Below the pieces are notes generated by a model. The model had not been told where the DNA came from and ran no database searches. It saw only the letters and a program-made list of their open reading frames with translations. A stretch of DNA of 64,000 nt, from assembly GCA_017399965.1 (NCBI GenBank), contig JAFQAP010000002.1, forward strand, positions 1 through 64,000, written 5' to 3'. The stretch comes from Clostridia bacterium (GTDB taxonomy: Bacteria; Bacillota; Clostridia; Oscillospirales; CAG-382). Below, piece by piece: positions 1 to 64,000 of the stretch. Made by a program: the position numbers and the translations under genes. Positions within the stretch are counted from its first letter, which is position 1. Each line of letters opens with the position of its first letter.

Positions 1-3
1 TCC

Positions 4-31
4 CGCGCCCTCCCGTTTCCGAGAGGGCGCG
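4..31 (-). other. GC-rich hairpin downstream of Maff2 gene
   Basis: CGCGCCCTC at 4-12 pairs perfectly with GAGGGCGCG at 23-31. It follows the Maff2 stop by 24 bases in the direction of transcription. There is no T-run, so it is more likely an mRNA stability or processing hairpin inside the transfer operon than a terminator. Confidence 0.5.
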
Positions 32-54
32 GCGGGTGGTATTTGTTTTAGGCA

Positions 55-270
55 TTATCCAAAAAGTTGAGAAAGCAGGGGAACAAGGGTGCCGCCGATC
101 AAAGCGACGCCGCCGCCCGCCATGAGCTGCTTCATGCCCTGGCTCTTTGCGCCCGGATTGTCGTTGCCGTAACCCTCCATGAGGTTAATGGCACCCCAAA
201 TGCCAAGACCTGCGCCAAGCGCGATAACCAAAGTCTGCAATACACCAACTGCGCTGTTGAAAAACTCCAT
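55..270 (-). CDS. Maff2 family conjugative element membrane protein
   Basis: A 71-residue, two-helix hydrophobic protein that strongly resembles Maff2 proteins, which sit directly after the coupling protein gene in Tn1549-like elements. The conserved middle segment NLMEGYGNDNPGAKSQGMKQ lies between a first helix (about 8-28) and a glycine-rich second helix (about 47-65). I start at 270 rather than an upstream in-frame codon because GAGG sits seven bases before this ATG. The small two-helix form recalls VirB2/TrbC-like subunits of type IV secretion channels, but the role of Maff2 is not established. Confidence 0.85.
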   Translation of the reverse strand: MEFFNSAVGVLQTLVIALGAGLGIWGAINLMEGYGNDNPGAKSQGMKQLMAGGGVALIGGTLVPLLSQLFG

Positions 271-333
271 ATAAACCTCGCTTTCTGCCGCTGTGCGGCT
301 CAAAAAAAGTTGTTGAAAATGAAAATGCCGCCG

Positions 334-2118
334 TTATTCCTCGGCGGCTGCGTCCTCGTCGGACAAATCTATTTCGTATATGTCAAAGGCTTCATCGGGC
401 TTTACGATTGCCGGACGGGTAGACATATACCGTTCCACGTCAAAAGCGTTTCTTTTGTCGAAGTCGGAAAGGTATTTGTAGTTCGGGTGTTTCGTGATGT
501 CGTATTTGTCGCTTAAAAAGGGACGCACACCGCGTAGCTGCAAAATACATTTCCCACCGTCCATAACTGCTATTTCGTCCTGTGTCATCAGCTCCTTTCC
601 TAATTTTTGATAAGTAAGTCCATGAGAAACCTGCGTGCCGCGATTTTCGGAAGTATTGAAACTGTCGATTGTTTCCCGTCCCAAGTTATCCGAAATATCC
701 TTTGCATTTTTCCCACGTCCTCCCAAAAACAAGGTGCTGTCGGCATTATCAAGTATGATTTCTGCCGCGTCCTTGTAAATGGCTTTTAGTTGGCTCTGCG
801 ATTGCAGAATGATAGAAGCGGACATTTCCCTGCTGCGAATGGTCGCAATTAACTTATCAAAGCGGGGTATCTGCCCGATGTTGGCAAATTCATCAAGCAA
901 AAACCGGACATGAATAGGCAATTTGCCGTTGTATTCGTCGTCCGCTTTATCACAAAGCAAATTGAAAAGCTGCGATTGCAGAATAGCGATAACAAAATTA
1001 AAGGTGTCGTCGGTATCGCTCATTATGAGGAAAAGCGCGGTTTTCCTGTCGCCCAATGTATCAAGTTCCAATTCATCATAGGACATGAGTTCCCGGAGTT
1101 CCTCTATATCAAAAGGGGCAAGACGCGCACCGCAAGAAATAAGGATTGACTTTGCCGTTTTGCCCGCCGCCAATTTGTATTTTTTATATTGCTTCACCGC
1201 GAAATGGTCGGGGCTGCGTTCTTCTAAATCGGCAAAGAGCAGATCAACGGGGCTTTGGTATTCCTCGTCGTCCTCGCGTGCTTCGCTTGCATTGATAAGT
1301 TCAAGCAGCGTTGTAAAGTTCATTTCCTCGGCGGGGGCTTCATACCAAATGTAGCCGATCAACGCGCAATATAATAATCTCTCGGCTTTCACCCAAAAAT
1401 CTTCCGCGCTTTTTTCTCCCTCGCCTTTGGTATTGACAATAAGGGTATTGACAACCTTTAACACGTCCTTTTCGCTGCGGATATACACAAAGGGGTTATA
1501 TCGCATGGATTTCTTGAAGTTTATCGTATTCAGCACTTTTATCTTGTAGCCGCCGCGCTGCAAGAGCTTTCCGCACTCGATTAAGACGGTGCCTTTTGGG
1601 TCGGTCAAGACGTAGGAAGAATGAAGCTGCATTAAATTAGGCTTTACGAAAAACCTTGTCTTGCCGCTGCCGCTGCCGCCGATCACCACGACGTTTTTAT
1701 TTCTCGCATATTTCGGCTGCTTCGGGCGGCTGTTCATGGTAAGGCGTTCGGTCTGCGTCAAAATGATGTTGTTCTGAAAATCCGGGTCGATGTAGGGCTT
1801 TATATCTTCGGCGTTGCCCCAACGTGCGCTGCCGTATTCTGCGCCCTTGCGGTATTTCTTTGCGTTTTTCCCTTTGACATAGACAATCAGACGGATAACC
1901 ACCGCGCCGACAATGCCGATAAGCAAATCCAACGGGTGAACGCTCGGCAAGGCATTTGAAAACGCTTCGGAAAATCCCTGTGTGATATTGAGTATCTTTT
2001 CGGAAATATCCGCGCCGGGGGCAAGCCGCACCGCCTGTCCCACCTTATCAAAGAGATAGACAAAGAACACATAGGGGATATTCGGGATTATCAACTTTTT
2101 GTAGTTCATCTGCTTCAT
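334..2118 (-). CDS. VirD4-like conjugal transfer coupling protein (CD1115 family)
   Basis: A 594-residue type IV coupling protein: a hexameric membrane ATPase that hands the relaxase-DNA complex to the secretion channel. Two N-terminal membrane segments (about 11-28 and 60-80) precede a Walker A motif GGSGSGKT at 147-154 and a Walker B-like LLDEFANIG about 240 residues later. The length is normal for the family and no lesion is visible. Its ATG overlaps the stop of the upstream pcfB-like gene (ATGA), so the two are translationally coupled. Its presence beside PcfB matches the known pairing in which PcfB-type accessory proteins assist the coupling protein PcfC. Confidence 0.92.
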   Translation of the reverse strand: MKQMNYKKLIIPNIPYVFFVYLFDKVGQAVRLAPGADISEKILNITQGFSEAFSNALPSVHPLDLLIGIVGAVVIRLIVYVKGKNAKKYRKGAEYGSARWGNAEDIKPYIDPDFQNNIILTQTERLTMNSRPKQPKYARNKNVVVIGGSGSGKTRFFVKPNLMQLHSSYVLTDPKGTVLIECGKLLQRGGYKIKVLNTINFKKSMRYNPFVYIRSEKDVLKVVNTLIVNTKGEGEKSAEDFWVKAERLLYCALIGYIWYEAPAEEMNFTTLLELINASEAREDDEEYQSPVDLLFADLEERSPDHFAVKQYKKYKLAAGKTAKSILISCGARLAPFDIEELRELMSYDELELDTLGDRKTALFLIMSDTDDTFNFVIAILQSQLFNLLCDKADDEYNGKLPIHVRFLLDEFANIGQIPRFDKLIATIRSREMSASIILQSQSQLKAIYKDAAEIILDNADSTLFLGGRGKNAKDISDNLGRETIDSFNTSENRGTQVSHGLTYQKLGKELMTQDEIAVMDGGKCILQLRGVRPFLSDKYDITKHPNYKYLSDFDKRNAFDVERYMSTRPAIVKPDEAFDIYEIDLSDEDAAAEE

Positions 2119-2588
2119 ATCTCGCGCCCCCTGTCTATTTTCTTTACCTTGTCGCGGGCGGCGTTAAGCTGCTTCGCCTTGTCCTTTGCTGCGGCAAGGG
2201 CTTTGCGGATAGAGGGCTTTTTATCCCTGTTCAGCTTCTTTGCGGAAAACTCTTGAAACGCTGCGGTCATAACGTCCGCGTCCCTGCCTTTGAAAAACAC
2301 AAGGTAACGGGTCTGTTCGCCCTTAACCTTTTTCAGCGAAAAATCTATGTTGTACTTCTTCGCGGTACTCTCAAAGGCTTTGATATTGCTGTCGGTGATC
2401 TCGATGTTGGAAACACCCGCATTTTGCTTCATAAGCTGCCGCATGGTCTGTTTCCCATGCGGGGCTTTGCTTTTCTGCTCCAAAAACTTCTTGATTGCTT
2501 TCTGCAACGCCTGTTCGGTAAGCCTTGCCGCGCCTTTTCCCACATTGACGGATAGGGCAATCGTTTTTTGGGTTACTTCCTCCTGCAA
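2115..2588 (-). CDS. PcfB family conjugation accessory protein
   Basis: A 157-residue basic protein of the PcfB/DUF3801 family. In enterococcal pCF10, PcfB is an accessory factor that binds the coupling protein and helps dock the relaxosome. The family core, with an N-terminal helical part (about 10-55) and an alpha/beta part (about 60-125, including TRYLVFFKGRDADVMTAAF), is present; the lysine-rich C-terminus could bind DNA. It overlaps the coupling protein gene by four bases, and its start is preceded by AGGAG. Family assignment is from recognisable sequence character; no search was run. Confidence 0.85.
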   Translation of the reverse strand: MQEEVTQKTIALSVNVGKGAARLTEQALQKAIKKFLEQKSKAPHGKQTMRQLMKQNAGVSNIEITDSNIKAFESTAKKYNIDFSLKKVKGEQTRYLVFFKGRDADVMTAAFQEFSAKKLNRDKKPSIRKALAAAKDKAKQLNAARDKVKKIDRGREI

Positions 2589-2624
2589 GGTATCAACTCC
2601 TTTCCCGGTAAACTGCGGCTATGC

Positions 2625-3569
2625 TCATTTGCTGCCGTAAAAGTCGTGATTGACAAGGGCGGTATAGTAGCTGTCAATGGTACTCGGTGCGTTGAACAGC
2701 ACCGCTTTTAGATACTGCTTGATGTTGCGGATTTTGGTTGTGTTCTCCCTCATGCAGTCCAAAACAAACTCAACGTGGCTGCTATTCAGCTTCATAAACT
2801 TTGATTTGACAAGTTCGGCGGGGTAGTCGTCCCCGGCGATACGGATTGTCTTTCGGGCTGTGCAGACGGTTTCCAGCATGATTTCTACAATCTCGTCCAA
2901 ACGGTCTTTATCCATTTTGGGGTCTTGAATGAGAATGTCATAGTCGATGTTGTCTTTGATGATTTCCCGATAAATCTCTATTGCGCTGTTTGTTTTCGCT
3001 TCCGTTCTTTTCCTTTCCGGCGGCGTAGCCGCTTCGTCCTGCTCATAAGGCAAGGGATTTAGGGAATGGAAAGGAATGGAATGGGTACTTGATAAATCAG
3101 TAATTGATTGTTCTTTACTTGATATATCTTTATTTAATTGCGTTGGATTTTCCAACGTAGGTTTTTCCAACGTAGGTTTTTCCAACGTTGGATTATCCAA
3201 TGTTGGATTTTCCAATGTAGGTAAATCCGATGTAGGCGGCTGTTCGCTGCTGGTAGCTGCTTCCGGCTCTTTGGGCTGCGGCTGCTCGTATATGACATAA
3301 TCCGCACCGCGCAAACGTCCTTTCTCGTCGCGTTCCCGGCTGCGGACGATATATCCGGCTTTTTCAAGTTCTTTGACCGCTTCGCGGATTGCGTCGATCT
3401 TCTCCCGGTTGATATGGGATAAGCCCGCAAGGGTATAATCCCAATCTTCGGGCAGCGAAAGCATTTGCGACAACAAGCCCTTTGCCTTTAAGGACAATTC
3501 CTTGTTTCGCAAGTGGTGGTTGCTCATAACGGTATATCCCGTATTTCGCTCCACTCTGAAAACTGCCAT
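2625..3569 (-). CDS. DUF6017-type replication/HTH protein of the ICE
   Basis: A 314-residue protein whose first 90 residues form a winged helix typical of replication initiator/helix-turn-helix proteins of Tn1549-like elements (start FRVERNTGYTVMSNHHLR, then SLKAKGLLSQMLSLP). A low-complexity linker at about 111-141 carries PTLEN/PTLEK hexapeptide repeats, and the C-terminal domain (about 190-310) resembles DUF6017. It likely binds element DNA for replication or regulation; which is not known. The linker is encoded by 18-bp DNA repeats and may vary in length between relatives. Confidence 0.8.
   Translation of the reverse strand: MAVFRVERNTGYTVMSNHHLRNKELSLKAKGLLSQMLSLPEDWDYTLAGLSHINREKIDAIREAVKELEKAGYIVRSRERDEKGRLRGADYVIYEQPQPKEPEAATSSEQPPTSDLPTLENPTLDNPTLEKPTLEKPTLENPTQLNKDISSKEQSITDLSSTHSIPFHSLNPLPYEQDEAATPPERKRTEAKTNSAIEIYREIIKDNIDYDILIQDPKMDKDRLDEIVEIMLETVCTARKTIRIAGDDYPAELVKSKFMKLNSSHVEFVLDCMRENTTKIRNIKQYLKAVLFNAPSTIDSYYTALVNHDFYGSK
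3147..3236. repeat. 18-bp tandem repeats within the DUF6017-type gene
   Basis: About five copies of an 18-bp unit of the form TTTTCCAACGTAGGTTTT, diverging at a few positions (TTGGATTATCCAATG variants). They encode the PTLENP-like linker in the minus-strand gene. Confidence 0.85.
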
Positions 3570-3697
3570 ATTTCCTCACTTCCTCTCTTGGTATGCGTGG
3601 ACAATTAGAAAGCCGTTTTCGGCTGTTTTGGTATTGCAATATGCCCTTTGCCGTTTTCGCGTCTGCAAAGCCGCATGGCACAAGGGCTTTTGCCCGT

Positions 3698-3916
3698 CTA
3701 TTTGTCCATGCTGGCGTGCGTTTTCCGCGTCCTTTTGCCGGGGCAATAGGGACACTCTTTGAAAACGCAAAACTCATATTTCCACCCGGGGCGGTAGAAA
3801 CGGCAAGTGCCGCAATCTTCATCATCTCCGGCACAACCGGATTGATAGCGGTCAAATCCCGGCTTCTGCTGCATGAGCAATTCAAACGCCCGCTGCTTGC
3901 CCTTTGTGAAATACAT
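3698..3916 (-). CDS. Small cysteine-rich ICE protein
   Basis: A 72-residue protein with a metal-site-like pattern: a CAGDDEDCGTC segment followed by CVFKECPYC. Proteins like this commonly lie upstream of the DUF6017-type gene in Tn1549-like elements. The function is unknown; the cysteine spacing suggests a zinc or iron-sulfur knuckle. I start at 3916 because AGGAGG lies ten bases upstream; a longer reading frame to 3973 would run through the terminator hairpin at 3944-3994 and is unlikely. Confidence 0.65.
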   Translation of the reverse strand: MYFTKGKQRAFELLMQQKPGFDRYQSGCAGDDEDCGTCRFYRPGWKYEFCVFKECPYCPGKRTRKTHASMDK

Positions 3917-3943
3917 TCCGGCTGCACCTCCTTTCCTGCGGGC

Positions 3944-3994
3944 ATAAAAAAACGGCGTTACTTTCTCCCCCAAAGGGGTTAAGGTAACGCCGTT
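3944..3994 (-). terminator. Rho-independent terminator or attenuator before the mobilisation operon
   Basis: Read on the minus strand, a 12-bp stem (AAACGGCGTTAC at 3983-3994 against GTAACGCCGTTT at 3949-3961) with an inner CCCC/GGGG stem ends in seven Ts. It lies only 28 bases before the first gene of the block, so it either ends an upstream transcript now deleted or attenuates the mobilisation operon. Confidence 0.75.
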
Positions 3995-4098
3995 TGTGTG
4001 CGTATTCAGTTTTTAACACATTCCCTGTCTATCCGCTGTCCGCAAAACCATTGATTTTATTAGCTTTTTGCCGCTATCGCTATCACACCTCATTATTT

Positions 4099-5604
4099 AA
4101 CCGCCCCGGCTTTCAAAAATTGCTTGAGGATATTGAGATGGAATATGTAAGCGTGATTATCGTAAAGGATATGTCCAGACTCGGCAGAGATTATCTGCAA
4201 GTGGGATATTACACCGACACCTACTTTCCCGATAGAAATATCCGATTTATAGCAGTAAATGACTGTGTGGACAGTGCAGATGGCGAAAATGAACTTGCAC
4301 CTTTTCGTAACGTTATGAACGAGATGTATGCAAGGGATATTAGCCGTAAAGTCAGAAGCTCCCACAGACTTCGTGGCAACGCAGGAGAGCCGTTATCCCA
4401 ACCACCATACGGGTACTTGAAATCGCCTGAAAACAAAAAGAAGTGGGTTGTAGATCCCGAAGCAGCACAAGTGGTGCAAGATATATTCCGTATGTGTTTG
4501 GAGGGTAAAGGTAATGAAACCATTGCCCGAATCCTACAAGAGCGAAAGGTGTTAATTCCAATGGCATATTGGAGAGAAAAAGGTCTTGGCAGAGGCGGAA
4601 CAAAAGCACAGCCTAATCCGTACAAATGGTGTAAATCTACCATAGCCAAGATACTTGCTCAACAGGAATACTGCGGTGATGTAATCAACTTCAAAACCTA
4701 TTCAAAGTCATTTAAGAACAAAGCCCGTATTCCTAACCCCGAAGAAAATTGGGCGGTGTTCAAGGATGTTCACGAGCCGATAATTGACCGTGAAACCTTT
4801 GAAGCGGTACAGAAGCTCACCAAGAAAACAAAACGCCGAGCACCGAAAGCAGATAATGCTCCAAAGAATATGTTTTGTGATTTGCTCTACTGTGCCGATT
4901 GCGGCAGCAAGTTGTGGTCGCACGTAAACACCATAAACAAGGATATTCAGTATTTCAGTTGCTCTAACTACAAGGTGGATACAAGAGGAACCTGCGAATC
5001 CAGGCACTATATCCGAGCCGATGCAATGGAACAAGTGGTAATGCTTGAACTAAAGCGAATGGCAAGGTTCTTACAGAACGACGAGGAAGCCTTTGCAGAC
5101 CTACTTGCTCAAAAGACACAAAAGGATATTATCAACGAGCAAAAAGCCTTAAAAGGTGAACTGCAACGCTGTACGGCACGAAACCAAAAGGTTGCCGAGC
5201 TTTACGAAAAACTCTATGAGGATAACGTATCGGGTAAGGTAACGGATGAATGGTTTATGCAGTTGTCCCACAAATATGAAGTAGAGCGTATGGAGCTAAA
5301 ATCCAAGATTGCAACCCTAAATGATAGGATAAACAATCTTGGCACAATGCAACAGAACAAAGACCGCTTCATTAGCGCAATACGAAGATTTATGGAAATG
5401 CAAAAACTGACTGCGCCGCTTCTTAGGGAACTCATAGACGAGATAACGGTTTGTGAAACAGAGGGCGTTGGTAAAAGCCGCAGTCAAAGGATTATGATCC
5501 ATTACAAATTCATCGGGTATATTGAGATACCCGAATGCGGAAGTAATTACAAGTCAGATACCCGAAAAGGTGTAGCCGTCGAGTATATTACCAAATCCGC
5601 ATAA
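4099..5604 (+). pseudogene. Large serine recombinase lacking its catalytic N-terminus
   Basis: The frame is open from 3994, but homology to ICE large serine recombinases only begins near 4099 (FNRPGFQKLLEDIE). The preceding 35 residues look unrelated. The usual first 70 or so residues, with the catalytic serine and its Y-x-R-x-S motif, are absent. What follows is intact: the rest of the resolvase domain with VKDMSRLGRDY, the recombinase domain (SQPPYGYL onward), a four-cysteine zinc ribbon (CADCGSKL, then CSNY and GTC), a long coiled coil, and a C-terminal tail. A deletion has fused foreign sequence to codon 70 or so. The product should be catalytically dead, though it could still bind DNA. 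Confidence 0.8.
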
Positions 5605-5610
5605 AACAAA

Positions 5611-5633
5611 AGAGCAGGCTTTAAAACCTGCTC
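5611..5633 (+). terminator. Hairpin after the recombinase remnant
   Basis: GAGCAGG at 5611-5617 pairs with CCTGCTC at 5627-5633, seven bases after the recombinase stop. No T-run follows, so termination strength is doubtful. Confidence 0.4.
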
Positions 5634-5663
5634 CATACATAACGAAGAAACTCGAAATTACAA

Positions 5664-5704
5664 AAAAATCGAGTGTCCATAACTCAAATCCGTTATGAAC
5701 ACTC
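5664..5704 (-). terminator. Terminator of the tRNA-Leu unit
   Basis: On the minus strand, five bases after the tRNA 3' end, GAGTGTTCATAAC pairs with GTTATGGACACTC (one mismatch), then GATTTTTTTG. It is a textbook Rho-independent terminator. Confidence 0.85.
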
Positions 5705-5708
5705 TATA

Positions 5709-5791
5709 TGGTGCGGATGACAGGACTTGAACCTGCACGCAATTGCACTGGTTTCTAAGACCAGCTCGTCTGCCAGTTCCGACACATCCGC
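5709..5791 (-). tRNA. tRNA-Leu (anticodon UAG), CCA encoded
   Basis: 83 bases fold as a class II tRNA. The acceptor stem is GCGGATG/CATCCGC, with a D arm, the anticodon stem CTGGT/ACCAG around loop CTTAGAA (anticodon TAG, reading CUA), a compact variable arm of about 11 bases, and a T arm with TTCAAGT. The CCA is encoded. It has its own promoter (5806-5834) and terminator (5664-5704). Confidence 0.93.
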
Positions 5792-5805
5792 GTGTGTGCC
5801 CGATA

Positions 5806-5834
5806 ATTCTAACATATCGGGCTGTATTTGTCAA
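5806..5834 (-). promoter_or_regulatory. Promoter of tRNA-Leu
   Basis: Minus-strand TTGACA (5829-5834), 17-base spacer, TAGAAT (5806-5811), fifteen bases before the tRNA. The -35 lies 8 bases past the SulP stop. The -10 sits in the loop of a GCCCGATA/TATCGGGC hairpin at 5798-5822, which may also serve as the SulP transcript end. Confidence 0.8.
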
Positions 5835-5841
5835 CTTAAAA

Positions 5842-7476
5842 TCAAAGGTTTCTTGCACGTTCAAGTGCGGCGTCTATATTGGGCAGGAAGTTTTCTTCGC
5901 CCAAAGCTCCCACAAAACCGTCCTTTTTCATAACGGAAAGGGGCTGTTCGTTTGCGTGGGAGATAAGCATTTGCACGTTTCTTTCCTTGCATATCTCGTA
6001 CACGCCGCGGAGTGAACGCATAGCCGTTTCGTCCAAGGCGGGCACGCCCTGCATACGGATAATTATTACCTTCACTCCCTCACGCAGGGGCACGGTAATC
6101 TTATCCGAAGCGGCGAAGAACATAGGACCGTTTATCTCAAAAACATCGGTATGATCGGGGATATTTTTAAGTCTGCCTCCGTCGGATTCCAGCATTTCGT
6201 CTGCTTTTGTCCATTGGCGGACCTTTGTATTTTCTGCCATACGGCGCAAAAACAGTATGGCGGTGAGCAGCATTCCCACCTCGATCGCTACCACCAGATC
6301 GAAAATAACGGTAAGCAGGAAGGTTGCAACCAGCACTAAAATATCGCTCTTGGGTGCGGTTCTGCATATCCGCACGAACTGGCGCCATTCGCACATATTA
6401 TACGCCACCATAAACAGTATTGCGGCGATAACGGGCATGGGTATCCACGCCGCAAAAGGCATAAGCACCACGAGGATAAGCAGTAAAACTATAGCGTGTA
6501 CTATTCCCGCAACGGGGGTTCTTCCGCCGTTTTTAACGTTGGCGGCTGTACGGGCAATAGCACCCGTGGCGGGGATACCGCCGAAAAGTCCCGAGCATAT
6601 ATTGCCCAGACCTTGTGCGATCAATTCGGTGTTGGAATTGTGGCGGTCGTTTATCATACCGTCGGACACCACGCAGGAAAGGAGAGATTCTATTCCCGCA
6701 AGAATTGCAATAGTAAATGCAGAGGGGATAAGCTCTTTTACAAGATCAAAGCTTAATTCGGGGAACGAAAAAGCGGGAAGTGAACCGGATATGGTGTAAA
6801 GATCCCCGATGGTGTTTACGTCCATGTTAAGCAGCTTTACCAAAGCGGTGCCGATAACTACGGCGATAAGGGAGCCGGGAATCTTTTTGCTTATCTTGGG
6901 CCAGATTATGAGTATGCCCAGAGATACAGCGCCCACAACCAGCGCCTGCCAGTTTATAGTGGTTATGGATCTTCCTACCGCTTCAAGCTTTTCGATAGTT
7001 TCTACAGCGTGGGTTCCTTCGGGGTAGGTGAGTCCTAAAAAATCCTTTATCTGACCGATAACGATAGTCACCGCGATACCGAAGGTAAAGCCCGTGGTTA
7101 TGGTGTGAGGAATGTATTTTATAAGGCTTCCGAACTTGAATATACCCATAAGTATAAGCAGTATGCCCGCCATTATGGTGGCGATAACAAGTCCGCTTGT
7201 GCCGTAGGTTGCCACTATTCCCGCAACTATGGTGGCAAACGCCGCCGTGGGACCGGATATGTTTACCTTGCTTCCGCCGAAGAGGGCTATAACAAATCCC
7301 GCAATGATCGCTGTGTACAATCCCTTTTCGGGCGAAACACCGCTGGCAATAGCAAGAGCGATGGAAAGAGGCAGAGCGATTATGGCGACTATTATTCCCG
7401 CCACAATATCGCTTATAATTTGTTTTTTGCTGTAAGTTTTAACAGAGGAGATAATCTTCGGTTCAAATATTTTCAT
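5842..7476 (-). CDS. SulP family anion transporter with STAS domain
   Basis: A 544-residue SLC26/SulP permease: an N-terminal membrane domain with 10-14 hydrophobic segments, opening with the typical DIVAGIIVAIIALPLSIALA, and a cytoplasmic STAS domain at about 435-540 (FEINGPMFFAASDKI, then MQGVPALDETAMRSL). The family imports sulfate, bicarbonate or other anions, usually with H+ or Na+. The substrate cannot be read from sequence, and there are no sulfate assimilation genes next to it. Full length, single gene, with the tRNA-Leu unit close behind it on the same strand. Confidence 0.92.
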   Translation of the reverse strand: MKIFEPKIISSVKTYSKKQIISDIVAGIIVAIIALPLSIALAIASGVSPEKGLYTAIIAGFVIALFGGSKVNISGPTAAFATIVAGIVATYGTSGLVIATIMAGILLILMGIFKFGSLIKYIPHTITTGFTFGIAVTIVIGQIKDFLGLTYPEGTHAVETIEKLEAVGRSITTINWQALVVGAVSLGILIIWPKISKKIPGSLIAVVIGTALVKLLNMDVNTIGDLYTISGSLPAFSFPELSFDLVKELIPSAFTIAILAGIESLLSCVVSDGMINDRHNSNTELIAQGLGNICSGLFGGIPATGAIARTAANVKNGGRTPVAGIVHAIVLLLILVVLMPFAAWIPMPVIAAILFMVAYNMCEWRQFVRICRTAPKSDILVLVATFLLTVIFDLVVAIEVGMLLTAILFLRRMAENTKVRQWTKADEMLESDGGRLKNIPDHTDVFEINGPMFFAASDKITVPLREGVKVIIIRMQGVPALDETAMRSLRGVYEICKERNVQMLISHANEQPLSVMKKDGFVGALGEENFLPNIDAALERARNL

Positions 7477-7608
7477 ATTCTTCCGTGCATCCTTTTTAAA
7501 AAATATCGTTTTTCACCAAGGGACAATTATACTACTTTATTTGCTTTTTTCAATAAACAAAATTTACAAAATATTCACGGGTTTATCACGTTATTTTACA
7601 CATTTTGG

Positions 7609-7638
7609 TTGACACGGCGCGTATATGTATGATAGTAT
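7609..7638 (+). promoter_or_regulatory. Promoter upstream of the 24-codon ORF and C39 protease gene
   Basis: TTGACA (7609-7614), 18-base spacer, TAGTAT (7633-7638). The predicted start leaves a leader of about 190 bases, AT-rich and without a clear fold, before the small ORF at 7836. Otherwise 7477-7835 shows no gene on either strand. Confidence 0.65.
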
Positions 7639-7835
7639 GTAATCAGAGAAAGAATTTTACGAATCTTTCATAAAATTTTTAGAGGTTTTGCTTTTAAAGT
7701 TCATTAGTTATATGAGAGGCAAAATTAATATTAAAATTTTTTCAAACTTTTTTATAGACATTTTGCTTTTTTAAAACACTTATATAGTGAAAGGGTAAAA
7801 ATAACCCGAAAACATTTTAAAAGGAGGACGATTTT

Positions 7836-7910
7836 ATGCGTAAATTCAATCACAAAAACCGCCCTCGGCGGTGTTTGAAACTCTGCGCAAGAATTCACGG
7901 AAACAAATAG
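7836..7910 (+). CDS. Possible 24-residue basic peptide
   Basis: ATG preceded by a very strong AAGGAGG (spacing 8), encoding a 24-residue peptide rich in Arg/Lys/His with two Cys, ending 83 bases before the secreted protease gene, which has its own ribosome site. It contains a small hairpin ACCGCC/GGCGGT and is followed by a longer one at 7911-7940 (GCGCA..GAAG/CTTC..TGCGC). It could be a leader peptide, a small regulatory peptide, or the degenerate start of a lost gene. No homologue is recognised. Confidence 0.35.
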   Translation: MRKFNHKNRPRRCLKLCARIHGNK

Positions 7911-7993
7911 TGCGCATGGAAGAATAGGCTTCTGTGCGCGGTAAAACAACAAAACCCAAAACTTAAAACAACATTAAATGAAGGAGAATAAAT

Positions 7994-10381
7994 ATGAGGA
8001 AAATTAAATTTTTCGCATTTTTGATCTGTATTCTGGTGCTGTTTAACGCTTTGCCTTTTGTTGCTTTTGCACAAACACAACAGGATATAATTACAGAACA
8101 AAAAGCCGAATTAAAAAAATCGGATGTCCCCGAGCTTTTGTCTTTTGAACAAGCTCGTGAGAGCGGACATACGCTGCGGTTACATTCAAAAGAAGACTCA
8201 AATACTGTGGTTTTTCAAAACCAAGACGGAACGGAAACCATGTATTTGTTTGATGAAACTATAAAATATACGGATAAAGACGGAAAGACTTTTGATAAAA
8301 GCAATAAGCTTACCGAAGTTTCCGAGGGAACTTTTAAAAATCTTTCCAACGATATTTCAGTTACTTACCCCAAGCAAATTTCCGACGGAGTGTCGGTCGA
8401 ACATAAGGATTTTACGTTAAAGCTGGTCCCCGTTATTTCATCGACGTCAAAGCAAGTAGGTTCTTTTAAAGAAAGCGATACACAGATAAGCTATGCCGGC
8501 GCGTTTGGAAGCGGAACCAAGCTTGTATATTCACAGACATTTTCGGGGTTCAAAGAGGATATAATTTTATATACGCCGCCCTTGAAAAATTCTTTTGAAT
8601 TCCGGGTATACACCGAAAGCACGCTTTTAAAGGATGCTTCCGGAAGAATCGCTGCATATTATAATAACGAGAAGATAGGCGAGTTCGGAGATATAGTTAT
8701 ATACGATGCCAATAACGTGTACGCTTTCGGCACTACCGAACTGGAGTACGTAAAAGAGGGAGTGTATAAGCTTACTGTTAACGTTCCGGCTGAATACCTT
8801 GCCGACGAGAGCAGAGTGTATCCCGTTACAGTCGATCCTATGTTAACTATCTCGACTTCTGCAGCTAACGAAACGATTATTGACGCAACGTTGTATTCAG
8901 GTTATGATAATTGTTACAGCAGTTATTTTACTATGTTCGTCGGTAATTTTGATAATTGGACTACTTCGGTCCCTACTACTCGCGGTACTGCAAGAGCTGT
9001 AATGAATTTTCCCGGTTTGTATAGTAATAGTACATTTCAAAAATACGCATTTGCCGAGCGAATAACATCAGTAAAACTTACACTCACAGTTTACAAGGCG
9101 TCTACATCGTCTTCAATTATTGCGCATCATATGACTTCGTCTTGGAACGAGAGTAATGTTGAAAACAGAAAATCCGCTATTTGGAACTCAATTTCCAGTT
9201 ACAGCACGGATGCTGTCAATATTTCGTCCTGTGATTATGGTGACAACCCGAAGTACACCTTTGATATAACGAATATTGTGCTTGAACAAGTCAAAGAAGA
9301 AACTATGCCGCGATGTGGTATAATGCTTAAAGCTGTGAATGAAAACACACCGGCGGTTTGCTTCAATACAAGCGAATCGGGCGAGAGTTCGGGTGTGTCT
9401 GCAAGTAAACCGTATATTGTCATAAGCTACGCCTCTTTGTCGTCCACAGAAACCGAAGGAATAATATCCGACGGTATATATCAGATCGTAAACAAAGCCA
9501 CAGGAAAGGCGTTGTCGTTTTCCAATATGGCGCTTTCGCAGCAAACGAGTAATCAGTCAAGCAATACACAGCTTTTTAAGATAGCGTATGTCAGCGGTGG
9601 AAGATATAGAATTATACCGATGAGCAACACCAACTATTGCTTGTATGCTAACAATTCAAATTTGTCGATGCAACCGATCAACACCTCTTCAACAGCGCAA
9701 AGCTGGTATATAACGCCCGTTGATAATGGGTATCGAATTGCCAATGGTTCAACTCCGTTTTATTTGTTTACAGTTTACAACGAAATTCACAATTCAACCA
9801 CTGCGGTTTACTCAATGCGATACACTACAGGAAGCACATGGGAACTCAAATTGATTGAGATGCCCGTGCCGTTGCTGGAGCAACAGGCAAACGACACATG
9901 TAGTGCAGCAAGCGGCGCTATGGTTTCTCAATTTTACGGATGTAGTAATGTTACTGAGAATGAGTTTAAAGATCGAGCGGTGGCAATGTATTCCGGGCAG
10001 TGGAACTTCGCTTATGCCGTAGCCGGAACATTAAATTATTTTTTGGAACAGAATGGTACGGATGCGCGCTATACAACACCGTATATTTCGAGCTTTAATC
10101 TTTCAACTTATACCGAAATGGTACTTGCCAATATTCAAAACGGGCATCCTTTGTTGGTTCAAGTGAAAATATATGAAACAACATATTTTCCATATATTTC
10201 TAATAATAGTTACGGTCATTATGTGGTTGTGATCGGCGCATATTATGATTCTCAAAGTAATCAATATATGCTTATTGTCAACGACCCGCACGACCAATAT
10301 TGTGATAGATACATAGTACCGCTATCTGCAATATATTCATACAATGTAAGACATACCGGTTGTGTATTCAGAGTTGAATAA
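7994..10381 (+). CDS. Secreted C39-like cysteine protease with DNRLRE and ricin-like domains
   Basis: A 795-residue exported protein with a signal peptide (1-26, ending VAFA). A DNRLRE-type carbohydrate-binding region lies at about 290-490 (SVKLTLTVYKAS, then YTFDITNIV). A beta-trefoil/ricin-like region at about 498-620 begins GIYQIVNKATGKALS. The C-terminal papain-like domain (about 625-795) has a visible triad: Cys636 in NDTCSAASGAM, His742 in YGHYVVVIGA and Asp764 in VNDPHDQ. C39-type peptidases cleave leader peptides or act on peptidoglycan-linked proteins; being secreted, this one probably acts outside the cell on a bound substrate. The next gene follows after 12 bases. AT content is higher than in the neighbours, suggesting more recent arrival. 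Confidence 0.78.
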   Translation: MRKIKFFAFLICILVLFNALPFVAFAQTQQDIITEQKAELKKSDVPELLSFEQARESGHTLRLHSKEDSNTVVFQNQDGTETMYLFDETIKYTDKDGKTFDKSNKLTEVSEGTFKNLSNDISVTYPKQISDGVSVEHKDFTLKLVPVISSTSKQVGSFKESDTQISYAGAFGSGTKLVYSQTFSGFKEDIILYTPPLKNSFEFRVYTESTLLKDASGRIAAYYNNEKIGEFGDIVIYDANNVYAFGTTELEYVKEGVYKLTVNVPAEYLADESRVYPVTVDPMLTISTSAANETIIDATLYSGYDNCYSSYFTMFVGNFDNWTTSVPTTRGTARAVMNFPGLYSNSTFQKYAFAERITSVKLTLTVYKASTSSSIIAHHMTSSWNESNVENRKSAIWNSISSYSTDAVNISSCDYGDNPKYTFDITNIVLEQVKEETMPRCGIMLKAVNENTPAVCFNTSESGESSGVSASKPYIVISYASLSSTETEGIISDGIYQIVNKATGKALSFSNMALSQQTSNQSSNTQLFKIAYVSGGRYRIIPMSNTNYCLYANNSNLSMQPINTSSTAQSWYITPVDNGYRIANGSTPFYLFTVYNEIHNSTTAVYSMRYTTGSTWELKLIEMPVPLLEQQANDTCSAASGAMVSQFYGCSNVTENEFKDRAVAMYSGQWNFAYAVAGTLNYFLEQNGTDARYTTPYISSFNLSTYTEMVLANIQNGHPLLVQVKIYETTYFPYISNNSYGHYVVVIGAYYDSQSNQYMLIVNDPHDQYCDRYIVPLSAIYSYNVRHTGCVFRVE

Positions 10382-10393
10382 GGAGGGGTTAAA

Positions 10394-11377
10394 ATGAAAA
10401 TAATATTCGTTTTTTTCATATCGTTAGTATTAACCGTATCTATGTGCTTTTTGATATCGTGTAGTACTGCTCCTGTTGATGAATCTCAAGTATCGCATGA
10501 GAATTCTGTTGGGCCGAGCGAACCTTCTTCCGATATCAATGAAAATGTTTCTGTTCCCGATAAAAACGTATCCCAGACACCGGATGATATCAGCGATATA
10601 TCCGAAAATGAAGTGTCTTATGACGAAGTATCCGGCGATGAAGCATCTGATGATATTTCCGAATCTTCCGATGACGTTTCCGAAAAGCTTATATCAGAAG
10701 ACACAGCTTTGGAAAAGGCTGTTGTTAAAGCAAACGTGGATTCCGGCGAAATTTTGAATATAAAAATCGAGTTGGAATACGATAACGGTGAATGGCAATA
10801 CGAGATAGAGTTTGAAGATGCTCACTATGAGTATAAGGTAACGATCGATGCTGAAACCGGTTCGAGCTTGGATTATGAACGGGGATGGAACGAAAAATAC
10901 CGCAATCCGGCATTTTTGGGTACTACGGGTAACATATATGCTTTTAAAATGAGAATCAAGCCCAGCGGCATGGGAATATTTATATTCCAAGAAGTATATG
11001 AGCCTATGGAACCGTGGTTCGGACACGTAGACGGTTCATACGGCGAACCCAGCTTTAACGATTGGATAACAAAATATACAGACGAATGGTTTGAGGAAAA
11101 CAGATTGTTTGTTGGTGAATTGATTGCCGATGGTCAAATAGAGATAGTAGGTATTTACGAAGAGTTCTGTTATACTGAGGGATACGATCATGAGTATAGC
11201 ACGCTTCTGTTGGTCTACAATCAGTTGACCGAGGAAGAAAGAGTTTATGAAGAAGATGGCAGCTTCTACGGTTATTACTTTCTGCTCGAGCTTCCAAAAG
11301 AAGATTATCCCGAAGAACACTTCACGAACGGAAGCGGCAGCGGGACGAAGGAGCTTCCCGGAGATGCCACCAAGTAA
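10394..11377 (+). CDS. PepSY-domain lipoprotein
   Basis: A 327-residue lipoprotein with lipobox LISC at about 21-24, then an acidic Ser/Asp/Glu-rich linker (about 30-95), then a PepSY domain at about 97-155 (DTALEKAVVKANVDSGEIL, later EYKVTIDAETGSSL). The last 160 residues are not recognised. PepSY domains often inhibit or modulate secreted proteases, and this gene sits 12 bases after a secreted cysteine protease, so it may control that enzyme at the cell surface. The pairing is inference. Confidence 0.7.
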   Translation: MKIIFVFFISLVLTVSMCFLISCSTAPVDESQVSHENSVGPSEPSSDINENVSVPDKNVSQTPDDISDISENEVSYDEVSGDEASDDISESSDDVSEKLISEDTALEKAVVKANVDSGEILNIKIELEYDNGEWQYEIEFEDAHYEYKVTIDAETGSSLDYERGWNEKYRNPAFLGTTGNIYAFKMRIKPSGMGIFIFQEVYEPMEPWFGHVDGSYGEPSFNDWITKYTDEWFEENRLFVGELIADGQIEIVGIYEEFCYTEGYDHEYSTLLLVYNQLTEEERVYEEDGSFYGYYFLLELPKEDYPEEHFTNGSGSGTKELPGDATK

Positions 11378-11404
11378 TATTAAAAACACAGCGTAACAAA
11401 AACA

Positions 11405-11437
11405 AAAATCCGACAGAGTTTTCTGTCGGATTTGTCT
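11405..11437 (+). terminator. Terminator of the C39/PepSY operon
   Basis: AATCCGACAGA (11407-11417) pairs with TCTGTCGGATT (11422-11432), followed by TGTCTTCT. It lies about 30 bases after the stop. Confidence 0.75.
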
Positions 11438-11440
11438 TCT

Positions 11441-11480
11441 CGTGGTCCCCGAGAAGCCGCGAGGCTTCTTGGGGTGATTC
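11441..11480. repeat. Dispersed palindromic repeat, copy 3
   Basis: Contains GGTCCCCGAGAAGCCGC then GAGGCTTCTTGGGGTGATT, a near match to the two tandem copies at 41971-42052. The arms GAGAAGCC/GGCTTCTT and CCCC/GGGG make a stable hairpin. It lies between convergent genes. Confidence 0.8.
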
Positions 11481-11487
11481 ATTAATC

Positions 11488-12558
11488 TTATTTGCCTATA
11501 TGGGGATTCTGTCTGTGAGCTTCTTCGATAACCGCAAGCTGCTGGCGGACCTGGCAAAGCTTGATATCATGCTCTCTGCCTTCGGTAAGAAGGGCGTATA
11601 TCTGGTCGTAATATGTCTGAACAGCGGCGATAAAGGGTGCCTGAGGGTCGCCTTCCCAGCTTTCCTCGTGCCAATTAAGCTTTTCGGTGCAGTATGCGGG
11701 GAAGCATTCAACCTTGTCTGCGGTAAGAGGATCCTTTATAAGATGCTGATCTTCGTTTTCTTCGGGAATAAAGTACTTCCAGTCGATGTGCGCCATGGTT
11801 CCCTTAAGAGAACCGCGGGTGCCGTGGATCTTGTATGTAAACAGAGGATATCCGTCTGCGGAAGAGATCTCCAGGTCGATAAGAGGCTTGTTCGGAGCGG
11901 TGAGGATAAGCTTGCAGTAATCCTCTGCATCGCCGAAGGTGTTGCATCTGTCCATACGGCAGAAAACTTCGGGCATACCGTCGTACATATCCATTATATT
12001 AAGCGCCTGGTCGAGAGGGTGGGGACCTGTATTTGCAAGGTTTCCGCCGTTGAATTCGCGGCAGCACTGCCAGTCCCAACGGCGTGCGTATCCGTTAAAC
12101 TGAATACCCACCTGAACCAATCTGCCTAACACGCCGGAAGCGATAACTTCCTTTACCTTTTCAAAATAATGGGCAAATCTGGACTGCTGGAATACGAGGA
12201 ACACTCTGCCGTTCTTTTTTGCAAGTTCGCACAGCTCGTCAAACTCCTTTACCGTGGGAACGCAGGGCTTTTCGCACAGTACGTTAAAGCCGTGCTCAAG
12301 CAGGTCCTTGGTAACGGAATAGTGAAGATGGCTGGGTGTGGAGTTAATAACAAGGTCTATATCGGTCCTGCCGTAAAGCTGAGTGTGGGAAGTAAAGGTT
12401 TCGCAACCGTATTCCTGCGCCGCACGCACACGGCGGACTTCCATCGGCTCAACGACGCCGATAACCTTAAACCGCTCGGTATCCTTTTTAAGATGCAGAC
12501 CGTGAATATCTCTGCCGCTTCTGCCTTGACCGAGTATGACTACGTTTAACTGTTTCAT
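11488..12558 (-). CDS. Gfo/Idh/MocA family oxidoreductase
   Basis: A 356-residue NAD(P)-dependent sugar or cyclitol dehydrogenase-like protein. The N-terminal Rossmann fold has VVILGQGRSGRDIHG, the family signature CEKPCVPT lies near residue 95, and a C-terminal alpha/beta substrate domain follows (NTGPHPLDQALNIMDMY). The substrate is unknown; family members oxidise inositol, glucose, hexosamines and others. I use ATG at 12558, which has AGGAG at normal distance; the upstream in-frame GTG is too close to that site. It stands alone with its own promoter (12590-12618). Confidence 0.88.
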   Translation of the reverse strand: MKQLNVVILGQGRSGRDIHGLHLKKDTERFKVIGVVEPMEVRRVRAAQEYGCETFTSHTQLYGRTDIDLVINSTPSHLHYSVTKDLLEHGFNVLCEKPCVPTVKEFDELCELAKKNGRVFLVFQQSRFAHYFEKVKEVIASGVLGRLVQVGIQFNGYARRWDWQCCREFNGGNLANTGPHPLDQALNIMDMYDGMPEVFCRMDRCNTFGDAEDYCKLILTAPNKPLIDLEISSADGYPLFTYKIHGTRGSLKGTMAHIDWKYFIPEENEDQHLIKDPLTADKVECFPAYCTEKLNWHEESWEGDPQAPFIAAVQTYYDQIYALLTEGREHDIKLCQVRQQLAVIEEAHRQNPHIGK

Positions 12559-12589
12559 ATTTATCACAACTCCTTATGTTATTAAGGAG

Positions 12590-12618
12590 ATTATACCACA
12601 GCCGTTAAAGGTTGTAAA
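12590..12618 (-). promoter_or_regulatory. Promoter of the Gfo/Idh gene
   Basis: Minus-strand TTTACA (12613-12618), 17-base spacer, TATAAT (12590-12595). Confidence 0.75.
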
Positions 12619-12630
12619 GAAATTTTTTCA

Positions 12631-12987
12631 TTATTTTGCCATAAGCAATCCCGTTTTTTTATCCCAGCACTGGCGGGTCACGTTTCCGTCGGTGCGGGTT
12701 GTCCCGTCAAAGACGAAGGCTTGTATGGTTACCAGTATTTTTTCCTCCGTTTCCTCGGTGTTATACACCATAACAGCGGAAAAGGGCTTGAAATCCCCTT
12801 CTTTTCTCGCTTCTGCGGCGCGGGGAAGCAGTTGCTTCGAAGCAAAAGAGTGAAACTTTTTTGCCAGATTTTCGTAAAAAGCGTTTGCGGTCTTTTTCAG
12901 CTTTCTGCTGCCGAAATCGGGGTAGGACAGGTTTATATATACCAGTTCCTCCCCGTTTTCATTTTTTAATATCTGCTTGGTTTGCAT
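12631..12987 (-). CDS. Unknown 118-residue protein at the end of the GerA operon
   Basis: A soluble protein of 118 residues with no signal peptide. Its pattern (a YPDFG segment early, a helix of about 30 residues, then beta strands with VYNTEETEEKILVTIQAFVFDG) loosely recalls DUF3298-type folds, but I do not claim membership. It starts four bases after the upstream membrane protein stop, with GGGAGG nine bases before the ATG, so it is co-transcribed with the spore germination gene. A role in the forespore or spore coat is possible by association only. Confidence 0.65.
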   Translation of the reverse strand: MQTKQILKNENGEELVYINLSYPDFGSRKLKKTANAFYENLAKKFHSFASKQLLPRAAEARKEGDFKPFSAVMVYNTEETEEKILVTIQAFVFDGTTRTDGNVTRQCWDKKTGLLMAK

Positions 12988-12991
12988 ATAA

Positions 12992-13516
12992 TCATTCCTC
13001 CCGAAAAGATTGTATGCGTCTTCCCCCCTGCATTAGAACGGGAATAAGGGCGGGAAGTAATAAAACCGTTGCCGGCACCCGTCCGTACCCGAAGGATATG
13101 GGTAAACTTACCGCCAATGCTATGCAAAGCCCTTTTATTTTGTCTTTGGGACATACTCCCGCCGCAAGGGGGAGCAAAAGTAAAAGACCTATAAATGCAT
13201 AGGGCGAACTTTCCTTGCCTGCGCTTAAAACACAACAAAACAGGGTGAGTATTAACAGCAAAGGAAAAGAATAATAAAAATTCTTTTTTATAAAGGCGGT
13301 AATGATACAGCAGATATATATTATCAAGGTCAGCTTAACGGGCAATATGAGTCCGCAAAACCCCATAAGCAAGGGAACGGCGGCAGGAGTAAGCCTGCGC
13401 AATGCCGTTATATTAGAAAGCAGTACCGCAAAAACCGCAAAAGCCAAGCATTCCTTCGGACCTGCTTTGGTAACTGCTGTACAGGCGGCAACCATTGCCG
13501 CAAAAGCCGCCGTCAC
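12992..13516 (-). CDS. Unknown membrane protein of the GerA operon
   Basis: A 174-residue, very hydrophobic protein with about five membrane helices and a short charged tail. Its start overlaps the stop of the GerA-family gene, implying coupled translation. It does not look like GerAB (an amino-acid permease of about 360 residues) or GerAC (a lipoprotein of about 370 residues), the usual partners. The function is unknown; it may be a small partner of the germination protein in the inner spore membrane. Confidence 0.7.
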   Translation of the reverse strand: MTAAFAAMVAACTAVTKAGPKECLAFAVFAVLLSNITALRRLTPAAVPLLMGFCGLILPVKLTLIIYICCIITAFIKKNFYYSFPLLLILTLFCCVLSAGKESSPYAFIGLLLLLPLAAGVCPKDKIKGLCIALAVSLPISFGYGRVPATVLLLPALIPVLMQGGRRIQSFREE

Positions 13517-14865
13517 AGCTTTTCCTTCCGAAACACCGTCTTACCGGGAAACGCAAGGATATAATCCTGCATTCCGTCCTTGGAAAAAGGGGCAAGAGGT
13601 GTCATATACGGCTTCCCGAAGCTTTCCCCGGAAGAAAGCAGACAGAATATTACGGATATCCCCGCAAGTACTCCGGGAATTCCGCAAATACAGCCCGCCG
13701 CAAGTAAAATATACCTGGCAATGACCGACGTATACATATATACCGGTACTATAAACGCAGTCACCTCGGAAAGCGCCACCACCATCACGGTAATGGGTGC
13801 GATAAGTCCTGCGCTTACCGCGGCTTCTCCGAGTATCAGCGAGCCTACAATGCCAACCGCATCCCCCAATCTTTGAGGCATTCGCACGCCTACCTCTCTT
13901 AACAGCTCGAAAACCGTAAGAGCGGCAAACACCTCCGCCCACAAGGGCATCGGCAGTTTTGAAGCGTATTCTTCCAGGGAGCTTTTAATGGCTTCGGGTA
14001 ATATATGGGGAGCGTGATACCATGCGGCGCAGAAAAATGCAGGTAACAGTAATGAAACCAGCATTGCGGTAAAACGAAGCGTCCTTATAAAGGTGGCGTA
14101 AACGGGTGAACGGTAGTAATCGTCGGAGGATTGCAACGCCTCCGCAAAAACGTAGGGCGCAGTAAGCACGAAAGGGGAGCCGTCGCATATAACCGCAACT
14201 CTTCCCGCTATCAGCTTTGATATGACCTTATCCGCTTTTTGGGAATTGCCGAACTTGGGCAGCATTCCGTTTCCGGCGATAAGCGTTTCAAGATTTCCCG
14301 AATCTGTAAGTCCGGTTATCTTTTCGCTTTTAAGACGCCGTATCAGCTTTTCAGCCAGCCCTTTATCCGCTCTGCCTTCTATCCATACCACCGCCACACG
14401 TGTGCTTGTGATATCTCCCATGATCACGGGGACGGATTTAAGGCTTTCGGATTTTACGCACCTTCGTATCAATGCAAGATTTATTTCCCAGTCTTCGGTA
14501 AAGCCCACCTTGGGACCCCGCACGGTTATATCCGTATCGGGCTCGGTTACTGCCCGCTTTACGGTAGCCGTGGCATTTGCAAGAACGATCTCGTCTTGGG
14601 TGATAAGCAATGCCTGACCGTCAAGTATTGCCGCTACAGCCTCGTCCGCGTCCTTGGGCTCGGTAACGGTTACACCCCGCAAGATCTCTTTAAGGCTCCC
14701 TTTTCCGCCACTTTCGGTCACAGGGGCTATCATCTCGCGGGAGATGTAGCCTCTGTCTGCCATTCCGCGAAGAAAGCAAATAAAAAGTGTTCTTTTTCCG
14801 AAATTAATCTCTCTGGAAATAAAATCAGAGCAATTTTCAAACCGCTTTTCTATTTCTGCGCGCAT
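13513..14865 (-). CDS. GerA family spore germination protein (GerAA/SpoVAF-like)
   Basis: A 450-residue protein with the soluble N-terminal part (about 1-245, including TDITVRGPKVGFTEDWEINL and PVIMGDITSTRVAVVWIEG) and a C-terminal membrane part with five or so helices (SDDYYRSPVYATFIRTLRF onward) of the GerAA/SpoVAF family. These proteins form inner-membrane spore complexes that sense germinants or release dipicolinic acid. It is slightly shorter than the usual 480-520. No GerAB or GerAC genes follow, and no spoVA genes are nearby, so SpoVAF-like versus orphan GerAA cannot be decided. It is first in a three-gene operon with two unknown proteins. Confidence 0.85.
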   Translation of the reverse strand: MRAEIEKRFENCSDFISREINFGKRTLFICFLRGMADRGYISREMIAPVTESGGKGSLKEILRGVTVTEPKDADEAVAAILDGQALLITQDEIVLANATATVKRAVTEPDTDITVRGPKVGFTEDWEINLALIRRCVKSESLKSVPVIMGDITSTRVAVVWIEGRADKGLAEKLIRRLKSEKITGLTDSGNLETLIAGNGMLPKFGNSQKADKVISKLIAGRVAVICDGSPFVLTAPYVFAEALQSSDDYYRSPVYATFIRTLRFTAMLVSLLLPAFFCAAWYHAPHILPEAIKSSLEEYASKLPMPLWAEVFAALTVFELLREVGVRMPQRLGDAVGIVGSLILGEAAVSAGLIAPITVMVVALSEVTAFIVPVYMYTSVIARYILLAAGCICGIPGVLAGISVIFCLLSSGESFGKPYMTPLAPFSKDGMQDYILAFPGKTVFRKEKL

Positions 14866-14924
14866 TTTTCACACTCCCTGTGGGTTAGTTTTCTACAAAC
14901 GGGAAATTTTATACCAAAAAGCCA

Positions 14925-14953
14925 TTGACTAAAATGTTCGGGGCGTATATAAT
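14925..14953 (+). promoter_or_regulatory. Promoter of the DUF4358 lipoprotein gene
   Basis: TTGACT (14925-14930), 17-base spacer, TATAAT (14948-14953), 30 bases before the ATG. Confidence 0.8.
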
Positions 14954-14983
14954 TATGTTAATTAAACAATGGAGACGTGTGTA

Positions 14984-15445
14984 ATGAAAAAAACAGTTTT
15001 TGTATTTCTTGCGGCAGTTCTTTTGCTGTGTTCCTGTACAAGCTCTTTTACCGTTAATGTTGCTGAGGCGGGTCCCGCCATGGCAGACGCTACGGAATAC
15101 GATTGGATGGAGTACGATAAAGACAGTATATACAACGATACCGGCATATCCGAGGATATGTACGTCAACTGCTTTTTTGCCTGGCTTCTTGAAGCCAGCG
15201 TAGGCAACTGTGCCTGTGTAGCTGTTTTTGAAGCGGCGGACGGCACAAAGGCGCAGGAGATAGAAACCTATCTTAAAGCATATCTTACCGACGTTCAGCT
15301 TACTCAGGAAAACTACAATGCAGACAACTACGCAATGTCAAAAGCGGCAGAATTATATGTAGAGGGCAATTACGTGGTATTCGCTATCGCACCCGATACT
15401 TCCGTTATCAAAAACGCTTTTGAAAACGCAAAGGTTGCAGGTTAA
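14984..15445 (+). CDS. DUF4358-type lipoprotein
   Basis: A 153-residue lipoprotein. The lipobox LLCSC lies at about 13-17, then a domain resembling DUF4358: a predicted beta-alpha fold with the conserved TGISEDMYVNCFFAWLLEA-like start and VAVFEAADGTKAQEIETYL. The function is unknown, although such proteins are frequent in gut Clostridia. The start at 14984 is chosen over 14969 because GGAG sits nine bases before it. The M23-like gene starts 12 bases after its stop, suggesting one envelope-related operon. Confidence 0.72.
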   Translation: MKKTVFVFLAAVLLLCSCTSSFTVNVAEAGPAMADATEYDWMEYDKDSIYNDTGISEDMYVNCFFAWLLEASVGNCACVAVFEAADGTKAQEIETYLKAYLTDVQLTQENYNADNYAMSKAAELYVEGNYVVFAIAPDTSVIKNAFENAKVAG

Positions 15446-15457
15446 AGGCAGGCAGAC

Positions 15458-17071
15458 ATGAACAAACAAAACAACGGTCTTCGCGCATTTTTTGCGGTAT
15501 TAATGTGTATTCCCATTGGGTTTATAATATATTTTGCCGTACTTTATACAAACCATAACATTCCCGTTTCCGAAGTGGTTTCGGTTTCCGTTACCGCAGG
15601 GGACGGAAAGGTATATAATTATTCCGACAAAGAGACCCGAACCTTTTTCCTTGATGTTTATCTGGATGCGGCGGCGGACGAAAGCATTACCTCCCCGCCC
15701 GAAGGAGTCGTTCCCACCTCCGTGGCTTGCGACAGAGGGGACAAGCGTATAGATTACAAGCTGTATCCTTCCGTAAAAGACGGAACGGTTATTATGCAGG
15801 ATGAAAACGGATATTTTTATTCACTTCCCTCCGATGTGGAGCGGCATTTGCTTGTCAGAAGCGAATTTCAGTATCTGTATGCGGGCGATCTGCTTCCCGT
15901 ATTTACCGTAGTTTCCGGCGACAGAGTTCAGGAAATCGCCCCCGTAAACTACAAATGGTCCTATAAAAAAGCGGATAATAAGTATTACGGCGATAATATC
16001 ACCCTTAAATATGAGGAGGGCAGCGATCTCCGTATTTATTCCGACCGTGAAAATTCCATAGGATTTTCCGTTCAGCCCGATAATCTCGAGCTTCGCATAA
16101 ACGGCGAAAGCGTGGCCCCCGGCAGCTTTTCTTCCCTTGCTTATTCGGCAGATACCACCCTTGATGTTTCCGTAAGAGCCACCTGGGTGAACGATGGGGA
16201 AAGCAACTACGGCACCGCCGAATATAATTTTAAAATATTGTATGATATTCCCGCAAAGGTTTATCTTTCCAATGACGTTTGCGTACGGGGCGATACTTTG
16301 CTTTTGCGCGTGGATATGCTTACCGACGGTGAAACGGTTGAGCTGGAAAGCGATCTGATCACCACCGCGCCCGAATTCGAGGTTCAGGGCGGTGTGGCAT
16401 ACGCCATTCTTCCCATCTCCCTGGAAAACCAGCCCGGCACTTATGATCTTACCTTTATCTCCGGCGAAAACACAGTAAAGCTTACTTTGGACGTTATCGA
16501 AGCGGAGTACGGCTTCGGAACCTACCATTATCCCAACGAGCTGTTCAAGCAGTACGTTTCACAGGACAAAGCAGAAGAGCTTGCTTCTGTAATAGACAGC
16601 ACCGTTGTCTTCGGCGGAGCAATGTTCTTTACCTTTGACAGTCCTTTTTCTCTTCCCTGCGAAAACGGCGTGATAGTTGAAACTTACGGAAAAAGCATTG
16701 TTATAAATGATGAGACCGCACAGGAAGCACCGTTCAGCGGCTACGTTCCCGGCAACGTATATCAGGTCGAGGAAGGAACCTCTGTAGTTTCTATGCAGCG
16801 TGGTAAGGTAGTCTACGCAGGCGAGACGGCACTTACCGGCGGAACGGTAATTATAAGCCACGGTATGGGCATATATTCCTACTATTTCCATGTAGAGCAT
16901 ATCGCCGTGACCGAAGGCACTACCGTGCAAAAAGGTGCTATTTTGGGTAAGGCGGGAACAAGCCCGCTTTCTCCCGCAGAGGTTGGCAATATCGTTCACA
17001 ACGCAATTTCCGTGGGTAAGGTGTTTGTAGATCCCGAGCCTTTTATTGAAGGAACCCTTTTCGTTGATTAA
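15458..17071 (+). CDS. Membrane-anchored M23/LytM-like protein, probably inactive
   Basis: A 537-residue protein with one N-terminal membrane helix (about 12-32), a long beta-rich extracellular region, and a C-terminal LytM/M23 beta-sheet (about 430-537: VVSMQRGKVVYAGETALTGG, then ISHGMGIYSYYFHVEH). Active M23 peptidases bind zinc through H-x3-D, then H-x-H. Here the first H-x3-D is not visible and the last motif reads VHNAI, so the zinc site looks broken. Like EnvC/NlpD-type LytM proteins, it may regulate a cell wall hydrolase rather than cut peptidoglycan. It is co-transcribed with the DUF4358 lipoprotein. Confidence 0.75.
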   Translation: MNKQNNGLRAFFAVLMCIPIGFIIYFAVLYTNHNIPVSEVVSVSVTAGDGKVYNYSDKETRTFFLDVYLDAAADESITSPPEGVVPTSVACDRGDKRIDYKLYPSVKDGTVIMQDENGYFYSLPSDVERHLLVRSEFQYLYAGDLLPVFTVVSGDRVQEIAPVNYKWSYKKADNKYYGDNITLKYEEGSDLRIYSDRENSIGFSVQPDNLELRINGESVAPGSFSSLAYSADTTLDVSVRATWVNDGESNYGTAEYNFKILYDIPAKVYLSNDVCVRGDTLLLRVDMLTDGETVELESDLITTAPEFEVQGGVAYAILPISLENQPGTYDLTFISGENTVKLTLDVIEAEYGFGTYHYPNELFKQYVSQDKAEELASVIDSTVVFGGAMFFTFDSPFSLPCENGVIVETYGKSIVINDETAQEAPFSGYVPGNVYQVEEGTSVVSMQRGKVVYAGETALTGGTVIISHGMGIYSYYFHVEHIAVTEGTTVQKGAILGKAGTSPLSPAEVGNIVHNAISVGKVFVDPEPFIEGTLFVD

Positions 17072-17077
17072 TAAATA

Positions 17078-17104
17078 CCCCAAAAATGCAACGGCATTTT
17101 GGGG
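17078..17104 (+). terminator. Terminator-like hairpin after the M23 gene
   Basis: CCCCAAAAATGC pairs with GCATTTTGGGG. A second stem AGGCGC/GCGCCT at 17150-17171 is followed by TTTTAATTTTTT and probably gives the true stop. Confidence 0.65.
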
Positions 17105-17184
17105 ACTCCGCAAAACATTACACAAATGTATCAAAACCAATATAAATTCAGGCGCTCTTTTTGGGGCGCCTTTTAATTTTTTAC

Positions 17185-17213
17185 TTTACAAACACAAAAT
17201 ATAGTGGTATAAT
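17185..17213 (+). promoter_or_regulatory. Promoter of nrdR
   Basis: TTTACA (17185-17190), 17-base spacer, TATAAT (17208-17213). No clear NrdR box pair was seen in the region. Confidence 0.75.
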
Positions 17214-17255
17214 ATTATGTAAATATCAATATCCGAAAGGAAAAGTATTAATATT

Positions 17256-17705
17256 ATGAAATGTCCTATGTGCTCGTACCCCGAAAGCAAGGTTATAGAT
17301 TCCCGCCCTTCCGCAGACCATTCCTCCATACGCCGCCGCAGAGAGTGTGAAAAATGCCAAAAGCGTTTCACTACCTACGAGATCGTGGAAACCGTACCTC
17401 TGGTGGTTGTAAAGCGTGATAAATCCAGAGAAACATTTGACAGAAGCAAGCTTCTCCGCTCCATTATCTCTGCCTGCGATAAACGTCACGTTTCCAGAGA
17501 GCAGATGGAGACCATTGCGGACGAAATACAGTTCACCTTGCAAAACTCTCTCCAGAACGAGGTTTATTCCACCTATATCGGCGAGCTGGTTTTGGAAAAG
17601 CTCCGCGGCATAGACGAAGTTGCGTATATCCGCTTTGCTTCCGTTTACCGTTCTTTTAAGGATATTTCCCAGTTCCTTGAGGAAATAACCAATCTTAATA
17701 AATAG
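17256..17705 (+). CDS. nrdR: Transcriptional repressor NrdR
   Basis: A 149-residue protein with the complete NrdR architecture. A zinc ribbon opens with MKCPMC, followed by CEKCQKRFTTYE at about 31-42, with the basic RRRREC segment that binds DNA. An ATP-cone domain fills about 49-139 (VVVKRDKSRETFDRSKLLRSI). NrdR senses dATP/ATP and represses ribonucleotide reductase genes. None of those genes are in the window, so its targets are elsewhere. Own promoter and terminator. Confidence 0.97.
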   Translation: MKCPMCSYPESKVIDSRPSADHSSIRRRRECEKCQKRFTTYEIVETVPLVVVKRDKSRETFDRSKLLRSIISACDKRHVSREQMETIADEIQFTLQNSLQNEVYSTYIGELVLEKLRGIDEVAYIRFASVYRSFKDISQFLEEITNLNK

Positions 17706-17711
17706 ACCGAC

Positions 17712-17738
17712 AGACCGCGTTTTGCGGTCTTTTTTTCT
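17712..17738 (+). terminator. Terminator of nrdR
   Basis: AGACCGC (17712-17718) pairs with GCGGTCT (17724-17730), then TTTTTTTC. Confidence 0.9.
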
Positions 17739-17771
17739 TTAAAAAATGCTTAATTTTTTTTAAAAAATCTA

Positions 17772-17800
17772 TTGACAAATGCGGTTTTCGGTGATATATT
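17772..17800 (+). promoter_or_regulatory. Promoter of feoA
   Basis: TTGACA (17772-17777), 17-base spacer, TATATT (17795-17800). The palindrome at 17810-17823 sits just after the predicted start point, well placed for repression. Confidence 0.85.
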
Positions 17801-17809
17801 TACGTGTAG

Positions 17810-17823
17810 TTAGCATATGCTAA
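17810..17823. promoter_or_regulatory. DtxR-type iron box 1
   Basis: Perfect palindrome TTAGCATATGCTAA, with half sites TTAG and CTAA six bases apart, directly downstream of the feoA promoter. The half sites match those of DtxR/IdeR/MntR operators. A second site with the same half sites lies before feoB. Confidence 0.75.
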
Positions 17824-17843
17824 TAACAAAAGGCAGGTTGAAT

Positions 17844-18056
17844 ATGAACTTAACAAAAGCACAAGAGGGTATAGAATATATCATCCGCGCCATAGAAACG
17901 GAGGACGAGGAGCTGGACAGCTTTTTGTTCACTCTGGGATGCTACAGCGGGGAAAAAATAACCGTGGTATCCCGCAGAAAGGGCACATGCGTTATTTCCG
18001 TAAAGGATGCCCGTTATTGTATAGACAACCAGTTGGCGCAATCGATTATTATATAA
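17844..18056 (+). CDS. feoA: Ferrous iron transport protein FeoA
   Basis: A 70-residue SH3-like FeoA domain protein (TLGCYSGEKITVVSRRKGTCVISVKDARYCID is its core, residues about 30-60). FeoA assists the FeoB permease at the inner face of the membrane. I start at 17844, where ATG is preceded by a GGCAGG site, rather than at the ATG in the operator at 17817. A weak hairpin (AAAAGGCT/AGCCCTTTT, 18055-18078) separates it from feoB. Confidence 0.88.
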   Translation: MNLTKAQEGIEYIIRAIETEDEELDSFLFTLGCYSGEKITVVSRRKGTCVISVKDARYCIDNQLAQSIII

Positions 18057-18078
18057 AAAGGCTGTATAAGCCCTTTTA
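18055..18078 (+). terminator. Weak hairpin between feoA and feoB
   Basis: AAAAAGGCT and AGCCCTTTT flank a GTATA loop, followed by ATTTGG. It is a weak or partial terminator that may lower feoB expression relative to feoA. Confidence 0.4.
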
Positions 18079-18091
18079 TTTGGCAGGTCGG

Positions 18092-18105
18092 TTAGTCCTT
18101 GCTAA
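18092..18105. promoter_or_regulatory. DtxR-type iron box 2
   Basis: TTAGTCCTTGCTAA has the same half sites and spacing as box 1, but a non-palindromic centre. It lies 28 bases before the feoB start. A separate feoB promoter is not obvious, so it may act as a roadblock or control a weak internal promoter. Confidence 0.65.
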
Positions 18106-18133
18106 CTAAAAATTTTTGAAAGGAGAAAAAGGA

Positions 18134-20185
18134 ATGAGAATTGCATTAGCGGGAAACCCCAATTCGGGCAAAACCACAATGTATAACGCCCTTACCGGCA
18201 GAAACGAGAAGGTGGGCAACTGGGCAGGCGTTACCGTGGATAAAAAAGAGCATCCCGTAAAGAAAATATACTGTCCTGCAGGAATGCAGATAACGGCAGT
18301 AGACCTTCCCGGCGCTTATTCCATGTCTCCCTTTACGGCGGAAGAAAGCGTTACCAGCGTATACGTTAAAAACGAAAAACCGGATGTTATTATAAATATT
18401 GTTGATGCAACCAATTTAAGCAGAAGCTTGTTTTTCACCACACAGCTTCTTGAATTGGGTATTCCCACCGTTGTGGCGCTCAACAAAAGAGATATTAACG
18501 AAAAGAAAGAAACGGTTATAGACGCTTCCGCATTGTCCGCAAAATTAGGATGCCCCGTTTTTGATACGGTCTCCACCTCTGCTCAAGGACTTAAAGAGGT
18601 AATGGAAACAGCTGTCGGTCTGGCGGGTAAAAAGCAGACCGCTCCTTACGACGGAGGAGAAATTGATCTTACGGATAAAGCCGCAGTTACCTTGGCAGAC
18701 CGCAAGAGATTTGAATTTGTAAATAAGATCGTAAGCGAAGTAGAAACACGCAAGGTCTTTACAAAGGAAAGAAACTTTGGGGATAAGATAGATAACATCA
18801 TCACCAACAAGTGGCTGGGAATTCCCATTTTTGCCTTGGTTATGTGGGCAGTTTTCTGGATCTCACAGGTAGGCCCCGGCGCATGGCTGGCAGAAGGCGT
18901 GGAGATCGGTAATACGGCTATCCCCGGCTTGGTTACGTACATAGAAATGTTCGGCGAATGGGTCGGCGGACTTATGGTAAACGCTTCTCCCATTTTGCAG
19001 ACTGTAATTGTAGACGGTATCATCGGCGGTGTGGGCGCGGTTCTGGGCTTTTTGCCTTTGGTAATGGTAATGTATTTTATGCTTGCCTTGCTGGAGGACT
19101 GCGGATATATGTCCCGTGTTTCCGTGGTACTTGACCCTATCTTTAAAAAGGTTGGTCTTTCCGGTAAATCCGTTATCCCCTTCGTGGTGGGCACCGGCTG
19201 TGCGGTACCGGGAATTATGGCTTGCCGTACAATAAGGGACGAGCGTGAGCGCAGAGCCACCGCAATGCTTTCACCCTTTATGCCCTGCGGTGCAAAAATA
19301 CCCATTATATCCCTTTTTGCAGGTGCGTTTTTCCCCGAATCCGTGTGGGTCTCTCCCGCAATGTATTTTATGGGGCTTGTTATTATATTCTTCGGCGCTC
19401 TGCTTATCAAGTGGATATCCGGATATAAATACAAAAAGTCTTATTTCATAATAGAGCTTCCCGAATACAAACTCCCCTCTCTTTGGGGCGCGTTCAAATC
19501 CATGCTTTCCCGCGGTTGGTCGTATATTGTAAAAGCGGGAACGGTAATTTTGGTGTGCAACGCGGTTGTTACCGTTATGTCTTCATATAACTGGAAGCTG
19601 CAGTCGGTACTGCCTGCAGATTCCATTCTTGCATCCATTGCAACTCCCGTTTCCGTATTGCTCATTCCTCTGGGCTTCGGCGTATGGCAGATGGCTGCTG
19701 CGGCGATAACGGGCTTTATTGCAAAAGAAGAGGTTGTGGGAACCCTTGCCGCTGTATTTGCGGTTTCGGAAAACATTATCGGCGGTGATTTTCAGCTTTT
19801 GGAAGGGGAAGCCTTTGCAGAAAGCATTGCCGCTTCCGGCGTGGAATTAACAGCAGTCGCAGCCCTTTCTTATCTTATGTTCAACCTGTTCACCCCCCCT
19901 TGCTTTGCGGCTATCGGGGCAATGAATTCGGAAATAAAGAGCAGAAGATGGTTTTTTGCAGGTCTGGGAATACAGCTTTCCGTGGCGTACGTTTTGTCCT
20001 TTGCCGTGTATCAGGCAGGTACTTTGCTGGTTTACGGAAAAACGGGAACCGCTTTTATACCCGGTCTTATCGCAGTAACTTTGATAATCTTTACCGTATT
20101 CGCCTTGGGTTTAAGGTCTAATCTTAAGGTTAAAAAAGAATACGAAAGCAAAAGAAAACTTAAAGTAAGTGAAATAAAACAGTAA
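18134..20185 (+). CDS. feoB: Ferrous iron transporter FeoB
   Basis: A 683-residue Fe(II) importer with an N-terminal GTPase (G1 GNPNSGKTT at about 8-16, G3 DLPGAYSM near 57, G4 NKRD near 118), a helical GDP-dissociation region, then two Gate domains with FVVGTGCAVPGIMACRTI and PFMPCGAKIPI. These carry the conserved membrane cysteines implicated in iron passage. Translation starts at 18134 (ATG after AAGGAG); the longer TTG-initiated frame begins inside the ribosome site. It is followed closely by the FeoB-associated gene. Confidence 0.97.
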   Translation: MRIALAGNPNSGKTTMYNALTGRNEKVGNWAGVTVDKKEHPVKKIYCPAGMQITAVDLPGAYSMSPFTAEESVTSVYVKNEKPDVIINIVDATNLSRSLFFTTQLLELGIPTVVALNKRDINEKKETVIDASALSAKLGCPVFDTVSTSAQGLKEVMETAVGLAGKKQTAPYDGGEIDLTDKAAVTLADRKRFEFVNKIVSEVETRKVFTKERNFGDKIDNIITNKWLGIPIFALVMWAVFWISQVGPGAWLAEGVEIGNTAIPGLVTYIEMFGEWVGGLMVNASPILQTVIVDGIIGGVGAVLGFLPLVMVMYFMLALLEDCGYMSRVSVVLDPIFKKVGLSGKSVIPFVVGTGCAVPGIMACRTIRDERERRATAMLSPFMPCGAKIPIISLFAGAFFPESVWVSPAMYFMGLVIIFFGALLIKWISGYKYKKSYFIIELPEYKLPSLWGAFKSMLSRGWSYIVKAGTVILVCNAVVTVMSSYNWKLQSVLPADSILASIATPVSVLLIPLGFGVWQMAAAAITGFIAKEEVVGTLAAVFAVSENIIGGDFQLLEGEAFAESIAASGVELTAVAALSYLMFNLFTPPCFAAIGAMNSEIKSRRWFFAGLGIQLSVAYVLSFAVYQAGTLLVYGKTGTAFIPGLIAVTLIIFTVFALGLRSNLKVKKEYESKRKLKVSEIKQ

Positions 20186-20208
20186 AAAATTAAAAGGAGT
20201 GCCCGAAA

Positions 20209-20379
20209 ATGTGGGTTGATATAATTGCAGGAACCGTGCTCGCATTGGTTCTGGGCGGCGCCGTGGCGTATATTGTTATCGCAAAGAAAAAAGGGAAAAA
20301 GTGTATCGGCTGTCCCGACGATTGCAGTAAATGTCCTCATTCCTGCGCAGAACGCCAAAGCGGCACGGAAAAAGAGTAA
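20209..20379 (+). CDS. FeoB-associated Cys-rich membrane protein
   Basis: A 56-residue protein with one membrane helix (about 4-25), then a lysine patch, then the cysteine cluster CIGCPDDCSKCPHSC (residues 32-46). This matches the FeoB-associated Cys-rich family (sometimes compared with FeoC), found directly after feoB in Firmicutes. It lies 23 bases after feoB, with AAAAGGAG ahead of the ATG. The cysteines may bind iron or an Fe-S cluster. Confidence 0.88.
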   Translation: MWVDIIAGTVLALVLGGAVAYIVIAKKKGKKCIGCPDDCSKCPHSCAERQSGTEKE

Positions 20380-20387
20380 AATGTTTT

Positions 20388-20425
20388 GAAAATTGGCAGT
20401 GTTTTTACTGCCAATTTGTTTTTTG
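20388..20425 (+). terminator. Terminator of the feo operon
   Basis: AAATTGGCAGT (20390-20400) pairs with ACTGCCAATTT (20407-20417), then GTTTTTTG. Confidence 0.88.
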
Positions 20426-20438
20426 AGGCAATTTCTTA

Positions 20439-20467
20439 TTGATGTTGATTTTAATTTGTGCTATTAT
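20439..20467 (+). promoter_or_regulatory. Promoter of the phosphatase gene
   Basis: TTGATG (20439-20444), 17-base spacer, TATTAT (20462-20467). Confidence 0.6.
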
Positions 20468-20505
20468 TTACAGAGAGCGTGTTTTTGAAAGTTGAGGCTT
20501 AATAT

Positions 20506-20970
20506 ATGAAAAAGATAATGTTTGTGTGCCTTGGTAATATCTGCCGTTCCCCTATGGCGGAATTTATTTTCAAAGATATGGTAAAGCAAGAAGGCTTGGA
20601 GAGTGAGTTTTATATATCCTCCTCTGCCACAAGCACGGATGAGATATATCAAGGTATCGGCAACCCCGTGTATCCCCCCGTAGCAAGAGAGCTTGCAAAG
20701 CACGGCATTTCCTGCGAAGGAAAGAGAGCTGTTCAGCTTAAGTGGGAAGATTACGAAAAATACGATCTTTTCGTGGGTATGGACAGCAGTAATATCCGCA
20801 ATATGCATATTATTTTAAAAGGGGACAAGCAGGGGAAGATACGCAAGCTTATGGATTATACCTCCCGCCGCGGCGATGTTGCCGACCCTTGGTTTACCGA
20901 AAGATTTGATATAGCCTACCGTGATATTTACGATGGCTGCCGAGGATTATTAAAAGCGCTTTTAAAATGA
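20506..20970 (+). CDS. Low-molecular-weight protein tyrosine phosphatase
   Basis: A 154-residue phosphatase of the LMW-PTP family. The P-loop at residues 8-15 is CLGNICRS, with nucleophile Cys8 and Arg14, and the general acid is in the C-terminal DPWF segment (near residue 126). Such enzymes reverse protein tyrosine or arginine phosphorylation. No tyrosine or arginine kinase gene is next to it. The DUF2971 gene follows after 19 bases. Confidence 0.93.
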   Translation: MKKIMFVCLGNICRSPMAEFIFKDMVKQEGLESEFYISSSATSTDEIYQGIGNPVYPPVARELAKHGISCEGKRAVQLKWEDYEKYDLFVGMDSSNIRNMHIILKGDKQGKIRKLMDYTSRRGDVADPWFTERFDIAYRDIYDGCRGLLKALLK

Positions 20971-20989
20971 TTTTTTAAGGGAGACTACT

Positions 20990-21820
20990 ATGAACAACAA
21001 TCTTGTTTATTATTATTGCAATGTTTCCACCGCGCTGGCTGTGCTTAAAGAAAAAGAAATATGGATGACAGATATACGAAATCTTAACGATCTGAACGAG
21101 CTTACCGGCGTATACAATATGTTTTTTAATCTGCTGGAGGAATACGATCTTCACAGAGAAAACATCCTTCCGCCTCTTTTGGATATCGCCCGCCAGCCGG
21201 GGGCAATACAGCTTTATGAGCGCCCCTCGAGGACACATTCTTATTACGTGGCGTGCTTCAGCAAAAACAGAGATTCGGTAAGCCAGTGGGTCTCCTTCGG
21301 TGATGACGGGCACGGGCTCGCCATCGGCTTTGATGAGCAACAGCTTATTTCCGCTTCCCGGGCAGAGGGCTTGGAATACCACGCCATTTCCTACGTTCAG
21401 GATGAGGATATAAAGCAGCATATTCCCCAAATATACGATGCCCTTTTGGATATGGAGGATAAAAGCGGCAGAGCCCTTATGGATGCCGTTATGTCCCGCA
21501 TAAAGGAGATATATCAATCGGGCGCATATTTCAAGACCCACCATTACAGAAGCGAAAACGAAAAGCGTATTATATATGAATACCCCCGCACCGTAAAAGA
21601 TCTGCCGGCAGGCTGGGAAGTCAAGGCAATAAAGGCATACGCAAAAAAGAATATGATCAACACCTGCGTCCCTCTTGCATTTCCTCCGTCTGCCATAAAA
21701 GCGGTTATTACGGGACCCAAGTACCAGAAAAACTTCAATGAGCTTGAAATGGCGCTGGAGGTGCTGGGATACAAAGTGAGCGATATAAGCATTCTGGAAT
21801 CTACAAGCGGATACAGATGA
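20990..21820 (+). CDS. DUF2971 family protein
   Basis: A 276-residue soluble protein with the DUF2971 pattern: YYYCNVSTALAVLKEKEIWMT at the start, LNDLNE, then ACFSKNRDSVSQWVSFGDDGHGLAIGF. The family is widespread and often found in mobile or defence-related contexts, but its biochemistry is unknown. It probably shares a transcript with the phosphatase upstream. The region behind it is a repeat block. Confidence 0.8.
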   Translation: MNNNLVYYYCNVSTALAVLKEKEIWMTDIRNLNDLNELTGVYNMFFNLLEEYDLHRENILPPLLDIARQPGAIQLYERPSRTHSYYVACFSKNRDSVSQWVSFGDDGHGLAIGFDEQQLISASRAEGLEYHAISYVQDEDIKQHIPQIYDALLDMEDKSGRALMDAVMSRIKEIYQSGAYFKTHHYRSENEKRIIYEYPRTVKDLPAGWEVKAIKAYAKKNMINTCVPLAFPPSAIKAVITGPKYQKNFNELEMALEVLGYKVSDISILESTSGYR

Positions 21821-22150
21821 AATACCCCCACAAAAGGTTTTTTTGGTATCTGTGGGTATTTCACGAAATACCCCTGCAGACATTACGTATCACGAAAAAA
21901 CGCTTTTGCGGGGACCCCGAAAGAAAGATTCCCCACAAAACAACGGCAGAGCAGCTTTGGTTACTGACGGCGCTTGTTCCGTGCCGATATTTTGCGGGGA
22001 CCCCGAGAATACCCCCACAAAAGGTTTTTGGTATCTGTGGGTATTTCACGAAATACCCCTGCAGACATTACGTATCACGAAAAAACGCTTTTGCAGGGAC
22101 CCCGAGAATACCCCCACAAAACAACGGCAGAGCATCTTTGATTACTGACT
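21820..22150. repeat. Tandem repeat block of about 187-bp units
   Basis: About 100 bases at 21820-21919 recur at 22007-22104 with only a few differences (AATACCCCCACAAAAGG, later TGCAGACATTACGTATCACG). The second half (ACAAAACAACGGCAGAGCA) recurs at 21934 and 22117. Each unit contains a hairpin (AATACCCCCACA/TGTGGGTATT) and the palindrome GGGGACCCC. It fills most of the 437-base gap between the DUF2971 and HipA-like genes. Frames through it are open only because of the repeat and are not considered genes. Confidence 0.85.
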
Positions 22151-22168
22151 GACCTGACAAATATAATG

Positions 22169-22197
22169 TTGACAAACGAAAAATAATAGTCTAAAAT
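22169..22197 (+). promoter_or_regulatory. Promoter of the HipA-like gene
   Basis: TTGACA (22169-22174), 17-base spacer, TAAAAT (22192-22197). Confidence 0.75.
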
Positions 22198-22257
22198 ACA
22201 AGTAAAGCTTTTGGTAAGGAAATTATTTTCAAAGAAACAGAGAAAGGGGAAGGCAGA

Positions 22258-23301
22258 ATGGATAAGAAAAATTACGAGATTCTAAGCGGAAATACCGTGG
22301 TTGCTGTTTGGCGGAACGGAATTTTGACAGTTGAAAACGAAGCTTTGCTTCCTCTGTACTTGAAGCGTGTTAAAAATGCCGAATCGTGGCTTGAAACACG
22401 AGCAATAGATTCTCACCGAGCCAACTCCCGTCTTCTCAAAAAAGCACTTCGACTTGCAGAAAAAGATGACATTTCCACGGTTGTTCATGTCAACGGTGCG
22501 ACCGTTACGGATAATTATTGGGTTCGTCCGATCGGATCCGAATTAACATACGACGATGTAAAGTTTACCGATGACTATTTTTCCAACCTTGCGCTTAAGG
22601 GTAACTACGACAGTTTCAATCGGGCAGCAAACAGCCGTCGTTCCAAAACTCCCGAACTGACCAATGTGGGAAGCTTTGAAAAATGCTGGAAGCTTCGTAA
22701 CGGAAAATGGTGGATGTATAAAAAAGCGACTCACGACGAAATGTTTTCCGAATTGTTTGTTTACGAGCTCGGATCTGCGCTCGGAATGAATATGGCAGTT
22801 TATCAGCGCGGCGACGGATGCATAAAAACTCTTGATTTTACCAATGCTGCTTTTGTAAATTTTGAACCCGCTTCCGCTTTTATGGGAGATAACGAGGATT
22901 ACTCGGCTGTGGTCGATGCGTTGGAGAAACTTTGTCCGGACGCTATACCCGATTATGTCCGTCTTATCTTTATGGATACGATTTGCGCCAATCCCGACCG
23001 CCACACCAATAACTTCGGACTTCTGCGTGATACAAAAACGGGAAGTCTTCTCGGCTTTGCTCCCAACTACGATAACAATATGGCGCTGATCTCCCGCGGG
23101 TATCCCTCCAAACCCAAAGCGGGGGATATGCTGATTACCCTTTTTAATGCACTTATGGATGAGCATCCCGAATACCGTAAATATATTCCGATACTCACCG
23201 AAGAAACAGTAAGAAGTGTTATTGCAAAAATCGGAATGCGCATTAAAACGCAGGCTGTTGTGGATATCGTGATGGGACGATATGGTCTTATTAAAAAATA
23301 G
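22258..23301 (+). CDS. HipA-like protein kinase without a HipB partner
   Basis: A 347-residue protein resembling the HipA/CtkA kinase fold. A catalytic loop-like ANPDRHTNNFGLL (about residues 243-255, Asp base and Asn) is followed by a metal-binding FAPNYDNNMAL (about 270-280), as in HipA-type kinases. An N-terminal region with WWMYKKATHDEMFSE (about 155) may hold the ATP lysine and partner Glu. The family phosphorylates proteins such as glutamyl-tRNA synthetase or eukaryotic targets. No HipB-type HTH gene is adjacent: repeats precede it and an aquaporin follows. Confidence 0.7.
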   Translation: MDKKNYEILSGNTVVAVWRNGILTVENEALLPLYLKRVKNAESWLETRAIDSHRANSRLLKKALRLAEKDDISTVVHVNGATVTDNYWVRPIGSELTYDDVKFTDDYFSNLALKGNYDSFNRAANSRRSKTPELTNVGSFEKCWKLRNGKWWMYKKATHDEMFSELFVYELGSALGMNMAVYQRGDGCIKTLDFTNAAFVNFEPASAFMGDNEDYSAVVDALEKLCPDAIPDYVRLIFMDTICANPDRHTNNFGLLRDTKTGSLLGFAPNYDNNMALISRGYPSKPKAGDMLITLFNALMDEHPEYRKYIPILTEETVRSVIAKIGMRIKTQAVVDIVMGRYGLIKK

Positions 23302-23314
23302 AATAAATTGATTT

Positions 23315-23342
23315 GACCGCTCCGATACAAAACGGGGCGGTC
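23315..23342 (+). terminator. Terminator of the HipA-like gene
   Basis: GACCGCTCCG pairs with CGGGGCGGTC (one G-U pair) 14 bases after the stop. Confidence 0.6.
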
Positions 23343-23372
23343 ATTATTGTCGGTGTCCCCTAAAACATAAAA

Positions 23373-23406
23373 CACCCCGAGAAAACCGATACGTTTTCTC
23401 GGGGTG
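23373..23406 (-). terminator. Terminator of the aquaporin gene
   Basis: CACCCCGAGAAAAC (23373-23386) pairs perfectly with GTTTTCTCGGGGTG (23393-23406); on the minus strand a TTTTATG run follows. Confidence 0.8.
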
Positions 23407-23425
23407 ATCTTTCCGGATAATTCTG

Positions 23426-24094
23426 TTATGCGTCCTTTTTGGATGCGAGGAATTTATAAACTACAGCCGCCAAAGCGCCGCCTACCAACGGAGCAAGAAT
23501 AAATACCCAAACGTTTGCAAGGGCATCTCCGCCGACAAAAAGGGCAGGACCGAAGCTTCTGGCAGGGTTAACCGACGTGCCGGTAAAGGATATGCCGAGA
23601 ATGTGTACCAACGTAAGAGAAAGACCTATAACTATTCCCGCAACCGCGCCGTTTTCTACTTTTGACGTAACGCCCAGTATGGCAATAACGAATACGAATG
23701 TCAGAATGATCTCTATAAGCAGAGAAAGCCAGATATCGCCTTTATAAAGCGCGTTTGCTCCCAGACCGCTTTCTTTGCCTACAAAGGCCATAAGAGCGGC
23801 TGCGCCTGCAGTTGCGCCGAGAAATTGGGCGATGACGTATCCTGCAAAATCCTTAATGCCGAGCTTACCGCTTATAAGCATTGCGATAGAGACCGCAGGA
23901 TTTATATGGCATCCGGATACATTGCCTATGGAATATGCCATAGCCACGATCACAAGGCCGAAAGCAAGTGCGGTAAGCAGATAGCCGGTGCCGTTTTCTG
24001 CAGAACAGCCTACTACCGCTGCCGTGCCGCAGGCAAAGAATACCAAAACGAAAGTCCCGATAAATTCTGCAAGATATTTTTTGATACAGTTCAT
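23426..24094 (-). CDS. Aquaporin (MIP family, AqpZ-like)
   Basis: A 222-residue six-helix channel with both half-helix motifs: NPA in GCHINPAVSIA (about 65) and NPA in GTSVNPARSFGPALF (about 175). The short length, and the small residues with Arg following the second motif, fit a water channel more than a glycerol facilitator. The ATG has GGAGG upstream. Standalone gene. Confidence 0.92.
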   Translation of the reverse strand: MNCIKKYLAEFIGTFVLVFFACGTAAVVGCSAENGTGYLLTALAFGLVIVAMAYSIGNVSGCHINPAVSIAMLISGKLGIKDFAGYVIAQFLGATAGAAALMAFVGKESGLGANALYKGDIWLSLLIEIILTFVFVIAILGVTSKVENGAVAGIVIGLSLTLVHILGISFTGTSVNPARSFGPALFVGGDALANVWVFILAPLVGGALAAVVYKFLASKKDA

Positions 24095-24289
24095 AATTAA
24101 TCCTCCTTAAAATTTAATTGCTATAATAATTTTATATCATAATGTTTTTTTAATGTCAATATTATTAAAAAAACTGCGGATGTTTACTTAAAAAAACAAA
24201 AAATATACGATTCCCCCTTTTATTTTTTATTTTTATATGTTATACTGTACTTTGAATTATCGTACTTTACTTTTCAGGAGAGATATATT

Positions 24290-25567
24290 ATGGCAAATAT
24301 CGAAACAAAATGCGTACAAGGAGGCTACCGTCCCGGAAACGGCGAGCCCAGACAGATTCCCATAATCCAGAGCACTACTTTTAAATACAATACCGGCACG
24401 GATATGGGCAAGCTTTTTGACCTTGAAGCCAGCGGATATTTTTATTCCCGCCTGCAAAACCCCACCTGCGATACCGTTGCGGCAAAGATATGCGCCCTTG
24501 AGGGCGGTACGGCGGCAATGCTCACCTCTTCCGGACAAGCCGCATCCTTCTTTTCCATATTCAATATCGCCCAGGCAGGGGATCACGTCGTGTCCTCCTC
24601 CAGCATTTACGGCGGTACCTTTAATCTGTTTAACGTAACCATGCGCAAAATGGGAATAGAGTTTACCTTTGTTTCTCCCGATTGCTCCGACGAAGAGCTG
24701 GAAGCCGCCTTCCGTCCCAACACCAAGGCTGTGTTCGGCGAAACCGTGGCAAACCCCGCTCTCACCGTTCTGGATATAGAGAGATTTGCTAAAGCTGCTC
24801 ACGCCCACGGATGCCCTCTTATTATAGACAATACCTTTGCAACCCCCGTAAACTGCCGTCCCTTTGAGTGGGGTGCGGATATAGTTACCCATTCCACTAC
24901 CAAGTATATGGACGGACACGGCTCCGCAGTTGGCGGCTGTATAGTTGACAGCGGTAAGTTCGATTGGACCAAGTATGCCGATAAGTTCCCCGGACTCTGC
25001 ACTCCCGATGAAAGCTACCACGGAATTACTTATACAGAGCGGTTCGGTATTGAAGGCGCATATATAACAAAAGCCACCGCACAGCTTATGCGTGACCTCG
25101 GCGCTACTCAATCTCCCCAATCCGCATACTATCTTAACCTTGGTCTGGAGAGCCTGCACCTCCGTATGAAGCAGCATTGCAAAAATGCGCAGACTGTGGC
25201 AGAATATCTGTCTTCCCACGAAAAGATCTCCTGGGTAAAATACTGCGGTCTTAAGGGCGATAAGGATTACGCCCTGGCACAGAAATATATGCCCAACGGC
25301 TCTTGCGGCGTTGTAAGTTTTGGTGTTAAAGGCGGAAAAGCCGCTGCAGAAAAGTTTATGGAAGCCCTTACCATTGCGGCTATCGAAACCCACGTGGCAG
25401 ACGCAAGAAGCTGCTGTCTGCACCCTGCAAGCACCACCCACCGCCAGCTTTCCGATGAAGAGCTGGTGGCCTGCGGTGTTACACCCGATCTTATCCGTCT
25501 TTCCTGCGGTATAGAGGGAACCGAAGATCTGATCGCGGATATCGCTCAGGCGCTTGAAAAAATCTAA
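24290..25567 (+). CDS. metY: O-acetylhomoserine sulfhydrylase
   Basis: A 425-residue PLP enzyme of the Cys/Met metabolism family: N-terminal CVQGGYRPGNGEPRQIPIIQST, substrate segment YSRLQNPT near 50, and PLP lysine in HSTTKYMDGHG near residue 205. Members convert O-acetylhomoserine and sulfide to homocysteine. The identity is supported by the next gene, a MetA predicted to make O-acetylhomoserine. The 195-base leader shows TATACT at 24241-24246 but no SAM or T-box riboswitch that I can recognise, so regulation is not evident. Confidence 0.92.
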   Translation: MANIETKCVQGGYRPGNGEPRQIPIIQSTTFKYNTGTDMGKLFDLEASGYFYSRLQNPTCDTVAAKICALEGGTAAMLTSSGQAASFFSIFNIAQAGDHVVSSSSIYGGTFNLFNVTMRKMGIEFTFVSPDCSDEELEAAFRPNTKAVFGETVANPALTVLDIERFAKAAHAHGCPLIIDNTFATPVNCRPFEWGADIVTHSTTKYMDGHGSAVGGCIVDSGKFDWTKYADKFPGLCTPDESYHGITYTERFGIEGAYITKATAQLMRDLGATQSPQSAYYLNLGLESLHLRMKQHCKNAQTVAEYLSSHEKISWVKYCGLKGDKDYALAQKYMPNGSCGVVSFGVKGGKAAAEKFMEALTIAAIETHVADARSCCLHPASTTHRQLSDEELVACGVTPDLIRLSCGIEGTEDLIADIAQALEKI

Positions 25568-25579
25568 AGGAAGTTTTTT

Positions 25580-26500
25580 ATGCCCATAAAAATACCCAAC
25601 GATCTGCCTGCGGTTAAAACCCTGGCGGATGAAAATATATTCGTAATGACAGAAACCCGAGCCATTACACAGGATATCCGTCCCCTAAAGCTTTTGGTGC
25701 TCAACCTTATGCCCACCAAGATAGAAACGGAAACACAGTTTTCACGCCTGCTGGGAAACACCCCTCTGCAGATAGAGATGGAGCTTATCCACACCAAGAC
25801 CCACCGTTCCAAAAACGTGGCGGACGAGCATCTGTTTTCTTTCTACAAAACCTTTGACGAGATTAAGGACCGCACCTTTGACGGTATGATAATCACCGGT
25901 GCGCCCGTGGAAAAAATGGAGTTCGAGCAGGTTGATTACTGGCAGGAGCTTTGCGAAATAATGGAATGGACCAAAACCAACGTACATTCCACCCTCCACA
26001 TTTGCTGGGGTGCGCAGGCAGGGCTTTATTATCATTACGGAATAAACAAAGTTCCTCTTGATAAAAAGTTGTTCGGAGTATATCCTCATATCGTGGATTA
26101 CAAAAATTCCATTCTCTTCCGCGGATTTGACGATGTGTTTATGGCGCCTCATTCCCGCCATACCACCGTACCCAGAGAGAGCATAGAGGCGGTGCCCGAA
26201 CTTAAAATTCTCGCATCCTCCAAAGAAGCGGGGGTATATGCTTTAAAGAACGAAAGCAGCAGTCAGGTTTTTGTGTTCGGCCATTCGGAATACGACCCCG
26301 AAACCTTAAAAAAAGAATACCTGCGTGATAAAAACGCGGGACTTCCCATCGAGATCCCCAAAAACTATTTCCCCGGGGATGACGATACAAAGCCTCCCGT
26401 GGTTACCTGGCGTTCCCATGCAAATCTGCTTTTCTGTAATTGGCTCAATTACTTTGTATATCAGACAACTCCTTACGATATTTCAAAGATCCACAAATAA
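25580..26500 (+). CDS. metA: Homoserine O-acetyltransferase (MetA family)
   Basis: A 306-residue MetA-type acyltransferase that activates homoserine for methionine synthesis. Key residues fall at the family positions: nucleophile Cys142 ([14 protein letters not shown]), His235 and Glu237 (FGHSEYD). Residue 111 is Glu (GAPVEKMEF), the residue known to confer acetyl-CoA rather than succinyl-CoA use in Bacillus and Thermotoga enzymes, so acetyl transfer is predicted. It follows metY by 12 bases. Confidence 0.95.
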
Positions 26501-26515
26501 AAAGGAGCATTTTTA

Positions 26516-27475
26516 ATGAAATTATTGGTTACCGGCGGCGCCGGATTTATCGGAAGCAATTTTATATTATATATGCTTGACCGATACCCCTGCGACCGAA
26601 TCGTGTGCTTGGATAAGCTCACCTATGCCGGTAACCTTTTTTATTTGGAAAAGGCAAAAAACAACCCGAATTTTTCCTTTGTTAAAGGCGATATATGCGA
26701 TAAATCTTTTGTGAAACAGCTTTTTGCAAAGGAAAAGTTCGATACGGTGGTAAACTTCGCCGCCCAGTCCCACGTTGACCGTTCCATAGCTTCTTCGGCG
26801 GATTTTATTCACACCAACGTGTACGGAGTTTCCCTTTTGCTGGATACCTGCCTGGAATACGGCGTAACCCGTTTTCACCAGATATCCACAGACGAGGTGT
26901 ACGGGGAATCCTTAACCGATATTCCCTTCACGGAATCTTCGCCTCTTGACCCGGGCAACCCGTATTCCGCATCCAAAGCGGCGGCGGATATGCTGGTAAT
27001 GTCTTATTTCCGCACCCACGGGCTTAACGTAACCATAACCCGAAGTACAAATAATTACGGACCTCATCAGCACACGGAAAAGCTTATTCCCCGCCTTATC
27101 ACAAACGCTCTTTCAGGCGGTACTCTGCCTATCTACGGGGACGGAAGCAATATTCGGGATTGGCTTTACGTTACCGACCATTGCGCGGCGGTGGATGCGG
27201 TTGTACGCAAGGGCAAAGCAGGGGAAATATATAACGTGTGCGCCCGTAACGAGCGCACTAATCTGGAAATTGCCCGTCTGGTATGTAAAACCGTGGGCGT
27301 CGGCGAGGGACAAATAGTTTTCACTCCCGACCGTAAGGGACACGATAAACGGTATTTTGTTTCGGATGCAAAAATACGCACCCAGCTGGGCTGGAAAACC
27401 CAAACCAATTTTGAAACGGGATTTTCAAGTACCGTAAAATGGTATAAAGGCTTATTAAAGGAGAAAACGTTATGA
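26516..27475 (+). CDS. rmlB: dTDP-glucose 4,6-dehydratase-like protein
   Basis: A 319-residue extended short-chain dehydrogenase: Rossmann motif TGGAGFIGSNF at 7-17, STDEVYGE near 124, catalytic NPYSASKAAAD near 150, and the substrate-binding PHQHTEKLIPRLI segment. These features match RmlB, which makes dTDP-4-keto-6-deoxyglucose for surface sugars. rmlA, rmlC and rmlD are not here, so the other steps must be encoded elsewhere. It sits 15 bases after metA and overlaps the next gene by four bases. Confidence 0.88.
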   Translation: MKLLVTGGAGFIGSNFILYMLDRYPCDRIVCLDKLTYAGNLFYLEKAKNNPNFSFVKGDICDKSFVKQLFAKEKFDTVVNFAAQSHVDRSIASSADFIHTNVYGVSLLLDTCLEYGVTRFHQISTDEVYGESLTDIPFTESSPLDPGNPYSASKAAADMLVMSYFRTHGLNVTITRSTNNYGPHQHTEKLIPRLITNALSGGTLPIYGDGSNIRDWLYVTDHCAAVDAVVRKGKAGEIYNVCARNERTNLEIARLVCKTVGVGEGQIVFTPDRKGHDKRYFVSDAKIRTQLGWKTQTNFETGFSSTVKWYKGLLKEKTL

Positions 27476-28815
27476 ATATTCTTGTTATAAACGGAAGTCC
27501 CAAAGGGGAAAACAGTATCACTCTGCAGACGGTGAATTACTTAAAGCTGTTGTATCCCGACCACAGCTTTGAGGTCCTTCACGCGGGACAGCGTATAAAA
27601 GCGTTGGAGAGGGACTTTTCCCCTGCCAAAGCAACTCTTGAAAAAGCGGATATACTGCTGTTTTCATACCCCGTATATACCTTTATCGCACCTTACCAGC
27701 TTCACAGATTTATAGAAATGGTAAAGGAAAAGGGTATAGATCTGCAGGGTAAATTCGCCACACAGCTTTCCACCTCCAAGCATTTTTACGATATAACCGC
27801 CCACGAATATATAAGAGAAAACTGCCTTGATATGGGGCTTAAATACATACGCGGTCTTTCTGCGGATATGGACGATCTGTTGACAAAGAAAGGTCAGAAG
27901 GAAGCCACCGATTTTATGGAATTCCTCCTGCACTCCGTGCAAAACGGACTTTACGAGGTTTCTTCCGGCAAAACCTCTTCCTTTGTTCCCAAGTCCGTGT
28001 CCGTGCCCGAAACGGATAACACCGAAAAGGGCGGGGACGTGGTTATCGTTACCAATATGGAAGAGGGGGATACGCAGCTTAAGGCGATGATAGACCGTTT
28101 TTCCGCCGTTATGCCCCGAAAAACAAGGGTGGTAAATATAAGAGAATACCCCTTCAAGGGCGGATGCCTTGGCTGTTTTAACTGCGCGGTATCGGGCAAA
28201 TGTATTTATAAGGACGGATTTGACGATTTCCTGCGCAACGATCTGCAGACAGCGCAGGCTATGGTTATCGCCTTTACTGTAAAGGATCACTCTATGGGCG
28301 CGTCCTTCAAGCAGTATGATGACCGCCAGTTCTGCAACGGACACCGCACCGTTACCATGGGAATGCCTATGGGTTATCTCATAAGCGGCGAATATTCTTC
28401 GGAATTCAATCTGCGCACCATTGTGGAAGCCCGTGCTCAGGTGGGAAGCAATTTCCTTGCGGGTGTTGCAACGGATGAAATTGATCCGGATAAAGAGATA
28501 AATAAAATGGCGGCTTCTCTGGAATACGCCCTTAATAATTCTTACGTGCCTCCCCAGAACTTTTACGGGGTGGGCGGTATGAAGATATTCCGCGATCTCA
28601 TCTGGCTTATGCAGGGTATGATGCGGGCGGACCACAAGTTCTACAAAAAGCACGGTCAGTACGATTTCCCCCAGAAAAAGCGGGGAACCATGCTTAAAAT
28701 GTACGCCGTTGGCGCATTGATCTCATCCCCAAAAATAAAGGCGAAGATGGGCAACAAGATGAACGAGGGTATGCTTATGCCCTATAATAAGGTTTTGGAA
28801 AAGGTAAAGAAATAA
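27472..28815 (+). CDS. Two-domain flavodoxin-fold NAD(P)H oxidoreductase
   Basis: A 447-residue protein with two flavodoxin-like domains. Domain 1 (about 1-170) opens MNILVINGSPKGENSITL. Domain 2 (about 185-345) opens DVVIVTNMEEGDTQLK and carries a cysteine cluster GCLGCFNCAVSGKC, as seen in NADPH-dependent FMN reductase-like iron-sulfur flavoproteins. The C-terminal 100 residues look like an extra helical region. Its reaction is unknown. It is the last gene of the metY-metA-rmlB transcript (ATGA overlap) and ends at a strong terminator. Confidence 0.78.
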   Translation: MNILVINGSPKGENSITLQTVNYLKLLYPDHSFEVLHAGQRIKALERDFSPAKATLEKADILLFSYPVYTFIAPYQLHRFIEMVKEKGIDLQGKFATQLSTSKHFYDITAHEYIRENCLDMGLKYIRGLSADMDDLLTKKGQKEATDFMEFLLHSVQNGLYEVSSGKTSSFVPKSVSVPETDNTEKGGDVVIVTNMEEGDTQLKAMIDRFSAVMPRKTRVVNIREYPFKGGCLGCFNCAVSGKCIYKDGFDDFLRNDLQTAQAMVIAFTVKDHSMGASFKQYDDRQFCNGHRTVTMGMPMGYLISGEYSSEFNLRTIVEARAQVGSNFLAGVATDEIDPDKEINKMAASLEYALNNSYVPPQNFYGVGGMKIFRDLIWLMQGMMRADHKFYKKHGQYDFPQKKRGTMLKMYAVGALISSPKIKAKMGNKMNEGMLMPYNKVLEKVKK

Positions 28816-28826
28816 AAAAGTAGTTA

Positions 28827-28848
28827 GCCCTGCGCTTTCGCGCAGGGC
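28827..28848. terminator. Bidirectional terminator
   Basis: GCCCTGCGC, loop TTTC, GCGCAGGGC, between convergent genes; A/T-rich flanks on both sides. Confidence 0.8.
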
Positions 28849-28857
28849 ATCGTATTT

Positions 28858-29634
28858 CTATTCTTTGTCTACTATAACGATTTCTATGCCTTGTTTATCA
28901 AACTTGGCGAGGTCTTCTTCCAAAGCGTTCCAATCGGTTACAAGCACGTCCAGACGGTTGGCGGGACAGATGCTTACTATGGATTCAAACCCTATCTTTT
29001 CGGTAGGGAACAGACCTATAGTTTGCTTTGAGCTGTCCATAACGGCGTTCCAAAAGCTTATGGCTTGGGATTTCTGTATGGAAAGCCCGAAATCCGCGCT
29101 TATTGCGGCGGCGGTAAGAAAACATTTGTCAAATCGAAGCTTTTTGATAGTGTCGATTGCAAATGCATCATAGCAGTTGCCTTTTCCGTCCATTTCACCG
29201 CCCAGCATAATAACGCTTATATTCTGCTTTTTTCTTAATTCTTCTGCGATTATTATAGAATTGGTTACGGCACGTATCTTTAAGTTCTCGGGCAGGTTGC
29301 GTGCCATAAAATATCCCACTGTTGCGGAGGTTATGAATACCACGTCATTGTTGTTTATCATTGATACCGCTTTTTTCGCAATGGCAACGTAGTTTTCTTT
29401 TTCTTCTCCGAAATCCTTGCAGGTAACATTTTTCGGTTTTCCCGCCGCAACTTGCCGAACAGGAATAGCACCGCCGTGTGTCCGTTTTAAAAGACCTTGC
29501 TCCTCCAGCAGGCGCAGATCCCTCTGGGCAGAACCGTACCCTACGTTAAACTTGGTTTGTATATCTGTTACGGATATACTTCCCGTTTCAGCAAGTATAT
29601 CAAGAATTGCTCTGTGACGTTCTTCTATAAACAT
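28858..29634 (-). CDS. DeoR family transcriptional regulator
   Basis: A 258-residue repressor with an N-terminal winged helix (about 1-57, with SVTDIQTKFNVGYGSAQRDL and a KRTHGGAI wing) and a C-terminal sugar-phosphate-sensing DeoR domain. The recognition-helix region is AQRDLRLL where RRDLxxL is usual. It is divergent from the AAA ATPase gene, and the shared 186-base region contains two copies of a 17-bp repeat, likely its own operator. No sugar operon is adjacent, so its effector is unknown. Confidence 0.9.
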   Translation of the reverse strand: MFIEERHRAILDILAETGSISVTDIQTKFNVGYGSAQRDLRLLEEQGLLKRTHGGAIPVRQVAAGKPKNVTCKDFGEEKENYVAIAKKAVSMINNNDVVFITSATVGYFMARNLPENLKIRAVTNSIIIAEELRKKQNISVIMLGGEMDGKGNCYDAFAIDTIKKLRFDKCFLTAAAISADFGLSIQKSQAISFWNAVMDSSKQTIGLFPTEKIGFESIVSICPANRLDVLVTDWNALEEDLAKFDKQGIEIVIVDKE

Positions 29635-29702
29635 TATAAATTCTCCCTTTATGTTTTTTGCAAATCATCTCGAGCTGATTTGCCGCTTGTTGTTATATTA
29701 TC

Positions 29703-29719
29703 ACGTTTGTTTACGTTTG
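29703..29719. promoter_or_regulatory. Operator-like repeat, copy 1
   Basis: ACGTTTGTTTACGTTTG, itself two ACGTTTG half units ten bases apart. It matches the second copy at 29757 in all but one base. Confidence 0.7.
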
Positions 29720-29756
29720 TCAACCCCAAAACGTAAATAAGTGTAAATTCGTTTTG

Positions 29757-29773
29757 ACGTTTGTTGACGTTTG
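29757..29773. promoter_or_regulatory. Operator-like repeat, copy 2
   Basis: ACGTTTGTTGACGTTTG, 54 bases (about five helical turns) from copy 1 and overlapping the -35 of the ATPase promoter. DeoR proteins often bind tandem direct repeats of this kind. Confidence 0.7.
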
Positions 29774-29799
29774 CAATATTTGTCAAGCTGTGATATACT
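29771..29799 (+). promoter_or_regulatory. Promoter of the AAA ATPase gene
   Basis: TTGCAA (29771-29776), 17-base spacer, TATACT (29794-29799). It overlaps operator copy 2. Confidence 0.55.
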
Positions 29800-29820
29800 A
29801 TAAAAAAGGAGGTGGAACAG

Positions 29821-30708
29821 GTGATATATCTTAAAAGCTTCAGGCTTCCGAGCCGCAGGGATGAGGACGGATATTTGCTTTCTTTCCCGCATCAGCTTGA
29901 AATGGAGTGTTATTCCCACACCGACGTGTATCCCTTCAAGCTGTTTCCCGAAAAGGAGTTTAAGGATATTTCCTTTGAACCCATAACCATATTTTACGGC
30001 GGAAACGGTTCGGGCAAATCCACGCTGCTTAACGTCATTGCGGAAAAATTAGATATTACCCGTTCTGCTCTTTTCAACGATACTCCACATATGGTATCGT
30101 ATCTGAAAATGTGTGATTATTCCTTGGCTATGGAAGCAAAGCAGGTTCCCCGTGCAAGCAGAAAGATCACCAGCGACGATGTGTTTGATTTCCTTTTGGA
30201 TGTCCGTGCGGTGAACGAGGGGATCGACCGCAGAAGAGAGCAGCTTTTTGAGGAGCATTACCGTATCAACGAAACGCCTATGCCCCGTTTTACCTCTCTT
30301 GCGGAGCACGATGAATTTAAAAAATGTCTGGAGGCAAAGCGTTCCACCAAGTCCGCCTACGTTACACGGCGTCTGCCCAAGGAGCTTTCGGGTAAATCCA
30401 ACGGGGAAAGCGCATTTGTGTATTTCACTCAAAAAATAGAGGAAAATGCCCTTTACCTTCTTGATGAGCCCGAAAACAGCCTTTCTCCCGCTTTGCAAAA
30501 GGAAATGGTGAGATTTTTAGAGGATTCCGTTCGTTTTTACGGATGCCAGTTTGTAATCTCCACCCATTCGCCTTTCCTTCTTGCCGTAAAGGGCGCAAAA
30601 ATTTACGATCTGGATACGGTTCCCGTACACACCAAAAAATGGTTTGAGCTGGAAAACGTCCGCGCCTACCACGATTTCTTTAAAGAAAACACACATTTGT
30701 TCAAATAA
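29821..30708 (+). CDS. AAA/ABC-type ATPase
   Basis: A 295-residue soluble ATPase. Walker A GGNGSGKST is at about 60-68, a signature-like LSGKSNGES near 195, Walker B with LLDEPENSLSP near 216, and a switch His in STHSPFLL. It matches stand-alone predicted ATPases related to ABC/OLD-type proteins, but no TOPRIM or nuclease domain is present. I start at GTG 29821, eight bases after AAGGAGG; the upstream GTG at 29812 overlaps that site. The repeat pair in its promoter suggests control by the divergent DeoR protein. The function is unknown. Confidence 0.78.
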   Translation: MIYLKSFRLPSRRDEDGYLLSFPHQLEMECYSHTDVYPFKLFPEKEFKDISFEPITIFYGGNGSGKSTLLNVIAEKLDITRSALFNDTPHMVSYLKMCDYSLAMEAKQVPRASRKITSDDVFDFLLDVRAVNEGIDRRREQLFEEHYRINETPMPRFTSLAEHDEFKKCLEAKRSTKSAYVTRRLPKELSGKSNGESAFVYFTQKIEENALYLLDEPENSLSPALQKEMVRFLEDSVRFYGCQFVISTHSPFLLAVKGAKIYDLDTVPVHTKKWFELENVRAYHDFFKENTHLFK

Positions 30709-30757
30709 CATAAAAACGGTAACAAAATTTAATGATTTGGATTTTTGGTGAGAAAGT

Positions 30758-31132
30758 ATGGAATTAACAATAAACAACTGTGTTGATGAATATGTTTTAC
30801 TTTGCTCTCAATTATGTAAAAACGAAGAGGATTACACAAAAGAAAAAGTATCAAAGCATAATGCTGCAATGAGGAAGCTCAATAAGTTGAAAAAGAATAT
30901 GAATACGGATTCTCAACTTACAGAAAGCGTATACAGTCTTTTATTGAATTGCGAAGATATTTATGTGCAACAATCTGCGGCTACCGATTGCTTGTTGTTA
31001 AAGATACATATAGATGCTTCTGTAAAAATCCTTAAAAAAGTCAGTCGCAGCAGGAACAGAATGCTATCAATGGAAGCAAAACGTGCGTTGTTGATTTGGA
31101 AAGGAAAAATCGGCCCGTATGATCCGTTTTAA
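30758..31132 (+). CDS. Possible DUF2019-like helical-repeat protein
   Basis: A 124-residue protein, AT-rich in DNA. The second half (LLNCEDIYVQQSAATDCLLLKI, then ASVKILKKVSRSRNRMLSMEAKRALLIWKGK) resembles the DUF2019/HEAT-like pattern seen in small proteins next to toxins. It is separated from the ATPase by 49 bases. Family membership is tentative. Confidence 0.6.
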   Translation: MELTINNCVDEYVLLCSQLCKNEEDYTKEKVSKHNAAMRKLNKLKKNMNTDSQLTESVYSLLLNCEDIYVQQSAATDCLLLKIHIDASVKILKKVSRSRNRMLSMEAKRALLIWKGKIGPYDPF

Positions 31133-31180
31133 TCGTGTTTCTTTACAAGACAACGGCTTATTTTTAGATTTGATAAAACA

Positions 31181-31211
31181 AAAAGCTTTTTGCATTTTGC
31201 AAAAAGCTTTT
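31181..31211. terminator. Bidirectional terminator
   Basis: AAAAGCTTTTTGCA, loop TTT, TGCAAAAAGCTTTT: a perfect 14-bp stem between convergent genes. Confidence 0.88.
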
Positions 31212-31220
31212 ATCTTTATT

Positions 31221-33128
31221 CTATTTACTCACAATTACACGTTTGTTTTCCGTTTTGCCTGCAAGAAATTCTTTGCCGTTTCGGCAGACGGAATAGGTGT
31301 TTTTGTTTATCTTTATATCATAGCAACCGCCGCAGATATGTATACCGGAAAGAGATATTTCATTCATCCCTTCGGGAATATTGGGTAGGAAGGAAAAGCT
31401 TTCAAGGCTTTCGGGCGCTATGCCGAATAACCCTTCGGTTATTACACGGACAAACAGTGCGCTTTCTGCGGAAAGATGGCGTTTTGCCCCTTCGGGGTAA
31501 GCCTCAACAGCGTAAGGCACTCTGTCGCACAAAAGACGTTTGCGGCAATATTCAAGCAAAGGGGTTAAAATCCTGTCCCCCGCACCTGCCATAAACCCGC
31601 ATTTCATACCGTAAAGGGTGGAACGGTCCCAAATAGTGTCCGAACTGTTTTCAACCCCTCTTTCGCAGGTAAGCATACCTTCCTCCGTCCACAGATAGGG
31701 GGAAAGCATAGCGTTTAGGGTGTCTTTACTTCGGGTATTTATTCCCATACACAGAGGCAGGCATATCCACGCCCGCAGAGTGTCAAACCCACGGGAATAC
31801 CTGTAGGTTTCAAACCCGTGTAAGCTTGCGCCGAAGTAGCTTTCAATAGCTTTTTCCAGCTCTTTTGCCCGCATTTCATACAGACACGCGGTTTCGGTAT
31901 CTCCCAGGCTTTTTGCCAGCTTCGAAGCGGCGTAAAGCCCACCGTAACAAAGGGATGAGGTGGAAAGATTTGCATATCTGTCTGTAGGGAATCTTCCCTC
32001 CAATTCGTCGGAATCGGATTTTATAACTCCTTCTGGCGTTTTTTGTCTTTCGCAGTATTCGGCGCACCATTTTATGGCGGGGTAAAGCTCACGGGCGGTT
32101 TTTTCGTCCCCGAGATACAGGCAAAACAGCGATGCACCGTAAAGATACATTGCCGCATCTCCTCTGTCCCCTGCGCCTTCCCATATATCCAGCCCCTCCG
32201 CAATTATGGAGGAGGGAAGCCGCGTGTATTCATCGGACATAAAGGGAATATACGCTTTATAAGCGTTTACAGAGGCTTCCAGAACGGTTTTATCTCCCGC
32301 CATAGCAAAATGAGGGCCTGCGTATTCCACCTGATCGTTGCACCACACGGCGGCGTAATAAGCGTGGCCTCCGGGGGAATGGTATTTACCCGTCAAGGTC
32401 TCAAATACGCTTTCTCCCGCCCGCAGGCAGGCAAGACGTGTCATCATATCCAATTCGGGATATCCGCTGTTTAACACAAGGGCGTTTTCCGAAAGCTCCT
32501 TTACACGCTTCAAGCGTTGGCACAATTCCTTTTCGCCATCGGGCAAGACCGCTTTTTCGTTTGCGATATGGGCGGAATAGCCTATATCAATATGCGTGCT
32601 TTCACCTTTTTTAAGTGAAATAACTTCGGGAGAGTTGTGTTGAATACGGCAGATATATACACCCTTTGTTCCTCTGCCGCGGGAGCAAATATGCTCATTG
32701 GGAAGGGAAAGAGAAATGTTTATATCATCGGAAGCCGTTACGGTTATTCTCTCCATACAGTATTTGCTGTCCGATGCGGGGAAAAGCTGTCTGCGGGTAG
32801 AAAAACCCATATCCGTTTTGCAAAAAACGCTTAACACTCCGTCAAAAACAAACCGTATCGGATATTCCTTTACCGTTTTACCCTTTACTGTCAAACGGGG
32901 ACGGTCTGTATCTGAAATCTCAAAGCAAAAGGTTGCGTGGGTGTTGTTGGGAATTGTGCGCAGGGTGGGGAAATAGCACTTTTGGGAAAGACACAGTTCC
33001 CCGTCATTTACGCCGTAATAAACTATCTGGTCGGCGTAAAGCCCGCTCATCTCAATATCATCGGAGTGGTCGTGATCTACTTTCCATTCAATTCCGTTTT
33101 TCGTAAGTGTCCAGATCTGTTGCGACAT
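31221..33128 (-). CDS. Six-hairpin glycosidase-like protein
   Basis: A 635-residue cytoplasmic protein without a signal peptide. The first 220 residues are beta-rich; the remainder (about 225-590) resembles an (alpha/alpha)6 barrel glycosidase, with GGHAYYAAVWCNDQVEYAG, EGLDIWEGAGDRGDAAMYLYGA and SSDTIWDRSTLYGMK. Acidic residues in these loops are candidate catalytic groups. It may be an intracellular rhamnosidase-like or related hydrolase; the exact GH family and substrate are not recognised. It has its own promoter and faces the HAD gene. Confidence 0.72.
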   Translation of the reverse strand: MSQQIWTLTKNGIEWKVDHDHSDDIEMSGLYADQIVYYGVNDGELCLSQKCYFPTLRTIPNNTHATFCFEISDTDRPRLTVKGKTVKEYPIRFVFDGVLSVFCKTDMGFSTRRQLFPASDSKYCMERITVTASDDINISLSLPNEHICSRGRGTKGVYICRIQHNSPEVISLKKGESTHIDIGYSAHIANEKAVLPDGEKELCQRLKRVKELSENALVLNSGYPELDMMTRLACLRAGESVFETLTGKYHSPGGHAYYAAVWCNDQVEYAGPHFAMAGDKTVLEASVNAYKAYIPFMSDEYTRLPSSIIAEGLDIWEGAGDRGDAAMYLYGASLFCLYLGDEKTARELYPAIKWCAEYCERQKTPEGVIKSDSDELEGRFPTDRYANLSTSSLCYGGLYAASKLAKSLGDTETACLYEMRAKELEKAIESYFGASLHGFETYRYSRGFDTLRAWICLPLCMGINTRSKDTLNAMLSPYLWTEEGMLTCERGVENSSDTIWDRSTLYGMKCGFMAGAGDRILTPLLEYCRKRLLCDRVPYAVEAYPEGAKRHLSAESALFVRVITEGLFGIAPESLESFSFLPNIPEGMNEISLSGIHICGGCYDIKINKNTYSVCRNGKEFLAGKTENKRVIVSK

Positions 33129-33161
33129 ATATTTACCTTTACAAAATTAGTCTTCGGTGTT

Positions 33162-33190
33162 ATTATATAGCAAATACTTCATTTAGTCAA
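33162..33190 (-). promoter_or_regulatory. Promoter of the glycosidase gene
   Basis: Minus-strand TTGACT (33185-33190), 17-base spacer, TATAAT (33162-33167). Confidence 0.82.
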
Positions 33191-33205
33191 CAAAGGAAAA
33201 GCATT

Positions 33206-33826
33206 ATGATAAAACAATACACAACATTGCTTATAGATATGTATGGCGTTATCCTTGAAGAAAGTAAGGGGAATTTTTTGCCCTATACATACGATAATTT
33301 TCCGGAAACAGAATATGAGCGGCTGACCGCGCTTTTCCGTAAAGAAAAGCTTTTTACCAAAGCACAGTTGGGTGAATATTCGTCGGATGAATTTTTAAAA
33401 GCTTTGGGATTTGAAGATACGGAATACCATATGAAAAATTATATAAGTACCCGTCTTACTTTGGATAAAGGGTTTATTCGTTTTGCAAAGCAGGCAAAGG
33501 AAAAATATTCGCTGGTCTTGCTTTCCAATGACGTATCCGAATGGAGCGAATATATTACCGAATTTTTTGGGTTAAACGAATATTTTTCCCATAAGATAGT
33601 AAGCGGAGATATCGGTATCCGTAAACCGGATATTCGTATGTTTGATGCTTGCCTTGAGCGTATCGGCGCCACACCGGGAGAATGTATTTTTGTGGATAAC
33701 ACTGCAAAAAATCTGATTTCTGCAGAAGAAACGGGAATTTCCTGCGTGCTGTTTGATCGGGACGGGGAGCATTTTTCGGGCGCCTCCGTGGTGAATTTTG
33801 AGGAATTAAGCGCGTTATTGTTATAA
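33206..33826 (+). CDS. HAD-superfamily hydrolase-like protein
   Basis: A 206-residue HAD-IA-like protein: motif I LLIDMYGVIL (nucleophile Asp, but without the usual second Asp), motif II VLLSNDVSEW, motif III lysine in KIVSGDIGIRKPDIRMF, and motif IV CIFVDNTAKNL. Loss of the second Asp of D-x-D is seen in YihX/epoxide-hydrolase-N-like relatives and makes phosphatase activity uncertain. I start at ATG 33206, with AAAGGA upstream. It is divergent from the glycosidase gene. Confidence 0.82.
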   Translation: MIKQYTTLLIDMYGVILEESKGNFLPYTYDNFPETEYERLTALFRKEKLFTKAQLGEYSSDEFLKALGFEDTEYHMKNYISTRLTLDKGFIRFAKQAKEKYSLVLLSNDVSEWSEYITEFFGLNEYFSHKIVSGDIGIRKPDIRMFDACLERIGATPGECIFVDNTAKNLISAEETGISCVLFDRDGEHFSGASVVNFEELSALLL

Positions 33827-33827
33827 A

Positions 33828-33858
33828 AAATTGCCCGAAATCTCGGGCAATTTGTTTT
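33828..33858 (+). terminator. Terminator of the HAD gene
   Basis: AAATTGCCCGA (33828-33838) pairs with TCGGGCAATTT (33843-33853), then GTTTTTA. Confidence 0.88.
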
Positions 33859-33869
33859 TAAGATAAGTT

Positions 33870-34030
33870 TTGTCGATATGCTCTGCCATCGGTCGAGTTT
33901 GATATGTTATCAACCCCTCGTTTGCGCAGCAAACATATCGTGCCGAAGGCATATCGAGTTGCATTGGCAACATATCGACAATCCCGTGAGGGATTGATAT
34001 CGATGCATTGCGTATTTACTACGCAATGCT
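33870..34030. repeat. Chain of short hairpins separated by ATATCGA
   Basis: At least five small stem-loops (TTTGCGCAGCAAA, TGCCGAAGGCA, TTGCATTGGCAA, AATCCCGTGAGGGATT, and GCATTGCGTA/TACGCAATGC) are spaced by ATATCGA or its complement. It lies between convergent genes and encodes nothing obvious. It looks like a composite palindromic repeat element rather than a CRISPR, since the spacers are constant and the stems vary. Confidence 0.75.
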
Positions 34031-34031
34031 T

Positions 34032-34706
34032 TTATTTACTTGATGCAATATAGGGTCTTATTGCGCCTGCAATGCTTACTATGGGCATTGTCTGCAGCCA
34101 TACCTTGCCGGGGCCGGTGAGCACGGTGAGAAACAGTCCTTCTCCGCCGAACAGCACGTTTTTAACGCCCTGCACTCTCTGTATCTCCATATGTACGCTT
34201 GCTTCAAATGCCGCTACGTTTCCCGTGCTTAAAACCAGCTTTTCGCCGGGAGCAAGCTCTTTTTCTGCCAGATCGCCGTCAATTTCAAGAAATGCCGTGC
34301 CGTTTCCCGAAAGCTTTTGCATAATAAATCCTTCGCCGCCGAAAAGCCCTGCACCGAAGTTTTTGTTAAAGTGAACAGAAAGCTGCACTCCGCTTTCGGA
34401 TGCGAGAAAGCAGTTTTTCTGTGCGATCAAAGCTTTTTCGGGGGTTATATTTACATCGAGAATTTTTCCGGGAAAGCTGGAACCGAAGGTGATGGATGCA
34501 TCTCCCTGTGCGGTGTAAATGTTCTGGAACATACTTTCACCGGTAAAAGCCTTAGAAAACATTTTTCCCACTCCGCCGCCGCTGGTCTCCATTTTCATAT
34601 TGGGGGACATCCATATCATAGAGCCCTTTTCGGTTATCATCTTTTCGCCGTCTTCAAGTGCGCAGGTAACGTAGGGGAAAGCACCGCCGTCGATAACGTA
34701 TTTCAT
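34032..34706 (-). CDS. AIM24/TIGR00266 family protein
   Basis: A 224-residue beta-rich protein of the TIGR00266 (AIM24-like) family: an MKYVIDGGAFPYVTCALEDG start, EKGSMIWMSPNMKMETSGGG, then MFQNIYTAQGDASITFGSSFPG and GGEGLFLTVLTGPGKVWLQT. The fold is a trimeric beta-helix-like barrel; the function is unknown. AAGGAGA lies upstream of the ATG. Confidence 0.9.
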   Translation of the reverse strand: MKYVIDGGAFPYVTCALEDGEKMITEKGSMIWMSPNMKMETSGGGVGKMFSKAFTGESMFQNIYTAQGDASITFGSSFPGKILDVNITPEKALIAQKNCFLASESGVQLSVHFNKNFGAGLFGGEGFIMQKLSGNGTAFLEIDGDLAEKELAPGEKLVLSTGNVAAFEASVHMEIQRVQGVKNVLFGGEGLFLTVLTGPGKVWLQTMPIVSIAGAIRPYIASSK

Positions 34707-34793
34707 AATAAGTGTTCTCCTTTTTAATGTTATAAATAATGTTATAAATATTATATAATATATCGTTAAAATTGTCTATATACCGACCGTATT

Positions 34794-35546
34794 TTACTTT
34801 ACAAATTTCTCTATTTCTTCTGCGGTAAGGAGTATTTGCTCCTTAGCCGTTACAGTAGGCGTTCCGTCGCCTTTTTGCTTTCCGTACACACCGAAATATG
34901 CGTGGCATCCGCCGTCTATCACTGTTTCAGTAAAATTTTGAGGCAGATTGGTTATGTTGGCGTTGTATTTTTCCCTGTTCATAACCTTATCCTCGCTTCC
35001 GTATACGGAAAGCACCTTAAGCTCGGTTGAAGATAGGTCGGCGGTGGAATACGAGCCCAGCAGAATCAGCCCGTTAAATTCATTTGCGTGGCTTTCAAGA
35101 TAAGACGCCGCCATTGATCCGCCCAGGGAATGACCGCCGATATACCAATTTTCGATATTCGGGTATTGCCGGCGAATGCCGTCTGCGGCGTTTATATCCA
35201 GAACCGCCAGATTAAAAGGCATTTCCACAAGAAAACAAATAATGTTTTTTTCCGCGCACGCACGCATCAGCGGTATGTATGCGGTGTATTCCACCTTGCC
35301 GCCGGGATAAAATATCAATGCCGCTTCAGGGTTTTCGGGCTCAAAAACTATTGTGCCGTCGGTAAGCGCGGTCTGGCGTATTGATGCGGATACGGTAAAA
35401 GCGTTTATCGCATCGGCATCCGCACGGTAATAATCATTTACATATATTCCGCAGGCGGCAATTATCAGCACAAAGACCGCTGTCAGCGATGTCAGCCATA
35501 TGAATATTCGCTTTTTTCGTTTGTTTTTAAAAAATTCGGTTTTCAT
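34794..35546 (-). CDS. Membrane-anchored alpha/beta hydrolase
   Basis: A 250-residue protein with one N-terminal helix (about 13-34), then an alpha/beta hydrolase domain. The nucleophile elbow is GGHSLGGSM (Ser near 146), an Asp likely lies in YGSEDKVM, and the His in DGGCHAYFGVYG. Dienelactone-hydrolase-like or esterase activity outside the membrane is likely; the substrate is unknown. Its ATG overlaps the stop of the metal-type regulator gene (ATGA), so expression is coupled. Confidence 0.82.
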   Translation of the reverse strand: MKTEFFKNKRKKRIFIWLTSLTAVFVLIIAACGIYVNDYYRADADAINAFTVSASIRQTALTDGTIVFEPENPEAALIFYPGGKVEYTAYIPLMRACAEKNIICFLVEMPFNLAVLDINAADGIRRQYPNIENWYIGGHSLGGSMAASYLESHANEFNGLILLGSYSTADLSSTELKVLSVYGSEDKVMNREKYNANITNLPQNFTETVIDGGCHAYFGVYGKQKGDGTPTVTAKEQILLTAEEIEKFVK

Positions 35547-36262
35547 TGTTGTTTTTCCCCTTTGCTTTTCTTTCTGTAATCTGTGGGCAGTACCCCGTAT
35601 TCCTGCTTAAACGCCGCGCTAAAACGGCTTTGGCTGTCGTACCCTACCTCTTTTGCCGCGGCAAAAATACTTGTTTGGGTATCCTTTAAAAGCCTTGCCG
35701 CCTTTTCTAAGCGGTGCTTTTTTATATGTGCGGCAACGGAATCACCGTACACCTCCTTGAATATCTTTTTAAGTGTTGTGGTGTTTATATGAAACGTTTT
35801 TGAAAGCTCCTCAATGGTTATCCGCTCCGAAAGGTGCTCTGTAAGATATTCGTGTACCGCATATATTATCTCTCTGTGAGAAATACCGTTTTCTTCGGTT
35901 TCGGGGCAGGAAACCTCCATTACCTGCTCAAGAATTTCGTGCAGCAGCTTGCTTTCCGCCGTGTCTGCGGCGCGGTAATACACTTCTTTTCCTTCCCGCC
36001 TGCTTTCTATAAGGTTTAGCTCTCTTAAAGGGCGCAAATGGTGGGAAACGGCAGGGCTTGTCATATTAAGGAGTGCGGCAATGTTTATTACACATTCTTC
36101 TCTGTGGCAAAGAAGCCAGAACACCCGCAGACGGGTAGTATCCCCCAATTGCCTGAACAGCTCGGATGCGCTTTGAAAACGGGTAAGAACGCTTAGCTCC
36201 TTGTATATTTTAACTGCATTTTTACTGTCCCCGTGGTTGTGGGGAAGCTTGAATTCTTTCAT
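35543..36262 (-). CDS. ArsR-AraC fusion transcriptional regulator
   Basis: A 239-residue regulator that joins two DNA-binding modules. An ArsR/SmtB winged helix lies at about 20-105 (FRQLGDTTRLRVFWLLCHREECVINIAALLNMTSPAVSHHLRPL). An AraC-type double HTH lies at about 135-235 (ITIEELSKTFHINTTTLKKIFKEVYG, then AAKEVGYDSQSRFSAAFKQEYG). The cysteine in REECVINI recalls metal-sensing ArsR proteins. It is divergent from a metal ATPase operon with a perfect palindrome between them. I start at 36262, where GAGG precedes the ATG. Confidence 0.88.
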   Translation of the reverse strand: MKEFKLPHNHGDSKNAVKIYKELSVLTRFQSASELFRQLGDTTRLRVFWLLCHREECVINIAALLNMTSPAVSHHLRPLRELNLIESRREGKEVYYRAADTAESKLLHEILEQVMEVSCPETEENGISHREIIYAVHEYLTEHLSERITIEELSKTFHINTTTLKKIFKEVYGDSVAAHIKKHRLEKAARLLKDTQTSIFAAAKEVGYDSQSRFSAAFKQEYGVLPTDYRKKSKGEKQQ

Positions 36263-36318
36263 ATTTATCCTCTTTGGAAACGGTGTTCGCCCTTTCGGAA
36301 GCAAATTGCGAAAGAGTG

Positions 36319-36347
36319 TTGAATTATTGCTTTTTCTACATTATACT
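36319..36347 (+). promoter_or_regulatory. Promoter of the HMA/P1B-ATPase operon
   Basis: TTGAAT (36319-36324), 17-base spacer, TATACT (36342-36347). Confidence 0.75.
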
Positions 36348-36357
36348 GCATTTGAAA

Positions 36358-36379
36358 CAATTAAGCAACTGCTTAATTG
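36358..36379. promoter_or_regulatory. ArsR-type operator
   Basis: Perfect inverted repeat CAATTAAGCA, two bases, TGCTTAATTG, about ten bases after the -10 and 30 bases before the HMA start. Size and AT-rich symmetry fit ArsR/SmtB operators, and the divergent regulator is the natural ligand-sensing repressor. Confidence 0.82.
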
Positions 36380-36408
36380 AATATTATTTTAAAAGGGAAC
36401 CGATTATT

Positions 36409-36627
36409 ATGAAAAAAATCTATAATATAGAAGTGGATTGCGCAAACTGCGCCAATTTAATGGAAAAAGCGGCGGCAAATACAGAGGGAGTTTTGTCCGC
36501 AAGCGTAAACTTTATGCTGCTTAAAATGGAAATAGAATTTGCCGACGGCGCAAACGAAAAAAAGGTAATGAAATCCGTGCTTAAGGCTTGCAGACGTATC
36601 GAGCCGGATTGCGAAATAGAGTTTTAA
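36409..36627 (+). CDS. Heavy-metal-associated (HMA) domain protein
   Basis: A 72-residue metallochaperone-like ferredoxin fold with a C-x2-C metal site in DCANCANLMEKAA (about 10-14). This is the Zn/Cd/Pb-like variant of the motif rather than the copper type GMTCxxC. It precedes the ATPase gene by four bases, and the ATPase lacks its own N-terminal HMA domain, so the two likely work as separate parts of one pump. Confidence 0.88.
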   Translation: MKKIYNIEVDCANCANLMEKAAANTEGVLSASVNFMLLKMEIEFADGANEKKVMKSVLKACRRIEPDCEIEF

Positions 36628-36631
36628 GACC

Positions 36632-38512
36632 ATGAACAAAAAACAAAAAAAGCTGCTTTTTCGCATACTCATATCTTTTGCCTTAACGGCGCTTCTTTTG
36701 GTCGTGCCCATAAGCGGAGTATACCGTTTTATATGCTATTTTGCCGTGTATCTTGTTATCGGCTTTGATATTCTCCGCAAAGCGGCAAAGGGTATATTAA
36801 ACGGCAGAGTGTTTGATGAAAACTTTTTAATGTCCATAGCAACACTGGGCGCTTTCGCTTTGGCAATATACACCAAAAGCGGGGATTATCTTGAAGGCGT
36901 GGCGGTTATGCTTTTTTACTGCACGGGTGAGCTTTTTCAAAGCTTTGCCGTGGGCAAAAGCCGTAAAAGCATAGCGGCGCTTATGGACATCCGCCCCGAC
37001 CGCGCAAATTTAAAAACCGAAAACGGCGTCGTTACAGTCAGCCCCCAAGAGATAAGGGCAGGGGATATTATACTTGTTGACCCCGGTGAAAAGGTACCCT
37101 TGGACGGTGTGGTATTAAAAGGCGCGTCCTCTCTCAACACAAGCGCGCTTACGGGCGAAAGCATCCCGCGGGACGTAAGCGAGGGGGATGAAGTCATAAG
37201 CGGCTGTGTTAATATGACGGGAGCCTTGGAGGTGCGTGTTACCAAGACCTACGAGGACTCTACTGTCAATAAAATTCTGGAGCTGGTGTCCTCCGCTTCC
37301 TCTAAAAAATCCCGATTTGAAGCCTTTATATCCCGTTTCGCAAGGGTATATACTCCTATCGTGTGCGGCTGTGCGGCGGTGCTGGCGCTTGTTCCGCCTT
37401 CGGTAAATATGTTATTAAGCTTGCCTGCGGGCTTTGATATATGGCTGTACCGCGCACTTACCTTTTTGGTGGTAAGCTGCCCCTGTGCTTTGGTGATAAG
37501 CGTTCCTTTAAGCTTTTTCGCAGGGTTGGGCTGCGCAAGCAAAAACGGAATACTCATAAAAGGCTCAAACTATCTGGAAGCTCTTTCGAAAACCGAATAT
37601 ATGGTGTTTGATAAAACCGGTACTCTTACCAAAGGCGAGTTTTCGGTTACGGATATAGTATCCTTCGGTATTTCGCAAGAGGAGCTTTTGCGCTTTGCGG
37701 CATATTGCGAATGTGCATCCTCCCACCCTATCGCCCAAAGCCTTAAAAAAGCATACGGAAAGAGCATTAACAGAGATGCTGTGCGCAATATCAAAGAGCT
37801 TGCGGGCAGAGGCGTTACCGCAGAAGCAGACGGAAAAGTTATTGCCGTGGGCAATGCAGACCTTATGGAAGAAGCGGGGGCAGCAATTCCGAGCAGTCTT
37901 CCGAAAGGAAACTCTGTTCACGTAGCTCTTGACGGGGTATACGCAGGATATCTGCTTATTTCCGATACGGTCAAAGAAAATTCCGCCAACGCTTTAGGCT
38001 TGTTAAAAAAGGCGGGTATCAAAAAAACGGTAATGCTTACGGGAGATAACGCCTTCGAAGCAAAAAGAATTTCCGATACCGTGGGCACAGACGAATTCAA
38101 AAGCGGTCTGTACCCTCATCAAAAGGTAGAGGCTGTGGAAGAATATCTTTTGCAAAAGCCGAAAAGATCCGTTCTCGCTTTCGTAGGGGACGGGATAAAC
38201 GATGCGCCCGTGCTTTCCCGCGCAGACGTAGGTATCGCCATGGGCGGAATGGGGTCGGATGCCGCTATCGAAGCCGCAGATGTAGTGCTTATGGATGATG
38301 ATCCTATGCAGCTTGTTTCCGCTTTGAAGATATCCCGTAAATGTGTAGGTATCGTCTATGGGAATATCGCATTTTCCCTTTTGGTAAAATTCTCATGCCT
38401 TGCTTTAACCGCCTTCGGCGTGTCCGATATGTGGTTTGCCATATTTGCGGACGTGGGTGTAATGATACTCGCCGTGCTAAATGCCATGCGTGCGTTTTAT
38501 ATTAAAAAATAA
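36632..38512 (+). CDS. P1B-type heavy-metal translocating ATPase (Zn/Cd/Pb type)
   Basis: A 626-residue P-type pump: TGES actuator motif near 175, CPC in the membrane (VVSCPCALVISVP near 286), phosphorylation motif DKTGTLTKG near 328, HP motif in SSHPIAQSL, and hinge GDGINDAPVLSRADVGIAMG. CPC with no N-terminal metal domain suggests a ZntA/CadA-like exporter of Zn, Cd or Pb. It is controlled, by context, by the divergent ArsR-AraC protein. Confidence 0.92.
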   Translation: MNKKQKKLLFRILISFALTALLLVVPISGVYRFICYFAVYLVIGFDILRKAAKGILNGRVFDENFLMSIATLGAFALAIYTKSGDYLEGVAVMLFYCTGELFQSFAVGKSRKSIAALMDIRPDRANLKTENGVVTVSPQEIRAGDIILVDPGEKVPLDGVVLKGASSLNTSALTGESIPRDVSEGDEVISGCVNMTGALEVRVTKTYEDSTVNKILELVSSASSKKSRFEAFISRFARVYTPIVCGCAAVLALVPPSVNMLLSLPAGFDIWLYRALTFLVVSCPCALVISVPLSFFAGLGCASKNGILIKGSNYLEALSKTEYMVFDKTGTLTKGEFSVTDIVSFGISQEELLRFAAYCECASSHPIAQSLKKAYGKSINRDAVRNIKELAGRGVTAEADGKVIAVGNADLMEEAGAAIPSSLPKGNSVHVALDGVYAGYLLISDTVKENSANALGLLKKAGIKKTVMLTGDNAFEAKRISDTVGTDEFKSGLYPHQKVEAVEEYLLQKPKRSVLAFVGDGINDAPVLSRADVGIAMGGMGSDAAIEAADVVLMDDDPMQLVSALKISRKCVGIVYGNIAFSLLVKFSCLALTAFGVSDMWFAIFADVGVMILAVLNAMRAFYIKK

Positions 38513-38513
38513 C

Positions 38514-38539
38514 AAAAAGCCATCAACCGATGGCTTTTT
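38514..38539. terminator. Bidirectional terminator
   Basis: AAAAAGCCATC, loop AACC, GATGGCTTTTT between convergent genes. Confidence 0.9.
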
Positions 38540-38545
38540 GTGTCT

Positions 38546-39421
38546 TTATTTTGCTTTTGCCGTGAGTTTTTTAACAATAATGCATTTTTTTGCTTTTACA
38601 TCGCTCACAAAATTCTTCCCGTCGAAAATCATACACAAAAGGAAGGAAAGGGGAGTTACAAGCAGGAAAACGGGAACAATTATCCAGAACCAGGGCCAAT
38701 ATTTTTCCTGTCCCGCATACTGTCCCACAGGTACGGTCTTGAAAATTTCCGGTGTGAATATGGCGAAAAAGCTTCCGATCGCATCGTTCACTCCCGGGCC
38801 CCATATGTATGAGGTGTTTTTGTAGCCTATTCCGAGGAAATTATTTTCGGAATGTAAAGGAACAAATCCCAATTCCGCCTGGAACAATTGATTAAGCATA
38901 ATAAACAGCATTAACAGAAGCAGTCCCACGGGCGCGGAAAATACGCGCTTGTAAGAGAGCTTGTGGTGCTTGAACAGTACCGAAAGAAGGGGAACTGCCA
39001 TTACCATCCAATGATGGAAATAAAAGCGTACTATATCCAGCTGTTCCGCAAGCTGGTCTACCTTTGCCATAGGCTCCTGAGGGTAGAACAAAGCAATAAG
39101 ACCGCTTAATACGCCGATATAAAACATATAGTCCTTTATCTTTTCGTTTTTGGAAAAGAACATAAAAGGGAACAAAGCAATATTTGCGGCGCAAATGTTT
39201 ACAAACCAGCTGTCACGCAGCATTCTCGCTTCGTCTATGCTGTAGGGTGGGATGTATACTTTCAGAAAATGGAGCAAAAAGCCAACAACGAGTAATGCAA
39301 ACAGTACGGTTTTTTGCAACTTCACACTGCGGTTTCTCAGCAGAAAATATAATCCTGCGGTGGCGCCTGCGGCAAGAATCAGCCAGAAGAAGTACCAGAA
39401 ATTAAACATACTTATATACAT
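38546..39421 (-). CDS. YwaF/TIGR02206-like integral membrane protein
   Basis: A 291-residue protein with about seven membrane helices, resembling the YwaF/TIGR02206 family (YFFWLILAAGATAGLYFLLRN at the start, FYFHHWMVMAVPLLSVLF mid-protein). No function is known for the family. Starting at 39421 is supported by AGGAAG upstream; the frame continues 16 codons further with no ribosome site. Confidence 0.78.
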   Translation of the reverse strand: MYISMFNFWYFFWLILAAGATAGLYFLLRNRSVKLQKTVLFALLVVGFLLHFLKVYIPPYSIDEARMLRDSWFVNICAANIALFPFMFFSKNEKIKDYMFYIGVLSGLIALFYPQEPMAKVDQLAEQLDIVRFYFHHWMVMAVPLLSVLFKHHKLSYKRVFSAPVGLLLLMLFIMLNQLFQAELGFVPLHSENNFLGIGYKNTSYIWGPGVNDAIGSFFAIFTPEIFKTVPVGQYAGQEKYWPWFWIIVPVFLLVTPLSFLLCMIFDGKNFVSDVKAKKCIIVKKLTAKAK

Positions 39422-39605
39422 TTTAATCTTCCTCCATATGCGGCAATTATATACCTTTTTCGTCCGCAAGTCAAGTGATTATGACAAACCCGCTCTTTTC
39501 TGCTGTCGATAATTCATATATGTTGCGATAAAAAGCGGTTGTTTTTTTTGGTATTTCTTTTAAAAAAATGTTCTTAAACGGGTAGAAAACTTCATATTTA
39601 TATGT

Positions 39606-39611
39606 TATAAT
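39606..39611 (+). promoter_or_regulatory. -10 element before the DUF1538 gene
   Basis: TATAAT with a weak TAGAAA 17 bases upstream (39583-39588). The rest of 39470-39605 has no feature. Confidence 0.5.
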
Positions 39612-39658
39612 AAATATGTAGAGAGATTTTTGTTTTTAAAAAACGAAATTGGTGAAAG

Positions 39659-41176
39659 ATGAAGAAATTATTATTCAGTAAAATAAAAGAAGCGTTGATT
39701 TCGGTGCTTCCGGTAACGCTCATAGTGGTAATGCTCAATTTCACTCCCCTCATAAACGTGGGCGGAGGAGAGATGCTCATTTTCGGCGTGTCCGCTTTGT
39801 TTTTGATTCTGGGTATAGGCTTTTTTACCTTGGGCGCAGACATTGCCATGACACCTATGGGTGAGCATGTGGGTTCGGGACTTACCAAATCCAAAAATTT
39901 AAAGCTTTTGCTTGCCGTTTGCTTTGCTTTGGGCGTGCTTATTACCGTAGCGGAACCGGACCTTACAGTGCTTGCGGATCAGGTGGGAAGCAAATACATA
40001 ATACTTTTCGTGGGGCTGGGCGTAGGTCTGTTTTTAGTGTTGTCCATACTCAAAATCGTGCTGAAAAAAGATCTGGCGGGCATACTCATATATTTTTATA
40101 TGGTGCTGTTTGCCGCAGCTTTGGTACTTGTGGCAACCGATCCCGAAAAATTCACGCTTTTGCCCTTGTCCTTTGATTCCGGCGGCGTGACCACAGGTCC
40201 CATAACCGTTCCCTTTATAATGGCTCTGGGCGTAGGTATTGCCGCAACCATCGGCGGCAGAAACTCCAGCGAAAACAGCTTCGGTTTGGTGGCAATGTGC
40301 TCTGTCGGTCCTATTCTTGCGGTGCTGCTTTTAAGCATTGTAAACGGCGGCGATATTTCCGCACCCGGCGTAGAGGACTATATGTTTGCGGAAGATATAT
40401 GGGAAGCTGTATTGCATACCCTTTTTAAAACCACAAAAGACGTAACCCTGGCTTTGGGATTGGTAGTGGCGTTCTTCTTTATCATAAACTTTATCTTCTT
40501 GAAGCTGCCAAAGAAAAAGCTTTTCCAGATATCAGTAGGTGCCGCAATCACTTACGTGGGACTGATAATCTTTCTCACCTCGGTTCACGTGGGATTTATG
40601 CCCGTAGGCTTTAAAATGGGTAAGGAGCTTGCAAAATCATCTCCCGCAGTTATTGCCGCGGTGGGATTTGTGCTGGGTCTGGTGGTAGTTCTGGCAGAGC
40701 CTGCGGTGCACGTGCTCAACAAGCAGGTAGAAGAGATCACCAACGGCACAGTTTCCAAAACCGCAATGATGTTCGCTTTAAGCATCGGCGTGGGACTTTC
40801 CATATGTCTTTCGGTCATCCGAATTATTTTCGGATTTTCCGTATTGTATTATCTTGTGCCCGGTTATCTCATTTCCTTGGGATTATCCTTCTTCGTGCCC
40901 AAGATATATACCGCCATCGCCTTTGACTCGGGCGGAGTTGCCTCAGGTCCCTTAACGTCCACGTTCATTCTGCCCTTTGCCATCGGCGCTTGCTCGGCTA
41001 TGGGAGGGAACATCTTGTCCGATGCTTTCGGTATCGTCGCCATGGTTGCAATGACACCTTTAATAACCATTCAGCTTTTGGGCTTTACCGCGATTTCCAA
41101 AAAGCGTGTAAGCGAAAAACTGGCGATGAAGCGTATTCTGGACGAAGACGACGACCAGATCATCCGCTTTTTATAG
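39659..41176 (+). CDS. DUF1538 family membrane protein
   Basis: A 505-residue membrane protein made of two homologous halves, each with the DUF1538 signature: FDSGGVTTGPITVPFIMALG near 175 and FDSGGVASGPLTSTFILPF near 425, plus about twelve hydrophobic helices. The inverted-repeat look suggests a transporter. Two PII-like genes follow within nine bases and then with overlap, so its flux is probably under PII-type allosteric control, as AmtB is by GlnK. The substrate is unknown. Confidence 0.88.
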   Translation: MKKLLFSKIKEALISVLPVTLIVVMLNFTPLINVGGGEMLIFGVSALFLILGIGFFTLGADIAMTPMGEHVGSGLTKSKNLKLLLAVCFALGVLITVAEPDLTVLADQVGSKYIILFVGLGVGLFLVLSILKIVLKKDLAGILIYFYMVLFAAALVLVATDPEKFTLLPLSFDSGGVTTGPITVPFIMALGVGIAATIGGRNSSENSFGLVAMCSVGPILAVLLLSIVNGGDISAPGVEDYMFAEDIWEAVLHTLFKTTKDVTLALGLVVAFFFIINFIFLKLPKKKLFQISVGAAITYVGLIIFLTSVHVGFMPVGFKMGKELAKSSPAVIAAVGFVLGLVVVLAEPAVHVLNKQVEEITNGTVSKTAMMFALSIGVGLSICLSVIRIIFGFSVLYYLVPGYLISLGLSFFVPKIYTAIAFDSGGVASGPLTSTFILPFAIGACSAMGGNILSDAFGIVAMVAMTPLITIQLLGFTAISKKRVSEKLAMKRILDEDDDQIIRFL

Positions 41177-41185
41177 GAGGTAGGT

Positions 41186-41617
41186 ATGCCCGTAAGAGTA
41201 ATAAAAAGAATAGCAGGGGAAAAAGAATATAAACCTGCGCCCGCAAAGAATCAGGTGTCCAGCGTCCGCAAACTAAAGATTTTGGTTACTGTAGTGGATA
41301 GAAGCAAGACCTTGTTTTACGTGGATCTTTTGGAGCAGTTCGAAGTAAATGTCCAGATGGTAATATACGGAAAAGGCACCGCAAACACACAGATGCTGGC
41401 GCTTTTGGAGCTTATCGAATCGGATAAATCCGTTATTATTTCTTATATAAGAGAGGATAGGGTAAAAGACGCGCTTGACACTCTGGAGGAAAAATTCCAT
41501 AAGGTCAAAAACGGCAAAGGTATCGCATATACCGTTTCCTTGGATAGTATTATAGGAGTATCGATGTACCAGCTTTTGAGTAACGATCGAACTATAAAAG
41601 AAGGAGAAAAGAAATAA
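41186..41617 (+). CDS. Divergent PII-like signalling protein
   Basis: A 143-residue protein with a basic 25-residue N-terminal extension, then a PII-like alpha/beta fold (KLKILVTVVDRSKTLFYVDLLEQF, later VKNGKGIAYTVSLDSIIGVSMY). The GXA-type nucleotide segments of classical GlnB are only partly visible, so it may bind a different ligand. It is placed between the DUF1538 gene and a more typical PII gene. Confidence 0.72.
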   Translation: MPVRVIKRIAGEKEYKPAPAKNQVSSVRKLKILVTVVDRSKTLFYVDLLEQFEVNVQMVIYGKGTANTQMLALLELIESDKSVIISYIREDRVKDALDTLEEKFHKVKNGKGIAYTVSLDSIIGVSMYQLLSNDRTIKEGEKK

Positions 41618-41934
41618 TGAGCAGTGGATATAAATGTATACTGGCAATAGTAAATAACGGCTTTTCGGAAGAAGCAATGGAGGCGGCAAAAGCCTGCGGC
41701 GCAAGGGGAGGCACCGTTTTACACGGCAGAGGAACCATTTCCAAGGAAGCGGAAAAGTTTTTCAATATCTCCATCCAGCCGGAAAAAGAAATAGTTATGA
41801 TCCTCGCAAACGCTTTGCAAACCGATAATATATTAAAGGGTCTGTATAACGCCATCGGCACCTCCACCCAAGCACAGGGCATAGTCTTCGCCCTCCCGGT
41901 AGACGAAACCGCCGGCCTGGAGCCAAAAGAATAA
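41617..41934 (+). CDS. PII family signal protein
   Basis: A 105-residue PII-fold protein: YKCILAIVNNGFSEEAMEAAKACGARGGTVLHGRG, then GIVFALPVDETAGL. The GARGGTVLHGRGT and C-terminal valine-aspartate strand match the ATP/ADP site of PII proteins. The T-loop tyrosine of GlnB is absent, so uridylylation is unlikely. It overlaps the preceding gene's stop by one base and ends the operon. Confidence 0.85.
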   Translation: MSSGYKCILAIVNNGFSEEAMEAAKACGARGGTVLHGRGTISKEAEKFFNISIQPEKEIVMILANALQTDNILKGLYNAIGTSTQAQGIVFALPVDETAGLEPKE

Positions 41935-41940
41935 TAATGA

Positions 41941-41969
41941 AAAAACAGAAGCCGTATGCTTCTGTTTTT
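41941..41969 (+). terminator. Terminator of the DUF1538/PII operon
   Basis: AAAAACAGAAGC, loop CGTAT, GCTTCTGTTTTT. Confidence 0.9.
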
Positions 41970-41970
41970 G

Positions 41971-42052
41971 TTGTCGGGGTCCCCGAGAAGCCGCAAGGCT
42001 TCTTGGGGTGATTGTCGGGGTCCCCGAGAAGCCGCAAGGCTTCTTGGGGTGA
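41971..42052. repeat. Tandem copies 1 and 2 of a 41-bp palindromic repeat
   Basis: Two identical 41-base units (41971-42011 and 42012-42052) beginning TTGTCGGGGTCCCCGAGAAG and ending GGCTTCTTGGGGTGA. Each can form a hairpin (GAAGCC/GGCTTC inside CCCC/GGGG). A third, slightly diverged copy lies at 11441-11480. They sit between convergent operons. Confidence 0.9.
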
Positions 42053-42138
42053 TTTTATTGTTTTAAGATGTGGTGGAACTTCGACTTTGCCAAGAGCTTT
42101 GGGCAAAACACAGTCATATATACTGCTTTGCAACAAGT

Positions 42139-43827
42139 TTATTCCACGCTTAACGACATAAGTTCCTGAACACTTGTATATCCGTTAAATACAAGATTTC
42201 GGCAGGCATTCCTCAAAGGAACCATACCGTTTTCCATACTTATTTTGCGAAGTTTCTCGGGATCGCTTTCGGATAAAACGGCGGCCCTCATATTATCGTT
42301 CATATACATAATTTCATGTACTGCGATACGTCCCTTATAGCCGGTATTGCCGCAAAACTGACATCCCTGAGGTCTGGCAATGCTGACAGGCTCATTTATA
42401 CCCAGAATGTCCATTTCCTTGGCTGTGGTGCGGCCCTTCTTTTTGCACGCAGGGCACAGACGCTTAACAAGACGCTGTGCGATTACGCCCACCAGCGCAT
42501 CCGCAACCAGATATTTCGGTACACCCATATCCCCCAGACGAACTATAGCGCCGGGCGCATCATTGGTATGCAAAGTGCTGAAGACCAAGTGACCCGTAAT
42601 AGCGGAACGAACAGCTATTTGCGCCGTTTCCTCGTCACGTATCTCTCCCACCATAATAATATCGGGGTCCTGGCGTAGTATGGAACGTAATGCGGCGGCA
42701 AAGGTCATATTGGCTTTTGTATTGACCTGTGTTTGATTGATCCCCTGCATAACATATTCAACGGGATCTTCAACGGTAACGATGTTTTTGGTACTGTCGT
42801 TAATTTCTTTAAGAAAAGAATAAAGTGTTGTGGTCTTGCCGCATCCCGTAGGACCGGTAAGCAGAATAATACCGTGAGGCTTCGCCAGCATCTTATCTAC
42901 GATCTTATTTTCCGATTCGGTGAATCCCAAATCGTCGCGGGTAAAACGGAAAGATGTTTTGTCCAGAATTCGGATAACGAATTTTTCGCCGAAAACGGTA
43001 GGCAGAGTAGACACACGGAAATCGAATTCCTTTCCGCCGATAACCATATTTATTCTGCCGTCCTGGGGTATTCTGCGTTCCGCAATATTGAGTCCCGCCA
43101 AAATCTTAAGACGGGCGCAGATCGCAGAATACGCTTCGATAGGAAATTCCGCACGTTCCTGCAAATCGCCGTCAATACGGTAGCGCACACGGACGTTCTT
43201 TTCAAAAGGTTCGATATGAATATCGCTGGCACGGTACGGAACAGCCTCTTTGATAACAGAATCCACCAAACGCACCGCAGGATTGTTGATAACGTCATCC
43301 TCCTGCACCGCCAAAACACCTTCGCCCCGCTGAGCAGCGGCAAGCTGTTCGGATTTTTCGCTGTTCAGATCCTCCAGCGCGGACGTAGTGGATACAACAG
43401 CCGAAACCGAATCCACGTATCTGTCGATCTGTACCGCAGGAACCAGGATATAATCAATAGGCCCGCTGAACTGAACGGCAAGCGCAGAACGGGTATGGCA
43501 GTTCAGCGGTTTGCCTGTTGCTACCAGTAAAACCCCGTTTTTATCGTAACTTATGGGAATTATCTTGTGCTTTTTAAGAAAATCGTAGGAGAACAGATCA
43601 AACAGCGCTTTGTCTATTTCCAGCATGTCGATTTCCACAGAAGGCATACAGTAATATTCTCCCAATGCCTCAAGCTCTGCGGTTTCGGTAATAATTTCTT
43701 TTGCCAGCAAATAATCGCGCAAGGGTATTTTAAGACGCTGACATTCTTCGAGAATCGCATCCGCATCCTTTCGGCGCACCAAATGCTTGTATATATAAAA
43801 TTGTAAAAGCTCGTAATTTGTATTCAT
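42139..43827 (-). CDS. pilB: Type IV pilus/type II secretion assembly ATPase (PilB/GspE family)
   Basis: A 562-residue hexameric ATPase that powers pilus assembly. An N-terminal MshEN/GspE-N domain (about 20-140) is followed by the ATPase with Walker A GPTGCGKTTT near 324, the Asp box FRVSTLPT near 270, Walker B IIMVGEIRDEETA, His box HTNDAPGAI, and a zinc tetracysteine of CPAC (near 457) and CQFCGNTGYKGR (near 488). It is the last gene of the pilus operon. No PilT retraction ATPase follows. Confidence 0.93.
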   Translation of the reverse strand: MNTNYELLQFYIYKHLVRRKDADAILEECQRLKIPLRDYLLAKEIITETAELEALGEYYCMPSVEIDMLEIDKALFDLFSYDFLKKHKIIPISYDKNGVLLVATGKPLNCHTRSALAVQFSGPIDYILVPAVQIDRYVDSVSAVVSTTSALEDLNSEKSEQLAAAQRGEGVLAVQEDDVINNPAVRLVDSVIKEAVPYRASDIHIEPFEKNVRVRYRIDGDLQERAEFPIEAYSAICARLKILAGLNIAERRIPQDGRINMVIGGKEFDFRVSTLPTVFGEKFVIRILDKTSFRFTRDDLGFTESENKIVDKMLAKPHGIILLTGPTGCGKTTTLYSFLKEINDSTKNIVTVEDPVEYVMQGINQTQVNTKANMTFAAALRSILRQDPDIIMVGEIRDEETAQIAVRSAITGHLVFSTLHTNDAPGAIVRLGDMGVPKYLVADALVGVIAQRLVKRLCPACKKKGRTTAKEMDILGINEPVSIARPQGCQFCGNTGYKGRIAVHEIMYMNDNMRAAVLSESDPEKLRKISMENGMVPLRNACRNLVFNGYTSVQELMSLSVE

Positions 43828-43882
43828 TTAAAGATTACGCATCCTTCCGAAAAACAGATTTATCTCCTTTTGGAAAAGCATA

Positions 43883-45100
43883 TCAGATATTAAGATTTGT
43901 CATAATATTGAGTATGGGAGAATATACGGCTATAAACAGCGTGCCGATAATTCCGCCCATCAACAGTAGCATAATCGGCTGGATCTTGGAGGTGACGGAA
44001 TTAAGGGAAGTTTCCACCTGATTATCAAAGAACAGGCAGGAACGCATCAACACCTCATCCAACGTGCCTGATCTTTCACCGATAGTAACCATTTGCAGCA
44101 TCATTTGAGGAAACAATTTATACGTTTCAAACGCAACGGTTATGGACATACCCTGACGAACACTTTCTGCCGCTTCGTGAAACTTTTTCTTTAAATAACG
44201 GTTGCTTATAATAACCTCTACCGAATCCAAAGCCGAGTTAAGATCCATACCGCTGGAAAGCAGCAGCCCGAAAGCGCGTGCAAAGCGCGCGGTAAATAAA
44301 TTACGCTGAACGGTTCTTACAAAGGGCACGTACGTCACCATTTTATCAAAGAAGAATGCTCCCGATTCCGTGCGCCCGATAAGGAAGATAACAAGTCCTA
44401 TAGTTATAACTCCCGCCAGCATAACCAGCCAATAGCTGAGCATAAAATCCGAAAGGTCGTACACGATCTTTGTAATACCGGTTATTTCCACATCCATCTG
44501 CGCCATAGCTTCGCGGAAAGTGGGAACGACCACCAGCATCATAAGGATAACGACGCCCACCGTCATCGCCAACAGCATCAAAGGATAAGAAAGCGCGCCT
44601 TTTACCTTGGCTTTTATTGCTTTTTCGCTTTCGTAATAATCGGCAAGAGAACCGAATACCAATTCCATTTTACCGCTCAATTCGCCTACACGGACCATGC
44701 TTCTGAAAAAGTGAGGGAATACTTTCCGATGCTTATCCAGAGCATCCGAAAGGAGCAGACCGCTTTTAACATCCTCGTAAATAACCTGCAAAAGATTGCG
44801 GAAATACGCACTAAAGTGCTGATTACGCAAAATATCCAAGCAATCCAAAATGGAAATGCCGGTGTTTTGCATTATGGAAAACTGACGGCAGAAATTGGTA
44901 AGCTCCGATGTAGACACAGAACTGCCTACCGAAAGGGTAAAAAATGCCGAGGGCGTATCGTTGGTATACGCTTTGCAGGAGATCAAAAACAAGCTCTGCT
45001 TGGCAAGCTGTGCCGCCAGGTCATTTTCATCGTTGGCGATAAAGGTTCCTTTGATCTTCTGTTTTTGCAGATTAACTGCGGTATATTTAAACTTCTGCAC
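43883..45100 (-). CDS. pilC: Type IV pilus/type II secretion inner membrane platform protein (PilC/GspF family)
   Basis: A 405-residue platform protein with two T2SSF domains (about 65-190 and 270-395) and three membrane helices (about 170-190, 215-240, 375-400). FCRQFSIMQNTGISILDCLDIL and FARAFGLLLSSGMDLNSALDSV mark the two repeats. It starts with GTG, preceded by GGAGG at good distance. Works with the PilB ATPase to move pilins. Confidence 0.93.
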   Translation of the reverse strand: MQKFKYTAVNLQKQKIKGTFIANDENDLAAQLAKQSLFLISCKAYTNDTPSAFFTLSVGSSVSTSELTNFCRQFSIMQNTGISILDCLDILRNQHFSAYFRNLLQVIYEDVKSGLLLSDALDKHRKVFPHFFRSMVRVGELSGKMELVFGSLADYYESEKAIKAKVKGALSYPLMLLAMTVGVVILMMLVVVPTFREAMAQMDVEITGITKIVYDLSDFMLSYWLVMLAGVITIGLVIFLIGRTESGAFFFDKMVTYVPFVRTVQRNLFTARFARAFGLLLSSGMDLNSALDSVEVIISNRYLKKKFHEAAESVRQGMSITVAFETYKLFPQMMLQMVTIGERSGTLDEVLMRSCLFFDNQVETSLNSVTSKIQPIMLLLMGGIIGTLFIAVYSPILNIMTNLNI

Positions 45101-45124
45101 AGCAATGCCTCCGTAAAAAACTTT

Positions 45125-45916
45125 TTAACCTAAAATCATACCCATATACCACTTAAGAATGGGCTCGCCGGCCAAAAGGGCAATAATAATCCCGCCTACG
45201 ATAAAAGGACCGAAGGGGTACTCCGTATCCTTATCTTGCTTTTTTGCACGGTTAAGGATGACCAAAACGATACTGCCGACGACCGACCCGATAAGAACGG
45301 CAAAAATAAGCTTTTGCCAGCCTAAAAGAAGTCCTGCGGCAGCGGCAAGTTTAACATCGCCAAACCCCAAAGCTTCTCTTTTTAAAATCCAAATTGCGCC
45401 GAAGTACAGCAAAGCAAAAACTCCGCCGCCCGCCAAAGCGCCGATAATATGGTCGGCAGGCTTGGTGTATCCGTCATAAAACATACAGATAAGTCCGCAA
45501 ACAGCTATCATAATACTGAAGCGGTTAAAAATGATCATATGCTCTAAATCAATATAAAAAACGCATATCAAAAGTGAACAGGCAACAGCACAAACTACAG
45601 CGTATAAAGGGCTTTCCTTCCAGAACAGCGCCACGGAAAGGAGCCAAAACGCCGTATTTGCTGTTTCCACTACGGTGTACCGCACGGAAATGGGCTGTTT
45701 GCACTTGCGGCACTTACCGCCCAGCATAAGCCAAGAGATAACGGGAATATTATCGTACCACTTAAGCTTGTAAGTACATGACGTGCAATGAGAACCGGGG
45801 AAAGCAAGGCTCATTTTGCGGGGGAGGCGGTATATAACCACGTTAAGAAAGCTTCCCACGCACAAGCCCAGCAGACCGGCGATAACGTATGCACAGATCA
45901 ATATATATTGCTCCAT
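45125..45916 (-). CDS. pilD: Prepilin peptidase/N-methyltransferase
   Basis: A 263-residue integral membrane aspartyl protease: N-terminal methyltransferase-like region with CTSC and CRKC cysteine pairs (about 43-46 and 70-73), peptidase Asp in FYIDLEH (near 125) and GFGDVKLA (near 190). It cleaves the leader of the pilins encoded upstream. I start at ATG 45916 with AGGAG seven bases before; a TTG one codon upstream is less likely. Confidence 0.93.
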   Translation of the reverse strand: MEQYILICAYVIAGLLGLCVGSFLNVVIYRLPRKMSLAFPGSHCTSCTYKLKWYDNIPVISWLMLGGKCRKCKQPISVRYTVVETANTAFWLLSVALFWKESPLYAVVCAVACSLLICVFYIDLEHMIIFNRFSIMIAVCGLICMFYDGYTKPADHIIGALAGGGVFALLYFGAIWILKREALGFGDVKLAAAAGLLLGWQKLIFAVLIGSVVGSIVLVILNRAKKQDKDTEYPFGPFIVGGIIIALLAGEPILKWYMGMILG

Positions 45917-45936
45917 CAAAAACTCCTATGGTTGGT

Positions 45937-47112
45937 TCAGAAGGTATTTGCTTCGTTGTATTTATTAAGAAAGAAACCGCCGTAAAGCTCCAGATTTGCG
46001 GAAAGCGCGCTGTCCGGATCCTCCGGCATAAGAGGCACAAAATTAATGCCCCGTCCCTCGTGCTTTTTGTTTACTATATCAAAGAGGAATCTGTACTCGG
46101 AAGGCATATTTATGTACACCGTATCCAGCTTTGCCAAAGATACCGTTTCGCGGTTATTATTAATAAGATCCAGCGCCCATTTAATAAAGATGCGGAAGTT
46201 ATCGTATATAAATTCTTCCTTTGTCCTGGGTATGGGACGCTGCATAAACTTGGGCAGCTTTCTGCCGTTTTTGCTTAAAGTTCCGTCCGGCGCTATTTCA
46301 TACGTGGGAGTTCCCTCCTCACCGTTTGCGGCTTCCGGAGCAAAGCTTCCTTCCATAGTGAGCTCTTTTGCGCGCGCCTTTTCCTTTGCATTAAGCACCA
46401 AAAGCTCTCCCGCACGGTGATCAAACAGCATATCCTCCGATGCTATGCGGGATTTATACATCATAGAATAACCGAAGGGCAGGTCGTAATAACCCATTGT
46501 GCATCCGCGCACCACGATAGCATACCGTGCGTATTCACCTTTAATATCCAACAGCATAAAGGTTTCGCCCCGAAGCTTGGAATTAAGTGCCATAGCGCCG
46601 TTTACCATAGCGTTTGAAGCAAAAGTAACACCTGCGGCGGTAACGCCGTTTTGTGCAAATGTGTTGTTTATGTTTTCAAGCAGATCTCTGCGGATCCCCA
46701 CCAGACCGTAGGTTGCGGTCTGCTTTGTCTGCTGAACGCCGTATGTCATAAGATTAAGATCGCCTGCGTTATTGTATATGGATTCGATGGCAAGGCTGAG
46801 AGAATGCTGCATAGCTTTGCGGTGAATAACGGGGATATTTACCATATCCAGCATAAAAAGACGATCGGGCAAAATGAGTGAAGAACGGCTGATATCCGTT
46901 TCGGGATTTTTCTCCAGCTGTGCTTTTACCGTTTTGCCGATACGGTCCAGCTGCTCTGTATCAAAAGCTCTGTCCTTGTAATTCGCAATGGATATGGAAA
47001 GATCGTCTCCCGCTTCGTTTGCGGTGCAGAACTGTATGGTTTTTGAAAGGGGATCTATAGAAATTACCGAGCCCCGTACGTTTGCTTTACTTGCACGGAA
47101 ATTTATTGCCAT
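45937..47112 (-). CDS. PilM-like actin-fold protein
   Basis: A 391-residue protein with weak but consistent resemblance to PilM/actin-fold type IV pilus proteins: an early strand-rich part (VISIDPLSKTIQFC), SRSSLILPDRLFMLDMVNIPVI, and a central LLDIKGEYARYAIVVRG typical of the second subdomain. Its position between pilins and PilD supports the role of a cytoplasmic scaffold. No PilN or PilO genes follow, so the alignment complex is incomplete or replaced. Confidence 0.7.
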   Translation of the reverse strand: MAINFRASKANVRGSVISIDPLSKTIQFCTANEAGDDLSISIANYKDRAFDTEQLDRIGKTVKAQLEKNPETDISRSSLILPDRLFMLDMVNIPVIHRKAMQHSLSLAIESIYNNAGDLNLMTYGVQQTKQTATYGLVGIRRDLLENINNTFAQNGVTAAGVTFASNAMVNGAMALNSKLRGETFMLLDIKGEYARYAIVVRGCTMGYYDLPFGYSMMYKSRIASEDMLFDHRAGELLVLNAKEKARAKELTMEGSFAPEAANGEEGTPTYEIAPDGTLSKNGRKLPKFMQRPIPRTKEEFIYDNFRIFIKWALDLINNNRETVSLAKLDTVYINMPSEYRFLFDIVNKKHEGRGINFVPLMPEDPDSALSANLELYGGFFLNKYNEANTF

Positions 47113-47141
47113 TGGTTTTTCGTTCTCCGTTTCGTGTGAAT

Positions 47142-47507
47142 TTAATTATATTCCCAAGCGATAATAACGTTGTCTTCTGTTATTACTTCAAGGGAATTGC
47201 CATTCATATCATTTATGATCCAGTTTATGATCCGACCATCGGCAGTTTTTGTGACTGTGTAATCTCCCGTATCGGCGGGAAGCTTGCCTGCCAAAGCCTT
47301 TTCTGCCAGCTCGTCCAACGCAAGACGGGTCACAACCTGCTCTTGCTCCCGCATTAAAGCGTCCTTTCCGAACATAGCGGAACTGACCAAAAGAGTACTG
47401 CAGGCAAATACCGCTAATAACACCAATAGGGCAAGCTCCATTCCCACGCCTTTTCGGCAGGATAACTTACCCTTTATATATTTCAATTTTAAAAATTGTT
47501 TTCTCAT
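47142..47507 (-). CDS. Membrane-anchored pilin-like small protein
   Basis: A 121-residue protein with a basic N-terminus, one hydrophobic helix (about 23-44) and a short extracellular domain. Position and shape fit a minor pilin, but the cleavage region RKGVGMELALL lacks a clear Glu at position 5, so cleavage by the prepilin peptidase is uncertain. It is the third of four such genes. Confidence 0.7.
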   Translation of the reverse strand: MRKQFLKLKYIKGKLSCRKGVGMELALLVLLAVFACSTLLVSSAMFGKDALMREQEQVVTRLALDELAEKALAGKLPADTGDYTVTKTADGRIINWIINDMNGNSLEVITEDNVIIAWEYN

Positions 47508-47512
47508 TTACT

Positions 47513-47887
47513 TTAATTTGTATGCGTATATATTACCTCGCCGTTATAGACAACAGCGTAACTTTCGTCAATTTTTAAAACGGTTACGGTTTCGTTTCCT
47601 TTTTCCAAAGTAAATTCCGTTTCATCCGTTTGAGCAAATCCTGCTTTTTCCAAAGCCTCTTTTAGCAGGATCTCGTTTCCGTCCGCAAAACGCAGACACT
47701 CCGCGGCATTCTCACAGCCGCTCAAAACGGCATATTTGTTTTGATACGCCGTGTCCGCCTTTACGGATGCGATAAGAACAGTTATAGCAGCGCCGCTTAC
47801 CATAACCAATACTGCCATAGCCACTATGACCTCTGTCATGGAAATGCCTTTGCGGTTTCCAAACAGCTTAAGAAGTGCTTTCTTCAT
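47513..47887 (-). CDS. Prepilin-type N-terminal cleavage protein (minor pilin)
   Basis: A 124-residue minor pilin/pseudopilin: leader ending RKG then ISMTEVIVAMAVLVMVSG, with Glu at position 5 after the cut. The rest is a short domain with a VLIASVKADTAYQNKYAV helix and beta strands. Its GGAGG site lies in the tail of the previous gene, so they are coupled. Confidence 0.85.
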   Translation of the reverse strand: MKKALLKLFGNRKGISMTEVIVAMAVLVMVSGAAITVLIASVKADTAYQNKYAVLSGCENAAECLRFADGNEILLKEALEKAGFAQTDETEFTLEKGNETVTVLKIDESYAVVYNGEVIYTHTN

Positions 47888-47890
47888 ATA

Positions 47891-48364
47891 TCAGGCACCT
47901 CCCGTTTCCCCGATACGGGGATTTATGCAAAAGGTGTGAAAAACGCTTTTACCGCTTTCTGTGTTTTCACATTCAACACGGCAAAATACCAGAAAATCCG
48001 TGCCGTTTTCCATTACCTCAAACAGTACCGTCTTTACACATTCGGTACTTATATTTATACTTTTTCCATCCGGTAAACTGCCCGTAAGAGCGCCGTAAGA
48101 AAAGCCCAATTCAAATTCGCCGGCTTTCAAAACCTCTTCATCGGCTGCGGTGATCTGCTCTCCCGCAAGGGCGTTCAGCCACCCCTCTGCCCCCGCTTCT
48201 ATCTTTAAGCAGTCTTGCCGCATAAGGTCGTTTGCCGTGTTTGCCCGTGTGCGCTTCGCCACCAGCATAACAAAGGATACCGCCATAACGATCATTACGG
48301 AAACAAGCGCAAGAGAAACCATAATTTCTGCCAATGTCATACCCCGGCGGGATCTCATTTGCAT
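47891..48364 (-). CDS. Prepilin-type N-terminal cleavage protein (minor pilin)
   Basis: A 157-residue minor pilin with cleavage motif RRG then MTLAEIMVSLALVSVMIVMAVS (Glu at position 5). I start at 48364, which has AGGAGG nine bases upstream; earlier in-frame starts lack a site and include residues unlike a leader. The extracellular part contains cysteine residues that may be disulfide-linked. Confidence 0.85.
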   Translation of the reverse strand: MQMRSRRGMTLAEIMVSLALVSVMIVMAVSFVMLVAKRTRANTANDLMRQDCLKIEAGAEGWLNALAGEQITAADEEVLKAGEFELGFSYGALTGSLPDGKSINISTECVKTVLFEVMENGTDFLVFCRVECENTESGKSVFHTFCINPRIGETGGA

Positions 48365-48495
48365 GTCTTCGCACCTCCTTTTTATACTTAACGGAAAATT
48401 CCATTTTCCGGCAACGCACATCATTTTGGGAAGAAACACCACAACACCATTCGGTGCTGTGGTGTTTACTTATTTAAAACTTATGTAGTTTTACG

Positions 48496-48888
48496 TTAGG
48501 GGTTTTGATTATTCTGAGGGTTAGCGCAATCAGAATGGTCACAAGTGTTAACTGCAGTAAGAGTGGCACTAGTGTCATCAATCAAATAATAGCAAACAGT
48601 GGGAGCGGTCTTGGTAGGCTCGCCCTTTACGCCGCCATCTTCGAGTTCAACATAATAACCCTTGCTGGTCAAAACAAATCCGTCATCAACATATGCACCG
48701 GTTTCAGCGGTAACGGTTACATAGTTGGTGAAAACGTTCTTAGCTTCCTGCTTTGCAGCGCTAATGTTCGCCTTTTCGATTACGTTGCCGAAGGTAGGAA
48801 TAAGTACTGCTGCGAGAATTGCGATAACTGCAATTACGATAACGAGCTCAACGATAGTAAAGCCCTTGCGGTTGTTCTTCTTGTTCAT
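48496..48888 (-). CDS. Major pilin-like protein
   Basis: A 130-residue type IV pilin/pseudopilin: leader MNKKNNRKG, then FTIVELVIVIAVIAILAAVLIP with Glu5, then an alpha helix and a small beta domain ending with CDHSDCANPQ. First gene of the operon with its own strong promoter, as expected for the most abundant subunit. ComGC-like competence pilins have a similar size. Confidence 0.9.
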   Translation of the reverse strand: MNKKNNRKGFTIVELVIVIAVIAILAAVLIPTFGNVIEKANISAAKQEAKNVFTNYVTVTAETGAYVDDGFVLTSKGYYVELEDGGVKGEPTKTAPTVCYYLIDDTSATLTAVNTCDHSDCANPQNNQNP

Positions 48889-48952
48889 TGGAATAAGTCT
48901 CCTTTTTATACGGTTTTAATCTTTTTGTACCGTTTTGCAACGATACATTATG

Positions 48953-48981
48953 ATTATATCACAGTTTATTACGATGCGCAA
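48953..48981 (-). promoter_or_regulatory. Promoter of the pilus operon
   Basis: Minus-strand TTGCGC (48976-48981), 17-base spacer, TATAAT (48953-48958). The remaining gap 48982-49099 to the nucleotidase stop shows no hairpin or gene. Confidence 0.82.
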
Positions 48982-49099
48982 CATATTACCGACAAAACAA
49001 TCAACAAGTTTTGGAAATACACTTTTAAATATGGACTTTTTCTTGTGCAGATAAAAAACATAAATAAATGTATACTTCTGTTAATTGATTTTGGATTAT

Positions 49100-51478
49100 T
49101 TAAGACAGGCCGCCGTCTTTTATATGCTGTGCGAGAAGGTCGCGCGGGAAGATGTTCGGGTCGTATTCTTCGACCACGGTGAGGTGGTTGGGCGCATAGT
49201 ATGCGGTATAGCTGTCCACTACCACGTAATATGTTGCGGATGGGTTCAGGTTTTGCTTTACGTAGCTTCCGTATTCGTCGTAACATATATAGTAATCGTC
49301 GTTGCCCGTTGCAAAGAATCGGGATTTAAGATAAACTCCCTTTATGGAGCAAAGCAGGAGTTGGTTGTCAAAGGGGAACAGCGCTTGCACGTCGGCATAA
49401 GTAACGTCGCCTGCGCTCAGATCATACGGGCTTCTGGTGGACAAATATCCGCCGCCCAGAACTATATCGTATTCGTCTCCCCATTCTTCAACTCCCATAT
49501 CATAATACAGGTCTGCCATAAGCTGACATAAGTAATAACTGTTTTTATAGGATTTATTAAAACCTATGACCTTATTGGCGGGGGAGATGATATCATCGTA
49601 TTTTTCAAGCAGGTCTTCCACCGTGGGATCGCCGCTTATGCCTATATATTGGCTGTGGTTTACAAGCTCTGCGTCCACTTCGGCACGGTTGGTGACCGTG
49701 TTCAGCACTACCTCTGCGTGGGATATTCCGCCTTTGTTATCGCCTCTGTTCTGAAGATGATACACACCGTATTCATCCTTCAGGATATACCCCTGATGAG
49801 TGTGTCCCTCGAAAACCAAGTCCACGTATCCATCGGACAAGGAAATATCATAATACGAGGATATCTGTGATGCGGTAACGGATTTATCGTAGTTCCCGGA
49901 GGAATTGCCGTATCCGTCGTGTATAATGTAAACTATAAAATCAGCGCCTGCGTGCCGCAGTTTTTCCGATTCCGCTTTAACCAGTTCCGTAAGACTGCTG
50001 CCCACTTTAAAATATACATCCCCGCGCTTATCTGCGGCAATGGAGGAATAGCAATCACCGATAGCGCCGATAAATCCTATCTCCACTCCATCCGCCTGTA
50101 CCATCACAGAGGGACGGCAGTATTTTGCAAGCTCGTTTGTGTCTTTATCGTAAATATTTACGGCAAGGAATGGGAATTCGGCTATCTTGCTGTTTTGCAG
50201 TATGTATTCTTCGCCCCAGTCGTATTCGTGGTTACCCAACGTCATACAAGTGAAATCAAGCTCGTTCATCCAATCTGTAAGTATCTGCCCTTTAGTCAGG
50301 TTGGATTCCGAACTGCCCTGCCACATATCTCCGGCAGAGATAAAGAAGGCGGCATCATCGTTTTTGCGGGCGTTTTTGAGATAAGCGGTAAGCTCGTCCA
50401 CTCCCGGCTGACTGTCGGTATCAGCCAGCTTGCCGTGAAGGTCGTTTATGGCATAAAAATCCAGATAAACCAGCACGGATACTCCGCAGAGGTCGCAGGA
50501 ACCGTCGTTATTTTTATCCGAATGTTTTGCACATTCGGTACTGCTTTCGTCTGAACGGCTGCTTTCGCCGTTTTCGCTTTGCTCGGGCAGGGATGTTTCG
50601 GAGGGCGGTACGTATTCATTTATATCGATCAGCTCTGCAAAACGGACCGATGCTGTATCTGATGCTGTGTTGACCGCTATTTCCGCGTGGGTGACACCGA
50701 AATTCTCTTTGCCGGAGCATTGCAAATGATATACACCGCGGCTGTCCCGCAAACGGTAAGAATGAGCCGTGCCTCCTTCAAAGACTATATCTACATACCC
50801 GTCGGATAAAGACGGCTCGTAGTAGTGGGAGATCTGATCGTCTGTCACAGTTTGAACATTCTCGGTGTGATCGGCGTTATATCCTCCGTGAAGCAGGTAA
50901 ATAATAAAAAGTGCGCCGTCTTTTCTAAGCTTTTCGGATTCTGCCTTTACCAAAGCGGTAAGCTCGAGCCCGGTCTTGAGATACAGGCTGTCCGAATTAA
51001 ATTCGGTATCCGCAACCGCACCGATAACGCCTATTTTTATACCGTCTTTTTCTATTAAGACCGATGGTGAAAACGCTTGCGCTCTGTTTTTGGTGTTCTT
51101 ATCGTAGACGTTTATTGCAATTAACGGTGCATTTGCTTTTGCCTCCGAAAGTTCGTTCAACCCCGGAGACATGGCGGAAATTTCGGGTGTTGTGGGAACA
51201 GATACGTTTCCCGCAGAAAAAAGTAAAAAGTTTTTCTTGTTTTTTTGTGCGTTTTCAAGGTATGAATACAACTTTTTCGTATGGGCATCGGAACCGTACA
51301 GATCGCTTATCGAATATATATCGAAATACACGAACACGGAAGAGTAGCATTGGTCGCACACGCCGTTTGCGTCGTTATCGCTATGTTTTTCACATTCCTG
51401 CGTTTCGGGCGTGCACCCGCCGAGCAGGAATGATAGGAGTAAAATAAACGTTAATATATTTTTAAAGGTATTTTTCAC
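49100..51478 (-). CDS. Lipoprotein with two tandem 5'-nucleotidase-like domains, first one degenerate
   Basis: A 792-residue lipoprotein (lipobox LGGC near 20) with two copies of a unit: a Cys/Asp segment (CEKHSDNDANGVCDQC near 30; CAKHSDKNNDGSCDLC near 315) and a calcineurin-like phosphoesterase. The second copy keeps the metal motifs AINDLHG, SAGDMWQGS, GNHEYDWGEE, IIHDGY and FEGHTHQ. The first has lost them (SISDLYG, SAGNVS, LLHGGY, FEGGTAH). A 5'-nucleotidase C-terminal-like region follows (about 600-790). It probably dephosphorylates nucleotides at the cell surface. GTG start at 51478, with GAGG eight bases ahead. Divergent from the nucleotidase/importer operon. Confidence 0.83.
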   Translation of the reverse strand: MKNTFKNILTFILLLSFLLGGCTPETQECEKHSDNDANGVCDQCYSSVFVYFDIYSISDLYGSDAHTKKLYSYLENAQKNKKNFLLFSAGNVSVPTTPEISAMSPGLNELSEAKANAPLIAINVYDKNTKNRAQAFSPSVLIEKDGIKIGVIGAVADTEFNSDSLYLKTGLELTALVKAESEKLRKDGALFIIYLLHGGYNADHTENVQTVTDDQISHYYEPSLSDGYVDIVFEGGTAHSYRLRDSRGVYHLQCSGKENFGVTHAEIAVNTASDTASVRFAELIDINEYVPPSETSLPEQSENGESSRSDESSTECAKHSDKNNDGSCDLCGVSVLVYLDFYAINDLHGKLADTDSQPGVDELTAYLKNARKNDDAAFFISAGDMWQGSSESNLTKGQILTDWMNELDFTCMTLGNHEYDWGEEYILQNSKIAEFPFLAVNIYDKDTNELAKYCRPSVMVQADGVEIGFIGAIGDCYSSIAADKRGDVYFKVGSSLTELVKAESEKLRHAGADFIVYIIHDGYGNSSGNYDKSVTASQISSYYDISLSDGYVDLVFEGHTHQGYILKDEYGVYHLQNRGDNKGGISHAEVVLNTVTNRAEVDAELVNHSQYIGISGDPTVEDLLEKYDDIISPANKVIGFNKSYKNSYYLCQLMADLYYDMGVEEWGDEYDIVLGGGYLSTRSPYDLSAGDVTYADVQALFPFDNQLLLCSIKGVYLKSRFFATGNDDYYICYDEYGSYVKQNLNPSATYYVVVDSYTAYYAPNHLTVVEEYDPNIFPRDLLAQHIKDGGLS

Positions 51479-51510
51479 ACTTTTCACCTCGGAAATGCAG
51501 CGTTTTTTAT

Positions 51511-51539
51511 ATTATAACATCTATAACCAACTGTTACAA
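51511..51539 (-). promoter_or_regulatory. Promoter of the tandem nucleotidase gene
   Basis: Minus-strand TTGTAA (51534-51539), 17-base spacer, TATAAT (51511-51516). Confidence 0.8.
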
Positions 51540-51583
51540 GGGCTTTTGGGAAAAGATATTTTTGCGTTTTTTTGAAAATCCCC

Positions 51584-51613
51584 TTGCGTTTTTTCGCCGT
51601 AATATGCTATAAT
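51584..51613 (+). promoter_or_regulatory. Promoter of the nucleotidase-kinase/importer operon
   Basis: TTGCGT (51584-51589), 18-base spacer, TATAAT (51608-51613). Confidence 0.72.
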
Positions 51614-51683
51614 AATATGAAAAAATGTAATCGGATCATTTATTTGTGCCGTGCTTACACAAATAACCGAAAGTGAGCAACCT

Positions 51684-52796
51684 ATGAACAGAAGTTTTCG
51701 CCTTTCCACAGCGTTGGATGTGGACGATCTCCTGCTGGAGTGTATCCCATACGCTATAAGTCTGGCAAATGAGAAATATAGATTTGACCCGCCTCTAACG
51801 GTACACGAAGTAAACCGCTGGGGCAGAACAGGCACCCGTGCGGACGTGATCTTTGAGTTTATGGACGACCCTCGTTTTTTTGAAAACCAACCTGTAATAA
51901 AGGGTGCAAAGGAATTCGTCCGCAAGCTTTCCCGTATGACGGAGATATTCGTTACCACGGCAGTTTGGCCGGAATATATGACATTGCGCTTCCAGCGTAT
52001 CCTGAAGGAATTTCCCGAAATCCCCCAGGACCATATTCTTATGGGTTCCCGAAAAGATATGATCGACGTGGACATACTGTTTGATGACGGTATGCACAAC
52101 GTGCTCAGCTCCAATGCCGCGTATCCTATTTTGATGCGCCGTCCTTGGAATCAGGAGGCGACAGGGATACTTTCTGTAAATAATTACGATGAATTTCTTA
52201 AATTGGTAGAGATAATTGCCAACGGATACAGCGTAAAGCAGGAACAGCATGCGCTCAGTGAGGGCGGTATAGTTGTCCTTGTGGGTCCATCCGGCAGCGG
52301 AAAAAACGAAATCGCGGGAGAATTGCTTAAGCAGGTTCCGTCTTTTGAAAAACTGATCAGTTATACAACGGATAAAGCAGTGTGCAACCGTGAGAACGGA
52401 TGGTATCATTATATCACAAACGAGGAATTCCGCCGCATTTCCGATAACGGCGAATTGTTCGAGACCACTACCTACGCTCATCATTTTTACGGTTCCCGCA
52501 AGGCGGACGTGGAAAATATACTTGCAAGCGGCAAAAACGTGCTCACGGTAATGGATATTTGCGGTGCGATGGCTTTGAAGACCCACTTTCCTCACGTGAT
52601 CACCGTTTACGTAAAGCGGGATAAAAAGGAGCTTATCACCGCTATACTTAACAAGGATTGCACCACCGAGGATAAGGCAAACCGATTATTGTCGATTTCT
52701 GCCGAATCGCGTAATGAGCAGGTGTGTGATTATACCGTTAAGTTTGACGATTGCCTGCAGGCGGTAAAGCGTATCCGTGAAAGACTGTGCGTATAA
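51684..52796 (+). CDS. 5'(3')-deoxyribonucleotidase-like HAD fused to guanylate kinase-like domain
   Basis: A 370-residue cytoplasmic fusion. The first part (about 1-175) resembles NT5C-type HAD nucleotidases: ALDVDDLLLECIPYA with the D-x-D pair, TTAVWP, and DVDILFDDGMHNV. The second part (about 195-370) resembles guanylate kinase: Walker A GPSGSGKNE near 202, ISYTTDK, ENGWYHYITNEEF, and AHHFYGSRKADVENIL. The classical Walker A Thr/Ser after Lys is Asn here, which may lower catalysis. Opposing phosphatase and kinase modules in one protein are unusual. Likely first gene of a nine-gene operon with an ABC importer. Confidence 0.8.
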   Translation: MNRSFRLSTALDVDDLLLECIPYAISLANEKYRFDPPLTVHEVNRWGRTGTRADVIFEFMDDPRFFENQPVIKGAKEFVRKLSRMTEIFVTTAVWPEYMTLRFQRILKEFPEIPQDHILMGSRKDMIDVDILFDDGMHNVLSSNAAYPILMRRPWNQEATGILSVNNYDEFLKLVEIIANGYSVKQEQHALSEGGIVVLVGPSGSGKNEIAGELLKQVPSFEKLISYTTDKAVCNRENGWYHYITNEEFRRISDNGELFETTTYAHHFYGSRKADVENILASGKNVLTVMDICGAMALKTHFPHVITVYVKRDKKELITAILNKDCTTEDKANRLLSISAESRNEQVCDYTVKFDDCLQAVKRIRERLCV

Positions 52797-52817
52797 CAGG
52801 TATACGGAGTGTCAGCT

Positions 52818-53591
52818 ATGAATTTGAGCTTACAAAAAGCAAATTTCGGAAAAAGGATCATTGCCGGAATATTTGACGGAATATTCACGGGAATAATTGC
52901 CGTTGCAGTTGCGACGGTACTGTCTCTGCTTCTGGGTTACGACGGATATATGTCCGAACTGAATGAGACCTATGAGCGTTACGAAGCGGAGTACGAAGTA
53001 GACCTTCAGATAACCCGGCAGGAGTTTGATAAACTCAGCGAGCAAGAGCAGGCAGAGTACACAGAAAGGCTCGAAGCGCTGAACCAAGCTCTTGCAGAGG
53101 ACGGAGAGGCTGCTTACACCTACAATATGCTTATTAATCTTTCTCTGATCATACTCAGCCTGAGTCTGCTGTTGGGAGTAGTAGCCATAGAGTTTGTCGT
53201 TCCATTGCTTTTCGGCAACGGGCAGACTCTGGGCAAAAAGATATTCGGGATAGGAGTAATAAATTCCGAGCTTATTAAGGTTAATAACGTTCAGCTGTTT
53301 GTACGTGCCGTTTTGGGCAAGTTCGCCATAGAGCTTATGATACCGGTGTGCATAATTATTATGATATTTTTCAATTCCATCGGTATACTCGGCGCATTCG
53401 TGCTTATCGGCATTATAATTGTTCAGGCGGTGTGTGTGGCTGTCAGCCGTACCAATTCTCTTTTGCACGATACTTTGGCGGGTACCGTGGCAGTAGACCT
53501 TGCCAGCCAGCGTATATTCGATACGGCGGAAAAGAAGATCGAGTATATAAATAAGCTTCAGGCAGAGCAGGCAGCGCGCAAAGACTATTAA
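52818..53591 (+). CDS. RDD family membrane protein
   Basis: A 257-residue protein with four or more helices. It shows the RDD pattern (FGKRIIAGIFDGIFTG near the N-terminus, then FGNGQTLGKKIFGIGVINSE and RAVLGKFAIELMIPVC), with a coiled, Glu-rich loop between helices 1 and 2 (about 45-95). Its function is unknown. GGAG precedes ATG 52818. It lies between the nucleotidase-kinase gene and the ABC genes with short gaps. Confidence 0.82.
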   Translation: MNLSLQKANFGKRIIAGIFDGIFTGIIAVAVATVLSLLLGYDGYMSELNETYERYEAEYEVDLQITRQEFDKLSEQEQAEYTERLEALNQALAEDGEAAYTYNMLINLSLIILSLSLLLGVVAIEFVVPLLFGNGQTLGKKIFGIGVINSELIKVNNVQLFVRAVLGKFAIELMIPVCIIIMIFFNSIGILGAFVLIGIIIVQAVCVAVSRTNSLLHDTLAGTVAVDLASQRIFDTAEKKIEYINKLQAEQAARKDY

Positions 53592-53635
53592 AAAGTATAT
53601 AAAAAAACGTATATATATTTGAAAGGGCGACCAAT

Positions 53636-54739
53636 ATGAAAGTTGTATTGGAAAATCTAACCAAAATATTTCCCAGCCGCGACAAAAAATCCCAAAACCA
53701 AGTGGTAGCTGTCAGCGATTTCAGCTTCGAAATTCCCGACGGTCAGCTTGTTGGCTTGCTGGGTCCTTCGGGCTGCGGAAAAAGCACTACCCTTTATATG
53801 ATAAGCGGATTGCAGAAGCCTACCTCAGGTAAAATTTATTTCGGTGATGATGACGTTACCGAGCTTTCTACCGAAAACAGAGGTATAGGTCTGGTGTTCC
53901 AGAATTATGCGCTGTATCCCCATATGACAGTTCAGCAGAACATAATGTTCCCGCTTCAGAACCTTAAGGGTAAAGACAAGCTGTCCAAGCAGCAGATGCT
54001 TGACCGTGCGTATGAAGCGGCAAAGCTTGTTCAGATAGATGAGCTTATGGACCGTAAGCCCAGCGAACTTTCCGGCGGTCAGCAGCAGCGTGTTGCTATC
54101 GCACGTGCTTTGGTAAAAATGCCCAGAGTATTGTTGCTTGATGAACCCCTTTCCAACCTTGATGCGCGTCTCCGCCTTCAGACCCGTGAAGAGATCCGCC
54201 GTATCCAGAAGGAGACCGGCATAACCACCGTGTTTGTTACTCACGACCAGGAAGAAGCTATGTCTATTTCCGATATCATCGTAGTAATGAAGCAGGGCGT
54301 AGTTCAACAGATCGGCAAGCCCCAATCCGTATATGATGATCCTGCCAATCTGTTTGTTGCAAAATTCCTCGGAACCCCTCCCATAAATGTTCTCGAGGGC
54401 AAGGTTTTGGGCGGCAAAGTTTATATCGGCGATCAGGCGGTGATGAGCGTTAGCGGAGTAGAGGATATGGACGTTTATGTCGGTATCCGTCCCGAAGGTA
54501 TCGAACCCGCGCCCGACGGAGTCTTTGAATGTAAGCTCAGCAATGTTGAGGTTATGGGACGTGATGCCAGCGTGGTTTCTACTCATGCAGCAGCCCTTTC
54601 TCCCGTTATCCGTGCCATTATCAGCTCCGACATACGTGTAGATGCTGCGGCAGAAACCGTAAAATACAACATAAAGCCTCATAAATTCTTCCTGTTCAAC
54701 AAAGAAACCGAAGAACGCATCTGTTTCGAGGTGAAGTAA
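53636..54739 (+). CDS. ABC importer ATPase (MalK/UgpC family)
   Basis: A 367-residue carbohydrate-type (CUT1) ATPase: Walker A GPSGCGKS at 43-50, signature LSGGQQQR near 145, Walker B LLLDEPLSNLD, H-loop VTHDQEEAMS, and a TOBE regulatory domain from about 240. It powers the permease pair encoded next (one-base gap). CUT1 ATPases take up sugars or glycerol phosphates; here the neighbours suggest another possible substrate, nucleotide-related, which is inference only. Confidence 0.95.
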   Translation: MKVVLENLTKIFPSRDKKSQNQVVAVSDFSFEIPDGQLVGLLGPSGCGKSTTLYMISGLQKPTSGKIYFGDDDVTELSTENRGIGLVFQNYALYPHMTVQQNIMFPLQNLKGKDKLSKQQMLDRAYEAAKLVQIDELMDRKPSELSGGQQQRVAIARALVKMPRVLLLDEPLSNLDARLRLQTREEIRRIQKETGITTVFVTHDQEEAMSISDIIVVMKQGVVQQIGKPQSVYDDPANLFVAKFLGTPPINVLEGKVLGGKVYIGDQAVMSVSGVEDMDVYVGIRPEGIEPAPDGVFECKLSNVEVMGRDASVVSTHAAALSPVIRAIISSDIRVDAAAETVKYNIKPHKFFLFNKETEERICFEVK

Positions 54740-54740
54740 G

Positions 54741-55679
54741 ATGGTTGACAGTAAGAAGCATTGGAAGGCGTGGCTTTATTTATCGCCCGCTATCATTCTG
54801 TTGCTGGTGTTCACCGTTTGGCCCATATTCAATACATTGCGTATGGCGTTTCTCAACGGTTACGGAAATATGGCGGCTATAGGCGGTCAGACGTTTGATT
54901 TCGGTATACAGAATTTTGTAAAAGTTATAGAATATAAAGAGTTTTTGCAGTGTCTGCAAAATACCGCCATCTTGTGCGTTGCCACCGTACCCATTTCCAC
55001 CGTGCTTGCGCTGCTTATTGCCGTAGCGCTCAATTCCATAAAGCCTCTGCAGAAAACCCTGCAGACTATATTCTTCCTGCCCTACGTTACAAATTCCATT
55101 GCTATCGGTATGGTTTTCGCCGCAATGTTCAATATAGTAGGTCTTAAGCAGGGAAGTAATATGGCGGATACCTGGGGAATCATAAATAATGTTATCCAGT
55201 TTTTCGGCGGAGAGCCTATCAACTGGATAAACGCCGGCTCTTCCTATATTGCCAATATGGCGGTAATGATAATTTATATAGTGTGGAACGCTCTTCCCTT
55301 TAAGATACTTATTCTTTTGGGCGGTCTGCAGAGTATAAATAAGCAGTATTACGATGCCGCCAAGGTTGACGGAACACCAAAAAGAAGAGTTCTTACCCGC
55401 ATAACCATTCCCTTGCTTTCTCCTATGCTGGCGTACGTTATTATCACCGGCTTTATAGGCGGATTTAAGGAATATTCCAGCATAATCGGTATATTCGGCG
55501 AAAAAATGGGCCCTGCAGACGATGCAGGCAGACTCAATACCATGGTCGGCTTTGTTTATGACGCATTGGAAAGAGACCGTCAGGGCCGTGCCAGCGCTGC
55601 GGCGCTTATCCTGTTCGCGATAATTCTTATCGTAACCTTGATAAACAACAAGGTTATCAAGAAGCGCGTTCATTATTAG
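54741..55679 (+). CDS. ABC importer permease (MalF/UgpA type)
   Basis: A 312-residue permease with six helices and the EAA loop YYDAAKVDGTPKRRVLTRITIPLLSPML (about 200-227). It pairs with the next gene to form the channel. Confidence 0.93.
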   Translation: MVDSKKHWKAWLYLSPAIILLLVFTVWPIFNTLRMAFLNGYGNMAAIGGQTFDFGIQNFVKVIEYKEFLQCLQNTAILCVATVPISTVLALLIAVALNSIKPLQKTLQTIFFLPYVTNSIAIGMVFAAMFNIVGLKQGSNMADTWGIINNVIQFFGGEPINWINAGSSYIANMAVMIIYIVWNALPFKILILLGGLQSINKQYYDAAKVDGTPKRRVLTRITIPLLSPMLAYVIITGFIGGFKEYSSIIGIFGEKMGPADDAGRLNTMVGFVYDALERDRQGRASAAALILFAIILIVTLINNKVIKKRVHY

Positions 55680-55691
55680 GAGGTGCCGTAA

Positions 55692-56588
55692 ATGTCAAAA
55701 AATAATGCAAATGCAGTAATGCAGGAGCGGGATATACACAAGATCACCGCGGGACAGCTTATAACCCGTATCTTATCCAAAAGCTTCACCTATATATTCC
55801 TGCTTATAATGGCACTCATCGTCCTGTTCCCGTTTTACTGGATGATAATTTCCTCACTTAAAACTTTGGCGGAATACCGTCAGGCAATTCCCACATTCTG
55901 GCCCCGCCAGCTTATGTTTGTAAACTATGTGGATGCGTTTACTACCGCAAATCTGGGCGATCTGTTTCTGAACACCCTGTATGTCGGCTTAGTATCCACT
56001 TTGCTCAGTCTGGTCATCACCGTGCTTTCCGCTTTTGCCTTTGCAAGACTTGAATTCAAGGGCAAGGAAACTCTGTTCGGTATGCTTCTTGCTACTATGA
56101 TGATCCCCGGCGAGCTGTTCACCATTACAAACTATATCACCGTAAACAGATTGGGATGGATGCACACCTTTACTGCTCTTATAGTACCTTTTCTGGTAAG
56201 CGTGTTTTACATCTATTTGCTTCGTCAGAATTTTATGCAGATACCCAACGAACTGTACCTCGCCGCCAAGGTGGACGGTACTTCGGATATAAAATACCTG
56301 TGGAAGGTAATGATCCCTCTCTCGCTTCCCACCCTTATCTCCATCACCATTCTCAAGATGATGGGCGCGTGGAACTCGTATATCTGGCCCAAGCTGGTCG
56401 CAAACGACGATGCTCACCAGATGATCACAAACGGTCTGCGCAACGCTTTTACCGATACTTCCGGTCAGGCAAACTATCCTGTGCAGATGGCGGCGGTAGC
56501 TATCGTATCCGCACCTCTGTTTTTGGTATTTTTGTGCCTGCGTAAGTATATTATGTCCGGCGTAAGCCGCAGCGGCATAAAGGGATAA
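55692..56588 (+). CDS. ABC importer permease (MalG/UgpE type)
   Basis: A 298-residue permease with six helices and EAA loop LYLAAKVDGTSDIKYLWKVMIPL (about 190-213), 12 bases after the first permease gene with AGGAGG upstream. Second channel subunit. Confidence 0.93.
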   Translation: MSKNNANAVMQERDIHKITAGQLITRILSKSFTYIFLLIMALIVLFPFYWMIISSLKTLAEYRQAIPTFWPRQLMFVNYVDAFTTANLGDLFLNTLYVGLVSTLLSLVITVLSAFAFARLEFKGKETLFGMLLATMMIPGELFTITNYITVNRLGWMHTFTALIVPFLVSVFYIYLLRQNFMQIPNELYLAAKVDGTSDIKYLWKVMIPLSLPTLISITILKMMGAWNSYIWPKLVANDDAHQMITNGLRNAFTDTSGQANYPVQMAAVAIVSAPLFLVFLCLRKYIMSGVSRSGIKG

Positions 56589-56641
56589 TTTTAATTGCAA
56601 ATAATTTAAAAAACATAAAAACCGAAAGGACAAACAAAGTT

Positions 56642-58063
56642 ATGAGCAAGAAAATCATAGCAGTGCTGTTGAGTCTGGTTATGGTAATGGGCATATTAGC
56701 CCTGACCGGCTGTAACGCAAACAACTCCAATAATGCGTTTGCCGTTCCCGAAACCGGATTTAATCCCGACGAAGTAGTAGAGATCACCTTTACTCACACC
56801 ATGGGCGCAAAGCTTCAGGAGGTTCTCAATACCTATATTGCAGAATTCAACAAGCTTTACCCCAACATTCACATCACCCATCAGTCTGCGGGCGGTTGGG
56901 GCGATATTAACGGTCAGATCAATACCGAGATCGCAGGCGGCAATCAGCCCAATATCGCTTATTGCTATCCCGACCACGTTGCAATGTACAATATTGCAAA
57001 ATCCGTTGTAACTCTGGATAACCTTATTGCAAGCGATATGGCTATTCCCGGAACCGAAGAAATACTGGGACTTACCGATGCGCAAAAGGCAGACTTTATC
57101 GAAAGCTATTATAACGAAGGTCTTGCATACGGCGACGGACTTATGTATACCATGCCTCTTAACAAATCCACCGAGGTTTTGTATTACGATAAGGACTTCT
57201 TTACAGAAAACAATCTCACCGTTCCCACCACTTGGGAAGAGATGTGGGAAACCTGCGAAAAGATCCTCGCTATCGACCCCGATTGCTATCCTCTCGGCTA
57301 TGACGCAGAGGACAACTGGTTTATTACTCTGTGCGAGCAGATGGAAACCGGCTACACCAGCGCTGAAAACGGCGGCGAATACCTTTTCAACAACGATGCA
57401 AACAAGGCTTTCGTAAAAGAGCTTCGTGAGTATTATCAGAAGGGCTATTTCACCACTCAGGAGCTTTACGGCAGCTACACCTCCAACCTTTTTGTAGAGA
57501 CTACCGATACCCGCTGCTATATGTGTATCGGCTCCTCCGGCGGTGCATCTTATCAGATGTCCAATAACGATACCGCAGACGGAACCTTTGCTTTTGAAGT
57601 AGGCGTTGCACCTATTCCTCAGTATAACGCAGAAAACCGCAAGGTTATTTCTCAGGGCCCCAGCCTCTGCATCCTTCAGGGCGCGTCCACTACAGACCAG
57701 CAGATACTCGCTTCCTGGTTGTTCGTTAAGTTCCTTTGCACCAACGTTGATTTCCAGGCAGAGTTTTCTATGGCTTCCGGATATATGCCCGTTCTTAAAT
57801 CCGTTACCGAAAACGAAAACTACGCCAACTGGCTGGCAAAGGGCAACGGCTACGAATATCTGGTAGCAAAGTGCGTTCAGATCGGTATCGACGGACGTGA
57901 CAATTATTTCGTATCTCCCGCATTCAACGGCTCTTCTACCGCTCGTACTCAGGTAGGCGCGCTTTTGCTTAAGTGCCTCAGCGGCGAAGCAGCAGACGAT
58001 GCGGCTGTTGATGCTCTTATCAACACCGCATTCCAGGACGCTATCGACGAATGTGAATATTAA
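56642..58063 (+). CDS. ABC importer substrate-binding lipoprotein
   Basis: A 473-residue solute-binding protein of the UgpB/MalE-like cluster: lipobox LTGC near 23, then EITFTHTMGAKLQEVLNTYIAEFNKLYPNIHITHQSAGG and GDGLMYTMPLNKSTEVLYYDKDFF. The ligand is not decidable by eye. An acidic pocket is not evident. It is followed eight bases later by the nuclease-like lipoprotein, so both are surface partners of the importer. Confidence 0.93.
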   Translation: MSKKIIAVLLSLVMVMGILALTGCNANNSNNAFAVPETGFNPDEVVEITFTHTMGAKLQEVLNTYIAEFNKLYPNIHITHQSAGGWGDINGQINTEIAGGNQPNIAYCYPDHVAMYNIAKSVVTLDNLIASDMAIPGTEEILGLTDAQKADFIESYYNEGLAYGDGLMYTMPLNKSTEVLYYDKDFFTENNLTVPTTWEEMWETCEKILAIDPDCYPLGYDAEDNWFITLCEQMETGYTSAENGGEYLFNNDANKAFVKELREYYQKGYFTTQELYGSYTSNLFVETTDTRCYMCIGSSGGASYQMSNNDTADGTFAFEVGVAPIPQYNAENRKVISQGPSLCILQGASTTDQQILASWLFVKFLCTNVDFQAEFSMASGYMPVLKSVTENENYANWLAKGNGYEYLVAKCVQIGIDGRDNYFVSPAFNGSSTARTQVGALLLKCLSGEAADDAAVDALINTAFQDAIDECEY

Positions 58064-58071
58064 TTTTCGGT

Positions 58072-59418
58072 ATGAATATTAAAAAAAGCTTTTTATCAAT
58101 ACTACTTGTGCTTTGTCTTCTGACTGCCTGCCTTGCAGGCTGTCAGAAAGGCGGCACCGACAATTCCGACGATTCGGTCAGCACCGAATTTGTAGATTAC
58201 GTTGCAAACACCACGCTTAATATGCAATCCGGCACAAAAAAGCAGGAGGTTACCGTAAAGAGTTATATCGACGGTGATACGACCCACTTTTTCGTACCCG
58301 AGTCTATTGATCCGGACGGAGTGCTGAAAGCACGTTATATGTGCGTAAACACCCCTGAATCTACCGGAAAGATCGAAGAATGGGGCAAAAAAGCATCCAA
58401 CTTCACCAAGGAAAAGCTTATGAGCGCAAGCTCTATAATAGTTGAGTCCAACGACGGAAACTGGAACGTGGATTCCACCGGCGACAGATATCTGGTATGG
58501 GTATGGTATATGCCTCAGGGCTCGGATACATACCGTTGCCTTAATCTTGAGCTTATCCAGAATGGTTTGTCTATTTCCTGCGGTACCGTATCCGATCTTT
58601 ACGGAGTTGCCGCGTCAAATGCGTTCCAGCAGGCAAAAGCAAACAAGCTTCACGTTTTCTCCGGAGAGAAGGATCCCGAGTTCTTTTACGGCGATGCATA
58701 CGAGATCGACCTTATGGAGCTTCGTACGAATATAGAAAACTACGATAACGCAAAGGTGGCTTTCGAGGGAGTTGTCACATATAACAACAATAACTCGGTC
58801 TACGTTGAAAGCTACGATGCTTTAACGGATATGTATTACGGTATCTCCGTTTATTACGGCTACGAAACGGGCGCGCTGCTTAATATGCTTAAAATAGGAA
58901 ACCTTGTCCGCATTGTCGGAACAGTAACCTATTACGAAGCAGGCGGCACCTGGCAGGTATCGGGGCTTTCATACCGTGAGTTTAAGCCCGATGATCCCGG
59001 TAACACCGTTATGGTAAGCGAGGGACATAAAGCGGCATACGTAGAGACAGCTGCAGATCTCTTTGCAAACGGCAAGATAGGTATCGAAATAGATTTCGAA
59101 GACGAACCGCCTGTTTCCAAGGAATTTGATTACGCCTTCCTCGCAATGAACACCACCGTTAGTATGAAGGATCTCACCGTTGTGGATGTGTATACCACGC
59201 ATAACGGAGGCGAATCCGACGGCGCAATGACACTCACCTGTGAATCCGACGGTATCGAGATCACGGTGCGTACCATCGTACTTTACGATGAAAACGGTGA
59301 GCTTATCACCGAATCCGCTTTTCTTGATAAAACCATTGATGTTGTGGGCATCGTGGATTATTTCAGCGGCGAATATCAGATAAAAGTGTTCTCAACTGAT
59401 GACATTACAGTACATTAA
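58072..59418 (+). CDS. Thermonuclease-like lipoprotein with OB-fold domains
   Basis: A 448-residue lipoprotein (lipobox LAGC near 23). Residues about 60-210 resemble staphylococcal thermonuclease: SYIDGDTTHFFVP, the RYMCVNTPES segment (equivalent to Arg35), IEEWGKKAS (Glu43-like), and DRYLVWVWY (Arg87-like). Two OB-fold-like domains follow (about 225-310 and 340-448). A surface-bound nuclease that cuts extracellular DNA or RNA is predicted. It is embedded in the importer operon. Confidence 0.8.
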   Translation: MNIKKSFLSILLVLCLLTACLAGCQKGGTDNSDDSVSTEFVDYVANTTLNMQSGTKKQEVTVKSYIDGDTTHFFVPESIDPDGVLKARYMCVNTPESTGKIEEWGKKASNFTKEKLMSASSIIVESNDGNWNVDSTGDRYLVWVWYMPQGSDTYRCLNLELIQNGLSISCGTVSDLYGVAASNAFQQAKANKLHVFSGEKDPEFFYGDAYEIDLMELRTNIENYDNAKVAFEGVVTYNNNNSVYVESYDALTDMYYGISVYYGYETGALLNMLKIGNLVRIVGTVTYYEAGGTWQVSGLSYREFKPDDPGNTVMVSEGHKAAYVETAADLFANGKIGIEIDFEDEPPVSKEFDYAFLAMNTTVSMKDLTVVDVYTTHNGGESDGAMTLTCESDGIEITVRTIVLYDENGELITESAFLDKTIDVVGIVDYFSGEYQIKVFSTDDITVH

Positions 59419-59439
59419 GAGAACGAAAGGAATAAGAAT

Positions 59440-61272
59440 ATGAAGAAAATTATTTCTGTGGCTCTTTGTCTGCTTATGGCGTTTTCCGTTCTTACCGCTT
59501 GTAAGGACGAGCAAACTGCGGGCAATGACCTCGAAAATGCCAAGGCGTATCTGGTAAATATGTACCAGACCGGCAGTAAAGACGAGCCTATGGTCCTGCT
59601 TATGGATAAGGACGTTCTTTCTGTCGTTACCATTGACGGCGTGAAATACGACGTTGCCTGGACAGTAACTGTTACCGAAGGCGCTTCCGATGCTATTAAG
59701 GTTGTTGAATCTTCTGTTCCCAACCACGTTAAGATCGACGTTCCCGACCTTCCCGAAACCGATATTCTGTTTACAGCGACCGCTACCGTAAAGGATGCGG
59801 AAGGAAATACCCAGGCCGCAAACTTCAAATATAAGGTTTCCGGTCTTGCAAGCGGTCCCAGCGTGCAGGAGATAATCGATATCGCATACGGTCTCGCACA
59901 GGGCGCTTCCACCGATGTGGCTTATACTCTTACCGGCACCGTAATTTCCATAGATACTCCTTATAGCAGCCAGTACAAAAACGTAACCGTTACTATGGAG
60001 ATCGAGGGATTTGAGGATAAACCCATTCAGTGCTACCGTCTTACCGGCGAAGGCGCAGACGTTGTGGCTGTAGGCGATACCATTACCGTTACCGGTATTA
60101 TTATCAACTATAAGGGTACCGTGCAGTACGATGCGGGCGCAAATATCAATGTTCTTGTCAAAGGTGAGGGCAACGGAGAAGTAAGCGAAGTTCCCGGCGA
60201 AGAATCCGATGTTTCCGGCGAAGTATCCGAAGTACCCGATGAAGAATCTCAGGTTCCCGGCGGCGATGTAAGCGAAACTCCCACTCCTGTAGAGAAGACT
60301 CCCGCACAGATCGTTGACGAAGCATACGGTCTTGCAGACGGCGAATCTCTTTCCTATTCCGCAACTCTTACCGGCGTCGTCGTTTCTGTTGATGATGCAT
60401 ATGACGAAGAGTTCGGCAACATTACTGTAACAATAAAGATCGAAGGCAAGGATGACAAGCCCATAAAATGCTACCGTCTTACCGGCACCGATGCGGACCG
60501 TATAGCAAAGGGCGATACTATTACCGTAACCGGCGTTATCAAGAATTATTTCGGCACTGTTGAATTCGATTTCGGCTGTGTTCTTGAAAACCGTGTTGCA
60601 GGCGGCGGAACACCTCCTTCCGTACTTACCGATCCCGCTCAGATCATGAATGCCGCTTACGAGCTTGAAAAGGGCGCTTCTATGGAATACGACGTAACCC
60701 TTAAAGGCGTTGTTACCAAAGTCACCGCTCCCTATGACCCTTCATATAAAAACATCAGCGTTGTTATTGACGTTGAGGGCTCAGACAAAGAACTTCTGCT
60801 GTACCGTCTTAAGGGCGACGAAGCTTCTCTTCTCGTAAAGGGTGATACTATTACCGTAACCGGCAGAATTATTAACTACAACGGTACTATCGAAATGGAG
60901 GCCGGCTGTACTATCCGTTCCCGCGTTTCCGGCGGCGGAACCGTTCAGACCGCACCTTCCGACCCCAAGGAGATCGTAAAGGCGGCATATGAGCTTGAGC
61001 CCGGCGATGCTCTGCCCTATAAGGCAACTCTTACAGGTACTATCATTTCCATAGATACCGAATACAGCGAACAGTACGGAAACATTACAGTTACTATCGA
61101 GATCGAAGGCTGTGAAGACCAGCCTATCAAGTGCTACCGTATGAAGGGTGAGGGCGCCGCAGCTCTTAAGGTTGGCGATGTTATCACCGTTTCCGGTACT
61201 ATCAAAAATTACCAACATTCTTCAGGCGAGTGCGAAGTTGAATTCGATTCCGGATGCACCTTCGTTAAATAA
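59440..61272 (+). CDS. Lipoprotein with four OB-fold-like repeats
   Basis: A 610-residue lipoprotein (LTAC near 20). An Ig-like domain (about 30-135) is followed by four repeats of about 100 residues (about 140-235, 285-385, 395-495, 505-610), each running AYxLxxGxS, LTGxVxSxxxxY, YKNVTVTxxIEG, CYRLTGxxA, VGDTITVTGxIxNYxGT. The repeats look like OB folds found in secreted nucleases and related proteins, with a Ser/Glu/Pro-rich spacer after the first. The binding target is unknown; nucleic acid is a reasonable guess. Confidence 0.75.
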   Translation: MKKIISVALCLLMAFSVLTACKDEQTAGNDLENAKAYLVNMYQTGSKDEPMVLLMDKDVLSVVTIDGVKYDVAWTVTVTEGASDAIKVVESSVPNHVKIDVPDLPETDILFTATATVKDAEGNTQAANFKYKVSGLASGPSVQEIIDIAYGLAQGASTDVAYTLTGTVISIDTPYSSQYKNVTVTMEIEGFEDKPIQCYRLTGEGADVVAVGDTITVTGIIINYKGTVQYDAGANINVLVKGEGNGEVSEVPGEESDVSGEVSEVPDEESQVPGGDVSETPTPVEKTPAQIVDEAYGLADGESLSYSATLTGVVVSVDDAYDEEFGNITVTIKIEGKDDKPIKCYRLTGTDADRIAKGDTITVTGVIKNYFGTVEFDFGCVLENRVAGGGTPPSVLTDPAQIMNAAYELEKGASMEYDVTLKGVVTKVTAPYDPSYKNISVVIDVEGSDKELLLYRLKGDEASLLVKGDTITVTGRIINYNGTIEMEAGCTIRSRVSGGGTVQTAPSDPKEIVKAAYELEPGDALPYKATLTGTIISIDTEYSEQYGNITVTIEIEGCEDQPIKCYRMKGEGAAALKVGDVITVSGTIKNYQHSSGECEVEFDSGCTFVK

Positions 61273-61295
61273 AAATACATAAGGAGAAAAAAATT

Positions 61296-63695
61296 ATGAG
61301 ATCGCAACTCAAAAAAGTAACCTCGGTTATCCTTTGCGTTTGTATGTTAATGTCTATATTGGCAATAACCTCTTTCGCAGACGAAACCACCGCAACCATT
61401 TCCTTTGCGGACAAAGCAAACCGTACCGCTCATTCTGCAGACCAGCAGATCTGGGTACAGAACGGCATTACCGTTACCAACGATAAGGGTGAATCCACCT
61501 CTAACGTAGGCGATTATGCTAATCCCGGACGTTTTTACAAGTCCTCTACCTTTAAGATCGAATATCCCGGTATGACCAAGATCGAAATCGACTGCACAAA
61601 TATGGATGCCAAGTACGTAAAGGCTTGGACCGATTCCTTTGAAGGCGCAACCGAAAACGGCGGTATCGTTACCGTTGAATTCGCACAGGCAGTTGATTCC
61701 GCTTCCGTAAAGATGGCAGCACAGGGACGTGCTAACTCCATTACCGTTTACACTGCAGCAGGCAGCGAAGAAGGCGGCGAAAAGGTTGCAGCAAATCTTA
61801 CCTCCGATATCGGTATCATGTACGTTGGTGCTCCCGGCGTTTATGAAGGCGTTACTACCCTTGTTACCGAAGTAGGTACTCATAACTTTTCTTGGGATAA
61901 AGCTGTTTTGCTCGAAAAGGTTGCAGATAACGTATACGAAGTTATCGCTACTGCTCCCGGCGATGGAAAAGACCACAATTTGGCAATCGAGAACGCTGAT
62001 CAGCTTATCGTTGCTGCAAACGGCGGTAACAACTGGCCCTCTTTGTTTGAAACCGCAAATGGAACTGAATGGTTCTATAGCAGTTCAAATTCTCACGGCG
62101 TTGCTTATGCAGAATGCCCTAACTTCTGCTCTGAACACATCGGAGCTTGGTTTGCAAATGTTGGCAAGATGGAGATCGGATCTTACTACGAATTTGTAGG
62201 AATTGATCCCACTGCTCCTGCAGTTGATGCTAACTACGCTGTTGATTATGTAAAGGATCCTACATACGGCTACACTAAATCCGATTACGTTACCTATTCC
62301 TTCCTCACCGCTACTGAAGCTCCCGTTGTTGAAGATGACGAATCCTACAAGGATACCTACACATACGTTGACGGTGATAAGGTTGGTACCATTCAGCAGC
62401 TTGGCGCAGATTGGGAAGGCAAGCCCGCTTCCGATTTCTGGTATCTCGTTGATGACACTAAGGAAACCGTTACTGTTTCCGTTGTTGTTGATGACAGAAC
62501 TATCGTAGAAGACGATACCATGCTTCGCGTATGGATCGATGCAGACGTGAGCGATACCGCTCGTACCACCCTCGTTGATATCAAAGTTAAGGACGGCGCA
62601 GCTTACGTTGCACGTATCGACGGCGGCTTTGATGCAGCAGTTCTTAATACCGTATACGCAGCTCAGGGTAATGATTACAGCCTCGCAGTTGTACTTGACA
62701 AGGCTACTCTCACTATCGACGGCGAATACCGTCTTAACGTTCAGCTCGGTCAGACCGGTTCCACCACAATGCACAGCATTAAGTATGATAACGTAACCGG
62801 CGAAGGCGCAACCTACGCTCCTTGGAACACCACCGAATTCTATGAAGTATTCGGCAAGGAAGTAAAGACTACTCTCACTATCGAAGAAGCTATCGCTCTC
62901 GGCGAATCCAAAGAACACAACACCTATACCGACGAAAAGTACTATGTAACCGGTGTTATCACCTCCGTATACAGCGAACAGTACGGCAATATGTATATCG
63001 AAGATGAAAACGGCAACCGCCTTACCATCTACGGCACCTACAGCGCAGATGGCGAGCTTCGCTATGATGCAATGGAAGTTAAGCCTGTTAAGGGCGATAC
63101 CGTTACCATTTACGGTAGAGTAGGTCAGTACAGCGGCACCGCACAGATCAAGAACGGCTGGATCGTTGACCACGTTCCCGGCGAAGGCGATGATGAAGAA
63201 GAAGTTCCCGATCCCGAAGCAGACAGCACCCTCACTATCGAGCAGGCTATCGCTCTCGGTGCATCCAAGGATCACAACAATTACACCTCCAACAAGTACT
63301 ATGTAACCGGCGTTATCACCGAGGTTTACAACGAACAGTACGGCAATATGAAGATTACCGATGATAATGGCAACATTCTCACCATCTACGGCACTTACTC
63401 TGCAGACGGCGAACTCCGTTATGACGCACTGGAAGTTAAGCCCGTAGCAGGCGACACCGTTACCATCTACGGTATCGTTGGTCAGTACAACGATGTTGCT
63501 CAGGTTAAGAACGGCTGGATAACCGCGCACACCGCAGCATCCGGCAACGAATCTTCTGATGATGTTTCCGATGAATCCACCGAAGACGATACTCCCGTAC
63601 TCGGCGATTCCGGCTTTGTAATCGAAATGGTAATCGTTATGGTTATCGCACTTGCAGCAGTTGCAGTTGTTTACAGAACCAAGAGACGCGCATAA
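61296..63695 (+). CDS. Surface-anchored protein with two OB-fold-like repeats
   Basis: A 799-residue protein with a signal peptide (about 1-29), then a beta-rich domain opening TISFADKANRTAHSADQQIW, and two near-identical repeats at about 528-625 and 645-740 (LTIEQAIALG, YYVTGVITxVYxEQYGNM, LTIYGTYSADGELRYDA, GDTVTIYGxVGQY). An acidic linker leads to a C-terminal membrane helix and KRRA tail. It lacks LPXTG but looks membrane-anchored. The repeats resemble those of the upstream protein but lack CYRLTG, so they are a distinct OB-type family. Confidence 0.75.
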   Translation: MRSQLKKVTSVILCVCMLMSILAITSFADETTATISFADKANRTAHSADQQIWVQNGITVTNDKGESTSNVGDYANPGRFYKSSTFKIEYPGMTKIEIDCTNMDAKYVKAWTDSFEGATENGGIVTVEFAQAVDSASVKMAAQGRANSITVYTAAGSEEGGEKVAANLTSDIGIMYVGAPGVYEGVTTLVTEVGTHNFSWDKAVLLEKVADNVYEVIATAPGDGKDHNLAIENADQLIVAANGGNNWPSLFETANGTEWFYSSSNSHGVAYAECPNFCSEHIGAWFANVGKMEIGSYYEFVGIDPTAPAVDANYAVDYVKDPTYGYTKSDYVTYSFLTATEAPVVEDDESYKDTYTYVDGDKVGTIQQLGADWEGKPASDFWYLVDDTKETVTVSVVVDDRTIVEDDTMLRVWIDADVSDTARTTLVDIKVKDGAAYVARIDGGFDAAVLNTVYAAQGNDYSLAVVLDKATLTIDGEYRLNVQLGQTGSTTMHSIKYDNVTGEGATYAPWNTTEFYEVFGKEVKTTLTIEEAIALGESKEHNTYTDEKYYVTGVITSVYSEQYGNMYIEDENGNRLTIYGTYSADGELRYDAMEVKPVKGDTVTIYGRVGQYSGTAQIKNGWIVDHVPGEGDDEEEVPDPEADSTLTIEQAIALGASKDHNNYTSNKYYVTGVITEVYNEQYGNMKITDDNGNILTIYGTYSADGELRYDALEVKPVAGDTVTIYGIVGQYNDVAQVKNGWITAHTAASGNESSDDVSDESTEDDTPVLGDSGFVIEMVIVMVIALAAVAVVYRTKRRA

Positions 63696-63718
63696 TTGAT
63701 CCTTATAAAAGACCAAAT

Positions 63719-63752
63719 AAAAAAGCAGGAAGTTTTTCTTCCTGCTTTTTTT
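63719..63752. terminator. Bidirectional terminator at the end of the importer operon
   Basis: AAAAAGCAGGAAG, loop of Ts, CTTCCTGCTTTTT, between convergent genes. Confidence 0.9.
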
Positions 63753-63763
63753 GCGATTATGGA

Positions 63764-64000
63764 CTATTTGTTTTTCTTTTTTGAAATTATAACAAAAGCG
63801 GTTACGCCTACTGCCAATACCCCGGCTGCCGCAATGAAAACTACCAAAACAATCGTATTATTTTCGTCGGAACCGTCTGTTTGGCTTTCGCTATTGCTGT
63901 GGGAAATGTTGTCGTTTTTGCTGTTTTCGCCGTCGTAAATGCTTGTTTCCGCGCTTTCCTCGTTATCTGCGCTTGCGTCGGTGTCGGTATCGGCGCTGTA
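63764..64000 (-). CDS. C-terminal end of a surface-anchored protein (partial)
   Basis: The visible 78 residues on the minus strand show an acidic Ser/Asp/Glu/Asn-rich stretch, then one hydrophobic helix (IVLVVFIAAAGVLAVGVTAF) and a KKKNK tail, ending at TAG 63764-63766. The rest lies past the right edge. The layout matches the C-terminus of the surface protein at 61296-63695, so the two could be related anchored proteins. Confidence 0.75.
   Translation of the reverse strand, partial: YSADTDTDASADNEESAETSIYDGENSKNDNISHSNSESQTDGSDENNTIVLVVFIAAAGVLAVGVTAFVIISKKKNK

Follow-up and report, generated by a model that had tools for sequence, protein, structure and literature searches.

The window that we analysed is a 64,000-nucleotide stretch of DNA, and its contig is contig 7 of a 2.09-Mb draft genome. 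Three genes on the plus strand span positions 39659-41934: the first (39659..41176, +) encodes a DUF1538 membrane protein of 505 aa with two fused UmpA/UmpB-like repeats, the second (41186..41617, +) a divergent PII-type protein of 143 aa that we call P1, and the third (41617..41934, +) a PII-type protein of 105 aa, P2. The stop codon of P1 and the start codon of P2 overlap (TAATG). The initial annotation had described a DUF1538 gene followed by two consecutive PII-type genes, the first of them divergent, and these are the open reading frames that we found. All three genes are under purifying selection (dN/dS of 0.045-0.101 against two same-genus genomes, and 0.05-0.07 for P1), so none of them is a chance ORF. 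The operon stands alone: the gene upstream of it is TMEM164-like and divergent, and the one downstream, for a type II/IV secretion ATPase, is convergent. It is preceded by a promoter-like site, TAGAAA-17-TATAAT (39583..39611, +), and separated from the convergent gene by a terminator-like hairpin (41941..41969), neither kind of site being found above chance (4 found against 4.7 expected and 3 against 3.4, respectively). Just after the operon, a 41-nt unit with a hairpin is present in two perfect tandem copies (41971-42052). Elsewhere in the window (35543-36304 and 36632-38512), the gene of a single regulator that has an ArsR-type as well as an AraC-type domain is oriented divergently to a gene for heavy-metal binding and one for a P-type ATPase.

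The membrane protein matches PF07556 with 406.6 bits (cut-off 22.6) over two stretches and hence belongs to the DUF1538 family. The stretches correspond to an UmpA-like half (39716..40342, +; E 1.4e-54) and an UmpB-like half (40463..41086, +; E 6.9e-70). The substrate of such a protein had been called unknown in the initial annotation, which is too strong a statement, since UmpA and UmpB, a DUF1538 pair from Halomonas zhaodongensis, form a hetero-dimer for which Na+(Li+,K+)/H+ antiport was measured (PMC5484666). The same paper gives a pH optimum of 9 for this antiport and states that UmpAB is active in E. coli, in an assay hosted by strain KNabc, from the two DUF1538 genes alone. The window protein and UmpAB share the Pfam family and the presence of two homologous 7-TM halves, although these are separate subunits in UmpAB and are fused in a single 505-aa ORF in the window. 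Furthermore, the window protein scores far below the equivalog cut-offs for UmpA and UmpB (NF041627 and NF041628; 152.9 of 490 and 127.9 of 500 bits), which leaves room for an ion other than those of UmpAB. It is probably a monovalent-cation/H+ antiporter. A structural model built from 75 relatives reached a pLDDT of 91.6 and a pTM of 0.90 and contains two similar helical halves. Among these 75 relatives, the mean number of K+R residues in the N-terminus and the first seven loops was 3.0, 0.4, 2.9, 0.4, 2.5, 0.7, 1.6 and 0.9, followed by 3.8 in the next loop and 5.0 in the C-terminus, the loops of repeat 2 showing a weaker contrast. These per-loop charges fit a predicted 7+7 TM protein with both the N-terminus and the C-terminus inside, whose halves of seven segments each would have opposite topology. 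No PDB structure matched the model in Foldseek at E <= 0.001 (the best hit had an E of 0.02 and a probability of 0.20), and in VIA-align the model reached a Z of at most 6.6 over 111 residues; we neither claim nor exclude any fold family for it.

P2 narrowly misses the cut-off of the P-II family PF00543 (24.4 bits, where 25 are required) and matches our A6 profile with an E of 2.1e-41. Relatives also fall on both sides of the PF00543 cut-off, several of them above it (27-46 bits). P1 has no match in Pfam; it matches at the profile level and phmmer aligned it to the N-terminal half of the fused PII-PII protein that adjoins DUF1538 in relatives, P2 being the equivalent of the C-terminal half. 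A fused homologue from the same genus (L128) has a predicted PII fold in both halves (pLDDT 84), and PII, PII-like and CutA structures, SbtB and PstA included, dominate the matches of these halves with middling Z scores of 7-8. By way of the model of this homologue, a PII-superfamily fold is predicted for P1 and P2 as well. L128 is a second copy of the genome of L027, and it was included in the residue counts below and excluded from the copy tally and the tree. In the sample from the order, the gene after DUF1538 is in 30/30 loci a single gene of ~230 aa whose first half resembles P1 and whose second half resembles P2, with a gap to the DUF1538 gene of -107 to +28 nt when the earliest possible starts are taken. 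Within the genus of the window, the fused form of the PII pair occurs in one genome and the split form in two. In a tree of 184 DUF1538 rows, which left out ten loci that were duplicate, truncated or of odd copy number, the state of the PII pair changes between fused and split at least six times with the pair kept throughout, and DUF1538 itself changes between fused and separate at least once.

The initial annotation held that a lack of conserved linkage in related genomes would speak against its proposal. Linkage is in fact conserved: 156 of 157 loci chosen by their DUF1538 gene have a PII gene downstream on the same strand and the single exception is a contig end. These loci comprise the 30/30 of the order sample, 80/80 from genome contigs (mostly with two PII genes, and two of them ending at a contig end after the first), 7/7 from plasmids of Alphaproteobacteria and Clostridia, and 39/40 from the phylum, where the contig end is found. 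Loci L126-L159 stand outside this count as they were chosen from genomes where both models had matched, and the genomes within each sample are related, so the linkage counts are not independent. Presence and absence of the two families also go together. Among 398 genomes of the phylum, DUF1538 was found in 139 and 138 matched the PII profile at E < 1e-20, with 137 genomes having both, one PII only (G559), two DUF1538 only and 258 neither; this limit for a strong PII match was fixed after a gap in the E-values had been seen and dropped 52 weaker matches, none of them in a DUF1538 genome. The exceptions include G252, which has DUF1538 without a strong PII match. In the 197 genomes of the order, DUF1538 was present in 85, PII in 86 and both in 83. 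Here the DUF1538-only genomes are G158, with a divergent protein and no PII, and G171, in which the locus is at a contig end, and the PII-only genomes are G058 and two with weak matches that belong to another PII-like family. In a second phylum, that of a Bacteroidales record, 9/247 genomes exceeded the DUF1538 cut-off, all nine with a downstream PII gene, and exactly those nine have a PII match below E 1e-19 (one of them at 6e-20). Finally, two DUF1538 queries and one PII query of 72,556 plasmid records returned the same nine. Linkage and co-occurrence agree across three phyla, and the association is far stronger than the initial annotation could know.

The number of PII domains follows the architecture of the transporter. 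PII domains are present in 190 of the 194 loci with DUF1538 among 196 loci analysed (the window included and one duplicate excluded), a tally that includes loci chosen because both models matched. Of the four without PII domains, two stop at a contig end, one has a divergent DUF1538 protein and the last is a relic. Fused DUF1538 genes are accompanied by two PII domains in 160 loci, either as one gene (75) or as two (85), and by a single one only in L050 and L106, both at a contig end. Separate DUF1538 genes have one PII domain in 8 loci and two in 14 loci. Tandem modules each with their own PII were found in L179, L196 and L189, and in the first two of these there is one PII per DUF1538 pair. 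Several unusual loci were also seen. In the second phylum, a 626-aa DUF1538 protein is followed by a 380-aa protein with three tandem PII domains, possibly a covalent PII trimer (L245:1624-4643, genome G680). In another locus (L132:4254-5685, G010), a fused PII pair comes after a DUF1538 protein of only 256 aa, in which the beginning of repeat 1 seems to run directly into the last part of repeat 2. The relic is a 100-aa ORF (L123:7264-7566, G186) of which the first ~76 residues derive from DUF1538 and the last ~30 from the C-terminal half of PII, which suggests that a single deletion removed both together or that the assembly is wrong here. We found no natural DUF1538-PII fusion, so covalent evidence of contact between the two proteins is absent from these loci. 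Two long frames were checked as candidates and rejected: the extension in L099 (1596 aa) holds no recognisable protein and, on visual inspection, was taken for a frame left open by chance, and in L131 (746 aa) the PII frame differs from that of DUF1538.

In order to look at the ligand pocket, PII columns were mapped by profile alignment to solved PII proteins and 331 domains were counted, using residue numbers and roles that we take to be those of E. coli PII. The K90 position is K or R in none of the 331 domains; the R101 position is never R, being K in 2, G in 277 and a gap in 41, and the R103 column consists mostly of gaps. On the other hand, the K58 position is basic in 319/331. The T29 position is T or S in 185/190 domains of the C-half or single class (the 49 'single'-class domains include loci whose N-half was missed by the A6 model), and is T in 45/141 N-halves. 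The retained T29 and basic K58 positions suggest that the C-half still has some of the pocket but not the canonical contacts to phosphate, and the N-half appears to have drifted. The new signal foreseen by the initial annotation is plausible, because the basic residues that contact the ATP phosphates in canonical PII are absent. The genome of the window has no PF00543 match other than P2 and no ammonium transporter (PF00909 had no match there, and matched in 14/14 controls), which argues that P1 and P2 are not borrowed from AmtB control. Standard nitrogen control was therefore rejected for this genome, in which neither AmtB nor another PII was detected. Regarding other ligands, the genome encodes a protein with a diadenylate cyclase (DAC) domain, which is compatible with c-di-AMP binding without being evidence of it. 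c-di-AMP was rejected as a general ligand because the module is also present in Alphaproteobacteria, where, to our knowledge, this nucleotide is not expected.

A further conserved element lies at the end of the DUF1538 protein, where an acidic C-terminal tail (DEDDDQIIRFL; 41141..41173, +) is found. A D-x(1,2)-I-[IVLF] motif in the last 22 residues is present in 121/167 fused DUF1538 proteins, versus 2/29 of the other genes that encode a C-terminal half, of which one is a single-repeat chimera and the other is truncated by a contig end. Proteins with the motif tend to occur with divergent PII N-halves (114/138 versus 7/26, in counts that ignore shared descent), which is only a hint of a link between the two. 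This tail is a candidate docking peptide and no more.

The module has similarities to several known systems. As in GlnK-AmtB, a small PII-fold gene is linked to the gene of a membrane transporter, but the transporter belongs to another Pfam family, the canonical phosphate residues are lost and AmtB is absent from the genome. SbtB-SbtA also pairs a non-canonical PII-like protein with a Na+-linked transporter, and SbtB is among the fold matches of L128; however, the transporter family is again different and P2 ends in AGLEPKE with no cysteine near the C-terminus, and therefore has no SbtB-like R-loop, which we take to be a C-terminal redox loop with a cysteine pair. As the transporter is of another family and the canonical ATP-phosphate residues are lost, we assign the module to neither of these two systems. 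PstA/DarA resembles P1 and P2 in having a PII fold without the canonical ATP site, with similar Z scores among the fold matches of L128, but no PF06153 match is listed for P1 or P2, and we know of no dedicated transporter neighbour of PstA.

PII proteins are a classic means to plug or lock transporters, and PII-type control of DUF1538 is the best explanation of our data. We consider it rather probable that the module consists of an UmpAB-type (DUF1538) monovalent-cation/H+ antiporter and a dedicated cytosolic PII-type regulator. In it, repeats 1 and 2 of DUF1538, with seven segments apiece, would correspond to UmpA and UmpB in fused form and would make up one cation/H+ exchange unit. P1 and P2 would assemble as a PII-type complex, probably pseudo-trimeric or mixed, that would dock on the cytosolic face of the transporter, perhaps via the conserved C-terminal tail, and the binding of a small ligand by P2 would switch exchange on or off. 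It is unlikely that ATP/2-oxoglutarate, bound in the canonical manner, is this ligand. The initial annotation had proposed control like that of AmtB by GlnK, and linkage together with co-occurrence in three phyla gives strong support to the dedicated pairing behind this idea; the transport role that it wished to derive from such control agrees with the antiport published for a DUF1538 pair (PMC5484666), and the PII argument is not needed for it. That this pairing is found again and again in three bacterial phyla makes it probable that the PII-type sensors control the exchanger. Against this, UmpAB was active in E. coli from its two DUF1538 genes (PMC5484666), G158 and G252 have DUF1538 without PII or without strong PII, and G058 and G559 have PII without DUF1538. 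Moreover, the transporters controlled by PII proteins so far seem to be ones able to function as trimers, according to a review (PMC10710835), and this may count against our proposal, UmpAB being reported as a hetero-dimer.

Other explanations have to be considered. P1 and P2 could be parts that the transporter cannot do without, for its structure or its assembly, instead of ligand-responsive regulators, as the near-perfect co-occurrence would allow and as the loss of much of the pocket in the N-half (T in only 45/141 at the T29 position) might be expected of a structural partner. This is unlikely, as Halomonas UmpAB works in E. coli from its two DUF1538 genes alone (PMC5484666), and the T29 position of the C-half and the K58 position over all domains suggest a kept pocket. 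DUF1538 and the PII pair could also be a transport system for ammonium or another nitrogen source that replaces AmtB-GlnK in a genome without AmtB and canonical PII, an idea to which the similarity of NH4+ to K+, a reported UmpAB substrate, lends something; but the published activity exchanges Na+, Li+ or K+ for H+ with its optimum at pH 9 (PMC5484666), and a machine-learning study lists DUF1538 among pH-adaptation features (PMC13255231). With the loss of the K90 and R101 positions of ATP-binding PII also against it, we regard this alternative as quite improbable.

Many soluble targets of PII proteins are known, and P1 and P2 might act on enzymes or transcription, or be enzymes themselves, and be placed beside DUF1538 for co-expression only. 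That PII-type folds are able to be enzymes is reported for SbtB and SAM-AMP lyases. This is very improbable, as joint presence and absence and the repeat-wise pairing point to DUF1538 as the target, and when the neighbours of 80 loci were clustered no further conserved member of the module appeared: the largest cluster, ABC-transporter-like, covers 10/80 loci, and the next ones consist of opposite-strand ORFs at the positions of the PII genes. As for the possibility that the linkage simply reflects common ancestry within a few clades, the relatedness of the genomes within each sample does make the counts interdependent, but linkage in three phyla, on chromosomes and plasmids and through gene-fusion changes, already contradicts it, and the association holds for presence and absence alike; we give it hardly any credence.

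In a search that covered mainly the open literature, we found no paper in which a PII protein is described as the partner of DUF1538 or of any cation/H+ antiporter. A term search of the UmpAB paper (PMC5484666) gave no mention of PII, and two papers on cable bacteria mention UmpAB in passages without PII. Passages of the 2023 review give Amt, nitrate, urea and bicarbonate transporters as the PII targets, antiporters not being among them (PMC10710835). If PII-type control of DUF1538 is true, PII would gain a new class of target in a family of cation/H+ antiporters. It would also account for many genes whose sole annotation is 'P-II family nitrogen regulator', those of this AmtB-less genome among them; in public annotation such genes stand beside those of a 'DUF1538 domain-containing protein'. 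As UmpAB can be assayed in E. coli KNabc, a strain without NhaA, NhaB and ChaA, the effect of a cognate PII protein on exchange would be directly measurable.

Through weak matches we also found a second PII-like family (~112 aa), present in 26/197 genomes, whose gene lies directly before a CPA2-type Na_H_Exchanger gene in 20/25 loci (examples are L200:1501-3075, L125:6227-7801 and L201-L224) and has different neighbours in the remaining five. These pairs resemble the DUF1538 module in that a PII-like gene adjoins the gene of a monovalent-cation/H+ antiporter, but the PII-like subfamily is another one, the PII gene comes first and the transporter belongs to the Na_H_Exchanger family. In a single case, a PII of the DUF1538 kind precedes a CitMHS/ArsB/MamN-like transporter gene in a genome without DUF1538 (L246:5658-7592, G559). 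These parallels with CPA2 and CitMHS/ArsB/MamN-like transporters lend credibility to an association of PII-type proteins with ion antiport. Taking these together, it is possible, and we put it forward tentatively, that PII-type proteins came on more than one occasion to control monovalent-cation/H+ antiport as a general layer of regulation (in three phyla with DUF1538, separately with CPA2 antiporters, and perhaps with an ArsB/CitMHS-type transporter), and that the DUF1538-linked pair consists of unequal sensing and docking halves matched to two inverted repeats, with a ligand other than ATP/2-oxoglutarate that would tie the energy, osmotic or second-messenger state of the cell to Na+/K+ and pH homeostasis.
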